NCBI GenBank assembly: GCA_034766995.1
Contig: CM068325.1
Coordinates: forward strand, 8,889,616 to 8,953,615
DNA length: 64,000 nt
Reading direction: 5' to 3'
Source: Acanthacorydalis orientalis
Lineage: Eukaryota; Arthropoda; Insecta; Megaloptera; Corydalidae
Part shown: positions 1-64,000 of the stretch, piece by piece
Layout of the letters: each line of letters opens with the position of its first letter
How positions within the stretch are numbered: the stretch's first letter is position 1
Notes under the pieces: generated by a model
Databases searched by the model: none
Seen by the model: the letters and a program-made list of their open reading frames with translations, nothing else
What the model was told of the DNA's origin: nothing
Made by a program: the position numbers and the translations under genes

Positions 1-322
1 AAGTACAGATTCCGCCGAGAATTCTTCAACGAAGGAATCCTCGGCCACGTCGCACTGCGGGCGGTTAAACGCCTGTCGAACGAGAACGGGCATCTCCACC
101 TCCTCCCGGTCCCGTTCGGCAAACATCCCACGGAAGTGGTCCTCGACCACCGCCGTGGGCGCCTCACAGTACGGCGTGCCGTTCTCTGAACGGAGAATCT
201 GCACCATCGCTTTTCGCTTGTTGACCCGGTACAGTTTTTGGATTTTCGCTGCCTCCACGGGGTCGAAGTTCGGTACATCGTTTACCGGTCGCCGACGCTC
301 CCGGCGAACAGGTCTTGCGTTT
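1..322 (-). pseudogene. Utopia-1 internal fragment, truncated by the window edge
   Basis: This stretch is nearly identical to 4081-4402 inside the full-length Utopia-1 element and reads on the same strand. It covers roughly residues 410-517 of that protein, the segment leading into the reverse transcriptase. Homology stops at about 322, where a short AT-rich sequence leads into the microsatellite. The same junction recurs in the opposite orientation at about 26180-26234, so both fragments descend from one rearranged unit. It lacks a start, the catalytic motifs and the 3' end, so it is a dead piece. Confidence 0.9.
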
Positions 323-370
323 TTAAATGATATTTAACAATAATAATTTATAGGAACATTGATGATCAAA

Positions 371-371
<1 letters not shown>

Positions 372-430
<59 letters not shown>

Positions 431-890
431 GTATATGTATATATATATATGTGTGTGTGTATGTGTATGTGTGTGTATGTGTATATGTATGTGTGTATGT
501 GTATGTGTATGAGTGTATGTGTATGTGTGTATGTGTATTTGTGTATGTGTATGTGTGTTTTGTGTGTGTATGTGTGTATGTGTATGTGTGTATGTGTATG
601 TGTGTGTGTATATGTGTATATGTTTGTGTATATGTATGTGTATGTGTATGTGTGGATGTGTATGTGAATGTGTGTATGTGTGTATGTGATGTGTGTGTGT
701 GTGTGTGCGTGTGTGCGCTGTGTGTGCGGGTGTGCGTGCGCGTGCGTGCTTGCGCGTGTGTGTGTGTGTATGTATATATATGTATATATGTATATATATG
801 TATAATGCATATATATATATACATATATATGTATATATACTCGTATATATATATATATATATGCATATATATATATATATATTCATGGTT
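372..890. repeat. Compound (TA)n/(TG)n microsatellite
   Basis: About 520 bp of alternating purine-pyrimidine sequence: (TA)n, then TGTG/TATG runs, then (TA)n. It lies downstream of a U2 3' part on the minus strand. Equivalent tracts follow the U2 3' parts at 24241-24410 and 25741-26180, so it belongs to the U2 repeat unit. All ORFs in it are low-complexity artefacts. Confidence 0.95.
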
Positions 891-1327
891 GGTTGTGAGA
901 TTGAAAAAGAATTTGTGAAAGTGAATTAATTACAGTGCCACAATTATTTTGTGAGATTTCTTGTAGTAATCGCAATTTTATAATGCAAGTGTTTACTGTG
1001 TTGTTTTTTTCTATTTTAAATTGAGTGGCTGCTCGATACTATGTTAGAATTTATATTATTTTTTTTTTTTTAGTTTTATAACTTCAGAAATATATTTCTT
1101 ACTGGTTTATACATTTCTTTGTTGTATTATATATTATGGCTATTTAAATTATACGTATAACAAAAAATGACTGTCGTTAGAAAGAGGGTTGTTCGGTGAT
1201 GGCTTTTCGAGAGAGACTCCCTGCAAGCTTGGATCGACTTCAGCAGAGGGACATTTCAGTTCAAAGAGACCTTCTCTCTTTTTATGATTCTGAGAGACTT
1301 TTTTGATATGTTTGAATTAAAGTAATG
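891..1327 (-). other. U2 downstream spacer, copy 1, with about 165-bp insertion
   Basis: This sequence follows the U2 3' end and matches the spacers at 23972-24240 and 25473-25740 on the other strand. Compared with those it carries about 165 extra AT-rich bases at roughly 1047-1213, between the CTCCCTGCAAGC block and the CTACTATGTTAGA-side block. No gene is seen. Snippets around CTTTAATTCAAAC next to the RNA end could contribute to snRNA 3' processing, but I see no clear 3' box. Confidence 0.8.
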
Positions 1328-1481
1328 AAGGCCGGACCCGGCGGTACTGCAATACCGGGCCAACCCGCGGCGGAGGTGGAGCAAGCTCCTCTAAAAGCAC
1401 TCCGCCATTTTGCAAAAATCAGTTTAATATACTGGTCCTGCAATGCAGAACGTATCAGATATTAAGCTGATAAGAACAGAT
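1328..1481 (-). ncRNA. U2 snRNA gene, 3' part (nt 41 to end), separated from its 5' part
   Basis: On the minus strand this reads through stem-loop II, the Sm-site region (GATTTTTG) and the 3' stem-loops with the conserved CCCGGTATTGCAGTACCG loop. It starts at U2 nt 41 and ends near 1328. Together with 6113-6173 it makes a U2 of about 194 nt, close to insect U2 length. The two parts are separated by a 4.6-kb Utopia-1 insertion, so this copy cannot give a normal U2 RNA. Confidence 0.93.
1461..1481 (-). repeat. Target-site duplication of Utopia-1 copy A, 3' side (21 bp)
   Basis: The minus strand begins ATCTGTTCTTATC and ends CTTAAT; the same 21 bases lie at 6113-6133 on the 5' side. This is U2 nt 41-61. 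The perfect duplication defines both element ends and places the two strand cuts 21 bp apart. Confidence 0.92.
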
Positions 1482-1546
1482 AAAGCAATTTTTATTTAGG
1501 TAATAATTGTTACAAAAGAAATACAGAGCATAGTACAAAATGTCGC

Positions 1547-1560
1547 AGATCAAAGTGTAG
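1547..1560 (-). promoter_or_regulatory. 3' UTR motif complementary to U2 nt 26-39
   Basis: The element's sense strand carries CTACACTTTGATCT, the exact reverse complement of U2 nt 26-39, which ends one base before the insertion site. It lies about 65 nt from the element's 3' end. Copy C has the same 14 bases at 19308-19321, also about 65 nt from its end, and copy E keeps 12 of them. It is antisense relative to U2, so it is not a target-site duplication. A targeting or RNA-docking role is inference. Confidence 0.75.
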
Positions 1561-1638
1561 ATGATAATTAAAAATGACAAACATTAAAAGCCAATAGGAC
1601 ATTTAAAACAAGTTAAAAAAAAAAAAAAATCAGTGTTC

Positions 1639-4600
1639 TTATACAGCTTGTTCGGCAAGATGTTGAGGCAGGGTCGGCGCTGCCGCTGGTGGAGGCTGGG
1701 TGTTGTCCGGCGGATGATATTGCCGGACCCCGGACACGTGTTCGATGTACACATCTCGGGACCAGCGGATCGTGTCGGCCACCATCAGCTTAGCCATCGT
1801 GGACAGGTACCGGGGTGCGATGCCCAGGGACGCCGCGACCTTGTCGTTCGATGACAGCCAGCCGCCGAGCGAACCGACGACGAATGCATCCACGGACACC
1901 GTGAAACCCTGGAGGGTTAGCTGGGCAGCAAGACCGCTATACTTGGCTATTTTCTGCTGCCGAGCCCCCTCCAGGGCGTCACGGCATCCCTCGAATGGAA
2001 TGCACACGTCGACGATCGTTATCCTCCTCGTCGTCTCGTCGATCCTAACGATGTCAGGACGAAGGCGACTGTCGACTCCCGGAACCTCCTTGTTGACCCT
2101 GATGGTAATGGGTCCGCCCACTTTGGCAGCACGCGACAGACGGTCCTGTACGTTGTTATGTCGGTGTTGCCATGCTGCCGAATGGACCGTACAGTGGTTA
2201 AGGACGTGCGGCAACGTCTCATTGGCGTAGCCGCATCGTCGGCACCGTTTATCCCCGTGCCCGAATCGGCGCGTGCCATTAAGTGGCACGACGTCGAGCC
2301 GAGCACGGTGGATAAAACGGTACTCACAGAACCGCGTGTACTTTCCATTCAGCAGAAAGTGGTTGGAGATCGGTGTCTTTCCGGTCGTCTCGATCACCTT
2401 GCCCTGATCACGTAGGCCGATGAGGCGACGATGGTGATATGCTCGGACGGCGGCTCTCAACGAGCGAAGTGCAAAGGCCCGCGACGCCTCCGGGACCACC
2501 ACACGATCCGGCACCTGTCCCGGGCGGCCGATGACGACCGACATGTCCGCTGTGTCGTCGGACCACCGGAAGCTGACATCCAGCTTGGCTCTGAGGCGGC
2601 GGCAGGCGTTTCGAGCCTGGGTCCATAGACTCGAAACATCCCCACCGTCACGCCCCAGAGCACCCTCCAGTGACCCGCTCAGGTACGCCGCCAGCATGAA
2701 ATTATCAGGCTCGCCTCCAATCTTCCGCCTCGCTGCACGCCGAAGGCCGGCCCAAGCCACTGTCCTGACCACTTCGTCTGGGCAGGACAGTAGGCGGAAA
2801 GCGTGCACCACCCGGCTCACGTCCGCGGAGTCGCCGAGTTGGAGCAAGTTAGCACCCCCCTGGTAAGATGTTATATATAAAATATCTGCTGAGGCCCTCT
2901 GCGGTAGGTTCATCCATTTCTTCGCCTTGCTTCGAATGATCTTATCGAGCTCCGTGAGGGGACCCTTTCGGATATTACACCCACGGAGCGCGAAGTCAAG
3001 ACGAGAAAGGATGAACATATTTAGGGCCTCTAATTTTTGCCAGGGGGCCAGGAGGGAGTGGTGTACCCGCATAACGTCCCCCCTAATGTTGTTAATAGTT
3101 TCTAGGGGGGTCTGGGTTACGCGGAACCCAGTGGGTACACCAAGATGTTCGTAATAATCTCCCTCCTGTAAAGCTTCCAACCGGTCTCCCAGGAGCGTGA
3201 ATCGTGTGTCACACGCTTTCCTCTTGCGCCGGCAGTCGACGTGAAGCGAGGCGCATTTGGAGGCGTTGAACTTGATACCCATCCAGGTGGCGGCCGCGCC
3301 CACCTCGTCCAGCAATGATTGCATGGACGAGGGGTCCTTGGCGAGGAGCACCACGTCGTCAGCGTACGCCAGGATCGAGAAATGATGATCAAATAATTGG
3401 TAGCCGTGCGACCCGGACATACCGAGGGCCGCCCTCACCAGAGGCTCGATGGCCAAATTGAACAGCATGGGGGAGAGCGGGCAGCCTTGCTTTACCCCGG
3501 CACGGATCGGAATCGGCTGGGTCTCCCCAGTCGATGTCCGAACCGTGGTAAAAGCCCGGGAGTAAAGTTCGGCAACCACACTCTGCAGCTTCCTGGGCAA
3601 GTTCAACAGGGAAAGCACCCGCCGTATGTGGCCGTGAGGAACAGACCCGAACGCGTTGGCAAGGTCAAGCCATGCCAGCACGATCTGTCTGCCCTCACGA
3701 CGTGCGTCATCAAGGGCACTCTGGACCACGAAGTTGTGTTCGTAACACCCCTCGTGCTCCAGGAACCCTTTCTGCACTGGCGAAATGTTCCCCGTTGTCT
3801 TCGCCCACGAAGCCACCCTGTCAGCCAGGACCCCAGCATACAACTTGGACATCGTGCCACCGAGCGTGAGCGGCCTCCAGTTGTCCAAATCGTCACGGCT
3901 ACCCTTTTTGTGCACGAGCACCGTCCGGGTGTCGGCCCACGCCAGTGGAGTCCTCTCCTCGTGGAGGCAGCGATTGAAAATATATGTTAGTACAACACAC
4001 CCCGGGTCGAGACGTTTCAAGAAAGAATATTTAATTCCGTCTCTTCCCGGGGCGGTGTCCTTCGTCCGGGCCAACCGGCGAAGTACAGATTCCGCCGAGA
4101 ATTCTTCAACGAAAGAATCCTCGGCCACGTCGCACTGCGGGCGGTTAAACGCCTGCCGAACGAGATCGGGCATCTCCACCTCCTCCCGGTCCCGTTCGGC
4201 AAACATCCCACGGAAGTGGTCCTCGACCACCGCCGTGGGCGCCTCGCAGTACGGCGTGCCGTTCTCGGAACGGAGAATCTGCACCATCGCCTTACGCTTG
4301 TTGACCCGGTACAGTTTTTGGATTTTCGCTGCCTCCACGGGGTCGAAGTTCGGTACATCGTGTACCGGACGCCGACGCTCCCGCCGAACAGGTCTTGCGT
4401 TCGGGAAGCGTCGGTGCCGTGGACCTTCCACTGGCGTCGGTCGCAGCCGGGCGAGCTCGTGCGTGACGATCTCCAGTGCCCGTTCGAAGTCCTCCCAATC
4501 GGCCGCCTCCCGCAGGAGACCGAGCCACCGAACCTGGTTGTCCGTCAACCGGGCAGCCGGGTCGGCGGCTGGCTCCTGCGTGCGTTCCGCGACGGCGACG

Positions 4601-5631
4601 TCGGCGAGAGCGGGTGTTATAAAATCAATCACGCTCTCGTCGGCGCCGTCGTCTTGGGAAGACGTCGCCCGGGCACTGTGATCGCCACCTCGATCACCAG
4701 CGCACGCGACGGCATGGCGCTCCCCGCCAACCGGGCGTTCAGCCTCCAGCTGGATGGGAGCCTCGATGGTGTTATGAAGGCTGGCGGCGACCTGAAGCGG
4801 GACACCTGCTGCAGATGCCGCTTCCGGTGCTCCGCCGAGATGTCTAGTCCGGGAACCTCGCGCCTCCTGATCTTCCAGCGGCGTCGCTCCAGCAGGGCAA
4901 TCGGCCGGTGGGGCAGTGATGGTGGTGTCGGTGCTGGCCTCCGTGATGCGTGAAACAAGAGCTGTGCCACGAAGACTCGCCTCCTGGGACGCCAACACTG
5001 CTCGTCCGGTCGATGTTGTCGGTGGGGCTGTGGCCGGCTGCTGAGTAGGATGTTGAACGGCAGCCGGTTCAGGGACCCTCTGCTGGCGACGTCTCGACCG
5101 CGAGGCGATACTCGTCGAGGCAGCCGGCTCGGGTGTTGTTTGCCGGCTGCCGATCGCTAGCTGTGTAGAAGCCTCTCCCTCGATGGTGATTTCGGTCGCG
5201 GCTGCTTCCCCTGCCCGTCTCGTGGGGATCCGCCATGTATCAATAGATTTTAGGTGGCGGATCCCCTGCGGGATTGTCGGGGCAGCCGTGACGACCGATA
5301 CGGGAGAGGCTGGCGGTGAGGTTGGCGCCGGATGTTGTGGCGCCACGTCGCCGCAGGTCTTATGATGGATCTTCATCCTCTTCAGACTCGGGTCCTTGAG
5401 TCCACAGCCCGAGCAGGTAAAGATGAAAACAGGCGTCCCGTGAGTCTTCTTGATGTGTTTCTTGTAGTCGCTGTGCGATTTGTATATGAAAGAGTTTCTA
5501 ATACCCGCACAGCGAACTACATTCCGTACAGAGTGGCACAGCTCACACGCAAATTCCTCCGGCAAAGGCACCGTAACATATATTCTTACTTTGCCGGGGG
5601 ATAACGGAGGCGATGCACCACCGGTGGCCAT
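1639..5631 (-). CDS. Utopia-1 polyprotein: zinc fingers, reverse transcriptase, restriction-like endonuclease
   Basis: This uninterrupted 1330-aa ORF starts at ATG 5631. It would bind element RNA and target DNA, nick U2 DNA and prime reverse transcription there. Two N-terminal zinc fingers are visible: C29-C32-H59-H64 (C2H2) and C73-C76-H89/90-C93 (CCHC). A low-complexity Ala/Pro/Thr-rich stretch (about 100-390) follows. The reverse transcriptase contains FSILAYADD with YADD at 756-759, then a thumb region. Near the C-terminus a CCHC knuckle (C1130, C1133, then H and C in HVLNHC) precedes the endonuclease motif RPD at 1191-1193, with the next Asp at 1208 (PD-x14-D). This is the R2/NeSL-like layout with no apurinic-type endonuclease. 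No catalytic residue I can identify is lost. Confidence 0.93.
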   Translation of the reverse strand: MATGGASPPLSPGKVRIYVTVPLPEEFACELCHSVRNVVRCAGIRNSFIYKSHSDYKKHIKKTHGTPVFIFTCSGCGLKDPSLKRMKIHHKTCGDVAPQHPAPTSPPASPVSVVTAAPTIPQGIRHLKSIDTWRIPTRRAGEAAATEITIEGEASTQLAIGSRQTTPEPAASTSIASRSRRRQQRVPEPAAVQHPTQQPATAPPTTSTGRAVLASQEASLRGTALVSRITEASTDTTITAPPADCPAGATPLEDQEARGSRTRHLGGAPEAASAAGVPLQVAASLHNTIEAPIQLEAERPVGGERHAVACAGDRGGDHSARATSSQDDGADESVIDFITPALADVAVAERTQEPAADPAARLTDNQVRWLGLLREAADWEDFERALEIVTHELARLRPTPVEGPRHRRFPNARPVRRERRRPVHDVPNFDPVEAAKIQKLYRVNKRKAMVQILRSENGTPYCEAPTAVVEDHFRGMFAERDREEVEMPDLVRQAFNRPQCDVAEDSFVEEFSAESVLRRLARTKDTAPGRDGIKYSFLKRLDPGCVVLTYIFNRCLHEERTPLAWADTRTVLVHKKGSRDDLDNWRPLTLGGTMSKLYAGVLADRVASWAKTTGNISPVQKGFLEHEGCYEHNFVVQSALDDARREGRQIVLAWLDLANAFGSVPHGHIRRVLSLLNLPRKLQSVVAELYSRAFTTVRTSTGETQPIPIRAGVKQGCPLSPMLFNLAIEPLVRAALGMSGSHGYQLFDHHFSILAYADDVVLLAKDPSSMQSLLDEVGAAATWMGIKFNASKCASLHVDCRRKRKACDTRFTLLGDRLEALQEGDYYEHLGVPTGFRVTQTPLETINNIRGDVMRVHHSLLAPWQKLEALNMFILSRLDFALRGCNIRKGPLTELDKIIRSKAKKWMNLPQRASADILYITSYQGGANLLQLGDSADVSRVVHAFRLLSCPDEVVRTVAWAGLRRAARRKIGGEPDNFMLAAYLSGSLEGALGRDGGDVSSLWTQARNACRRLRAKLDVSFRWSDDTADMSVVIGRPGQVPDRVVVPEASRAFALRSLRAAVRAYHHRRLIGLRDQGKVIETTGKTPISNHFLLNGKYTRFCEYRFIHRARLDVVPLNGTRRFGHGDKRCRRCGYANETLPHVLNHCTVHSAAWQHRHNNVQDRLSRAAKVGGPITIRVNKEVPGVDSRLRPDIVRIDETTRRITIVDVCIPFEGCRDALEGARQQKIAKYSGLAAQLTLQGFTVSVDAFVVGSLGGWLSSNDKVAASLGIAPRYLSTMAKLMVADTIRWSRDVYIEHVSGVRQYHPPDNTQPPPAAAPTLPQHLAEQAV

Positions 5632-6112
5632 CGTCGGTTAGTGGATTTCTCAGTTTAAATTAAGAAGAATTAAACACAAAACAATAAAAGAACACGTTAA
5701 AAGAGGCCACGTAATGTTCTAAAATAAATTTTAGAGCAGACGTGACCTTTTAAAACTTTACAAATAAAACTAAGAGATTGTGTAACTGAAGGTTACACAA
5801 TCTCAGACGAACACGACGAATCACACGTTAAAATTCACACCACGTAACAAGAGTTACGTGGGCAATACAAAAGAATTTAAAACAAATCTGTAATATTGAT
5901 CGAACCTATCGAAAATTACGATGGCTCGACCAATATTTAAGATATATAAAAAAAAGAAAAATAGAAAAAAAAGAAAGAGAATGAAACACACGAACACGTA
6001 CTGAGAAATCAAGTAACCGACGATGGCTTGCCCGACTGTCCTGCTGGTCCTGGTGGAGGCGGATGTTGTTACCTCCAGGATCCGACCGTGGCTCACGCGC
6101 GAGGATGATGAG
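5632..6112 (-). other. Utopia-1 5' UTR with four stem-loops
   Basis: Four inverted repeats can be folded in the RNA sense. They are 5892-5937 (about 15-bp stem with two G.U pairs), 5840-5861 (CCACGTAAC/GTTACGTGG), 5774-5804 (GAGATTGTGTAAC/GTTACACAATCTC) and 5718-5735 (TCTAAAA/TTTTAGA within an outer CACGT/ACGTG stem). All recur in copy B at 27909-28135, with base changes that keep pairing. The 5' end near 6080-6112 contains a GC-rich CCTCGCGCGTGAGCC segment. Translation control, packaging or 5'-end processing are possible roles. Confidence 0.8.
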
Positions 6113-6173
6113 ATTAAGCTGATAAGAACAGATACTACACTTTGATCTTAGCTCGAAGGAGCCGAGAAGCGAT
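6113..6173 (-). ncRNA. U2 snRNA gene, 5' part (nt 1-61), disrupted
   Basis: Nucleotide 1 is at 6173 (ATCGCTTCTCGG). Stem I, the AAGATCAAAGTGTAGTATCTG segment with the GUAGUA branch-site-recognition element, and the start of stem II are all present. The sequence breaks after nt 61 into Utopia-1. Its stem I (CGGCTCCTTCGAGCTAAG) is unusually long compared with the human and fly forms I remember. Confidence 0.95.
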
Positions 6174-6480
6174 AAAGGAAAAGGATTTTCAATCGTTTTT
6201 CACACGGAACAACGTGCGGTTTTACTGCGAAAGGATCTCGCAGTCGTACGATACGATTAATCTCGTATGGGGAGAAATAGTCCGGAACCGCGAGCTAGAT
6301 GGTACCGCGAGCATGTTCAGTTCCGCACTGAACGTACAGCGGAGACACAAACAGAGACTACTCTAGAGAATCAATATTTCGGAAAGGATCGGTTACAATC
6401 GGTTCCTCCTCGCAACACCGAACTTACGACGAAAAACCGCATCTTAAAAAACTGAAAAATAAACGTGATTTATTTCGAAA
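6174..6480 (-). promoter_or_regulatory. U2 upstream (promoter) region, left copy
   Basis: About 300 bp immediately upstream of U2 nt 1 is almost identical to 17211-17516 in the opposite arm, with only scattered substitutions. snRNA genes of this class use a proximal sequence element about 40-65 bp upstream of nt 1. The conserved block here would place it around 6215-6235, but I cannot match a specific insect consensus. ORFs across it are incidental. Confidence 0.45.
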
Positions 6481-7416
6481 CGGACTAAATATCTAACAAA
6501 GAATGATTAAAATCGAAAAGTATATGGGAAAAACGAAATGTAACATTTCGAATAAGCGCGTATTTTTACATTCAATCGTCTATTGCCAAAATAATCATTC
6601 ATATCATCGAATGCAAACACATGTCCATATAGAACGTGTTATATATTTTATTTTTAAATCCAAAATGTGTTTTATATCCGTTGATGAATTGCAGGTGTAT
6701 ATATTAACTGAACTAATTCATTAACATGAAAACAATTTATTAAATATTTAGCATCTACATAACCGAGAACAGATCGAGTGAATATCACACACTAATGCCA
6801 AACATCTACACGACAGTGTATCTTAGTTTTATCTTTAAGATAACCATAGCTAGCAACCCTAACAACATACTTTATCTATGCTAGCAACTAGGTAAAAAGT
6901 AACATGAGGCAGCGTTATTAACTGTTAACATGTTGTAAAAGAACATTTAAATGTTTTACTACAACAATATCAGTATTGAGTTCGTCTCGAATCTATTCGA
7001 GAAAACAATAAAGTATCTGCGAATATAATAAGCGAAAACATATGTCTTCTACAAAACAAAAATTATCTTTGTTTTTAATCTGACTGATATTTTTTATGTG
7101 ACAAGCAACTATAATATAATCAGTATTGATAAGTGACAGTTACGACGTTAAGAAATGAATGAGTGAGAATAATAATATACAAGAGAAGAGTGCAAGTGGG
7201 AAAGAGATAGTTATAATATTTTAGAATCTGTTGCTCCTTTCACTGTAATATTTTTTGGTTACAGTCGGACGGAAATTAATAACTGAAATTAAATGTGAAT
7301 AAAAAAAAACGTACTTGTATTAGTTTTTGTGATAATTATTAAAAAAAAATAAATCTTATTCATTGCTAATATTCAACATATTTTTCGTGTGATGATTACT
7401 ATAATATCATTACTTG

Positions 7417-8148
7417 AAATTTGTATGCTTCTGTTATATTATATTTATGACAATTATCGTTATTTAGTCATAACAATTACAATATTCAACATACTTTTCG
7501 GTGTGTTAAATGTGACAACACTATACACAAAGATACTAAAATAATACAAAGAGCGCACAATGATTGGTATAGTTAACAGCTTTGTATACTGTACGAAAAA
7601 TGAATTGGAAGATGCTGTAGGAAATGAGCGAAAGAGGGAAAGAGCATATATTTAATAAATTTTTAGTGTCTCGCGTTGGCGACTGTCTGTCGATGTTAAT
7701 TTTTCTGAAGCGGTGTACAGGTAATTACAATGACATTTCAAAGAAACTCATCTGTTCATGAACTAAATACTCGAAGACTTAAAACAATTTTTAGTTTCGT
7801 TTTAAAATATTCTTCGAGATATTCGACAACGTGTGGCACTTCCAATGAGTGTAGGCGTAAAATATGAAAATATAAAAATCAAATTCTTTTCAATTGCACA
7901 TAGAATCGATTCTAATATTTATATGTCTTCCGAGTGACGAAGAGAGAGAAATATAATTTTTCATTGACTCTTCGTAGTTTTGAACAAATAAGATATTAAA
8001 ATTGAAAAACTAGATACAGAAACATTCAGAAATTGGGGAAATTGAGTGTAGACGTATTTCAAACCCGGTTACATATTCGGGATCGGTATGTATTTGTTTG
8101 TTTTGTGAAATTCAGTGAAACTTTTCAAACTTATTTGTAAACAGAGAT
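7417..8148. other. About 730-bp insertion or retained segment in the left arm
   Basis: Between the flanks ATATCATTACTTG and AGAGACGTCACGG, the right arm has only about 29 bases (16231-16262) where the left arm has about 732. I see no terminal repeats or coding potential, so it may equally be a deletion in the right arm. Confidence 0.55.
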
Positions 8149-8423
8149 AGAGACGTCACGGTTTGTAGAATAAAGTATTGTTTTCTCTTTATTTTGAAAT
8201 TGAATTCGAACAAAATACTTAAAGAAAATTTAAATAAAAAAAAATTAGTGATACCTTCTCGTTATTATTGTCTGTATTTGTTATTTTCTCTATTGAAAGC
8301 AGACTTCATCGATTTTTTCACCGGCGGTTTATATGGTGATTTGATATCAGGTTTGTTCAGAGTTCAGTGACAAGACTAATATATCTATAACGAATGAAGA
8401 AAAAGAAATATTACGGATTTAAA

Positions 8424-8474
<51 letters not shown>

Positions 8475-9099
8475 AATTTAGTATTAAATAAAATATTCGT
8501 ACATATTCGCCGCAAAACAAATCAATTATATTTAATCAAAAATGTTTAATAATGATTTTTGGTTGTAGCTTTATTTCGATGGCGATGTTACCTTTAGACC
8601 TCTAAGGTATAAAAAAATACCAGATACTTTTCATTAAAAAGTTTTAAGCTAATATACAAAACGTTCCTTTAAAAAAAAAGTAACGATTACAGGATACAAG
8701 AATCTAATTTTACCATTTATTTTACCGGTTCTTTTAATTTCATCGGATTGTTTTCTTTTTCGATTTATTAAAGTGTTGGTATGTCGAGAATTAAGTGTTG
8801 ATTGTTTTATTGGACATTTTCGATTAGAAAAACAATTCGTGGGTTGTGCGGTAAAAGAGAATTCATTTCTGAAAGTGAGTATTGACAATTTTGATGTTGA
8901 TGTACAGGAGAATTTCGGCGAATGAGCGACAATTAAAAAATATCAATTATGTTTTATTGAACATTTTCGACTAGAAAAACATTTTGTGTGGTAAAAAAGA
9001 ATTTTGGATTTGAATTTCTCTCTGTTATTGCTAAGATCGAATCCCAATCGAAATACATATATAAGTTATAGCTAGAGCAATCAATATTTTGATCAGGAT

Positions 9100-9720
9100 T
9101 TTTTTTTACGATTCCGAAGAGTGAAAATTCAACTCTGAATATAAATTTAAATACAACTTCCAACAATTTATGAAATAAGTGTTAAAAAATCATAACCAGA
9201 TTAAAAATACTTACCGACCGATCGAAACTCCGCATTGTTTTAATTGAACCGCAAAAACTCGCAAATATACACAAACGCTTGCACTCTGATCGTTCGTTTT
9301 TAATATAAACTTTTATGATTAATATAAAACTGAACACTTTTTCATAAAACTTTCGATTATATTGAAAACGGGCATTCAAATACTGTTCGAATTACAGAGT
9401 AGATCCACGAACAAGAGCAAATAATTGTGTGAACGGTCGCGTCGTGCTTCTTTGTACACTGATCAGTAAGTATCTTGTGTTACACTCTGATGTTTAAAAA
9501 TGGCTACCCGTTCGAGGTATGAAACGGTAACTTTTCGGATTTTCCCACATTTACTGTTAAGTGACAGTGAAACGAATATTGGTATTTGTTCATTACTGAT
9601 GATTAGAAAGGTAATATTATTCTTTGAAAAGTGTCTTTTTAAGCTTGAGAATTTGAAAACGGCAACTTTACAGGTATGAAAGGACTTGTCCCTTTAAATG
9701 CCTGGCCACATGTCTATCCT
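9100..9720 (-). repeat. Repeat R copy 1 with a mini-exon-like ATG and splice donor
   Basis: This segment is one of four copies of a sequence in the palindrome arms (also about 10620-11005, 13310-13790 and 14690-15330). On the minus strand an ATG at 9235 reads MRSFDRS and runs straight into a consensus donor GTAAGTAT at 9214. The conserved upstream block contains CGAACGATCAGAGTGC. No downstream exon is recognised, so it may be a transposon end or a decayed first exon. Confidence 0.5.
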
Positions 9721-10619
9721 ATCCTTTAATTCATGCGAATAGGTTCATTGCATTTCTTTAAATACAAAATATTTCTTAAATCCATTTAAAAGATATAAAT
9801 AAAAATATCATAGATAAAGTTCATATATACTCTGAAAATATTTATATCAGTGTTTAAAATTATATAGAAATGTTATTTTTTTAAAAAAAGATATTTGTTT
9901 CGAAAATTAAAAAAAATATTGTTCTTTATTTTAGTATTCTGATGATAATAAAGAATGAAATGTGCATAAGCAATAATCGAAAGTGATCAACAAACGTTTA
10001 TTGAACTTTTTTGATAGAACATGTTTTTTTTTGTAATTTATGGAAGGTGAAAAAGAATTTGTTTGCAAAAATGAATTTAGACAGTGTTAGACATGTGTTC
10101 GAACGGTATTTTGATAATTTCGATAGTAATAAGATAAACTTGTTTATAAAATATTAATCTCTTCAGTTGTTTCGTGATGATTTTTTGCATTTACAACACA
10201 GAATTATGTACTGAAAAAAATGTATCAATGATTCCTTTTTAAACAATCAAAAATATTTTTTACTAGTGCACTGATGAATATGAACAATAAAAGAGCGGGA
10301 TGGCCAGGGTTGCAGTACGTTTAGCATGGCTCTCAGAGGCGGTGTGACAGTATAATTACATATACTCTACCTCTGTAAAACATATTTTTTGCCTCTTTTT
10401 AATATTGAATTTCTTTCCTGTTGCAACAAACATGTTTATTAACGTTCTTAGATTTTTTGCTAATAACCGACCACTATCTCATTAATTATATCAACTATGA
10501 CAAATAATTATTATTTGGTTTTCTTTCTGTCTTCTATCAGAATTTAATACAGAATCGTATTTGGGTATTTAATAGTGTCGTGATTTTTTTAGCTAAAATA
10601 ATCAATATTTTGATCGGAA

Positions 10620-11005
10620 TGTAATTTTTTTTACGATTCCGAAGAGTGAAAATTCAACTCTGAATATAATTTTAAATACAACTTTCAACATTTTATGAAA
10701 TAAGTGTTAAAAAATCATAACCGGATTAAAAATACTTACCGATCGATCGAAACTCCGCATTGTTTTAATTGAACCGCAAAAACTCGCAAATATACACGAA
10801 CACTTGCACTCTGATCGTTCGTTTTTAATATCTTTTCCCTTTTGAATTTCTCGAAACAGTGAAACGAATATTGGTATTTGTTCATTACTGATGATTAGAG
10901 AGGTAATATTATTCTTCGAAAACTGTCTTTTTAAGCTTGAGAATTTAAAAATGGTAACTTTACAGGTATGAAAGGACTTGTCCCTTTAAATGATGGCCAC
11001 ATGTT
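10620..11005 (-). repeat. Repeat R copy 2 (internally deleted)
   Basis: It matches copy 1, with ATG at 10760 and donor at 10739 on the minus strand. About 250 bp are lost around 10830-10855, where it jumps to the CAGTGAAACGAATATTGG block. The palindrome's left arm ends within this copy. Confidence 0.5.
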
Positions 11006-13574
11006 ATTCTTCGAAAACTGTCTCATTACGCTTGGAAATTTAAAAACGGCAACTTAACAGGTTCGAAAGGACTTGTCCCTTTAAATGCTGGCCACATGTC
11101 TGTCCCATCCTTTAAATGTTTTCGAGAAACCAGTGGCGGCACATCTACGTCTCTGACGCGACTCCGTCACTAAATGCCCCTCACCACGTATATCATCAGA
11201 TATCCTGCTAAATTTTAAAGACGACGGATGGCCGAAATCGGACGGAATTTTTTTGAAATTTTGACGATACGTTACAATTATTGAACGATGAAATTGTAAT
11301 TGTGATATATTGTGATTCTTTCCATGAGAAGCCATGCATTACGCATGATGGCATTCGTCGTTCGAGTGAATAGAGGCCAGTGCCACTTTTCACCTCGAGT
11401 ACCGATACGGTAATATGATATATTCTCGTCGATTCTCTCGCCGCCGCCCATAAATGTATTATATTTGGCTATTAAACACGGCCGAGGAACACTTGTCTTT
11501 TGTTCAATGTTTAATCAAAACTACAGATTTCAACCCCGCATACGCCTCCTAGTGTGATCATATGAACGCGCTATGTTTTTTTTTTAGCAATATATACCAT
11601 CAAATAATTAATTCATTGAATATTTTACTAGACAACCAATAAAATAGCAATTCTAACGTGTATATTTCGTGTACATAAAAATAAAATTCAATTAGTTAAC
11701 ATTTAAATTAAGGGGACCCGGTGGTCCAGCGGCCTAAAATTTAAGCTATTTTAAAAAATTTTTTTCTATATGAGGGTAATGAATAATGCTTTCAAATTTT
11801 TTTACACTTATTTTATTACTAATAAACTACACAAAAATGAAAATAAAGACAAAAAAAATTTTTTTTTAAATTAGAAAAATGATGCTGAAGTCTCCCTCTA
11901 AAAAAATGGATTTGCGTGGTGAATGATGATTTATCTCTCCCTCTGATCTGAAATAAAACAATTGACGAATTTTTAATTAGTATAAGTATAGCTATCGCAG
12001 GAAGTAGAATAAAAAAAAAATTTGACAAAATGGCGCGTAGTCAAAAGTACAAGTTTGAAAACGACCAGTATTTTTGAATGTTTAGTTAATAAAAAAAATA
12101 TAAATATTTTACGGAAATTATTAGTTTTCATTCCAGCGAGAGCTAGAACTATTCAGAATAACATATTAAAATTTCAGACAAATCGGTCAAGTAGTTTTTT
12201 TTTTCTGGCCCCCGCAAGACGAAAAAAAGTAGTTTCGAGATAAACGCGTTTAAAGTTTCAAGCAAGTATATATTCTTCTACCTACCTGACCTTCTAATGG
12301 GCTATAGATCCTGAAATACTCTGAATTTCGTCATCAAATTTTAACAGTATATTTTTAAGATACTATACTTTCGAAAAAAAAATCGATTTTTCGAAAATTC
12401 TAAACCACCAGGTCCCCTTAATTGAAACTTATACTTGTTAGAATTGCTTTCTGGGATTGATGAGGAAGAATAATGATTCACATTTTATATATCGCAACAA
12501 TATTTATTTACATACTGATAATACATTCACTTTAAATTCATTGCGCCACCACACGCGTACACTACAACAACAAACAGTCGACAACTGTGTTGCTATTCAT
12601 ATAAAACGACATCCATCAGCATAGATAAAGTATCTATCCTGTATATGATAATCAATATGCCAAGTGCAAATGTACACAACACTCAACAATACTGTCTGTC
12701 GATTATAAAAAACTGCCAGTGTTCGCTTCCATGATGCACAAAGAACTAATATTCTAAATTTAAGCAGTGTCTGTGTTATTGTCACCTCTAGTGTGTGTAG
12801 AAGCAAATTTTATACAAACATATTCTGTGATCGTATGATCCCGCGCGGCGTTAAAGGGTCAATTTTAGCAGCACGGCTTATGATCTGTTGCGTAAACGCT
12901 GACCGGTGATGTTACGGGGGCGCCGGTGTCGAGCGCCGCCACGGCGGTATTAAAATTTTCAATATACATGTGAAAGAAACACCGACAAAGTTGTAATACG
13001 TGATATTTCCCCAACGTGTTTCAATGCACACGATTAAATTAATTTATAGTAAGTTCTTAATACATGAGACCTGCGTTTATTTGAACTATTAAATCTTGCT
13101 ATTTTTGCAAGACAGTGCGAGCAACGTCGCCACCGTATCCTGGTTGCAATAACAATGAGAAACACGTAACATAAATTCGAATAATATGCATATTTGCATC
13201 TAAATTTATTTCATGTTAGTTCTAAATCAGGTTTCGAATAAGTTAGTTGGTTTTTTGCCCGTCAGCGCCAAGAATTGTAGTCACGCCACTGCTTACGACC
13301 AACATTTAAAGAGACAGTTTGTCACTTGACAGTAAATGTGGGAAAATCCGAAAAGTTACCGTTTCATACCTCAAATCGGTAGCCATTTTTAAACATCCGA
13401 TTGTAACACAAGATACTTACTGATCAGTGTACAAAGAAGCACGACGCGCCCGTTCGCACGATTATTTGCACTTGTTCGTGGATCTACTCTGTAATTCGAA
13501 CAGTATTCGAATGCCCGTTTTCAATATAATCGAAAGTTTTATGAAGAAGTGTTCAGTTTTATATTATTCATAAA
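10836..13574. other. Central spacer of the palindrome
   Basis: The sequence between the arms is mostly unique. It holds the end of repeat R copy 2, a second short duplication of the CTTTAAATG-TGGCCACATG block (10970-11100), a TTAA-flanked MITE (11712-12417) and AT-rich sequence. A GC-rich patch at 12840-12950 has no coding potential that I can support. Part of repeat R copy 3 begins at 13310. Confidence 0.6.
11712..12417. mobile_element. TTAA-flanked MITE (706 bp)
   Basis: TTAA occurs at both ends (11708-11711 and 12418-12421). The termini are imperfect inverted repeats: GGGGACCCGGTGGTCCAG at the left and, reverse-complemented, GGGGACCTGGTGGTTTAG at the right (15 of 18 match). The interior is AT-rich with no transposase. 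The TTAA duplication is typical of piggyBac-type mobilisation, but the superfamily is inference. Confidence 0.8.
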
Positions 13575-13790
13575 AGTTTATATTAAAAACGAACGATCAG
13601 AGTGCAAGTGTTCGTGTATATTTGCGAGTTTTTGCGGTTGAATTAAAACAATGCGGAGTTTCGATCGATCGGTAAGTATTTTTAATCCGGTTATGATTTT
13701 TTAACACTTATTTCATAAAATGTTGAAAGTTGTATTTACATTTATATTCAGAGTTGAATTTTCACTCTTCGGAATCGTAAAAAAATTACA
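13310..13790 (+). repeat. Repeat R copy 3
   Basis: The plus strand has ATG at 13651 (MRSFDRS) followed by donor GTAAGT at 13672. The upstream block from GTAAATGTGGGAAAATCC to CGGTAGCC is the same as in copy 4. Copies 3 and 4 lie in direct orientation about 1.5 kb apart. Confidence 0.5.
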
Positions 13791-14689
13791 TTCCGATCAA
13801 AATATTGATTATTTTAGCTAAAAAATCACGACACTATTAAATACCCAAATACGATTCTGTATTAAATTCTGATAGAAGACAGGAAGAAAACCAAATAATA
13901 ATTATTTGTCATAGTTGATATAATTAATGAGATAGTGGTCGGTTATTAGCAAAAAATCTAAGAACGTTAATAAACATGTTTGTTGCAACAGGAAAGAAAT
14001 TCAATATTAAAAAGAGACAAAAAATATGATTTACAGAGGTAGAGTATATAGTATAAGTATACTGTCACACTGCCTCTGAGAGCCATGCTAAACGTACTGC
14101 AACCCTGGCCATCCCGCTCTTTTATTGTTCATATTCATCAGTGCACTAGTAAAAAATATTTTTGATTGTTTAAAAAAGAATCATTGATACATTTTTTTCA
14201 GTACATAATTCTGTGTTGTAAATGCAAAAAATCATCAGGAAACAACTGAAGAGATTAATATTTTATAAACAAGTTTATCTTATTACTATCGAAATTATCA
14301 AAATACCGTTCGAACACATGTCTAACACTGTCTAAATTCATTTTTGCAAACAAATTCTTTTTCACCTTCCATAAATTACAAAAAAAAACATGTTCTATCA
14401 AAAAAGTTCAATAAACGTTTGTTGATCACTTTCGATTATTGCTTATGCACATTTCATTCTTTATTATCATCAGAATACTAAAATAAAGAACAATATTTTT
14501 TTTAATTTTCGAAACAAATATCTTTTTTTAAAAAAATAACATTTCTATATAATTTTAAACACTGATATAAATATTTTCAGAGTATATATGAACTTTATCT
14601 ATGATATTTTTATTTATATCTTTTAAATGGATTTAAGAAATATTTTGTATTTAAAGAAATGCAATGAACCTATTCGCATGAATTAAAGG

Positions 14690-15330
14690 ATAGGATAGAC
14701 ATGTGGCCAGGCATTTAAAGGGACAAGTCCTTTCATACCTGTAAAGTTGCCGTTTTCAAATTCTCAAGCTTAAAAAGACACTTTTCAAAGAATAATATTA
14801 CCTTTCTAATCATCAGTAATGAACAAATACCAATATTCGTTTCACTGTCACTTAACAGTAAATGTGGGAAAATCCGAAAAGTTACCGTTTCATACCTCGA
14901 ACGGGTAGCCATTTTTAAACATCAGAGTGTAACACAAGATACTTACTGATCAGTGTACAAAGAAGCACGACGCGACCGTTCACACAATTATTTGCTCTTG
15001 TTCGTGGATCTACTCTGTAATTCGAACAGTATTTGAATGCCCGTTTTCAATATAATCGAAAGTTTTATGAACAAGTGTTCAGTTCTATATTAATCATAAA
15101 AGTTTATATTAAAAACGAACGATCAGAGTGCACGTGTTTGTGTATATTTGCGAGTTTTTGCGGTTGAATTAAAACAATGCGGAGTTTCGATCGGTCGGTA
15201 AGTATTTTTAATCCGGTTATGATTTTTTAACACTTATTTCATAAAATGTTGAAAGTTGTATTTAAATTTATATTCAGAGTTGAATTTTCACTCTTCGGTA
15301 TCGTAAAAAAAATCCTGATCAAAATATTGA
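14690..15330 (+). repeat. Repeat R copy 4
   Basis: The plus-strand ATG at 15177 reads MRSFDRS into donor GTAAGT at 15198. It is the mirror of copy 1 across the palindrome. The donor and the seven codons are kept in all four copies apart from synonymous changes. Confidence 0.5.
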
Positions 15331-17210
15331 TTGCTCTAGCTATAACTTATATATGTATTTCGATTGGGATTCGATCTTAGCAATAACAGAGAGAAATTCA
15401 AATCCAAAATTCTTTTTTACCACACAAAATGTTTTTCTAGTCGAAAATGTTCAATAAATCATTATTGATATTTTTTTTAATTGTCGCTCATTCGCCGAAA
15501 TTCTCCTGTACATCAACATCAAAATTATTAATACTCACTTTCAGAAATGAATTCTCTTTTACCGCACAACCCACGAATTGTTTTTCTAATCGAAAATGTC
15601 CAATAAAACAATCAACACTTAATTCTCGACATATCAACACTTTATTAATTCGAAAAAAAAACAATCCGATGAAATTAAAAGAACCGGTAAAATAAATGGT
15701 AAAATTAGATTCTTGTATCCTGTAATCGTTACTTTTTTTTTAAAGGAACGTTTTGTATATTAGCTTAAAACTTTTTAATGAAAAGTATCTGTTTTTTTTT
15801 TTTTTTTTTTGATACCTTAGAGGTCTAAAGGTAACATCGCCATCGAAATAAAGCTACAACCAAAAATCATTATTAAACATTTTTGATTAAATATAATTGA
15901 TTTGTTTTGCGGCGAATATGTACGAATATTTTATTTAATACTAAATTTGTATATATATATATATATAAATTTTAAATCCGTAATATTTCTTTTTCTTCAT
16001 TCGTTATAGATATATTAGTCTTGTCACTGAACTCTGAACAAACCTGATATCAAATCACCATATAAACCGCCGGTGAAAAAATCGATGAAGTCTGCTTTCA
16101 ATAGAGAAAATAACAAATACAGACAATAATAACGAGAAGGTATCACTAATTTTTTTTTATTTAAATTTTCTTTAAGTATTTTGTTCGAATTCAATTTCAA
16201 AATAAAGAGAAAACAATACTTTATTCTACAAACCGTGACGTCTCTCACTCATTCTAATCGCAACGTGCAGCTGTCAAGTAATGATATTATAGTAATCATC
16301 ACACGAAAAATATGTTGAATATTAGCAATGAATAAGATTTATTTTTAATAATTATCACAAAAACTAATACAAGTATGTTTTTTTTTTATTCACATTTAAT
16401 TTCAGTTATTAATTTCCGTCCGACTGTAACCAAAAAATATTACAGTGAAAGGAGCAACAGATTCTAAAATATTATAACTATCTCTTTCCCACTTGCACTC
16501 TTCTCTTCTATATTATTATTCTCACTCATTCATTTCGTAACGTCGAAACTGTCACTTATCAATACTGATTATATTATAGTTGCTTGTCACATAAAAAATA
16601 TCAGTCAGATTAAAAACAAAGATAATTTTTGTTTTGTAGAAGGCATATGTTTTCGCTTATTATATACGCAGATACCTTATTGTTTTCTCGAATAGATTCG
16701 ATACGAACTCAATACTGATACTGTTGAAGTAAAACATTTAAATGTTCTTTTACAACATGTTAACAGTTAATAACGCTGCCTCATGTTACTTTTTACCTAG
16801 TTGCTAGCATAGATAAAGTATGTTGTTAGGGTTGCTAGGTATGGTCATCTTAAAGATAAAACTAATAGATACACTGTCGTGCAGATGTCTGGCATTAGTG
16901 TGTGATATTCACTCGATCTGTTCTCGGTTATGTAGATCCTAAATATTTAATAAATTGTTTTCATGTTAATGAATTAGTTCAGTTAATATATACACCTGCA
17001 ATTCATCAACGGATATAAAACACATTTTGGATTTAAAAATAAAATATATAACACGTTCTACATGGACATGTGTTTGCATTTGATGATATGAATGATTATT
17101 TTGGCAATAGACGATTGAATGTAAAAATACGCGCTTTTTCGAAATGTTAAATTTCGTTTTTCCCATATACTTTTCGATTTTAATCATTCTTTGTTAGATA
17201 TTTAGTCCGT

Positions 17211-17516
17211 TTCGAAATAAATCACGTTTATTTTTCAGTTTTTTAAGATGCGGTTTTTCGTCGTAAGTTCGGTGTTGCGAGGAGGAACCGATTGTAACCG
17301 ATCCTTTCCGAAATATTGATTCTGTAGAGTACTCTCTGTTTGTGTCTCCGCTGTACGTTCAGTGCGGAACTGAACATGCTCGCGGTACCATCTAGCTCGC
17401 GGTTCCGGACTATTTCTCCCCATACGAGATTAATCGTATCGTACGACTGCGAGATCCTTTCGCAGTAAAACCGCACGTTGTTCCGTGTGAAAAACGATTG
17501 AAAATCCTTTTCCTTT
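17211..17516 (+). promoter_or_regulatory. U2 upstream (promoter) region, right copy
   Basis: This mirrors 6174-6480 with very few differences and ends at U2 nt 1 (17517). The proximal sequence element would be expected near 17455-17475. It faces outward and could drive read-through transcription of copies C and D. Confidence 0.45.
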
Positions 17517-17567
17517 ATCGCTTCTCGGCTCCTTCGAGCTAAGATCAAAGTGTAGTATCTGTTCTTA
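17517..17567 (+). ncRNA. U2 snRNA gene, 5' part (nt 1-51), disrupted
   Basis: It is identical to the left copy through ATCTGTTCTTA (nt 41-51) and then diverges into Utopia-2 5'-end sequence. Stem I and the GTAGTA branch-site element are intact. The matching 3' part lies 6.2 kb away at 23817, behind two elements. Confidence 0.92.
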
Positions 17568-17641
17568 CTGATTTGATATGTATAGGAACGGCCCCCGCGC
17601 GTGGGGGTTCCCAGTTTTCCCTGCGACATAACATCTACGTC
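17557..17641 (+). repeat. 85-bp direct repeat flanking copy C, upstream copy
   Basis: U2 nt 41-51 plus the first 74 bases of Utopia-2 recur at 19386-19470 with two differences. The pair flanks Utopia-1 copy C exactly. The simplest reading is a long target-site duplication made when copy C entered a U2 gene already occupied by Utopia-2. Extra CATCTACG-like filler follows at 17642-17650. Confidence 0.8.
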
Positions 17642-17650
17642 TCCATCTAC

Positions 17651-19213
17651 GGTCTCCTGGGAGACCGGTTGGAAGCTCTGCAGGAGGGAGACCATTATGA
17701 ACATCTTGGTGTACCCACTGGGTTCCGCGTAACCCAGACCCCCCTAGAAACTATTAACAACATTAGGGGGGACGTTATGCGGGTACACCACTCCCTCCTG
17801 GCCCCCTGGCAAAAATTAGAGGCCCTAAATATGTTCATCCTTTCTCGTCTTGACTTCGCGCTCCGTGGGTGTAATATCCGAAAGGGTCCCCTCACGGAGC
17901 TCGATAAGATCATTCGAAGCAAGGCGAAGAAATGGATGAACTTACCGCAGAGGGCCTCCGCTGATATTCTTTACATAACATCGTACCAGGGGGGTGCAAA
18001 TTTGCTCCAACTGGGTGACTCCGCGGACGTGAGCCGGGTGGTGCATGCTTTCCGCCTACTGTCCTGCCCAGACGAAGTGGTCAGGACGGTGGCTTGGGCC
18101 GGCCTTCGGCGTGCAGCGAGGCGGAAAATTGGAGGCGAGCCCGACAATTCTATGCTGGCGGCGTACCTGAGCGGGTCACTGGAGGGTGCTCTGGGGCGTG
18201 ACGGTGGGGATGTTTCGAGCCTATGGACCCAGGCTCGAAACGCCTGCCGCCGCCTCAGAGCCAAGCTGGATGTCAGCTTCCGGTGGTCCGACGACACAGC
18301 GGACATGTCGGTCGTCATCGGCCGCCCTGGACAGGTGCCGGATCGTGTGGTGGTCCCGGAGGCGTCGCGGGCTTTTGCACTTCGTTCGTTGAGAGCGGCC
18401 GTCCGAGCATATCACCATCGTCGCCTCGTCGGCCTTCGCGACCAAGGCAAGGTGATCGAGACTACCGGAAAGACACCGATCTCCAACCACTTTCTGCTGA
18501 ATGGAAAGTACACGCGGTTCTGCGAGTACCGTTTTATCCACCGCGCTCGGCTCGACGTCGTGCCACTTAATGGCACGCGCCGATTCGGGCACGGGGATAA
18601 ACGGTGCCGACGTTGCGGCTACGCCAATGAGACGTTGCCGCACGTCCTCAACCACTGTACGGTCCATTCGGCTGCATGGCAGCACCGACATAACAACGTA
18701 CAGAACCGTCTGTCGCGTGCTGCCAAAGTGGGCGGACCCATTTCCATCCGGGTCAATAAGGAGGTTCCGGGAGTCGACAGTCGCCTTCGTCCTGACATCG
18801 TGAGGATCGACGAGACGACGAGGAGGATAACGATCGTCGACGTGTGCATTCCATTCGAGGGATGCCGTGACGCCCTGGAGGGGGCTAGGCAGCAGAAAAT
18901 AGCCAAGTATAGCGGTCTTGCTGCCCAGCTTACCCTGCAGGGTTTCACGGTGTCTGTGGATGCATTCGTCGTCGGTTCGCTCGGCGGTTGGCTTTCATCG
19001 AACGACAAGGTCGCGGCGTCCCTGGGCATCGCACCCCGGTACCTGTCCACGATGGCTAAGCTGATGGTGGCCGACACGATCCGCTGGTCCCGAGATGTTT
19101 ACATCGAACATGTGTCCGGGGTCCGGCAATATCATCCGCCGGACAATACCCAGCCTCCACCAGCGGCAGCGCCGACCCTGGCCCAACACCTAGCCGAGGA
19201 GGCAGCTGAATAG
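17651..19213 (+). pseudogene. Utopia-1 C-terminal ORF (thumb, CCHC, endonuclease), no start
   Basis: About 520 codons stay open, from GLLGDRLEALQEGD to a TAG stop at 19211-19213. They include the [18 protein letters not shown] knuckle and the RPD...IVDV endonuclease core. The reverse transcriptase palm with YADD is absent. The frame extends upstream into non-homologous Utopia-2 leader sequence by chance. Clean reading despite truncation suggests a young copy. Confidence 0.85.
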
Positions 19214-19307
19214 GAACAATGTCTTGTTTTTAATGTGTTTTTATTATTGTGTAACATTTTAAAGTTTTCTTTTAACATGTTATGATATTTTATTTTTTTT
19301 TAGTATT

Positions 19308-19321
19308 CTACACTTTGATCT
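19308..19321 (+). promoter_or_regulatory. 3' UTR motif complementary to U2 nt 26-39 (copy C)
   Basis: CTACACTTTGATCT is identical to the copy A motif and at the same distance (about 65 nt) from the element end. Copy E has 12 of the 14 bases at 25239-25250; copies F and G show decayed forms. Confidence 0.75.
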
Positions 19322-19385
19322 GCGATATTTTATTAAGTTTTGTATTCTCGTTTTTTTTGTATTATTATTTAATAAAAATTACTTA

Positions 19386-19470
19386 ATCTGTTCTTACCGA
19401 TTTGATATGTATGGGAACGGCCCCCGCGCGTGGGGGTTCCCAGTTTTCCCTGCGACATAACATCTACGTC
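19386..19470 (+). repeat. 85-bp direct repeat flanking copy C, downstream copy
   Basis: It comprises U2 nt 41-51 followed by the true 5' end of Utopia-2 copy D. It differs from 17557-17641 at two positions (C/T just after CTTA and G/A in the GTATRGG segment). Confidence 0.8.
19413..19441 (+). other. GC-rich hairpin at the Utopia-2 5' end
   Basis: GGGAA pairs with TTCCC and CCCCC with GGGGG around a GCGCG loop, with a short CGG bulge. The duplicated copy at 17584-17612 keeps all but one pair. R2-type elements can carry self-cleaving HDV-like ribozymes here; I cannot establish that fold by eye. Confidence 0.55.
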
Positions 19471-19542
19471 GAGGTGCATCCTTCCTGCGACAGAAATGAA
19501 ATATAGTGCGAAATATACGGCCTAGTGACAATAGGACAAGTA

Positions 19543-19639
19543 CTTAGTGAACAATCGAACAGTGACATTAGTGAACAATCGAATAGTGGCATTAGTGAGC
19601 AATTGAATAGTGGCATTAATGATCAATTGAATAGTGGGA
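19543..19639 (+). repeat. 24-bp tandem repeat in the Utopia-2 5' UTR
   Basis: Four units of the form TTAGTGAACAATCGAATAGTGG follow one another in the leader upstream of the ATG. Each is slightly diverged. Tandem 5' UTR repeats are common in non-LTR elements and may modulate promoter strength. Confidence 0.8.
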
Positions 19640-19830
19640 AATACCATAACGGTATAAGTCATTAGTGCCGCACAATAATGACACTCTGCAATAAACACTA
19701 ACGACCGGAAAGCCCATCGCCAGGTAGTGTGCTGTGAAATAACCCGTCGGTGATTCTGAGAAAAAACAGCATATCACGTAAATCTCATCGATAATATCCA
19801 TTACTGCGTACAAGAATCACTGCGGAAAAC

Positions 19831-22800
19831 ATGTCTGGAAATCACATGGTAATTTCGCATGCCACACTGGCGTTGGACGCGATGGTAGACGACGGCGACA
19901 ACATCCGAGAGGAGAGTGTGATCGTTGAGATAGAGTACCCGTTCCCAGCGGAGTTCCCGTGCATGCGCTGCGGCGGTGCAGGCTCAAAAACAGCGGGACG
20001 GAATTGCTTCAGGTACAAAACCCACTCCGACCTAAAGAAACATCTGAAAAAGGTCCACGGCCCGCCCGTACTTATCTTCGTGTGCGCGGGCTGCCAGAAA
20101 AAAGAGGAGAACCTGAAGAAATTGAAAGCGCACGCCGCTAAGTGCCTGGGAATACGGAGGAACGACGACGCAGACGAGGCGCACATAGAACCCGTGTCGG
20201 GAACAGCACAGGCGATGCCCAACTTAAACACCGACGGGATTCCTGCGGCCGCCACGAACGACGATCACACTGACGCCGCCGATACTGCCACGACAAACCA
20301 AGCGTTGACATCAGACGCAGAGGCCCCAACACCACCGCCACTGCCAAACCCGACCTGGACAACAGACACCGCGGCGAAGAAGAGAATGAAAAGTGCTCAC
20401 CCGCGGGCTGCTGCTGACGCTGCTACTACTCGTAACCACCACGACTCACTGGCGTCCATACTTGGAGATCAGTGCCCAGACTCGCCGTCCGAACCGGATC
20501 CCCGGGAAAACATGGCAAAAGAGCAGACGCAATTAGCACCACAGCAGCAGCAATCACACCCATTCCAGTCAATATCAGAACACGACATAGAAACCGCGAC
20601 CAGTGCTGAGGCAATGCCCGCCCCCAACGTCGACACAACGGAAGATGCTGCCAACACTTCAGGAAACAAAGCTGCAGCACCACAAGCGAACCCACCGCCA
20701 ATAATGGACGTCCGTCTAACGGACGACCAGTGTCGATGGATTGACCAGCTGAGCAGAGCAGACAGCTGGGAGGAGTTCGAATCGACTGTGGGGGCAATTA
20801 CCGAAGAGTTCGCCGCGCTAAAACCGACAACGCAGACCATGGTGAGGAGGCGATGCAACAAAAGAACGTATCCGAACAGCCGCCCAGTAAACGGAGGCAA
20901 CCGACGCCGAAAGCCATGGTTTGACGCCGCGGAAGCATCGAAACTACAAAAACTGTACCGCGTCAACAAAAGGAAAGCGATAACGCAGATCCTCCAGGGT
21001 CCCGATTGCTCGCCGTACTGCCAGGTGAGCGCCGAAGTGGTCACCGACCACTATAGACGCGTGTTCGCTGCGAATGATCGGCCACGGCGAGCCATGCCCG
21101 ATCACGTCCGGAGGACATTGCATCCAAAGCAGTACGACGAGACGGTGACCGGAGTACCGACGGCGTCGCTCGAAGAAGACTTCGCACCTGAAACGGTCAC
21201 AGCGCGCTTGCTGAGGACTTCGGACACGGCACCAGGGAAAGATGGCGTCAGATACTCGTACCTGAAGCGATTGGACCCGGGCTGCCGTGTCTTGACGAAG
21301 ATCTTCAACCGATGCTTCCGGGAGGAAAAGACACCGCTAGCGTGGGCGGACACGAGGACGGTGCTCGTGCACAAGAAAGGACGTAAGGATGACCTGACGA
21401 ACTGGCGGCCACTAACGATGGCCAACACGATGGCCAAGTTATATGCGGCAGTAGTTGCCGACCGCATCGCTTGCTGGGCGAAGGGGACGCGCAACATCTC
21501 GCCTGTGCAGAAAGGCTTTATGGAAGGTGAGGGATGCTTCGAGCATAACTTCATAGTCCAGACGGCCATTGATGACGCACGGCGAGATGGTAGGGACCTG
21601 GTGCTGGTGTGGCTTGACCTCACCAACGCGTTTGGCTCCCTGCCGCATGACCACATAGAGGGTTCGCTGCGCGAGATGAACCTCCCCAAAAAGCTACTGA
21701 GCGTGGTAACTGAACTATACTCCCGCACTACTACCACTGTACGCACGACATCGGGGGAGAGCGACGTCATCCACATGCGTGCGGGAGTCAAGCAAGGATG
21801 CCCGCTCAGCCCGATCATCTTCAACTTGGCCATCGACCCACTAATAAGGGTGGCTCAGCAGGAGGCCGGATCGCTAGGGTACACTATGCACGGGCACGAA
21901 TTCTCGACACTGGCATACGCGGACGACGTGGTGCTGATCGCCAACGGAGCCGACTCCATGGCGCTGCTACTGGAGCGGGTCGGAGAGGCAGCGGACTGGA
22001 TGGGACTGAAATTTAACCCGAAAAAGTGCGCTTCGCTGCACATTAAAAAGAGATGCGGAGTGCAGCCCACCCAGTTCACCATCCAGGGTGGGAACCCAGT
22101 GGTATTGAACGAAGGCGAGGAGTACCAGCATCTCGGTATCCCTACCGGGTACCGAGTGGCACAGACACCGAACGAATCGATCGCAGCGATCCGTGAGGAT
22201 GTGAAGAAGCTGGACGAGTCCCTTCTAGCGCCCTGGCAGAAGCTGGAGGCCCTCAACATGTTCTTGCTGTCAAGGATGGAGTTCATCCTACGCGGTGCAA
22301 ACGTCGCCAAGGCGCCGCTGATAGCCGCCGATAAAACCATCAAGGCGGCCGCTAAGAAATGGATGAACCTCCCGAAACGAGGGTCCCCGGAACTGCTATA
22401 CATCACATCGTACCAGGGAGGCGCGAACCTGATACCACTGGCGGACTCGGCCGACGTCAACAGGGTAACCCACGGCTTCAAGCTCCTGGCGTGCAGGGAC
22501 ACTACCGTCAGGGAGGTGGCGTGGGAAAGCCTGCGAAGAGTCGTCGGCAAGAAGATCGGGTCGAACACACCGGACGAGACAACGATCGCAAATTACCTGA
22601 GCGGATCCATGGACGGACGACTGGCGAGAGAAAGTGGCGACATCACGAGCCTGTGGTCGCAGACTCGCAGCGCGTGTCGCCGCCTCAACAACAAGATCGG
22701 CGTCACCTTCCACTGGTGCGCCGAGAAACAGGACCTGTCCCTAGTCGTGCGCGTTGCAGGACGCGATCCGGAACGTACCATCGTCCCGGAGACAGCACTG

Positions 22801-23577
22801 GCTCAGGTAACGCGAACACTACGTACGGGAGTGCGGGCATACTACGCGGCGCGGCTATTGAAGAAGCCGGACCAGGGGAAGAGCTTCGCGATGACGTCGA
22901 GAGCGGGAGCCAGCAACCATTTCATCCTGAATGGAAGATATACCCGCTTCTGTGACTACCGATTCATCCACCGGGCCAGGCTAGACGTCGTTCCGCTGAA
23001 CGGCGCTCGACGCTTCGGCACCGGCGACAAGAGGTGTCGCAGATGTGGGTACAAGAACGAAACGCTGGCTCACGTGCTGAATCACTGTAAGGTGCATTCA
23101 GCGGCGTGGCAAAGACGCCACGACGACGTCCTTAATAGGCTCGCCCGGGCGTCGAAGGTGGACAGAGGCAGTACCATTGACGTCAACAAGACCGTGAAAG
23201 GGGTGAGCGGAGCGCTAAGACCCGACCTGGTGATCCGGAACGAGACAACGAAGGAGGTCCGGATCGTCGACGTCTGCATCCCGTTCGAAGGAGCAGCAGA
23301 TGCCCTTGAGGTAGCAAGGTTGCAAAAAACCCAAAAATATAACGCAATTGCAACCGAGCTCACCAACAAAGGGTACCGTGTGGCGGTAGAGGGATTCGTC
23401 GTCGGGTCGCTGGGAGCATGGCTCTCGAGCAACGAGAGGGTCGCAAGGCTGCTGGGTATCTCGCAGCGGTATGCGGCAACTATGGCGCGGCTCATGGTCT
23501 CGGACACCATTAGGTGGAGCCGGGACATCTACGTTGAACACCTGACGGGACAGCGCCAGTATCAGAGTGCTCAGTGA
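19831..23577 (+). CDS. Utopia-2 polyprotein: zinc fingers, reverse transcriptase, restriction-like endonuclease
   Basis: An intact 1248-aa ORF begins at ATG 19831. Two fingers lie at C44-C47-H71-H76 and C85-C88-H101-C105. A Gln/Ala/Thr-rich spacer (about 110-290) follows. The reverse transcriptase carries FSTLAYADD, with YADD at 696-699. The C-terminal knuckle (CRRCGYKNETLAHVLNHC) precedes the endonuclease core, PD at 1131-1132 and Asp at 1147, the same PD-x14-D spacing as Utopia-1. The protein would nick U2 DNA and copy element RNA onto the cut. The intact frame and motifs make it a good candidate for an active copy. Confidence 0.93.
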   Translation: MSGNHMVISHATLALDAMVDDGDNIREESVIVEIEYPFPAEFPCMRCGGAGSKTAGRNCFRYKTHSDLKKHLKKVHGPPVLIFVCAGCQKKEENLKKLKAHAAKCLGIRRNDDADEAHIEPVSGTAQAMPNLNTDGIPAAATNDDHTDAADTATTNQALTSDAEAPTPPPLPNPTWTTDTAAKKRMKSAHPRAAADAATTRNHHDSLASILGDQCPDSPSEPDPRENMAKEQTQLAPQQQQSHPFQSISEHDIETATSAEAMPAPNVDTTEDAANTSGNKAAAPQANPPPIMDVRLTDDQCRWIDQLSRADSWEEFESTVGAITEEFAALKPTTQTMVRRRCNKRTYPNSRPVNGGNRRRKPWFDAAEASKLQKLYRVNKRKAITQILQGPDCSPYCQVSAEVVTDHYRRVFAANDRPRRAMPDHVRRTLHPKQYDETVTGVPTASLEEDFAPETVTARLLRTSDTAPGKDGVRYSYLKRLDPGCRVLTKIFNRCFREEKTPLAWADTRTVLVHKKGRKDDLTNWRPLTMANTMAKLYAAVVADRIACWAKGTRNISPVQKGFMEGEGCFEHNFIVQTAIDDARRDGRDLVLVWLDLTNAFGSLPHDHIEGSLREMNLPKKLLSVVTELYSRTTTTVRTTSGESDVIHMRAGVKQGCPLSPIIFNLAIDPLIRVAQQEAGSLGYTMHGHEFSTLAYADDVVLIANGADSMALLLERVGEAADWMGLKFNPKKCASLHIKKRCGVQPTQFTIQGGNPVVLNEGEEYQHLGIPTGYRVAQTPNESIAAIREDVKKLDESLLAPWQKLEALNMFLLSRMEFILRGANVAKAPLIAADKTIKAAAKKWMNLPKRGSPELLYITSYQGGANLIPLADSADVNRVTHGFKLLACRDTTVREVAWESLRRVVGKKIGSNTPDETTIANYLSGSMDGRLARESGDITSLWSQTRSACRRLNNKIGVTFHWCAEKQDLSLVVRVAGRDPERTIVPETALAQVTRTLRTGVRAYYAARLLKKPDQGKSFAMTSRAGASNHFILNGRYTRFCDYRFIHRARLDVVPLNGARRFGTGDKRCRRCGYKNETLAHVLNHCKVHSAAWQRRHDDVLNRLARASKVDRGSTIDVNKTVKGVSGALRPDLVIRNETTKEVRIVDVCIPFEGAADALEVARLQKTQKYNAIATELTNKGYRVAVEGFVVGSLGAWLSSNERVARLLGISQRYAATMARLMVSDTIRWSRDIYVEHLTGQRQYQSAQ

Positions 23578-23816
23578 TCTTGCGGACGACGACAGAGTGG
23601 CTGATAGGGACATACGAACATTATGAAAGTATAGTGATATGTGAAAATGAGCGTGGGTGTGAGTGCGTGAAAGTGCAGAATGTATGTATAGATATGTGTG
23701 CATAGGCGCACGTATATACAAGAAATCCATAATATATATTTATTAAATTGAAGCGATAGTATTACGTTAAACATGTTAATATTCTTTGTATAATCTCTAT
23801 AAAAATAAACTACTTA

Positions 23817-23971
23817 ATCTGTTCTTATCAGCTTAATATCTGATACGTTCTGCATTGCAGGACCAGTATATTAAACTGATTTTTGCAAAATGGCGGAGTG
23901 CTTTTAGAGGAGCTTGCTCCACCTCCGCCGCGGGTTGGCCCGGTATTGCAGTACCGCCGGGTCCGGCCTTC
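23817..23971 (+). ncRNA. U2 snRNA gene, 3' part, downstream of copy D
   Basis: It starts at U2 nt 41 (ATCTGTTCTTATC) directly after the element end and runs through the Sm-site region and 3' stem-loops to CCGGCCTTC. It is identical in content to the parts at 25318 and 1328-1481. It has no promoter of its own. Confidence 0.93.
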
Positions 23972-24240
23972 ATTACTTTAATTCAAACATATCAAAAAAG
24001 TCTCTCAGAATCATAAAAAGAGGTCTCTTTGATTTGAAATGTCTCTCTGCTGAAGTCGATCCAAGCTTGCAGGGAGTCTAACGTAGTATCGAGCAGCCAC
24101 TCAATTTAAAATAGAAAAAAACAACACAGTAAACACTTGCATTATAAAATTGCGATTACTACAATAAATCTCACAAAATAATTGTGGCACTGTAATTAAT
24201 TCACTTTCACAAATTCTTTTTCAATTCCACAACCAACCAT
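23972..24240 (+). other. U2 downstream spacer, copy 2
   Basis: About 270 bp from CATTACTTTAATTC to AACCAACCATG, identical or nearly so to 25473-25740. It holds no gene. Confidence 0.85.
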
Positions 24241-24326
24241 GAATATATATATATATACATATATATATGTATATATATATATAAGGAAATAAATATATGT
24301 ATATATATATATATTTATATATATGC

Positions 24327-24406
<80 letters not shown>

Positions 24407-24410
24407 ACAC
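24241..24410. repeat. (TA)n microsatellite
   Basis: TATA-rich repeats with ACATA variants; a short ACACGCGCACGCACACC tract follows to about 24454. It sits at the same place in the U2 unit as the other tracts but is shorter. Confidence 0.92.
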
Positions 24411-24454
24411 ACATGCGCACGCGCACGCACACCCGCCCATACACGAGTACCGTA

Positions 24455-25317
24455 CACTGTGAGTACCGTTTTATCCACCGTGCTCGGCTCGACGTCGTGC
24501 CACTTAATGGCACGCGCCGATTCGGGCACGGGGATAAACGGTGCCGACGATGCGGCTACGCCAATGAGACGTTGTGCGCACGTCCTTAACCACTGTACGG
24601 TCCATTCGGCAGCATGGCAACACCGACATAACAACGTACAGGACCGTCTGTCGCGTGCTGCCAAAGTGGGCGGACCCATTACCATCAGGGTCAACAAGGA
24701 GGTTCCGGGAGTCGACAGTCGCCTTCGTCCTGACATCGTTAGGATCGACGAGACGACGAGGAGGATAACGATCGTCGACGTGTGCATTCCATTCGAGGGA
24801 TGCCGTGACGCCCTGGAGGGGGCTCGGCAGCAGAAAATAGCCAAGTATAGCGGTCTTGCTGCCCAGCTAACCCTCCAGGGTTTCACGGTGTCCGTGGATG
24901 CATTCGTCGTCGGTTCGCTCGGCGGCTGGCTGTCATCGAACGACAAGGTCGCGGCGTCCCTGGGCATCGCACCCCGGTACCTGTCCACGATGGCTAAGCT
25001 GATGGTGGCCGACACGATCCGCTGGTCCCGAGATGTGTACATCGAACACGTGTCCGGGGTCCGGCAATATCATCCGCCGGACAACACCCCGCCTCCACCA
25101 GCGGCAGCGCCGACCCTGGCCCAAAACCTTGCCGAGGAACCAGCTGAATAGGAACAATGATTTTTTAATTTGTTTTTCTTGTTAAATAACATTTTGAAAT
25201 TTATTTTTAAAATGTTATGTTTGTTTGCTTTTATGTACACACTTTGATCTGCGATAGTTTTTTATTATGCTCTATATTATAATTTTATCTGTACTATTTA
25301 CTAAATAAAACTACTTT
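24455..25317 (+). mobile_element. Utopia-1 copy E, 3' fragment joined to microsatellite
   Basis: The 3' 860 bp of Utopia-1 begins abruptly at TGTGAGTACCGTTTTATCC after the microsatellite and ends at the usual U2 junction. It lacks a U2 5' part, so it probably arose by recombination or deletion within the U2 array. Confidence 0.88.
24461..25151 (+). pseudogene. Utopia-1 copy E C-terminal coding remnant with frameshift
   Basis: It encodes the endonuclease end of Utopia-1 ([17 protein letters not shown] to LAEEPAE). A one-base insertion near 24574 (GTTGTGCGCACG where copies A and C have GTTGCCGCACG) breaks the frame inside the CCHC knuckle. The RPD...IVDV core downstream is otherwise intact. 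Confidence 0.85.
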
Positions 25318-25472
25318 ATCTGTTCTTATCAGCTTAATATCTGATACGTTCTGCATTGCAGGACCAGTATATTAAACTGATTTTTGCAAAATGGCGGAGT
25401 GCTTTTAGAGGAGCTTGCTCCACCTCCGCCGCGGGTTGGCCCGGTATTGCAGTACCGCCGGGTCCGGCCTTC
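25318..25472 (+). ncRNA. U2 snRNA gene, 3' part, downstream of copy E
   Basis: Sequence from U2 nt 41 to the 3' end is the same as at 23817-23971. It is a second U2 3' part in the same orientation, 1.5 kb further on, with no 5' part between them. Confidence 0.93.
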
Positions 25473-25740
25473 ATTACTTTAATTCAAACATATCAAAAAA
25501 GTCTCTCAGAATCATAAAAAGAGGTCTCTTTGATTTGAAATGTCTCTCTGCTGAAGTCGATCCAAGCTTGCAGGGAGTCTAACGTAGTATCGAGCAGCCA
25601 CTCAATTTAAAATAGAAAAAAACAACACAGTAAACACTTGCATTATAAAATTGCGATTACTACAATAAATCTCACAAAATAATTGTGGCACTGTAATTAA
25701 TTCACTTTCACAAATTCTTTTTCAATTCCACAACCAACCA
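25473..25740 (+). other. U2 downstream spacer, copy 3
   Basis: It matches 23972-24240 essentially base for base and leads into a microsatellite. No gene is seen. Confidence 0.85.
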
Positions 25741-25779
<39 letters not shown>

Positions 25780-25839
25780 ACATTATATGCATATGCATAT
25801 ATATATATATATATATATATATGCATATGCATATAATGT

Positions 25840-25897
<58 letters not shown>

Positions 25898-26058
25898 ACA
25901 CACACACACATGCGCACGCGCACGCACACCCGCCCACACACGCACACACACACATCACATACACACATACACACATTCACATACACATACACATATACAC
26001 ATACACATACACAATCACACATACACACATACACATACACACAAACACATACTCATAC

Positions 26059-26091
<33 letters not shown>

Positions 26092-26180
26092 TACACACAC
26101 ATACAGACATACATACACATACACACACACATATATATATATATATATACATATACCCTTGTATATATATATATATATTT
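25741..26180. repeat. Compound (TA)n/(CA)n microsatellite
   Basis: A long TA tract with an internal palindromic TATGCATATGCATA block, then ACACAT/ACATAC repeats, then TA again. It mirrors 372-890 in composition and position relative to U2. Frames across it are artefacts. Confidence 0.94.
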
Positions 26181-26233
26181 ATATTTTGATCATCAATGTT
26201 CCTATAAATTATTATTGTTAAATATCATTGAAA

Positions 26234-27272
26234 AACGCAAGACCTGTTCGCCGGAAGCGTCGGCGACCGGTAAACGAAGTACCGAACTTCGACCCCGTGG
26301 AGGCAGCGAAAATCCAAAAACTGTACCGGGTCAACAAGCGAAAAGCGATGGTGCAGATTCTCCGTTCAGAGAACGGCACGCCGTACTGTGAGGCGCCCAC
26401 GGCGGTGGTCGAGGACCACTTGCGTGGGATGTTTGCCGAACGGGACCGGGAGGAGGTGGAGATGCCCGTTCTCGTTCGACAGGCGTTTAACCGCCCGCAG
26501 TGCGACGTGGCCGAGGATTCCTTCGTTGAAGAATTCTCGGCGGAATCTGTACTTCGCCGGTTGGCCCGGACGAAGGACACCGCCCCGGGAAGAGACGGAA
26601 TTAAATATTCTTTCTTGAAGCGTCTCGACCCGGGGTGTGTTGTCATCACTTATATTTTCAATCGCTGCTTCCGCGAGGAGCGGACTCCACTGGCGTGGGC
26701 CGACACCGAGGATAACGATCGTCGACGTGTGCATTCCATTTGAGGGATGCCGTGACGCCCTGGAGGGGGCTCGGCAGCAGAAAATAGCCAAGTATAGCGG
26801 TCTTGCTGCCCAGCTCACCCTCCCGGGTTTCACGGTGTCCGTGGATGCATTCGTCGTCGGTTCGCTCGTCGGTTGGCTGTCATCGAACGACAAGGTCGCG
26901 GCGTCCCTGGGCATCGCACCCCGATACCTGTCCACGATGGCCAAGCTGATGGTGGCCGACACGATCCGCTGGTCGCGAGATGTCTACATCGAACACGTGT
27001 CCGGGGTCCGGCAATACCATCCGCCGGACACTACCCCGCCTCCACCAGCGGCAGCGCCGACCCTGGCCCAACTACAGAATTTTGGCGAGGAAACAGCTGA
27101 ATAAGAACATAGATTTTAATTTGTTTTTTATAAATCTTATGTACCATATTTTAAGTGCCTTTTTAATATGTTATATTAGTTTATTTTTATTCTCTACATC
27201 TTTGATTTTGCGATATATCTGAATTAAGTTCTGTATTGTTATATTTATATTATTTTGCTTAAATAAAACTAC
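26234..27272 (+). pseudogene. Utopia-1 copy F, internal deletion, 3' end kept
   Basis: The first part (26234-26706) encodes residues near 409-565 of Utopia-1, ending in TPLAWADT. It is then joined out of frame to the endonuclease region ([13 protein letters not shown] onward), losing the entire reverse transcriptase catalytic core. The 3' UTR ends at AAATAAAACTAC without the U2 junction. Its left boundary equals that of the 1-322 fragment. Confidence 0.88.
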
Positions 27273-27718
27273 CCCTCACCCTGCAGGGTTTCACGGTGTC
27301 CGTGGATGCATTCGTCGTCGGTTCACTCGGCGGTTGGCTCTCGTCGAACGACAAGGTCGCGGCGTCCCTGGGCATCGCACACCGATACCTGTCCACCATG
27401 GCCAAGCTGATGGTGGCCGACACGATCCGCTGGTCGCGAGATGTCTATATTGAACACGTGTCCGGGGTCCGGTAATATCATCCGCTGGACAACACCCCGC
27501 CTCCACCAGCGGCAGCGCTGATCCTGGCCCAACATCTCTTCGAGGAAGCAGCTGTATAAGAACAAGAATTTTTAATTTGTTTTTGTTATGTATAATATTT
27601 TAAAATTATTTTTAATATGTTATGTTATTTAATTTTAAAACTACACTTGATCTGCGACATTTCTATTGTGCTATATATTACTTTGTACAAATTATTATTT
27701 ACTAATAAAAACTGCTTA
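27273..27718 (+). pseudogene. Utopia-1 copy G, extreme 3' fragment
   Basis: It begins at CCCTCACCCTGCAGG directly after copy F and covers the last 90 or so codons plus the 3' UTR. A TAA at 27474 (GTCCGGTAATATC) truncates the frame early. It ends at the U2 target sequence at 27719. Confidence 0.85.
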
Positions 27719-27741
27719 ATCTGTTCTTACCAGCTTAATAT
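27719..27741 (+). ncRNA. U2 target remnant between copies G and B (nt 41-63)
   Basis: Sequence from ATCTGTTCTTA through CAGCTTAATAT is U2 nt 41-63 with one change (T52C). It is the only U2 sequence between two head-to-tail Utopia-1 elements, showing repeated use of one site. Confidence 0.8.
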
Positions 27742-28209
27742 TTTCCATCTTCCTCGCGCGTGAGCCACGGTCGGTTCCAGGAGGCACCGTCATCCGCCTC
27801 CACCACGACCAGCAGGACAGTCGGGTAAGCCATCGTCGACTACTAGATTTCTCAGTACGTGTTCGTGTCATCTATTTTTATTTTTCTATTTTTTGTTTTA
27901 TATCTTAAATATTGGTCGAACCGTCGTATTTTTCGATAGGTTCGATCAATATTATAGATTCATTTTAAGTTCTTTTCTATTACCCACGTAACTTTTTGTT
28001 ACGTGGCGTAAATTTTAACGTGTTGTTCGTCGTGTTCGTCTGAGATTGTGCAACCTTCTGTTGCACAATCTTTAAGGTTTTATTGTAAAGTTTTAAAAGG
28101 TCACGTCTGTTCTGGAACATTTTCCAGAACATTACGTGGCCTCGTTTAACGTGTTCTGTTTGTTTTGTGGTTTATTTTTCGTTATACTGAGTAAATCCAC
28201 TAATCGACG
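27742..28209 (+). other. Utopia-1 5' UTR, second copy, stem-loops conserved
   Basis: Stem-loops at 27909-27953, 27984-28006, 28042-28072 and 28111-28128 correspond one to one with those of copy A. Paired bases differ in concert: GTGTAAC/GTTACAC becomes GTGCAAC/GTTGCAC, and TCTAAAA/TTTTAGA becomes TCTGGAA/TTCCAGA. Confidence 0.82.
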
Positions 28210-29040
28210 ATGGCCACTGGTGGTGCATCGCTTCCGTTATCCCCCGGTAAAGTAAGAATATTTGTTACGGTGCCTTTGCCGGAGGAGTTTGCGTGTGAGC
28301 TGTGCCAGTTACACTGGCAAGTAGTTCGCTGTGCGGGTATAAGAAATACTTTCAAATACAAATCGCACAGCGACTACAAGAAACATATCAAGAAGACTCA
28401 TGGGACGCCCGTTTTCATCTTTACCTGCTCGGGCTGTGGACTCAAGGACCCTAGTCTGAAGAAGATGCGGCGACGTGGCGCCACAACATCCGGCGCCAAC
28501 CTCACCGCCAGCCTCTCCCGTATCGGTCGACACGGCTGCCCCGACAATCCCGCAGCGGATCCACCAGTTAAAATCTATTGTTACACGGCGGATCTCCACG
28601 AGACGGGCAGGGGGAGCAGCCCCGACCGAAACCAACATCGAGGGAGAGGTTTCCACACATCTAGAGATTGGCAGCCGGCAAACACCATCCAAGCCGGCTG
28701 CCTCGACGAGTATCTCCCCGCGGTTGAGACGTCGCCAGCAGAGGGTCCTGGAACCGGCTGCCGTTCAACATCCTACCCAGCAGCCGGCCACAGCCCCACC
28801 GACAAGAACGACCGGACAAACAGCGTTGGCGTCCCAGGATGCAAGTCTTCATGGCACAGTTCCCATGCCACGCAACACGGAGGCTAGCACCAAAGATACC
28901 ACCATTACCCCACCGACCGACTGCCCTGCTGGAGCGACGCCGCTGAAAGAACAGAAGGCGCGAGGTTCTCGGACATGTCATCTCGGCGGAGCACCGGAAG
29001 CGACATCTCCAGCAGTTGTCCCGCTTCAGGCCGCCGCCTG
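28210..29040 (+). pseudogene. Utopia-1 copy B N-terminal ORF, frameshifted and truncated
   Basis: ATG 28210 starts MATGGASLPLSPGKVRIF and both zinc fingers follow (CELC...HIKKTH; FTCSGC). The second finger is destroyed by a deletion of about 19 bp at about 28466, where AAGATG meets CGGCGACGTGG. Reading continues in another frame through the low-complexity linker (APQHPAPTSPPASP onward) until homology ends near 29040. No reverse transcriptase or endonuclease remains. Confidence 0.87.
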
Positions 29041-29298
29041 TTTAGGTACTTTTGCCATCAATATGGTAATAAGATTCCGACCTTCTCAAATAAATGATAG
29101 ACTCGGTTCATTATTAGAAATATAATATTTATTCAATATAACCAGAGACTGATGTACAGGCTAGATGCATATCAGTTAAGCATCTCTACATTTCTGACTT
29201 GCACGTAGGCAAGCTATGTGAGTGGGAGAGTTACCCCCACTCTTGAGTTGGAGAGAGACGGAGATAGGTTATCCCTGCAGTTGAAGTAGTTTGATGCG
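29041..29298. other. Unassigned sequence between Utopia-1 copy B and an LTR
   Basis: AT-rich sequence with a GAGTGGGAGAG/ACTCTTGAGTTGGAGAGAG purine-rich patch. No ORF or terminal repeat is recognised. Confidence 0.4.
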
Positions 29299-29553
29299 TG
29301 TTGATAATGCGCAAGCGTACCGGCGAGCGTAACATAAAAGTGCGCAAGCGTGCCGGTGAGTGTGACTCGCAGTGCGCAGGCGTCCCTAGAACGAATTAGC
29401 GTGGCGTCACTTTGATATATAAAATTTGTGTAGCCGTCGACGAAGACACTCGCGTTATAAAATAGTTGTGTAGAATAGTCATAGAAAAACTTTATTACTG
29501 TTCTCATTAAACTACCGTCTCCTATCATCAATTATCTTACTCTAGCTTCAACA
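29299..29553 (+). mobile_element. Copia-like LTR (255 bp), probably solo or orphan
   Basis: The segment opens with TGTTGA and closes with TCAACA, a perfect 6-bp inverted terminus typical of copia-type LTRs. A TATATAAAA box at 29416-29424 and an ATTAAA about 90 bp later fit promoter and polyadenylation signals. No flanking 5-bp duplication is evident and no gag-pol follows, so it may be a remnant. Confidence 0.5.
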
Positions 29554-29810
29554 GTGCCGTATGGCGGCGTTCGTGATTCAAATGTATCTATGTTATATAT
29601 AGTTTGAAAGATGACAGTCGAAGCTGTTATACGAGCTGCAGACACATTTGTTTTGATTCGATTTGTGTGTACGAAAAACGACAATGAAAATCGACAACTA
29701 AAAGATGCAAAAGATACTTTCATCACGTTACATTGTACGAGTTTCGGAAAGGAGTATCGGTCAGCGCGCCAATGAAAAATATTCGGGAGATTTATTTGGA
29801 CGATGCACCA

Positions 29811-30245
29811 TCACTTCCATCTATGAGGAAATGGTTTGCTGAAATTCGATTTGGTGATTTTAACCTCGAAGTTCAATAGACCGACGACGATGTAGCGTGT
29901 GCGTTTTAGTCGACAATAACTCACGAATTTCGACGGAAGAGGTTGCCGACACACCCAACGTTGACAGATCGACTGCATTTCGGCATTTAGAGAAGCTGGA
30001 GTTCACGTTGAAGCTCGATACGTGACTGTCGCGCTCGTTGTCTGAAAAAAGAAACAGTCTGATCGTGTCTCTTCGACGAATTCTTTGCTTGGACGCCTCG
30101 ACAGGGACCCTCTTCTCGATCGGTTGATCACTGACGATGAGAAATGGATCATGTACAACGACATCCGACGTAGACGAACGTGGAAATACGCGAATGAAGG
30201 GCGTAGAACCAGTCGCCAAAGCGGACTTGCATCCGATGAAAGTGT
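29811..30245 (+). pseudogene. Decayed mariner transposase
   Basis: Fragments of a mariner transposase can be read in shifting frames: MRKWFAEIRFGDFNL (helix-turn-helix side), a degenerate middle, and RLITDDEKWIMYNDIRRRRTW, which matches the first catalytic Asp motif of the family. Stops and frameshifts separate them and the C-terminal half is missing. Terminal repeats were not found. Confidence 0.7.
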
Positions 30246-30984
30246 ATCCAATATATAGAAAGATATTTGCTTTAAAATGCTAGATTTGTGTTTGTGTAAC
30301 GGAAACTTCTATTTAAGAACACACGAATGAAGTATACTGTAAAATATCATGGACGTTACTCTATAAATGTAATTATAACAAATCTACTTAAATCTAAACA
30401 TGCATTTCTTTAAATGGGTTTTCGATCGGCGTTATCCAGTCCTCTGACGTTTATGTCTGTTGATCATTGTCGAAATACTATTTTTGCCATCTTCTCATAG
30501 AACTTAAGTGGCATTATCAGATCCGGATGTGTTTGTGTCTATTGGTTACTGATGGGAACTGTCTATGTCAGCTTTTCAGAGAGAGCTGAAGCTGGCTTAT
30601 GTGAAAATATAACTTGCTCGACAATTACCATTCGCCACTTCTTAAAGCGTATATTTTTAATCATCTACATACCGTTTAATAAAACTATGCAGCATGTGAC
30701 CAAATATACTTTTTTATGTATTTAAAACGATGCATCATACAATTAATTTAAATTTATTTTAAATTCTATTCGCTGCCAAGCAGACATTTTCGTTTATAGA
30801 TTGTGTTCACCATCCGCTGTTATGCATGGCACGCGAATAATTTCAATATTTTATTGGATAAATTCTTAGGAATAGAGAAATTTTACAAAATAAATATCTT
30901 TGAATAAGTGCGATAACTTTTTATTAAACTTTCAATAATACAAGTTGAGAACAATAAAAAAATGCTTACATGTATGTAGTATAC

Positions 30985-31030
<46 letters not shown>

Positions 31031-31186
31031 GTGTGTGTATGTATGTATGTGTAAGTGTATATGGATTTGCGTGCACGCGTGTGTGTGAGATAAAAGGGGT
31101 GTGAGAAGGGCAGTGACGGAAAGAGACAGGAAGAGAAAAAAGGAGAAAGGAGAGGGGGAGAAAAATAGAGATATAGAGATAATGGA
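30246..31186. other. AT-rich intergenic DNA with (TA)n tract
   Basis: No gene is seen. A (TA)n tract lies at about 30991-31027 and a purine-rich AGAGAAAAAAGG stretch at 31110-31180. Confidence 0.5.
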
Positions 31187-31190
31187 TTAA

Positions 31191-31307
31191 CACTAGATTA
31201 ACGGAACCCACCAATTTAACGGATTTCAGATTTCATGCTTAAAAATAAAAAAAAAATTAAATGTTATTTTTTGAAACATTATATTGACCTTTATTGGTAT
31301 AATGATA

Positions 31308-31371
<64 letters not shown>

Positions 31372-31841
31372 TTCAATTTATCCACAAGCTTTCTACTTTA
31401 GTGTAACTGTATACAATACACCTATTTATCCGACAATTGAAAAAAAATTTTTCAATTGTCCGAAGAATTAGCGAGAGATTACAGAGATGAATTAGAAAGG
31501 GATTACAGAGATGATCGTAAGACTACCTACGAACTGTCGTCGGATATAGGAAATTCCAAAACAACAATCTGAAGTCCTGCCAAATCGTATTATGTAAAAA
31601 ATAGATGCAAATATATTTTCCTTGTGTGCAAAAAGTTTGTGTACGGAAAATGTACACTCAAAATAGAATTTCAATCGATAGAATTTATATGTAAAAAAGT
31701 ACTGTTAATCTCGGTACATAAAAATTTAGTGATTTAAAATAAAATTGTTATTATCAAAAAACTGTATTTTAATGTATCCGTCAAAATGACACACGGATTT
31801 CAGTAAAAATAGGTATATAATAAATGCCCGTAAATCTAGTG
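31191..31841. mobile_element. TTAA-flanked, piggyBac-like element remnant (651 bp)
   Basis: TTAA lies at both sides (31187-31190, 31842-31845). The ends are CACTAGATTAACGG and, reverse-complemented, CACTAGATTTACGG. A (TA)n tract (31310-31369) sits inside. The plus strand at about 31460-31680 reads ELARDYRDELERDYRDD and then, past a stop, NRCKYIFLVCKKFVYGKCT. The latter resembles the cysteine-rich tail of piggyBac transposases; that assignment is tentative. It is non-autonomous. Confidence 0.7.
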
Positions 31842-31934
31842 TTAAAGAGAGAGATATACAGATATTACAGAAACTATACAGAGACCTAAGAAATTATTTA
31901 TTTATTTATTTACATATATATATATATATACATA

Positions 31935-31974
<40 letters not shown>

Positions 31975-32492
31975 AAGAGAGAGATAGAGAGAACGTATGA
32001 AATAAAATTCGTTGTAGTTTTTGGATACAGGGAATGAGTTGTGTGTAACGAAGAAACTAAAGATAAAATATAAATAAATAATATTCAAAATTAAACAGAA
32101 AATCGTCCGATCCAAATTAGTGACTAATACTTGTTTCTTCTAAAAGAAGTATAGATTTATTTTCGAACAAATAATCGACTTATTATGTTGAATTCAGGAA
32201 TAAAAAATATATTCGATCGATAAAGAGAAACAATATCTGATCAAATGATTGATAACAGTATTAGAAACGCACAAACTCGCTTTCGATTTTGTTGAATTGT
32301 CTTGAACGTCTTTTATCTTTTCGAGCCAAACACGTGCCTATAATGTAAATATTTTGCAATTATTTGATTTCCATCAATCAGTCTCTATACAAGTTCGTAT
32401 GCGTATTCTAAATTGTTTGCAATTGACAAACATATGCGCTCTTTATTCATATATATTTAAATCATGAAAGTACGAGAAACAGAGCATACAAT
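31842..32492. other. AT-rich intergenic DNA
   Basis: It contains a (TA)n tract at about 31914-31970 and otherwise no recognisable feature; it is the 3' side of the ankyrin gene. A polyadenylation signal on the minus strand is not clear. Confidence 0.4.
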
Positions 32493-33677
32493 TCATCGAT
32501 CGATTCCTTTGGAACGCAGCAACTTTTCGATAGCGATGATGTTTTCATTCTTATTCAGTTTCAAATTGCGCAACGCCGTGTTATTATTATAGTCGACGGC
32601 GTGAATATCTGCTCCCAATGTTGTGATTAAATACTCACAGAACGTTCGAGTGCCGAATACGCATGCGGTCAGGAACGGTGTCGATCCGAATACATCACGA
32701 GCTTCTAACGAGAGACCCTTGGAAATCGATATCTTCGCAATGTCGACGACGTTTTCATTTTTATTTAATGCCACACTGTGTAGAGCTGTGCGGTTCTTAT
32801 AGCTGACTGCGTGAATGTCTGCTCGCAACTCTGCGATTAAACACTCGCAGAATGTTCGAGTACCGAATGCGCATGCAGTGAGGAATGGCGTATGTCCTTC
32901 TTCATCTCGTGCCTCGATCGAAAGACCCTTAGATACCAACAATTCTACAATTTCGACGGTGTTTCCATTTCGACTGAGCGCCAATTTATGTAGGGCCGTG
33001 CGGTTTTTATAGTCGACTGCACGGATGTCTACTCGCATCTCCGTGATTAGAAACTCGCACAATGTCCGACTACCGAACTTGCATTCGGCGAGGAACGGTG
33101 TAAATTCGTGTTTGCCGCGAGTTTCGATCGAGATGCCCATCGAAACCAATTTTTTTACAAGTTGAATTTTTCCTTCGTTGCGAGATTTCAGCAATGAATG
33201 TAGAATCGTGTCGTTTCGATCGTCAACGGCGAAAATATCCGCACATTCTGCGTTCAATAAACACTCGAATATAGAATTCGGCGCAAATTCTGCTGCACAG
33301 TGAAGCGGGGTTTTGTTACGATTGTTTCTCGAGTTTATTAAATTCGCACTTGATAAAAGTTTCACTACTTCCAATACGTCGTCTCGCTCTTCGGACATAC
33401 GTGCGAGCACATGTAGGACGGTGTCTTCATTAGGGCCGTACTTGTGTGCAAGGTTCACGTTTGTTTCTTCTATTAAATATTTCGAGAGAGACACGTGTCC
33501 TCGAGATGTTGCGTAGTACAACGGCGTGTTTCCGTCCTCGTCTGTCTCGTTGACGAACGCATCTCTGCGACTGGCGTCCGTGTTTTCTATCAGTGTTCTT
33601 ACCCTTGCTCTATTGCCCTGCTTCGATACTTTGAACAAGAGCAGAGTGTTATCGAGAGTGCGCTGTTCAGGTTCCAT
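32493..33677 (-). CDS. Ankyrin-repeat protein, about 394 aa, probable last exon
   Basis: The first ATG (33677, MEPEQRTLDN) is preceded by CTCCTTTCACAG, a good 3' splice site at about 33688, so an untranslated upstream exon is likely. About ten ankyrin repeats follow, with classic cores such as DEDGNTPLYYATSRGH, NRNKTPLHCAAEFA and DEEGHTPFLTACAFGTRT. From about residue 200 the repeats alternate between two types (YKNRTALH... and ...HTPFL.ACxFGTRTFCE) with a period near 66 aa, a sign of internal two-repeat duplication. No signal peptide, membrane segment or other domain is seen, so it is probably a soluble protein-binding scaffold. Partner and pathway are unknown. Confidence 0.8.
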   Translation of the reverse strand: MEPEQRTLDNTLLLFKVSKQGNRARVRTLIENTDASRRDAFVNETDEDGNTPLYYATSRGHVSLSKYLIEETNVNLAHKYGPNEDTVLHVLARMSEERDDVLEVVKLLSSANLINSRNNRNKTPLHCAAEFAPNSIFECLLNAECADIFAVDDRNDTILHSLLKSRNEGKIQLVKKLVSMGISIETRGKHEFTPFLAECKFGSRTLCEFLITEMRVDIRAVDYKNRTALHKLALSRNGNTVEIVELLVSKGLSIEARDEEGHTPFLTACAFGTRTFCECLIAELRADIHAVSYKNRTALHSVALNKNENVVDIAKISISKGLSLEARDVFGSTPFLTACVFGTRTFCEYLITTLGADIHAVDYNNNTALRNLKLNKNENIIAIEKLLRSKGIDR

Positions 33678-33689
33678 AGTACTTTGTCT

Positions 33690-34601
33690 GTGAAAGGAGA
33701 ACGACAATTTGTTAAATAAATATTAAAAGGATTTTATTTTTTATCTTTGTATTGAACATCATCGCTCATCATCTCTCAACAAAGAGTTGAATTTTGACGA
33801 ACGGACTCGGATAATTCGAACGGAGAGCGAAAGATTATAGCGAACGTAAGACGATATTTCGATGATGATATGCAGTGAAGGACAGAATCATTCATACGCT
33901 TGGAAATTTAAAGTAAAACAGCATTTAAAAAATCTTGTATTTCGGGTTGATGTGAGGGCGCACCTGCGGCGCGCGGTTATTTATCCGCTAGTCGCGGCGG
34001 TGAACTATCTGACTCAGAAATATAATCGAATGGTCCGCGACTTTGTGCACACTGAGACGGTGGCTAGACTGATCGCGGCTGTGGGAACGTTACTGCCGAC
34101 AACGGCGAGACGCTGTATCGTCTCCACCGATCAGTCAATGTCCGGTGTCGTCGCGGGTCCGTAGAGCCGTGTGGGCCGAAAGTTATTACCCACAGCAACG
34201 AGACGCTATACCGTCTTTTCCACCGAGTCGCGTATTCGAGAACCTGGCGCCGTCACCGATCCGTAGAGAAGTGCGGGAACGTTCGCCATACAGGGCGAAC
34301 CGCCAGTATTTAAAGAAAACTACATGTGTCAGTTTAAATTGACCGTTCGACCACTTCGAGACAGATTGATAGCGAAGAGATGCTCACTGGATGTGAGTCG
34401 GAAGTCGGCTGATTTTGCTGCAAAATGAAAGTAAAAGCGAGCTCTATTGATGTGCATTTTGAATACAGACACGACACATACATGAATGTGGGTGTTGAAT
34501 GCGTGTCAAGTGCTCGATTCTTCGCCGTGATGTATGATTCGTGTTTCAGCATTGTGTATTATGCCATCATATATTAATAATAGTTATGATAAGGATGGAT
34601 G
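33690..34601. other. Upstream region of the ankyrin gene; no feature recognised
   Basis: Moderately GC-rich at 33950-34300, with two loosely similar blocks (ACTGCCGACAACGGCGAGACGC and a CACAGCAACGAGACGC block). A TATTTAA at 34307 precedes TCAGTT at 34329, but the spacing (24 bp) is short for a promoter. No coding exon is supported. Confidence 0.4.
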
Positions 34602-34865
34602 TGTCTGGGATAAACTTAATGAACAACACTTGGTTACAAAAATAGTGAATCTCTGATTTATTTCCAATTTTAGTATAGACAACCTCTCCGTATTCTTGTG
34701 AGCAGCGAACAGGCCGACGCCGATGCGTCGAGCGTCGTCGCTACCCACATCAATCTGTACAGAACCTTGTGCGCCGACGCACGTAGGTCTGGTACAGTGA
34801 CGTGCTGCTCTCAGCGGCAGAGCACGAGAACTTAAACATTAACAGGAACTGCTGAACTAATGATA

Positions 34866-34906
34866 TTAGGTTGATAGAAAAATAACTGCGGTTTATGACC
34901 TTGAAA

Positions 34907-34953
<47 letters not shown>

Positions 34954-35003
34954 TAATATATATATATATATATATTACCACAATTATTTTCTTCACAACC
35001 TAA
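34866..35003. mobile_element. Mini mariner MITE (138 bp)
   Basis: TA-flanked (34864-34865, 35004-35005), with ends TTAGGTTGATAGAAAAATAA and, reverse-complemented, TTAGGTTGTGAAGAAAATAA. These resemble the termini of the cecropia/Hsmar1 mariner group, including human MADE1 MITEs. The middle is a (TA)n tract. It has no coding capacity. Confidence 0.75.
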
Positions 35004-35009
35004 TATTTA

Positions 35010-36660
35010 TAACCAAAATTTCTCTGTTAAAATTCATTTTATGTGTTGAAAATGAGATCTGTTTTCGCTATTTTAAGCAAAATATCGACGAAGACGTGAA
35101 TAATATGTAAAATTGAAGGATCGGTACATCAATACTGTGTGATTTCTTTAGATTTTGTCCATTTATATCGAAATATATCAAGAAATCACAATAAAAACGA
35201 ATATTTCTATGCTACATAAAACGAATTTTAACACAGAAATTTAGGTTTTTATTGTCATTTCTGATTATATTTCGATAGAAGTGGACAAAATCTAAAGAAA
35301 CTATTCAACATTGATGTTTCGATCCGTCAATTTTACATATTATTCTGGTCTTTTTCGATGTTTTTCTTAAAATAGCGAAAACTGATGTCATTTTCAACAC
35401 ATAAATCGTATTTTAACATAGAAAATTTCGTTGTTATTTTGATATCTTGTTATGTTTCGATAGAAATGGATAAAATCTTAAGAAATTATACAATATTGAT
35501 CTTTCGATCAGTCAATTTTACATATTAATCACGTCTTGGTCGATATTTTGCTTAAAATATCGAAAAATGATGTAATTTACAACACATAAAACGACTTTTA
35601 ACATAGAAACATTCGTTCATATTATAATTTCTTGTTATATTTCGATAGAAATTGACAATATCTAAAGAAATTATACAATATTGATGTATCGATCCGTCAA
35701 TTTTCATATTATTCACTTCTTCGTCGATATATTGTTTAAAATATCGAAAACTGATGTAATTTTCAACACATGAAACGAATGTTAACATAGAAATATTCCT
35801 TTTTATTGTGATTTCTTGTTATATTTCGATACAAATGGACAATATCTAAAGAAATTATATAATATTGATGTGACGATCCGTCAATTTTATATATTATTCA
35901 CGTCTTCGTCGATATTTTGCTTAAAATATAGAAAAATCATGTTATTTGCAACACACAAAACGAATTTTAACATAGAAATATTCGTTTTTATTGTGATTTC
36001 TAGTTATATTTCGATACAAATGGACAATATCTAAACAAATTATACAATATTGATGTTTCTATTCGTCAATGTTACATATTATTCACTTCTTCGTCGATAT
36101 TTTGCTTAAAATAGCAAAAAAGATGTAATTTTCAACACATAAACCACTTTTAACATAGAAATATTCCTTTTTATTGTGATTTCTTGTTATATTTGTATAG
36201 AAATGGACAATATCTAAAGAAATTTTACAATATTGTTGTGACAATCCGTCTATTTTACATATTATTCACTTCTTCGTCGATATGTTGCTTAAAATAGTGA
36301 AAACTGATGTAATTTTCAACTCATAAAACTAATTTTAACATAAAAATATTCGTTTTTATTGTGATTTCTTGTTATATTTCGATACAAATGGACAATATCT
36401 AAGGAAACTATACAATATTGATGTTTCTATCCGTCAATTTTACATATTATTCACTACTTAGTGGATATTTAGCTTAAAACATCGAAATCTGATGTAATTT
36501 TCCACACGCAAAACTAATTTTAACATAGAAATATTCATTTTTGTTGTAATTTCTTGCTATATTTCGATAGAAATTGACAATATCTAAAGAAATTATTAAT
36601 ATTGATGTTTCGATCCGTCAATTTGACATAATCTTCACGTCTTCGTGGATATTTTGCTTG
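35010..36660. repeat. Satellite with 184-bp period (about 9 units)
   Basis: The block ATCCGTCAATTTTACATATT recurs at about 35321, 35507, 35690, 35873, 36058, 36241, 36427 and 36609. Each unit also carries TTCGTCGATATTTTGCTTAAAA and TTTTAACATAGAAATATTCG. Units differ by 10-20%. No gene is present. Confidence 0.93.
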
Positions 36661-36865
36661 AAATATAAACGTGATTTTCAACAACCAGACTGTGATTTCA
36701 TATAAACGAGAATTCCATCCACCAGACTCTATTTGCGATAAAATTTTAATCTCATTATATAGAACTAACTTACTTTTACTGAAATAACGCGAAATATGTA
36801 AACATTATCGGTAAATTTTGGGAAATTATCACTAAAATCTCGTTTTTTTGCGAGAAATAGCTATA

Positions 36866-37799
36866 CGAGGTCAGACAATTAAGTAATGCGACCGATTTTT
36901 TTTCTCGGCCTGTTGTAACACTGCGAACCTGTAACTCCGCCACCGTAATAGCAGATCCCTACTCTCTCGATTGTGGACCTTGACCACCCTCGTACGATCA
37001 TTTCTTCGCCAGCTATTTAGTGTTTCATAACAACGTGCGAGTAGTGCATGTCACGAAATGAGCAAAAAGCCCACCGAATGAACATCGCTCAAGATTGTCT
37101 CGAGCAGGTTGAAAGTGATCCTACTCTTCTCGATCGAGTTATTACTGGTGATGAAAGTTGGTTCTTTCAATATGACCACGAAACTAAACGACAAAGCCAA
37201 CAGTGGCTGTCCCCTGGAGCACCGAGGCCAAAGAAGGCGAGAATGAGCAAGTCCAAAGTGAAAACCATGTTGATTTGCTTCTTCGACAGCAAAGGGATGG
37301 TTCACAAAGAGTTCGTGCCACCTGGACAAACCGTAAATCAAGTATTCTACCGCAATGTGCTCGAAAAATTACGAAAAAGGGTGCTCAGAGTGCGTCCAGA
37401 GATCGCGAAGACTTGGGTTCTGCGTCACGACAATGCTCCCTGTCACAGTGCGTTCAGTGTCTCTCAGTTTTTGGCGTCTAAAGGCATCGCAACGTTACCA
37501 CAACCCCCCTATTCACCGGACATGTCACCCTGCGACTTTTTCCTATTCCCCCATATGAAAAAATTCGTCAAAGGTCGACACTTTGACTCCGTTGAAGATA
37601 TCCAAGAATCTGTGACGAGGGTACTCGGAGAGGTCCCACAAGAAGGGTTCCAGAATTGTTACGAAAACTGGAAAACTCGCCGGAATAAGTGTATAGATGC
37701 GGGAGGGGACTACTTTGAAGGGTGTCGCAGCGATGTACCTTAATTTTTAAATATACTCGATTGTTGAATTTTGTCGCATTACTTAATTGTCTGACCTCG
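36866..37799 (+). mobile_element. Mariner element, internally deleted, perfect-looking ends
   Basis: TA target duplication at 36864-36865 and 37800-37801. The terminal repeats CGAGGTCAGACAATTAAGTA and its reverse complement CTTAATTGTCTGACCTCG are matched through about 27 bp (to GCGAC). At 934 bp it is shorter than the roughly 1.3 kb of a full mariner, because the N-terminal third of the transposase is missing. It inserted into a satellite. Confidence 0.93.
37048..37743 (+). CDS. Mariner transposase, C-terminal two thirds (231 aa)
   Basis: The ORF has the full catalytic triad: VITGDESWFFQYD (first Asp), WVLRHDNAPCHSA (second) and PYSPDMSPCDFFLFP (third), with 34 residues between the last two Asp, the mariner DD34D signature. 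Family members are about 340-350 aa. The helix-turn-helix DNA-binding half is absent, and ATG 37048 lies where the deletion joins leader sequence to EQKAHRMNIAQDCLE. The product could not bind its ends, so the copy is non-autonomous, although the frame is otherwise open. Confidence 0.88.
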   Translation: MSRNEQKAHRMNIAQDCLEQVESDPTLLDRVITGDESWFFQYDHETKRQSQQWLSPGAPRPKKARMSKSKVKTMLICFFDSKGMVHKEFVPPGQTVNQVFYRNVLEKLRKRVLRVRPEIAKTWVLRHDNAPCHSAFSVSQFLASKGIATLPQPPYSPDMSPCDFFLFPHMKKFVKGRHFDSVEDIQESVTRVLGEVPQEGFQNCYENWKTRRNKCIDAGGDYFEGCRSDVP

Positions 37800-38332
37800 T
37801 AGAACTAACATACTTTTACTGAAATAACACGAAATATGCATACATTATCGGTAAATTTGGGGAAATTATCACGGAAATCCCGTTTTTTTTCGTTTAAAAT
37901 TGTGATATTTTTCATATTAACGTGATTTTCAACTACCAGACTCGAGATATGCGGTCAAATTTTAATCCCATTATACTTTTACTGAACTAACGCGAAATAT
38001 GTAAACATTATCGGTAAATTTTGTGAAATTATCACTAAAATCGTGTTTTTTCGCTTCAAATAGCGATATTTTTCATAATAACGTGATTTTCAACTACCAG
38101 ACTCGAGATTTGCCGATAAATTTTGCTACTATTGTATAGAACTAACTTACTTTTATCGAAATAACAGGTATCATGTATACATTATCGGTAAATTTTGTGA
38201 AATTATCACTAAAATCGTGTTTTTTTCGCTTCAAATAGCGATATTTTTCATATAAAAGTGATTTTCAACTACCAAACACGAGATTTGCGGTAAAATTTTG
38301 TTCCTATTATATAGAACTAACATACGCTGCAG

Positions 38333-41300
38333 AACCTGCTGAGGCTGCGCAAGGAGGTGCTCGGGCGGCGTCGCGAGCTCGAAAACGCGATGCGCGGCGA
38401 CGCGCAGACGCTGAGGAACACGCTCGCCAAGCATCCGGACGTGAAGCGCGCGTTCCAGGAGCACCCGCCGACGGTCAGTCGGTATCGCCGCCGGACCGAC
38501 GAATCTGACCGCTGACGTTCGCGTCCGCAGAGGGTCGTCGAGCACATGAAGCAGATGAACCACGTGAAGAGACGCGAGATGGACCTGCTGAGCTACAGGA
38601 TGAAGCATGGACCGACGAGCTGATTAGGTGGAAGGTGCGCGCCGCGACCGACTGCCGGACGGGCGGAGACGACGGCGACGATGCTCTGACCGGACCGCTC
38701 GTTGCAGCTCGAGCTCGCCGAACTCGAGGATCGGCTGAAGTACGACACGCTCGGCGACCTGCCGGACGAGGTGCGCGCGCGGATCATCCTCGGCGATCTG
38801 CAGGACACGCTGCTGAAGAAGGAGGTCGCCGGCTCGGTGCGCGTCAACTTCATAAAGGTGCTCGAGATCATGAAGATGGACGCGCTGTACTTCGACGCGG
38901 TGCTCGACGCGCTGCGGCGCGACGGCGAGAGACAGGGCGGGTGCATACTGCGCGCGGCGCAGCTCGGACAGCTCGCCGTCGAGTACGTCGACGACAGGAG
39001 GCGCGAGTACGCGGCGCTCGAGAAGAACGTGATGGGGAGCATGAAGGAGCGACAGCGGTCGCTGAACCGGGTGCAGGCGCTCGCGCAGGATATGAGGACG
39101 CTCGTGCGGAAGGACGTGAGTGCTCGGCTCGATCCACACACACGCACACTCTCTCTCTCTGTCTCTCTCATTTTCATTTCGTCGTAGATCGACGTCATAT
39201 CCTGTCGAGTATCAACGTCAGGAAGAAGCTGGCGAGCACGAGGAGCGAGATCGCGCTCCAGGACGACCTGTTTGAGTTCGACACGGTCTTGAAGTACATC
39301 AGCAATGTCTGTCTGGTTTCCGTCTACGTCGACATCATACCGCGGATGCAGGATCAGAACCAGCAGACGGAGAAGTGAGTGGCACGGTCGGCCGCGGGAA
39401 TCGCGCCTCGGTGTCTTGCACGGATTCGGCCTGCGCGCGCGTCGTCGTCGCCCGGAGACGTCGTCCCGACGTCCCGTCGACCTGGAACCGGGTCTCGGAG
39501 ACGCGGACGTCCTCCGCGAGTCGTTCACGGACGCCGAGTGGTACTTCTCCGCAGGCTCGTCAAGCTGGCGAACAGGAGCCTCGAGCGCGTCACCGATCTG
39601 CTGCGCAAGAAGGAGCACGCCGAGGTCACGTGCCGTCAGCTCCGGTACGACGCGGAGCCGGACTCGAAGGCTGTGTTCGAGTACAAGAAGCAGAAGAAGA
39701 AGCTGCTCGAGTCGATCGGCGTGCAGGAAGAGCGCGCGCGCGCGAAGAAGCGGCTCGAGGACGTGTGCGGCGCGCGGATCGTCGCGCTGAGGTCCGCGCT
39801 GCAGCAGCTGCTCGACGCGCTCGGGTGCATCGTCGTCGAGAAGGACGAGACGGCGCCCGAAGCGGACGAGGGCGAGGACGAGGAGACGCCGGTCGTCGAG
39901 CAGGCGGTCGCGACGGCGCGCGCGACGAGGCCGAAGCCGTGGATGAGGACGGAGCCGCTCGAGCTCGACGGTAAGGCGAATCGGGAGACGGCGCGCGCGG
40001 CTCCCGATCGACGGTCCGGTCATGCTTGCAGCGAAGCGCGTGTTCGAGCTGATCGCCGAGCGGCTGCTCGAGCTGGTGCGCGTCGCGACGCTCAAGATGG
40101 ACGCGAAGAAGGGACAGGAGGCCGAGGAGATCTACACGAAGCTCGTCATCGACCTGACGCGGCGCCAGTACGCCGCCGACTTCAACGAAGCGCAGGACGT
40201 CTGTACGCATTCTGATCGGGGAGGCGGGGCCGAGTGGCGGGGACTGTCATCCTCTCTGTAGATGGGAAGCCGTCCGACGCTTCCCGGTTCTCGTTTCGAA
40301 ATTGAGAAAGTAGCCGTGCCTCGCTCGTCCCCCGATCTTCCCGGTTTCTCTCTCATACAAATAACTTAGATACGTTCCCACTGGAATGTGAGAACGTGTG
40401 TATCGGAAAGAGGGTTAAATTATGTCTCTGACTTATAAGTTTCAAAGGATTTGAAAGGGTTAAGCAGGCCCGTAGCGAAAACTTATAAGGCCCGCTGTCG
40501 AACGCGCATCAGGATTGAACGTTATGGTCGTTCTTCCTGTAAATAACTCCTTGATTTCGAACGCAGCTACTTCAAGTTATATATTATATATAGTTGAAAA
40601 GAGGGTTAAATTCTGTATATATCTTGTAAAGTTCAACTCCTGCAAATGGCAGACAGGCCCGTAGTAATTTTTTTAAAATGTCCGCCGTCGAACACTTTCT
40701 GTTCCTCTTTCTGTCTGTAAATATCTCCATGTTTTTGGACTCAATTACTTCCAATTAGATATCGTTGAAAAGAGAATTAAACTCTATATATACTATGTAA
40801 ATTTCAACGTTCCAAAATGATAGACAGGCCCGTGGCGATTTTTTAAAATGTCTGCCGTTAAACAATTATTAAGTTCGCACTTGCAGATCGACAATCCCTG
40901 TTCCTTCTTATAAATTCCTTCTTGTTTTTCATCTCAGCTATGTCAAGCTATATATCGTTGGATAGAGGGTAAAATTATGTATCAATCTGATAAATTTCAA
41001 CTTTTCAAATTGAAAGACAGGCTCGTAGTAATTTTTTAAAATGTCCACGGTTAAACACTCGCTAAGATCACGCACACACAAATCATCTGTCCCTGTTTCT
41101 TCGTGTAAATAAGTCATTTTTTGAACTCAGCTATGTTCAGTTATATATCGTTGGAAAGAACATTAAATTCTGTATCACTTTTATAAATTTCATTTTTTCA
41201 AAATGATAGACAGGCCCGTAGTAATTTTTTAAAATGTCCACTGTAAAACGCTCACCAAGATCACACACACAAATCATATGTCTTTGTTTCTTTCTGTAAA

Positions 41301-41836
41301 TAAGTCATTTTTTGAACTCAGCTATGTTAAGTTATATATCGTTGGATAGAGGGTTACATTGTGTATAAATTACATAAATTTCAACTATCCAAAATGATAG
41401 ACAGGCCCGTAACGATTTTTTAAAATGTCTGTCGTTAAACACTCATTAAGATGGACTGTCCCTGTTTCTTCTTACAAATAACTCCCTGTTTTCGATCTCA
41501 GCTATCTCAAATTGTATTTCGTTGTAAGGAGGATTAAATCCCGAGAATTCGACTGGTTTTCTTTTTAGAGAGAGACACATTTGTAGCCGTGTAACACTTT
41601 AAACTGACGTGCGTCGAACGATCCCTCACATATCCTCCTCGCACACTGACCGACCGCTCTCCCTTTCGAATTTCGCAGCCTTGCTCGAAGGAATGGAGAT
41701 CGAGGATCCGTCCGTGCCGTCGAGGAACGAGATCAAGGAGCGGAGTCGCTTGCTCGTCGAGGAGAACACGTCTGTCGACGAGATCGCGCTGCTGGAGGCG
41801 AAGGAGGCGAAGATGAAGAAGAAGAAAAAGAAATAA
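38333..41836 (+). CDS. ODAD3: Coiled-coil protein resembling outer dynein arm docking protein CCDC151/ODAD3 (7 exons, 5' end missing)
   Basis: Exons inferred from splice signals: 38333-38473, 38531-38634, 38708-39115, 39188-39374, 39555-39970, 40032-40202 and 41679-41836 (TAA). Phases agree at every junction if one base is missing in exon 2 (about 38606, before TDELIRWK) and one in exon 4 (about 39198, before LSSINVRKKLAS). These two frameshifts mean decay or consensus errors. The roughly 528 codons are charged, heptad-like coiled coil. The order LRKE...GD...EH...LE.RL matches CCDC151 as I recall it, and the C-terminus is a Lys tail. CCDC151 links outer dynein arms to ciliary doublets. N-terminal exons are not visible; the upstream intron is satellite. 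The exons are GC-rich in an AT-rich setting. Confidence 0.65.
40340..41560. repeat. Satellite with 185-bp period inside the last intron
   Basis: Six units each contain GACAGGCCCGTAGTAATTTT, TCTTCCTGTAAATAACTC and ATATATCGTTGGAAAGAGGG. The first unit is a distinct variant (TACGTTCCCACTGGAATGTG) that also begins the second array at about 42180. Confidence 0.92.
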
Positions 41837-42149
41837 CGAACGCGGGCCCTCGTCGACACTATCAATGTTTTTTTTCTGCGATGGAAAAGAGACGAACGGA
41901 TGCGCCGATTCCGTCGGACACAATTATCTGTTTACACTGGATTTCTGTTAAATTTTGTTTTTTATTTCTTTTATATAAAAAAAATAACAGCACGAGATCT
42001 ATCGAGTCTAGTGTGCGCTGGAATTGTTTACTGTGTGGGTGTGAGGGAGAGACGAACGGTTTCTTTACAGGGAATGCTTGAGGATGCTTGGAGGAGGACT
42101 CAAGTCTTCCAGTCGCTTGGAAATCCAGGACGAAACTTTGCCTCCCTCG
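41837..42149 (+). other. Probable 3' UTR of the coiled-coil gene
   Basis: Non-repetitive sequence between the stop codon and the second satellite array. A TATAAAAAAAATAACAG stretch at about 41975 is the nearest thing to a polyadenylation signal; no canonical AATAAA is seen. Confidence 0.4.
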
Positions 42150-43250
42150 TCGTCCCATCTACCTGGCTGTTCTCATACAAATAGCTCGATACGTTTCCAC
42201 TGGAATGTGAAAATTTGCGTATCGCTGGAAAGAGGGTTAAATTATTGTCTCTGACTTGTAATCTCCAAGATTTAGAAAGGTAAACGGGCCCGTGGGAACA
42301 ATTTAAAAGGCCCGCCGTCGAACGCACGCCAGTATTGAACGTTCCGGTCGTTCTTCCTGTAAATAAATCCCCGTTCTCGAACTCAACTATATAAGACTAC
42401 ATATCGTTGGTAAGTGGGTCGAATTCTGTGTAAATTATATAAATTTCAGTTTTTCAAAATGACAGGCCCGTAATATTTTTTTAAAATATCTACTTCGTTA
42501 AATGCTCGTTAAGATTAGACATAGATCGGAGGTCGCTGTCTCTTCCTGTAAATTACTCTTTGTTTTTCAGCACATCTACTTTAAATTATATATCGTTAGA
42601 AAGAGGGTTAAATTCTGTGTAGATTCTATGAATTTTAACTTTTCAAAATCACAGACAGGACCGTAGTGATTTTTTAAATTGTCTGCCATTAAACACTCAT
42701 CAAGATCACACGAACAGATTGTTAGTCCTGTTTCTTCCTGTAAATAACTCTTTGTTTTTCAGCATAGCTATTTTAAATTATATATCGTTCAAAAGAGGGT
42801 TACATTCTGTATAGATCCTGTAAATTTGAACGTTTCGAAATTGCAGACAGGCCCGTAGTGATTTTTTAAATTGTCTGCCAATAAACACTCATTAAGTTTA
42901 CACGAACAGATAGTCAATCCTGTCTCTCTCTGCAAATAACTCTTTGGTTTTCAGCACAGCTATTTTAAATTATATATCTTTAGAAGGAGGGTTAAATTGT
43001 GTATAGATTTTATAAATTTCAACGTTTCAAAGTGGGAGACAGGCCCGTAGGAATTTTTTAAAATGTCTGCCATTAATTAATCATTAAGATCACACGAACA
43101 GATTGCCTGTCCCTGTCTCTTCCTGTAAATAAATCAACTTATCTATTTTGAATTGTGTCGTTAGAGAGAGGATTAAATTCTGTATAGATCCTATACATAA
43201 TATAAATGTAAATAAATTTATAAAATTTCTGATTTTTCAAAATGTCTTCA
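42150..43250. repeat. 185-bp satellite, second array downstream of the gene
   Basis: Five to six units of the same satellite as 40340-41560, starting with the same variant first unit. The matched order on both sides of exon 7 suggests duplication of a whole block. The sequence from 43251 to 43640 is AT-rich with a (TA)n tract at 43337-43385 and no gene. Confidence 0.9.
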
Positions 43251-43333
43251 TGAACTATCAGTATGTAGTTATCATTTCAGCTGTGCAGGTCTTACAGATT
43301 CATGGATTGTTGACATTTTTGGATCAAAAAAAG

Positions 43334-43391
<58 letters not shown>

Positions 43392-43639
43392 TTGTATGTG
43401 AGACAGTGGATGCATAAATAAAATAAGTAAAAAAATAAATGCGTTTTTCAATTGCTCCTAATTGTTATATTTGTACAAATAAACTGATATTCATTTAATA
43501 CAGAACATCATTTCCTTTACGTTGTATACACATTCCAGCCAAGCCAATGGATATTTATGGACTTGCCAGTAACCGTTCCACAATTTCAGCAGGATTTATC
43601 GTTTTTTTTTTCGATTAGATCCATAATAGTTGATTACAT

Positions 43640-44392
43640 AAATAGTTAAATACTCTATCGTAGGTCAGAGGCTCACATCTCATCACAGGGACGTCTGTTT
43701 AGATTCGGGAATTTTTACAGTAAAGTCCGAGCACTCTATCGTAGGTCAGACGTTCACATCTCGACACAGGAACGTCAGTTTAGATTCGGGAATCTTTACA
43801 ACAAAGTCCGAATACTCTATCGTAGATCAGAGGTTCACATCTCATGAGAGGGACGTCTGTTTAGATTCGGGAATTTTTACAACAAAGTCCGAGCACTCCA
43901 TCGTAGGTCAGAGGTTCACATCTCGACACAGGAACGTCTGTTTAGATTCGGGAATTTTTACAACAAAGTCCGAGCACTCCATCGTAGGTCAGAGGTTCAC
44001 ATCTCGACACAGGAACGTCTGTTTAGATTCGAGAATTTTTACAACAAAGTCCGAATACTCTATCGTAGATCAGAGGTTCACATCTCATGAGAGGGACGTC
44101 TGTTTAGATTCGGGAATTTTTACAACAAAGTCCGAGGACTCTATCGTAGGTCAGAGGTTCACATCTCGACACAGGAACGTCAGTTTAGATTCGGGAATTT
44201 TTACAACAAAGTCCGAGCACTCCATCGTAGGTCAGAGGTTCACATCTCATGCCAGGGACGTCTGTTTAGATTTGAAAATTTTTACAACAAAGTCCGAGCA
44301 CTCTATCGTAGGTCAGAGGTTCACATCCGACACAGGAACGTCTGTTTAGATTTAGGAATTTTTACAGTAAAGTCCGCGTACTCTATCGTTGG
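43640..44392. repeat. 81-bp minisatellite (about 9 units)
   Basis: The unit runs AGTCCGAGCACTCTATCGTA, GGTCAGAGGTTCACATCTC, GACACAGGAACGTCTGTTTA, GATTCGGGAATTTTTACAAC, AA. Variants with CTCATGAGAGGG replace CTCGACACAGG in some units. Two unit types alternate irregularly. Confidence 0.95.

Positions 44393-44464
<72 letters not shown>
44393..44464. repeat. (TA)n tract bounded by GGTCATATAT / ATATATGACC
   Basis: About 70 bp of pure TA whose edges extend the symmetry by GGTC/GACC. It sits exactly at the end of the 81-bp minisatellite and could extrude as a cruciform. Confidence 0.92.
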
Positions 44465-44466
<2 letters not shown>

Positions 44467-44850
44467 CCGTCTTCCGAAAGACGCTGTAACGTCACTCGGC
44501 CGATCTCGGTTACTCGACCGATTGACGTTCAAATATTTCAAGTCGCCATTGTTGTTAGCGCGCGCGGTCGCACCGCGTCATCCTCCTGCAAAATTTCTGT
44601 TTTCGCGTGGAAAATCTCATCACCGCGGGTGCAAACTGTGTGTAGAAGACGCACGGACGTGCGAATATTCGACACGCATGGAGAACGGACGCCGCGTCGC
44701 ATCGTTTTCGAAGTGTTCCGCGTTTAAATCCGTGGTGACGCGTCGGTACCGACGCGTGCGTTTGTGTTACTCCAGTGCATGTGAGTACTTGCGTGCGGTT
44801 TTGAATTGTTGTCGAATGTGTTTTCAGTGCAGACACACGCACGCAAGCAA

Positions 44851-44908
<58 letters not shown>

Positions 44909-46290
44909 TCATATGTGATATGTGTAGTGTGTAAATCGGATTGGAGAGAGACGGCGGCGTGTTGTGTATTTTCAATCGAAATTCGAATCTGTTCGCGCGT
45001 GTGTCTGCGGATATTGTTCATTCGATAATCAATCGACGGAACAGCGTGATTTCTAGTGCATTTTCATGAAACGAACGCATATCTGTTGACAGATCCCGGC
45101 GATTATGGAAATCGCCGCACGTCGCCATCGGCTGCGTCTTCGGAGACAGTCGCGCGGCTCAACCGAACGGACGTGGAGAATCTGACAGCTATGTGGGAGA
45201 CTTGTGCACGTTTCGACGCTGGGAAAACGTCCGGCGAAACGTGCGGACGTTGCCGGCGAACTCAGGTACGTCACGTTTCCCTCTCTCGATTTCATTTTCG
45301 CTCAGTGTGTCCGATACGGCGGCGGTCGTGTCTTGTGTCTCGTGTGTAAATTAAGATCTGCGGTCTACGTCGCGTCCCGGCGCGACGACCGGTCTCGGGC
45401 GACGAGACCGCGCGGCCGAACGGATCGTTCGGCCGTTGCGTTTTGCACGGCCGTTCGTGTCACCCGCGCGTCGCGCTGAAAAAAACAGCGTTTTCCGCGA
45501 GTGCTAGACTGGTTGCATAGCGCCTGGACGCACAGGCGTATCGTGTGTTTTTTTTCTCTCCACGGTCAGATCGGCGTTTCCACTTTCAAACGTGTTGTCG
45601 TATCGCACGGATGTCGAACGAGCGATACGTCGACCGTTACGATTTGTTGCTATTCGTTTCGGTGTTGCACGCGGTGCCGTTTCGTTTGAATAATGTAGCC
45701 GAATTCGCACACACGTGCGAATGCTGTTCGCGGGGCGGTCGCGGGCGGCGTTGTTCCGGCGATCGTTTCGAATTAGAAACGGATCCGCCCGGACGATTTC
45801 GCTCGACCGGCCTCCTATAACGTTCCTTATTCTGACAGTCCGTCTCTCGTTTCAGATCATCGGCGGCGGTCACCGAGCTCGATGCACCGGACGTGATTCC
45901 CGTCTGTAGAAGATCCGAACGTGCGGCGTCCGAACCGTCGACGGGGCGACGTCGGAGACGCATCCCTGCGGCCGGGGATCAGAATTCGGCCGCAGTATTT
46001 CCTGCTTGTCGTACGAGGCGACTAAAAGGACGTGGCGTGTGGATGAGACCGTGTGCGATGGGCTGTCGTATATCCGCGTCGTGTTTCCGGTCGGTTCCGC
46101 GTTTTTTTTGTTGTTTTCCGCTTCGGCAGCGGATGTCGGTCCGTCGCTTCGCCCTGAAGCGACGAAGATCTGGCACGCGCGTCCAGATCTCGGTTCCGGA
46201 TCATCGAGGGAACGACGGACGCTGCTGGCGTTGCTGACGAGTACGCGGTATGTTCTTCAGAGTACGAGGAGTGTGTTTTAAGCATTGTTG
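44465..46290 (+). other. GC-rich region with candidate splice sites, no recognised protein
   Basis: A strong donor (CTCAG|GTACGTCACG) at 45266 and a strong acceptor (TCTCTCGTTTCAG) ending at 45855 suggest a spliced transcript. Frames on either side are Arg/Ser-rich and unconvincing. A segment at 46000-46030 (CCTGCTTGTCG..GAGGCGACTAAAAGG) resembles a motif I associate with insect retroelement leaders. It may be 5' untranslated exons or transposon debris. Confidence 0.3.
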
Positions 46291-49200
46291 TGTTTTATTT
46301 TATGTGATTTTCAGCTCGGTCGAAACACGAACGTCCTCCCCGTACCATTCTTCGTATCCTCTATCAGTTCTGTAGATTTCATTCAATTTTTAAATTTAAC
46401 TGATTTTCACATAATGTTTTTTTTTAATTCTTTGCTGATCCGTTTCAAGCATTCGATTAGATTTAGTTTTTGTTTTTGTTTGCATTAATTTTTGAGAGTT
46501 GCTCGTTGTGGCACTCGTTCCGGTGGGTCGGCGGGGCGATGCGGCATCGTGCGGACGATCGTCGGTTCGCCGTCGACACCGTACTTGTGCCTGTACGCAC
46601 ACTGGGGTGTGGTGCTAGCGCCGGCAGTAATTCATAGTCGTTGATGTCCACGCATCGTTCAGTCGGAACATCGGCGTGGGTGAGGCGATGAGCTCTCGGC
46701 CGGGCCGGGCGGCGTACGTCGCGCGCCGTCCGGCCGGCAGTCAGTCATTCCTCACGAGAGGCCGTCGGGTTTAGCTGTAAATTCGTGAGTTGTGTCCGCT
46801 TTGAGACACCGCGTTCGTACGTTGACAGGCAACGGTCCTCTGTGAATAGCACCGGAAAACTGTAAATGTTTTTCAAAAGCATTTTCATCAAATGTAACTC
46901 TATACGTGTCAGACGAAGAGATTCGATCGAATCAGCAGTCTTTGTCGCGTGCCGTTCGTTAATCTGTCATGTGATGGCGTACGCCATGTCTAATGATTTT
47001 CCTTTCCAGCCTAGGTTCTTCCCAGCAGCGCATCCTGAATTCCTTCTCGTACCGTTCGTCCGTCTATCACGCCGGCTCGGTTCGGTCCGTCGGTTCGCCG
47101 GTTCGGTACCCGCTGCCGATCGCGTTCACAAAAAACGACTCGGAATCGTCCGTCCTTGTCGTTTTTTCAAAAATAACTTCGTATCGCGTCCGTCTAAGAC
47201 AGAGTGATTTTTCTATATTTATTTGTGTGTGCGCGAAAAGTAGTGAAACACCGAGTGTCGTTCGAACCTTCGAGTGCGTCCTCGACCTCCTGTCCAGGTG
47301 GCCCGCACGGTCGCGCGCGCGTCGAGGCTCTGCAGGAGGGAGGCACCCGGGAGTGCTTGATTGCTTCCTGATTATCAGACCGGACGTACGACCGTCCGGC
47401 TGCATATATCAGTACAGTAGTAGATCCGTTGTGTGGTTCCTGTCCGAGACGGCGATGGAGGCAGAGAGTGAAGAAAGAGCGCGTCGCACTCAATCACAGG
47501 TTTAGTATGTCTGTATTTTTTGCAGGCGAAGAGAGGTTAATTAAGCATTATTAGAACTGTTCATTGTCGCGGATATTTTTCGTATGTTAGCTTTGAACCC
47601 GCGTTTTTCTCTCGTGCTAGGGGTTTCAGTCGCGCACCGAAAAGGGAGGGACTCGTCGTCTGGAGTAGTCTCGCCTAAGCGCCTAGCGTATAAGAGACGT
47701 TGCGACTCCCGACGGTGGAACGGCAGGGCGTGACTTGCCCCGGCACCCGTGCTGTCGATGCGGGCACTCGCCTCAGTCGTCGTGCTGTTGAGCGATCCCC
47801 GCGCCAGCGCTCTTGTCGTTGAGCGGTCACCGTCCCAGTCCGACCATCGGCCGGATGAAAAGATATCGGCGACGAATGCAGGGGCGGGCCGGTCGCCGAA
47901 CGATCGTGTGTCGGCCGGCCCGCAGTCCGACGTTTCTTAAAAACGTCCACTAGCTCAGGTCACTCTCGATCATATCCGACACGGACTGTTTTAATCCCTT
48001 GACAGTCTGCTCGCAGAGCCGAGATCGAAAGGCAACAAAAGGGGCTCTGGAATACCGACGCGGTGCGATCGGATCTCATTCCCGGTGGTGTCCCACGCCG
48101 GGGTGCGTTTCGATCGCAACGCGTGTGTTCCGGTTCACTAGAGATTTGTATGTTCGACGGTTTCGGCTTCCTCCGTGGTTTTTTTTAGTCATTTACATTT
48201 TGCAACCCGATCCTTCCGTCGACCGATCGGGTCACCCCCACGAATCCGGCACGCTATCGATCCGTATCTAGCTGTGCATAAGAGGACACGTCCCGTACCC
48301 GACCGTGGCTAAACTTAGCTTCAGACAGAGCCTCGGGTGCAAATCAGGACCTGCGGGGTACCGTCGCCACGTTGTCTTCGGACGAAGCGTGCGCTGGGCG
48401 GCGGCGGGAGGCCGGCCTCCCGTCCGTCCCCCATAGGTAGTCCGCAGGATTTAGGATTTGGTACGGGTCTTTCAGGTCGTCGTGTGAAACTTATCGACGC
48501 GGGACGACGCGGGATTCTCGACGTGGGATTCAGAAGCGACGAGGTCGCTAGGTGTTTGTGAGTCGGTGTGGTGTTTCCGAACAAGTTGTTCGAACACACA
48601 CACTGAAATGGTAAAAAATATTTGGTAACAACAATAAGTGATAAGTAAATGTAAACGGGTGAATGGAAAGACAATGACCGTGACGTATAGACATAACTGA
48701 GAGACGGAATGTACGACCAAACCCGAGACTGACTCGAGACAGAAACGCAGACACGGGACGAACACGAGGGACGGGACTATCAAGTCAGTTCTAATTCGGT
48801 TTAGCACTTGGATCTCGACTGAACCGCGACACGTTTGTCCATCTCCGTTCTTTTACGCACATGATCACCGGACTCGCCTGTCTCCGACGTCCTGGCTGTG
48901 AGTCAGATAAATTGTTCATCGAAATAACAGATTGATCGTCTGCGGTCCTCTTCTAGGCCGCTTCACTTAATTCAGAACTCCGGAGTGTCGACGAGGACAC
49001 TCCCTCATTGTTCACATAAATGTTTTGTGAATCACTTGTCGAGTTATTCGGATTTCTTGTAAATCTGTCGTCGAATTAAAACGATCCAAGTGCTGAGCCC
49101 GAACAGAACGACAGGGAGACATTCAAGACTGCAACGAATCGACATGAATGAGCAGGAGCGTGCGTTCGTTTTTTATTAAATGAATTTCAGGCCGTTTCCG

Positions 49201-50519
49201 TCGAATGACAACTCGACGGGGAGTCGTCGTTTCGTCTGGATATCTAAACGATGCTTATTGAGCGTCGATGAGGACGTCACTTGAGATTCACGGCCTTGTA
49301 ACGACGCCGAAAAAAAGGTGGAAGTATATTTCTTTAATGTTCACTTCCGACAATCGCTCGTGAATCATTTCTATGAGGTCTGCGTTCTTTTCAGAGATTT
49401 CCTACATGAGAAGAAACGTTGTGTTGAGGAGTCGAACATGGATTCGCTTGTCGATACGAGGTCTCCTCCGGTTTATCATTCAGCGGTAATTGATTATAAT
49501 TAAAGCATCACTGTCACAGATCATATTCATTCGTGTGTTTATTTGTATTGGGTTCATAATGTGTGTCTGTCATTATTATCTTTCATAATAATAATAATAA
49601 TATCTACAATACTTTCGCACGATCGGCACAAATCTTACGTGGATCATTCTCCTGTTCTTTACGTTTAACCTGCTTTCGATTCGAACAGTCCGCCATCGAA
49701 GGGTACACGGTCGATCGATCCGATATCCTTCAATGTTTGAACAATAGAATCCCTGTCTTTATTCACATCCCGACGTCGACATTGATTCATTCCAATTACA
49801 AAACAGACACGGTTACCGTTCGTCCGTTCGCTCTCCAATAATAATATTTTATTTTCACTTTTCATGGTGTTGGTGTGGTTGCATACCACGCACCAGGCGT
49901 AAATCGTATTATTATTATTCGTTTCAATTGGTGATATATTGAAAAATATCTGATTTTGCAATTTACTCATACATATTTAGATACATTCAATTAATAAATG
50001 TACATATATATATATATATATAAATGGTTCTTACTTGATTGAAACGTTGTCTGAGTGTGTTTCCATGAGCTGCCGTCCTAGCTAGTGAGCTCTGGATGAT
50101 TAGCCCTGTCTACAGTGGACGAAAGCACATTTGCTACAATTTCAATGTCAATTATCATTTTTCAGACTTGTTCAGTCCTATTTGCATCTCAGAAATGTAT
50201 ACGTATGTTGAGAACTCCGATTTAAATAGTCTGTTTTATCTTAACGACCGAACAGTACAGACAATAATTAGGCTTGTGTGCAGACAAATATGTCAGACTC
50301 GTGTCGCTCGAAAGGTAGATCATCATCGATCGTAATCGTTCGTAGAGTACGATCGACTCAGTGTTTCCAGTTCAGTGTTAATTGGGCGAATTTATAATCG
50401 GTGTTAAAAATTCGCACATTGATGTGCAAGTAGTTCTACAAGTAACAGTCATGTTTTGTCGTTGTATTTTTGCTTGCCTAAGACATGTAAAATTATTCTA
50501 TTATTTTATCAAATTGTAA
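46291..50519. other. Mixed-composition region without recognised genes
   Basis: GC-rich patches (46500-46850, 47000-47500, 47640-48580) alternate with AT-rich DNA. One short possible coding exon on + runs MEAESEERARRTQSQ at about 47455-47502, ending CACAG|GTTTAG. Another follows an acceptor TTCTTTTCAG at 49394 and reads to a TAA at 49503. Neither can be linked to a gene. A (TA)n tract lies at 50003-50022. Confidence 0.35.
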
Positions 50520-51147
50520 CATTAATATACATTAAAACATTTTATTTATCAATTACTCATGCCTATTTACATATATTTAATTAATATATATGAATACTTA
50601 ACTTTTCTCCTGTGATTTTGGTTGCATAAAACACAGAATTTTTTATTTTTAGTTTTAAGTTCTTAATTAGTTAGTAATTATTTAATTGATTTTTAATTCA
50701 TATATGCTTGCATATTCATATATAGACACATGTGCCCAAATATATATATATATATGTATGTATACATGTATATATGTTTACGTCTAACTTCATCTAAATA
50801 TTTGTTGCAATTTTGCTAAGAGTTCGCATACAGGCTTACAGATAGTTCTGACATTCATTTGAGTTTTTCTCTTTAGTTACGTTTGGCTGACAAAAAATTT
50901 TAATTTCATTACTTCATATCATGAAATTGTAAATACTTCAAAACTTATTTGTTTAATCAATTACTCGTGCCTATTTACATAATTATAATTAATATATGTA
51001 AATAGCGTTTTTTTGTGTGAGGTCGGTTGCATAACACAGAAGAAAAATCCTTATTTTTAGTTTCAAGTTCTTAATTAGTTAGTAAATATTTAAATGATTT
51101 TTAATTCATATATGCTTGCATATTCATACATACACACATGTGCCCAA

Positions 51148-51201
<54 letters not shown>

Positions 51202-51592
51202 ACATGTATATATGTTTACGTCTAACTTCATCTAAATAGTTGTTGCAGTTTTGCTAAGAGTTCGCATATTGGCTTAAAGGCAGTTTTGCTAACATTCAGT
51301 CAAAGTTTTCTCTCTAATTACGTTTGGCTGACAAAAAATTTTAATTTCATTACTTCATACCATGAAATTGTAAATACTTCAAAACGTATTTGTTTCATCA
51401 CTTACTCGCGCCTATTTACATTTATTTAATTAACGTATGTAAATAATTAGCTTTTTTTTTGTACGTTCGGTTGCATGACACACAGGCAACTTCGATATTT
51501 TTAGTTTTAAGTTCTTAATTAGTTAATAATTATTTAATTGATTTTTAATTCATATATGCTTGCATATTCATACATACACACATGTGCCAAAA

Positions 51593-51643
<51 letters not shown>

Positions 51644-51920
51644 GTATACATGCATATATGTTTACGTCTAACTTTATCTAAATATTTGTTGCAGTTTTGC
51701 TAAGAGTTCGCATATTGGCTTAAAGGCAGTTCTGCTAACATTCAGTCAAAGTTTTTCTCTCTAATTACGTTTGGTTGACTAAAACACGTAATTTAATAGC
51801 ATTATTTCATGAAATTGTAAATACTTCAAAACGTATTTGTTTCATCAATTACACATGCCCATTTGCATATATTTAATTAATATATGTAAATAATTACCTT
51901 TTTTGTTCAGTTCAGATTCA
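50520..51920. repeat. About 430-bp tandem repeat (3+ units) containing (TA)n
   Basis: Each unit has ATGAAATTGTAAATACTTC, TTCTTAATTAGTTAGTAATT, GCTTGCATATTCATACATAC, a TA tract, TGTTTACGTCTAACTTCATC and GCTAAGAGTTCGCATA. Units start near 50500, 50930, 51360 and 51810; the last is partial. Confidence 0.9.
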
Positions 51921-52334
51921 GATGTTCACGTTTGATTCAGATGTCATTTCATGAGTTGTGATCTGTGTTCAGTAATAATTTCTTTTATTAATTATTATCA
52001 ACGATGTTAAAATATCTGAGTACTAAGATACATACTGATTATATCAGAGTATTTTTTGGTAAATTGCTGTTCAAATCTAGCATGAAATGGGCCCTTTTGT
52101 TTCAATCGAAATAAAAGATGACGTTTGGTTCAGATATCATTCCATGTGTTGTTGTTTCAGTGTTCATTGATATATTTTTTTATTAATTCTCGTCAGTTAT
52201 GTTGGAGGATCCGAGTACTGGGTTCTGTACTAAATACATCTGAGCATGTGGTGTCAATATTTCATAAAAATCGAGCGAAGAAATCGTCCTGTATGTCCGT
52301 GATAACTTTTAATTGAGATGGAAATATTTATATG
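51921..52334. other. AT-rich spacer, weak internal duplication
   Basis: Two related stretches (TTTGATTCAGATGTCATTTCATG near 51927 and TTTGGTTCAGATATCATTCCATG near 52122), about 195 bp apart, suggest a degenerate repeat. No gene is seen. Confidence 0.4.
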
Positions 52335-52608
<274 letters not shown>

Positions 52609-52973
52609 AATTTGCATAAAATCAAAATAATCAAGTAGTCAAGTTAGTTTCTATTGGTTTTACTAGCATTGGTTCTGGAACGTTCGACCGTAAATGTGTT
52701 TCAGAACCACTAGTGCAACGTCGTGCTGTTACGCGGACACACGGCATCGCGACGACAGTGAAACGGAAGATCGCGCACGCCTGCAGGGCGTATACTGTCT
52801 CTCGCTCGGAAACGTACGACGTTCGTTTGTTACCTAAACGTTTTCGGCGCGACGCGCATACGAGACCCGTTACCGAACGCCGGCGTTCATGTCGCTTCGG
52901 CGATTCGAAGCGATTGTGTAAGTCTGTTTCGGATTCACTTTTCGAACGTTACGAGACCGCTCCGTGCATGGAG

Positions 52974-53038
52974 TATAAATAGCGGCCGGCCGGCAGCGCC
53001 GATCTCAGTTCGAAAGCTTCGGTCGTCGGCGTCGGTTG
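52974..53038 (+). promoter_or_regulatory. RNA polymerase II core promoter: TATA, Inr and DPE
   Basis: TATAAATA at 52974-52981 is followed 33 bases on by TCAGTT (53005-53010; A+1 at 53007), an exact match to the arthropod initiator TCAKTY. GGTTG at 53034-53038 occupies +28 to +32 and fits the downstream promoter element RGWYV. The spacing of all three is as in insect promoters. The DNA on both sides is GC-rich. Confidence 0.7.
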
Positions 53039-53231
53039 TTCGTCCATACGCTATCGAAGTTCACGTTCGCTTTGTTCGTCGTTTTCTATAGTTTCGATTG
53101 TCGCCGAATCCGTTCGTACGCTACTTGTTGTCAATCGTGTTCTATATCTCGTTTTGTATCGGTCACAACTGCGTGACGGACCGCCAGGGGCAAGTGTTAA
53201 CGTTTCGCTTTTACTGTCGCCAAATGTCTGT
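53007..53231 (+). other. Candidate first exon downstream of the TATA/Inr/DPE promoter
   Basis: From the predicted start there is no ATG for about 217 bases. An ATG at 53224 (ATGTCTGT) then runs into a splice donor GTAAGA at 53232. The coding part would be two codons plus two bases. The downstream exon is not identified, so the gene product is unknown. Confidence 0.35.
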
Positions 53232-53887
53232 GTAAGATGCGAGTGGGCCGGATGTGAATTACACTAAAGTGAGGAACAATCGTGCGGTTTAGTTTATAAT
53301 ACACGAACGAAGAGGACGAAGTGATTCTCTCCGCCGCCACGACCTCGACACTCGACGTCGGAGCGACGACCTCCTCGTCCGACGTAGACGCCCGGATTCC
53401 GTCGTGCGAGGTCGCCGCCTCCAGGACCTCTGTTCCGTCCGCGCGCAATCATCGAAAATCGTGGAAAGAGTCCCGGAGATAGGCGATCGAACGCCCATTC
53501 GGACGGCGCACAGCAATGTACATTTTTTGACTTTCGCTTTCGAAGACGATCACGAACGTAACGACGTCTAGAAAACTTCGAAGAAGATCCGTCGCGCCGG
53601 ACAATTCAGCGCCCTCTCTGACGATCCGTAACATTTCACGTTTCGCCGACGCTCGCCTATGATCGCTTTGAACGAACGCCGCGAAACCGTCGAGTTCTAT
53701 CCACGGTCGCGGTCGATCGGCGCGCAATTCTGAAAAGGGAGACGCGCATCGGATAGAGGATCGTCGTACAATGACCACGTCGTCGATCCGTCATTCGTCT
53801 CGAGCTTACATAAATTCTTGCTATCCGACAACGGGCGTTATTCGGCGTCTGGCGTCGACAGCTTCGCGTTGCATCGGCCCGATCGGG

Positions 53888-54209
53888 TATATAACGAGCG
53901 CGTCGACCACCGTCTGATTCTCAAGCGATTACCGTTCATCGGTGCGGGAACGTCGTCCGCGTCCCGCGACCTGTGTCCGTGAAGTGAGTGCCGCGCGACG
54001 AGGAGCGTCCGCGCGCGTCGAGGCCGCCAGTCCGGCGCGTCGCAACCGGACCGTCCGATCGCTCTGTCCGTCGTTCGAGCCGATCCGTGCACGTCGGCGC
54101 GTCCAGTTGGGAATAGAAGCCGGCCACGCTCACGTCGTCCGAGCACCCAACCGCACGAGTTGAGATCGTTACGGAGGACGCACCTCTTCGGACACGGGAT
54201 TTCGTACAG
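53888..54209 (+). other. Possible second first exon, TATATAA to donor CAG|GTGAGC
   Basis: TATATAA at 53888-53894 lies in GC-rich DNA but has no initiator match about 30 bases on. Donors occur at 53984 (GAA|GTGAGT) and 54210 (CAG|GTGAGC). If real, the following intron is the T-rich satellite, with an acceptor TTTTAATTCGCAG ending at 56403, followed by ATGTCGAGTGTCGTG and a stop after eight codons. Confidence 0.3.
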
Positions 54210-54259
54210 GTGAGCGCACGGACACCGTGGCGTGCGACGCGACCTCAGATCGCTCGTGT

Positions 54260-56400
54260 TAATTTAGTTTAGGTAGCATATTTATTTCATAGATTTATTT
54301 CACAATTTATTTCATGGCTTAATTATTTTAAAGCTTAATTATTTCATGATTATTTATTTGTTTATTTATCTCGTAGCTTAATTCATTCCTAGTCCATTTC
54401 GTACATAGCAAATTATTTAATAGTTTATTTATTTCGCAGTTTATTTATTTCGTAGCTTATTTTCTCCCTTAATTATTCATTACCTTGATTATTTCCTTAT
54501 TTATTATATAACTTCAATTTTTCGCAGTTTATTTATTTCATAGCTTAATTATTTCCTAGTTTATTTATTAGATAGCAAATTATTTCATAGATTATTTATT
54601 TCATAGTTTATTACATTGCTTATTTATTTCGCAGTTTATTTATTTCAAAGCTCATTTTTTCCCTAATTTATTTATTACATTGATTAATTATTTCATAGCT
54701 TAATTATTTCCTAGTTTATTTCATAGTTTATTACATTATTTCCTTATTTATTTATTTCATAGCTTCATTACTTCTTAGCTAATTATTTTTTAGCTTAATT
54801 ATTTCCTAGTTTATTTATTACATATTTTCATTATTTCATAGCTTGTTTAGTACATCGTTTATTTCGCAGTTTATTTCATAGCTTATTTTTTCCCTAATTT
54901 ATTTATTACATTGATTCATTATTTCCTTATTTATTACATAACTTCAATATTTCGTAGCTTATTTATTTCATAGCTTATTTCCTAGTTTATTTATTACATT
55001 ATTTCCTTATTTATTTATTACATAACTTCAATATTTCACAGTTTATATATTTCATAGCTTAATTATTTCCTAGTTTATTTATTACATAGCTTCATTATTT
55101 CCCAGCTTGTTCATTGCCTAGTTTATTTATTTCGCAGTTTATTTATTTCATACCTAATTTTTTCCCTAATTTATTTATTACATATTTAGCTTCATTATTT
55201 CAGAGCTTAACTATTTCCCAGTTTATTTTATAGATTATTTATTTCGTGGTTTGTTTATTACCTAGTTTATTTATTTCGAAGCTTATTTATTTCATAGCAT
55301 ATTTTTTCCCTAATTTATTTATTACATTGATTAATTACTTCCTTATTTATTTATTTATTACATAACTTGATTATTTCCTAGTTTATTTATTACATAACTT
55401 CAATACTTCACAGTTTATTTATTTCATAGCCTAATTATTTCATAGATTATCTATTTCAGAGCTTGTTTATTACACAGTTTATTTCGCAGTTTATTTATTT
55501 CATGTCTTATTTTTTCCCTAATTCATTTATTACATTGATGAATTATTTCCTAGTTTATTTATTTCATAGCCTAATTATTTCATAGATTATTTATTTCATA
55601 GCTTTTTTCTCTAAATTATTTATGACATTGATTATTTATTTCCTAGTTTATTTATTACATAGCTCATTTTTTTCCTAATTTATTTATTACATTGAATTAT
55701 TTCTTCCTTATTTATTTATTTATTACAAATATTCACTTTTTCCTAGTTTATTTAATTCATAGTTTATTACCTAGTTTATTTCGAAGCTTATTTATTTCAA
55801 GTCTTTTTTTTTCCCTAATTCATTTATTACATTGATGAATTATTTCCTAGTTTATTTATTTCATAGCCTAATTATTTCATAGATTATTTATTTCATAGCT
55901 TTTTTCCCTAAATTATTTATGACATTGATTATTTATTTCCTAGTTTATTTATTACATAGCTCATTTTTTTCCTAATTTATTTATTACATTGATTAATTAC
56001 TTCCTTATTTATTTATTTATTACATAAATTCAATATTTCGTATTTTATTTAATTCATAGTTTGTTTATTACCTAGTTTATTTATTTCTCAGTTTTTTTAT
56101 TTCATGTCTTAATTTTTCACTAAATTATCTATGACATTGATGAATTATTTCCTAGTTTATTTATTACGTAGCCTAATTATTTCATAGATTATTTATTTCA
56201 TAGCTTGTTTATTGCACAGTATATTTATTTCATGTCTTATTTTTTCCCTAATTCATTTATTACATTGATTATTTCCTAGTTTACTTATTTCATAGATTAT
56301 TTATTACATAGTTTGTTTATTTCATAGATTAATTATTTCCTAGTTTATTTATTACATATCTTCATTATTTCTTAGCTTCATTAATTCCTATTTTAATTCG
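54260..56400. repeat. T-rich satellite of short TTTATTTCATAGCTTAAT-type units
   Basis: About 2.1 kb built from shuffled short motifs (AGTTTATTTATT, TTCATAGCTTAATT, TTTCCTAG, TTATTACATTGATT). A higher-order copy of about 295 bp is visible (55505-55610 against 55800-55910). The plus strand is T-rich throughout. Confidence 0.92.
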
Positions 56401-56403
56401 CAG

Positions 56404-56759
56404 ATGTCGAGTGTCGTGTCCGAACCGTGAAAAAGGCGGAATTTTCGCTCGCCTACACGAACGCTAGCGACGTCGAAGGACGGAGCGTCCTCTCTGTCCG
56501 GTAGATGCGCCAAGAGGTGCGTGTTTCAGAGTCGTTCGAAACGACGCACGACGCCCGAACGATTCTCTCGCCATCCGACGCGCTCCCGCTCAGCTCGATT
56601 CCGGGGCCGTATAGCGCGGCCGTACTGTACCGGTTGGACAGTACGATCTCCGCATCTAGGATTTCTGTTCCGTCCGAGCTCGTGTATCTCAATCCGCGTC
56701 GATCCATTTTATAATTTCAAACCATGGACAAAATGAAATTATAAAAGAAGAATTCAAAA
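56404..56759. other. GC-rich unique segment between two satellites
   Basis: It contains one copy of the core TAGGATTTCTGTTCCGTCCG (56655-56674) that later becomes the 123-bp repeat. The minus strand has an 84-codon frame (56453-56707), which I do not recognise as a protein. Confidence 0.4.
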
Positions 56760-59700
56760 AGAAATTATTATTCGCCGTCACGACCTGGTCGTCCGAATTC
56801 TCCGCCTCTAGGATTTCTTTTCCGTCCGTGCTCGTCTCCGGCACGGCTTCCCGGAGGAGGCGTCCGGTCGCGTCTGTGCAGAAGATTTCTCACAGACACC
56901 TTGGATCCCGTCGTCCGAATTTTCCGCATCTATGATTTCTGTTTCGTCCGTGCTCGTCTCCGGCACGGCTTCCCGGAGGAGGCTTATGGTCGCGTCTGTG
57001 CAGAAGATTTCTCACAGACACCTTGGATTCCGTCGTCTGAATTTTCCGCATCTATGATTTCTGTTCCGTCCGTTCTTTTGTCCGGCACGCTCTCCCGGAG
57101 GAGGCGTCCGGTCGCGTCTGTGCAGAAGATTTCTCACAGACACCTTGGATTCCGTCGTCTGAATTTTCCGCATCTATGATTTCTGTTCCGTCCGTTCTTT
57201 TGTCCGGCACGCTCTCCCGGAGGAGGCGTCCGGTCGCGTCTGTGCAGAAGATTTCTCACAGACACGCGTGACGCGAGAGTGCTGTATCGGCTTTCCGGCG
57301 TCGATGTCCCGGACGAGTCTGGAAAAGAACGACTCGTGAAAACCGCCGCGACGTCCGTCATCTACGAGTACCTGTCGGCTCTGCCGAATATCTACGGCCG
57401 GCGTTCATGCCGTACTCGATCCCGGCCGCCGGCGAAATCGTTCGACGGTACACTAACGACCCGTTCAGCTCCTTCACAGAGTCGCAAAGAGCGAGCCATT
57501 CGATCGAGAAGTCGTGCGAGGTCTCCGGCTCGGTCTCGATGTTGTTCCGAAGGAGGCGTCCGGTCGCGTCTGTGTAGACGATTTCTCACAGACACCTTGG
57601 ATTCCGTCGTCCGAATTTTCCGCATCTATGATTTCTGTTCCGTCCGTTCTTTTGTCCGGCACGCTCTCCCGGAGGAGGCGTCCGGTCGCGTCTGTGCAGA
57701 AGAATTCTCACAGACACCTTGGATCCCGTCGTCCGAATTTTCCGCATCTATGATTTCTGTTCCGTCCGTTCTTTTGTCCGGCACGCTCTCCCGGAGGAGG
57801 CGTCCGGTCGCGTCTGTGCAGAAGATTTCTCACAGACACCTTGGATCCCGTCGTCCGAATTTTCCGCATCTAGGATTTCTGTTCCGTCCGTGCTCGTGTC
57901 CGGCACGTCCTCCCGGAGGAGGCGTCAGGTCGCGTCTGTGCAGAAGATTTCTCACAGACACCTCGGATCCCGTCGTCCGAATTTTCCGCATCTAGGATTT
58001 CTGTTCCGTCGGTGCTTGTGTCCGGCACGCTCTCCAGGAGGAGGCGTCCGGTCGCGTCTGTGCAGAAGATTTCTCACAGACACCTCGGATCCCGTCGTCC
58101 GAATTTTCCGCATCTAGGATTTCTGTTCCGTCCGTGCTCGTGTCCGGCACGTCCTCCCGGAGGAGGCGTCCGGTCGCGTCTGTGCAGAAAATTTCTCACA
58201 GACACATTGGATCCCGTCGTCCGAATTTTCCGCATCTAGGATTTCTGTTCCGTCCGTGCTAGTGTCCGGCACGACTCGTACCTCCTCAGAAGAACACGCG
58301 CATCCGCGTCTGACAAGTTGCGGATTCGATGTCCTCTTGCCGGACGCGGAAGGATGTGATACTTGAAGCGACAATTGGCGCTCTTCCACGTTCTCTGGAG
58401 ATTACCGGAGGAGGCTTATGGTCGAGTCTGTGCAGAAGATTTCTCACAGACACCTTGGATCCCGTCGTCCGAATTTTCCGCATCTAGGATTTCTGTTCCG
58501 TCCGTTCTTTTGTCCGGCACGCTCTCCCGGAGGAGGCGTCCGGTCGCGTCTGTGCAGAAGATTTCTCACAGACACCTTGGATCCCGTCGTCCGAATTTTC
58601 CGCATCTAGGATTTCTGTTTCGTCCGTGCTCGTCTCCGGCACGGCTTCCCGGAGGAGGCTTATGGTCGCGTCTGTGCAGAAGATTTCTCACAGACACCTT
58701 GGATTCCGTCGTCTGAATTTTCCGCATCTATGATTTCTGTTCCGTCCGTTCTTTTGTCCGGCACGCTCTCCCGGAGGAGGCGTCCGGTCGCGTCTGTGCA
58801 GAAGATTTCTCACAGACACCTTGGATTCCGTCGTCTGAATTTTCCGCATCTATGATTTCTGTTCCGTCCGTTCTTTTGTCCGGCACGCTCTCCCGGAGGA
58901 GGCGTCCGGTCGCGTCTGTGCAGAAGATTTCTCACAGACACGCGTGACGCGAGAGTGCTGTATCGGCTTTCCGGCGTCGATGTCCCGGACGAGTCTGGAA
59001 AAGAACGACTCGTGAAAACCGCCGCGACGTCCGTCATCTACGAGTACCTGTCGGCTCTGCCGAATATCTACGGCCGGCGTTCATGCCGTACTCGATCCCG
59101 GCCGCCGGCGAAATCGTTCGACGGTACACTAACGACCCGTTCAGCTCCTTCACAGAGTCGCAAAGAGCGAGCCATTCGATCGAGAAGTCGTGCGAGGTCT
59201 CCGGCTCGGTCTCGATGTTGTTCCGAAGGAGGCGTCCGGTCGCGTCTGTGTAGACGATTTCTCACAGACACCTTGGATTCCGTCGTCCGAATTTTCCGCA
59301 TCTATGATTTCTGTTCCGTCCGTTCTTTTGTCCGGCACGCTCTCCCGGAGGAGGCGTCCGGTCGCGTCTGTGCAGAAGAATTCTCACAGACACCTTGGAT
59401 CCCGTCGTCCGAATTTTCCGCATCTATGATTTCTGTTCCGTCCGTTCTTTTGTCCGGCACGCTCTCCCGGAGGAGGCGTCCGGTCGCGTCTGTGCAGAAG
59501 ATTTCTCACAGACACCTTGGATCCCGTCGTCCGAATTTTCCGCATCTAGGATTTCTGTTCCGTCCGTGCTCGTGTCCGGCACGTCCTCCCGGAGGAGGCG
59601 TCAGGTCGCGTCTGTGCAGAAGATTTCTCACAGACACCTCGGATCCCGTCGTCCGAATTTTCCGCATCTAGGATTTCTGTTCCGTCGGTGCTTGTGTCCG

Positions 59701-61111
59701 GCACGCTCTCCAGGAGGAGGCGTCCGGTCGCGTCTGTGCAGAAGATTTCTCACAGACACCTCGGATCCCGTCGTCCGAATTTTCCGCATCTAGGATTTCT
59801 GTTCCGTCCGTGCTCGTGTCCGGCACGTCCTCCCGGAGGAGGCGTCCGGTCGCGTCTGTGCAGAAAATTTCTCACAGACACATTGGATCCCGTCGTCCGA
59901 ATTTTCCGCATCTAGGATTTCTGTTCCGTCCGTGCTAGTGTCCGGCACGACTCGTACCTCCTCAGAAGAACACGCGCATCCGCGTCTGACAAGTTGCGGA
60001 TTCGATGTCCTCTTGCCGGACGCGGAAGGATGTGATACTTGAAGCGACAATTGGCGCTCTTCCACGTTCTCTGGAGATTACCGGAGGAGGCTTATGGTCG
60101 AGTCTGTGCAGAAGATTTCTCACAGACACCTTGGATCCCGTCGTCCGAATTTTCCGCATCTAGGATTTCTGTTCCGTCCGTTATTTTGTCCGGCACGCTC
60201 TCCCGGAGGAGGCGTCCGGTCGCGTCTGTGCAGAAGATTTCTCACAGACACCTTGGATCCCGTCGTCCGAATTTTCCGCATCTAGGATTTCTGTTCCGTC
60301 CGTGCTCGTGTCCGGCACGTCCTCCCGGAGGAGGCGTCCGGTCGCGTCCGTGCAGAAGATTTCTCACAGACACATTGGATCCCGTCGTCCGAATTTTCCG
60401 CATCTAGGATTTCTGTTCCGTCCGTGCTCGTGTCCGGCACGTCCTCCCGGAGGAGGCGTCCGGTCGCGTCTGTGCAGAAGATTTCTCACAGACACATTGG
60501 ATCCCGTCGTCCGAATTTTCCGCATCTAGGATTTCTGTTCCGTCCGTGCTAGTGTCCGGCACGACTCGTACCTCCTCAGAAGAACACGCGCATCCGCGTC
60601 TGACAAGTTGCGGATTCGATGTCCTCTTGCCGGACGCGGAAGGATGTGATACTTGAAGCGACAATTGGCGCTCTTCCACGTTCTCTGGAGATTCCCGGAG
60701 GAGGCTTATGGTCGAGTCTGTGCAGAAGATTTCTCACAGACACATTGGATCCCGTCGTCCGAATTTTCCGCATCTAGGATTTCTGTTCCGTCCGTGCTAG
60801 TGTCCGGCACGACTCGTACCTCCTCAGAAGAACACGCGCATCCGCGTCTGACAAGTTGCGGATTCGATGTCCTCTTGCCGGACGCGGAAGGATGTGATAC
60901 TTGAAGCGACAATTGGCGCTCTTCCACGTTCTCTGGAGATTCCCGGAGGAGGCTTATGGTCGAGTCTGTGCAGAAGATTTCTCACAGACACCTTGGATCC
61001 CGTCGTCCGAATTTTCCGCATCTAGGATTTCTGTTCCGTCCGTGCTCGTGTCCGGCACGTCCTCCCGGAGGAGGCGTCCGGTCGCGTCTGTGCAGAAGAT
61101 TTCTCACAGAC
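56760..61111. repeat. 123-bp minisatellite with conserved hairpins and higher-order structure
   Basis: The basic unit holds GTCTGTGCAGAAGATTTCTC, ACAGACACCTTGGAT, CCCGTCGTCCGAATTTTCCG, CATCTAGGATTTCTGTTCCG and CCTCCCGGAGGAGG. GTCTGTG/CACAGAC and CCTCC/GGAGG are perfect inverted repeats. A longer variant unit (GACTCGTACCTCCTCAGAAG to CTCTGGAGATT) occurs near 58268, 59944, 60558 and 60806. Because 123 is a multiple of three, several frames stay open on both strands; I do not treat them as genes. Confidence 0.9.
56941..60292. repeat. 1676-bp tandem segmental duplication within the minisatellite
   Basis: 56941-58616 and 58617-60292 are nearly identical, offset by 1676 bp, including a non-repetitive insert (57262-57545 and 58938-59221). 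One difference is C/A near 60182. The similarity shows a very recent duplication or an assembly artefact. Confidence 0.88.
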
Positions 61112-61677
61112 CGGTCGAAGTGGGTTCGTCCTCGTGGTGACCGGGGGATCCAGTGTTTGTCGTGTAGTATGTTATTTTGAGCCTTTTCTTTTCTGTTTAC
61201 CTTTTCTTTTTTTTTTCTTCTTTTCTGGGTTGCGTATAGGTGGCCTGTGTCCTCCACTAAGTGGGCACTTTTGCTCTTTGTAACATGCTGACTCTCACTG
61301 GATGCGGAACGCCCACCCATGTGTTTGCCGTGCATGGAGACCTGTGTCGTTGGAAACGGGGATCCTGAAAGTTGAGGGAGCTCGTCTTTTTCGGATACTT
61401 ATATTCGTGCCCCAATACACTTTTTTGGCCCTTGCTTCAGCTAAACAGGCGGCCCGGGGCTAACCCACCCCGGGTCAATCGGCTTCCGGTGCTCCTTATG
61501 AGACGGATTGGGTGACGGACCCGGACTGCAGGGACGCGTTTGGCTCGTTTTCCTTGTTTTTTGGGTCCTATATCATCTGGACAACCCTGGCGTCCGCACC
61601 GGTTTGCGGATACGGCGTCCCCTTGTTGGGCTCCGTGGTGGGTGGGGACCCAGGTGACGAAATTTTAAAATTTTCCC

Positions 61678-62925
61678 ATGGAAAAACAAACAACCACACC
61701 CCCTCCCTCTGGAGTAAAGAGGAGACGACCCGTTTATAAGGGTCGTTTGAGCTTGACTAAGGAGAAGGAGGAGCTTGCTCCCCGGTTTCTGGTCATCTCC
61801 AGAAAGGAGGGAGACTTTTCGAAAGTTTCTCCCTTCCTAATACAAAAAGTTATCTATGGACAAATAGGCACGGTTAAATCAACTAAAAAACTAAGAGATG
61901 GGACATTACTAGTTGAATCTGTCAGCAATTCACAATCCAACAAACTGCTACAGATGACTAAGTTCTTTGAATACGAGATAAGTGTAACTCCGCACAAGAC
62001 CCTTAATTCGAGCAAAGGGGTTATCTCGTGCTTCGATCTTCTCAACTGTACCATCGAGGAGATCAAAGAGAATTTGGCAAGTCAAGGTGTGGAGGACGTA
62101 TCCCGCATCTTGACACGAAGAGATGGCGAACTAAAACCAACATCGTCCATCATATTAACGTTCAACACGCCATTTCTCCCTCCGAGCATCGACGCAGGAA
62201 TTCATCCATTGAGAGTTCGGCCTTACATCCCGAACCCGATGAGATGTTTCCATTGTCAGAAATTCGGTCATATTTCTGACCGATGCACTGCAAAGACATC
62301 TATTTGCGCTTGTGGCAAACCAGTTCACTTGGGTTCCATCTGCAAGGAACCCATGTCCTGTGTGAACTGCGACGGGAGCCATTCAGCTCGCTCCCGCGAC
62401 TGCCCTAAATATAAGGAGGAACGTGCGATTCAGGAGATAAAAACCATTCAAAGGATCTCGATCGCTGAAGCTAGGAAAATCTACATTCAAAGAACTCCAG
62501 TCGCGCTTCAGACATCTTTTGCTCGCGTTGTATCGAAACAACGCCAAACAACGAGCACCTCAACGCAGACATCGGACATGAGTACGCAGACTGCCGCGAC
62601 TCCAGCGCTCGCTGAAGCACCACCGGCAGTGCCCATTACCGTGTCTGTCGTGAAGAAACCGTCCGTCGTCAAAGAATCAAGAGTAAAAACTTCAGAAGAA
62701 AAAATTGAAAAACCGAGGGAGTCAGTCCTAAAGACTCCCAAAACTCTCGATCTTACCCCCAATCTGGCTGCAATTGATCCAGATAAAAAAAGAGAAGGCT
62801 CCTCTGAGAGCCACAAATCTGGTCTATCGCTTTCCGCATCCACGATGGAAACATCTGGATCCGAAAGCGATAAAAAGAATACTCAGACCAAAAGACGACG
62901 AGATAAGGTTCGTTTGAAGCGATGA
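61678..62925 (+). CDS. LINE ORF1 (gag-like, zinc knuckles), 415 aa
   Basis: An uninterrupted ORF starts at ATG 61678 (MEKQTTTPPPSG). A middle domain (about 35-180) resembles the RNA-recognition-like fold of LINE ORF1. Knuckles follow at about residues 183-240: CFHCQKFGHISDRC, CACGKPVHLGSIC and CVNCDGSHSARSRDC. The tail is Thr/Ser/Lys-rich with QTSDMSTQTAATP. The product coats element RNA. The stop overlaps the ORF2 start (ATGA at 62922-62925), which suggests termination-reinitiation. Frame and motifs are intact. Confidence 0.88.
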   Translation: MEKQTTTPPPSGVKRRRPVYKGRLSLTKEKEELAPRFLVISRKEGDFSKVSPFLIQKVIYGQIGTVKSTKKLRDGTLLVESVSNSQSNKLLQMTKFFEYEISVTPHKTLNSSKGVISCFDLLNCTIEEIKENLASQGVEDVSRILTRRDGELKPTSSIILTFNTPFLPPSIDAGIHPLRVRPYIPNPMRCFHCQKFGHISDRCTAKTSICACGKPVHLGSICKEPMSCVNCDGSHSARSRDCPKYKEERAIQEIKTIQRISIAEARKIYIQRTPVALQTSFARVVSKQRQTTSTSTQTSDMSTQTAATPALAEAPPAVPITVSVVKKPSVVKESRVKTSEEKIEKPRESVLKTPKTLDLTPNLAAIDPDKKREGSSESHKSGLSLSASTMETSGSESDKKNTQTKRRRDKVRLKR

Positions 62926-64000
62926 ACCCGAAAATGAACACCTTGTTACAGTGGAATTGTAATGGTCTCACTACTCGCCTCGCGGAACTCCGAATGTTAA
63001 TCTCTGACATCCATCCCGTGTGTGTCTGTCTTCAAGAGACACGTCTTAGAGACACCTCCTCCGTCACAATCCGTGGCTATAGCCCTTTTCGAAAGGACTA
63101 TGTCACGGATGATCGACCTCGTGGCGGAGTCGCAATATTAGTCAGGGATGACACTTTCTGTGAAGAGGTTCCGCTGAATACAACTTTCCAAGTTGTAGCT
63201 GTACGTTTGGCCCTACCTACCACTCAGAGTCACAATTGTCAGTTTCTATATTCCTCCGGACGAGATCATCACTGCTGATCAACTCAGAATGATCTCACGT
63301 CAACTTCCGTCTCCCTTTGTCCTCGTCGGAGACTTGAACTGCCACAATCCCTTGTGGGGTTCATTAACGACGAACCGAAGAGGTGTAGCCATCGAGGAAT
63401 TCTGTGACTCAGAATCTGTTGTTATTCTGAATACGGGAAATAACGCACACTTCAGCGCTGCATCAGGCACATTCAGTTCCATCGACATCAGCTTGTGCAG
63501 CGCTACTATTTCCCCGTATCTTGAGTGGAACGTACATGAGGATTTATGCGGTAGTGACCATTTTCCTATTATTGTGAATTTGCCTGTCCGGCAATCCCAG
63601 CAGCCGAGATGTCGCCGTTGGCGTCTCGCTAGGGCCGACTGGGAAGCATTCCAAAACGCCCTCAACTTCGATCAGACGCACGAAGAAGACGTGGACTCCG
63701 TGGCAGAGGCTCTGACCTCGTCAATCGTCGAAGCCGCAGAGTTATCCATCCCAAAAACGTCAGGCCGGCTACGACGACCATCAGTCCCTTGGTGGTCTGA
63801 GGACTGTCGCATCGTAATCCGCGACAGACGCCGTGCCCTCCGTAGATTCAACACTGCTCCTACGGATGAGAATCTGATCGAGTTTAAGCGTAAACGTGCC
63901 GTCGCACGTAAAACAATAATGGAGGCCAAGAAGTCTTCTTGGCAAAGATACGTCTCCACTGTAACAAGTGCCACTCCGTCATCGGAGGTTTGGCAAAAAA
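62922..64000 (+). pseudogene. LINE ORF2, endonuclease domain with one frameshift, 3' end outside window
   Basis: ATG 62922 opens MNPKMNTLLQWNCNGL (endonuclease motif I), followed by CVCLQETRL. At about 63225-63235 the frame shifts by one base. The second frame (from TIVSFYIPPDE) carries FVLVGDLNCHNPLWGS, SSIDISLCS and CGSDHFPIIV, the remaining apurinic-type endonuclease motifs. It then runs through the linker (VPWWSEDCRIVIRDRRRALRRF) to the window edge. Reverse transcriptase motifs are not reached. The single frameshift disables this copy unless it is a consensus error. Confidence 0.85.

Follow-up and report, generated by a model that had tools for sequence, protein, structure and literature searches.

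An antisense U2 block in the 3′ tails of Utopia retrotransposons and its possible pairing with folded U2 RNA

Utopia retrotransposons inserted in U2 snRNA genes carry in their 3′ tails, at a near-constant place, a short block complementary to two separated parts of U2, and this block persists in tails that otherwise differ. Judged from its sequence, it reads as antisense to U2 nt 1-5 plus nt 26-39, i.e. to the open parts of folded U2 RNA, with stem-loop I skipped. We infer that the pairing forms in cells, the block being maintained to pair with the 5′ domain of U2 RNA in its folded state and likely serving as a tether; we give this reading an even chance.

Inserted copies and the block in the window

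The window, i.e. the whole stretch of 64 000 nucleotides that was analysed, corresponds to C13:8889616-8953615 of a 548-Mb genome in 27 contigs and contains multiple retrotransposons within U2 snRNA genes. Copy A (1482..6112, (-)) begins past U2 nt 61 (6113) and ends at its own 3′ end, with U2 nt 41 at 1481; its open frame (1639-5637) encodes an RVT_1 domain. U2 nt 1-61 lies 5′ of this copy (6113..6173, (-)) as a possible cis partner, and U2 from nt 41 onward lies 3′ of it (1322..1481, (-)). ATCTGTTCTTATCAGCTTAAT (U2 nt 41-61) flanks copy A on both sides (1481-1461 and 6133-6113), giving a 21-bp target duplication. Copy C is preceded by U2 nt 1-51 (17517..17567, (+)). Copy D, a member of sub-clade D2, has an ORF of 1260 aa (19795..23577, (+)) with an RVT_1 domain and 60% identity to A over 959 aa. 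RVT_1 was the sole Pfam domain above threshold in the A and D ORFs, and a protein search returned 124 relatives (best identity 52%), many from arthropods and a turtle, with 'Utopia' in none of the listed names.

Two Utopia traits are present, the reverse transcriptase domain and insertion in U2 at a single 3′ junction, the latter seen at 64 ends whose Utopia tails are followed by U2-type sequence (68 of 70 junction places read, see below). The main text of Kojima and Jurka (2015, PMC4640811) describes Utopia as targeting the U2 snRNA gene, encoding a reverse transcriptase and having more than one family next to another in U2. The 3′ junction given there is the same; the starting nucleotide in Phytophthora, U2 nt 39, was equated with nt 42 here, and target duplications are given as none in arthropods and 20 bp in reptiles, compared with 21 bp for copy A. 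An earlier note on this DNA had placed the insertion between U2 nt 40 and 41. The downstream U2 part does restart at ATCTG (nt 41), but for elements ending in A (e.g. copy C) insertion at 40|41 is indistinguishable from 41|42.

With U2 nt 1 at 6173 (-) or 17517 (+), nt 26-39 are AGATCAAAGTGTAG. The exact complementary 14-mer, CTACACTTTGATCT, was located at 1547-1560 (-) and 19308-19321 (+), in the element sense strand both times, and coordinates and U2 alignment agreed with the earlier description of the motif as a complement of U2 nt 26-39. It is thus antisense to U2, as had been claimed, and target duplication as the sole explanation was rejected because the strand is wrong. The last base of the 14-mer precedes the element 3′ end by 65 nt in A and 64 nt in C (about 65 nt had been reported), and the conserved block extends past the 14-mer into GCGA. 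In copy A, piece 1 (CTACACTTTGATCT, 1547..1560, (-), complement of U2 nt 26-39) adjoins piece 2 (GCGA, 1543..1546, (-), complement of U2 nt 2-5); in copy C, CTACACTTTGATCT (U2 nt 26-39) is followed by GCGAT (nt 1-5) at 19308..19326 (+). Copy E was said to keep 12 bases, which was borne out at 25237-25250 (2 mismatches), the block being ACACTTTGATCT (U2 nt 26-37) followed by GCGAT (25239..25255, (+)). A fourth end (junction 27719) has CTACACTTGATCT, which is perfectly antisense to U2 of the AAG form, followed by GCGA (27641..27657, (+)). At the end of copy D (junction 23817), whose tail is identical to L078, the 14-mer was absent, and the remnant GAAGCGAT, complementary to U2 nt 1-8, stands without piece 1 (23750..23757, (+)). 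CTACACTTTGATCT was also present at 6135-6148 (+) and 17542-17555 (-), both sites being U2 5′ halves read on the other strand. Allowing up to 2 mismatches, the 14-mer matched 5 sites in the window (0.42 expected by shuffling).

The block in 3′ ends throughout the genome

Further 3′ ends were gathered independently of the motif by a genome search for the junction AATAAAN{1,9}TWATCTGTTCTTA, a pattern that misses tails with an altered AATAAA or an altered junction. It occurred at 70 places, compared with 2 for a reversed control; 68 places were read, C4:8098301 and C11:16624743 being left out. Four (L066, L097, L098 and L099) were rejected as chance junction matches, having neither a Utopia tail nor further U2 sequence. 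The other 64 were Utopia ends, 48 of them distinct over 160 nt. An AATAAA within approximately 20 nt of the 3′ junction was seen in all tails (in the window at 1482-1500 and 19370-19385), as the search pattern required, and its place appears constant across families.

Some form of the block was present at a near-constant place in 64/64 ends. Neither absence of the motif from other copies nor random placement, which the earlier note had named as refuting its proposal, was encountered. Exact CTACACTTTGATCT was found in 14 ends and exact CTACACTTGATCT in 16, with 2 more carrying CTACACTTGATCT with one substitution; CTACGC variants accounted for 4 ends, the L065 type for 5, the L040 type for 3, E-like forms for 2, and the L042, L061, L062 (CTACGCTTTTGATCT) and L057b types for 1 each. 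Sub-clade D1 (7/64 ends) carries ATACTACAC-A-AAGCGA, with ATATTACAC in one, and D2 (7/64) carries GAAGCG with GAT (GCT in L044) and no piece 1, keeping 7-9 nt. GCGA was seen in 62/64 ends, missing in L044 and L061; in the 48 distinct ends its start lies 56-79 nt (mostly 63-68 nt) from the 3′ end. The 14-mer pattern occurred 45 times genome-wide (5 for the reversed control), some of these being U2 5′ parts read on the other strand. Scans of viral and genome contig collections for relatives returned none, so that all comparisons are within one genome.

In an alignment of 15 A-clade tails, no 19-column window was more informative than the one at the block, which reached 30.5 bits, compared with 20.4 bits for the best non-overlapping window. 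Raw identity failed to mark it in the same tails (0.72 compared with 0.58 elsewhere, some AT-rich windows reaching 0.765), the 0.72 being an underestimate because the aligner placed GATCT one column off in L042, L061, L065 and L092. In almost every stretch that matched, the C-terminal proteins of the A clade shared 83-100% identity with A (64% in a single stretch of L038), and therefore the tails evolve faster than the ORF; for the D clade, C-terminal identity to A was 55-69%. As a separate observation, A-clade tails are approximately 58% identical outside the block and the C-terminal proteins mostly 90-99%, a contrast that suggests tail swapping or very rapid tail change. RNAalifold predicted no common fold for A-clade tails, by which a shared tail hairpin was ruled out as the sole explanation. 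When 20 tails were folded singly, the block was slightly more open than the whole tail (unpaired 0.47-0.78 compared with 0.45-0.57).

Complementarity and cofolding with U2 RNA

In 48/48 distinct ends, the block contained the longest exact match to the complement of U2 nt 1-45, with a mean of 10.0 nt (range 6-15); mean control matches were 5.1 nt (sense), 5.6 nt (reversed antisense) and 5.5 nt (reversed sense). Antisense matches spanned parts of nt 25-42 or of nt 1-9, and none lay inside nt 10-24. Match length was compared with 1000 dinucleotide shuffles of each of 11 tails, the identical copy L095 standing for the tail of A. The observed length was reached by 0/1000 shuffles for the A-type and C tails, by 1 for E and by 30 for the 27719 end; the corresponding numbers per 1000 were 12 for L042, 13 for L065, 50 and 13 for D1, 15 and 26 for D2, and 727 for L057b. 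Antisense U2 nt 1-39 is CTACACTTTGATCTTAGCTCGAAGGAGCCGAGAAGCGAT, and the block consists of its outer parts, CTACACTTTGATCT and GCGA(T), minus the stem-loop I part; GCGA(U) is complementary to U2 nt 1-4/5. In sub-clade D1 (approximately 60% protein identity) the register is shifted to U2 nt 34-42 and 1-7, with 9 + 7 nt paired.

Sixteen tails were cofolded with U2 nt 1-48 using RNAcofold. A three-way junction was predicted in 11/11 A-clade tails, in which all or part of nt 1-5 and nt 26-39 were paired, with some bulges, and the hairpin was retained. Both D1 tails paired with nt 1-6 and nt 34-42, retaining a longer native stem, and L057b paired with nt 1-6 and 34-39 at a small energy gain. Two D2 tails were cofolded, one pairing with nt 1-8 alone and the other having additional weak pairs elsewhere. 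Pairing of at least 4 of nt 1-6 and at least 6 of nt 26-42 with the hairpin retained was predicted for 45/48 distinct ends, compared with 4/240 segments of 40 nt taken from elsewhere in these tails and 347/3800 shuffles. The three ends lacking it were L050, where the block lies partly beyond the cut, and L047 and L078, both D2; the remaining D2 tails lean partly on pairs outside the block and are not counted as support.

For 19 representatives, energy gains were compared with those of 200 shuffles each. The gain was reached by 0/200 shuffles in 12/14 A-clade tails, by 1/200 in L061 and L062, by 0 and 0 for the D1 tails, by 4 and 14 for L049 and L078 (D2) and by 96 for L057b. Whole-tail duplex energies with U2 nt 1-45 did not set D1 apart, the values being reached by 15-56 of 100 shuffles, and this measure is hard to interpret in clade D, the high G+C content of stem-loop I being the probable reason. 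Complementarity was thus limited to the open parts of folded U2, in D2 in part, and in L057b it was within the shuffle range.

The earlier note had called for covariation between the motif and U2 variants. Scored by eye, approximately 4 kinds of point substitution in the block keep a pair via G.U and approximately 8 break one, which is not above chance. Twenty-four genome matches to CTAAGATCN{1,4}GTGTAGTATCTGTT gave the partner forms of U2 as AAA (20), AA (3) and AAAA (1). The U runs of the block come in the lengths seen for the A run of U2 (3, 2 and 4), which may be taken as suggestive, but such runs vary easily. Against the AAA form, which is the majority in U2, the 18 TT-class ends have one mispaired base, and no association was seen by eye between block U-run class and the type of U2 that flanks the element 3′. 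The expectation of covariation was therefore unsupported by point substitutions and only suggestively matched by U-run lengths. Among variant U2 genes, L101-L103 (C8) and L104 (C9) were observed to have AAG (three) or AAAAG (one) instead of the usual AAAG before GTGTAG, and their 3′ portions are also unlike the main type.

Possible roles of the block and comparison with known systems

Under the favoured reading, U2 nt 1-5 and 26-39 (in D1, nt 1-7 and 34-42) would pair with the tail while stem-loop I stays folded between them. The partner could be supplied in trans, either as U2 snRNA or as U2 transcripts still being synthesised, or in cis, as the U2 nt 1-61 leader on a transcript from the U2 promoter, the existence of such transcripts being presumed. 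The likeliest role would be that of a tether, by which element RNA is held on U2 RNA and the RNP gathers at sites of U2 transcription, next to the target genes; alternatively, the tether may join both ends of the element RNA at the target. The two pieces of the block correspond to open segments of U2 RNA, and pairing with U2 RNA is therefore favoured over a DNA guide. Of the two roles in the earlier note, binding of U2 RNA has gained from the second piece, which fits beyond stem-loop I, whereas the holding of element RNA on the target DNA strand has been weakened. Weighing against pairing with U2 RNA, D2, one copy of which has an open 1260-aa ORF, keeps 7-9 nt only, and L057b does no better than shuffles.

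The block addresses the U2 nucleotides that pair with U6 (at the 5′ end, in the strand GAAGCG) and those that pair with the branch site (GUAGUA); unlike the U6 and branch-site strands, it resides in a retrotransposon tail, and its likeness to them is putative. A more specific proposal, with a probability well short of even, is that the retrotransposon finds its target gene via the RNA of that gene, the tail mimicking U6 and branch-site strands, binding U2 RNA, whether nascent or mature, around stem-loop I and riding to U2 loci to insert there. In PMC3338655, Cajal bodies are described near U2 loci in approximately 70% of HeLa cells, and works cited there attribute this proximity, by their titles, to nascent snRNA.

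The main rival is a signal of the 3′ tail, read by protein or used for packaging, that the element's own protein would bind at the block; the likeness to antisense U2 would then stem from an old capture or be incidental. GCGA is the best kept part and persists in D2 despite the loss of piece 1, the distance from the end is steady (56-79 nt) and substitutions do not, by eye, favour pairing, all of which would suit such a signal. It fails, however, to predict 9-15 nt of complementarity to the sequence by the insertion site, the skipping of stem-loop I or the register shift in D1, and RNAalifold found no shared fold; we consider it possible at a level well short of even.

A DNA guide, in which the tail is kept at the target by pairing of the block to the top DNA strand immediately 5′ of the nick, appears improbable. 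It would resemble group II intron EBS/IBS pairing with the 5′ exon, in which mobile element RNA pairs with the target strand just 5′ of the insertion point, and the geometry permits it, piece 1 ending 1-2 bases from the insertion point. It leaves unexplained piece 2 at U2 nt 1-5 beyond stem-loop I, which is sensible for folded RNA and not for DNA, and D2 tails sit in U2 although they are without piece 1. Moreover, AGATCAAAGTGTAG was absent from the upstream flank examined at 2/2 off-target insertions with intact tails (L022/L109 and L015, copies outside U2 that are both 5′-truncated by BLAST); a complement upstream of the insertion point was thus present in U2 itself and at 0/2 off-target sites. 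The block differs from group II EBS/IBS in both respects, the second piece skipping a hairpin of the RNA product and the off-target insertions being without a complement.

That the block is a functionless fossil of an inverted U2 fragment captured by the tail seems very improbable. In favour of this, the block is collinear with antisense U2 nt 1-39, the middle being absent, but the remaining A-clade tail has drifted to 58% identity with the block still at 30.5 bits, and parts of it persist in a clade with 60% protein identity. A chance match can be dismissed almost entirely, for although shuffled tails average matches of 5.6-6.5 nt, 14 nt was reached in 0/1000 shuffles for the A and C tails and numerous tails share the match at the same position.

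The finding of a few gene copies within a large genome by site-specific retrotransposons is usually credited to DNA-binding protein domains. R2 of the 28S rRNA genes resembles the present elements in its site-specific insertion, in which target-primed reverse transcription involves the RNA of the 3′ tail; in the part of the R2 literature drawn on here, target choice is attributed to protein domains and template ends, and an antisense segment against the target is unmentioned. Such a tail segment is likewise unmentioned in the main text of PMC4640811. As the earlier note had supposed for this lineage, no description of a guide-like antisense tail block was found in the literature searched, coverage of which was partial, so that absence is not proof. 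The element is of a known kind, and what would be new to Utopia is the antisense block. If the reading of pairing with U2 RNA is true, an antisense block kept up against the RNA that the target itself makes would bring in homing or tethering by RNA-RNA contact, would go some way to accounting for the persistence of families on a low-copy target and could provide a re-writable handle for site-specific insertion tools.

Two minor observations were made on repeated sequences. A long tandem array with units of approximately 122 bp and higher-order spacing lies at 56666-61242 of the window. In L004, L005 and L006-L008, U2 nt 2-39 is repeated head to tail, and a 5′-cut U2 is fused to a full one; each unit stops exactly at GTGTAG (nt 39), 1-2 bases before the Utopia insertion point, and these are possibly products of the element's reverse transcriptase.
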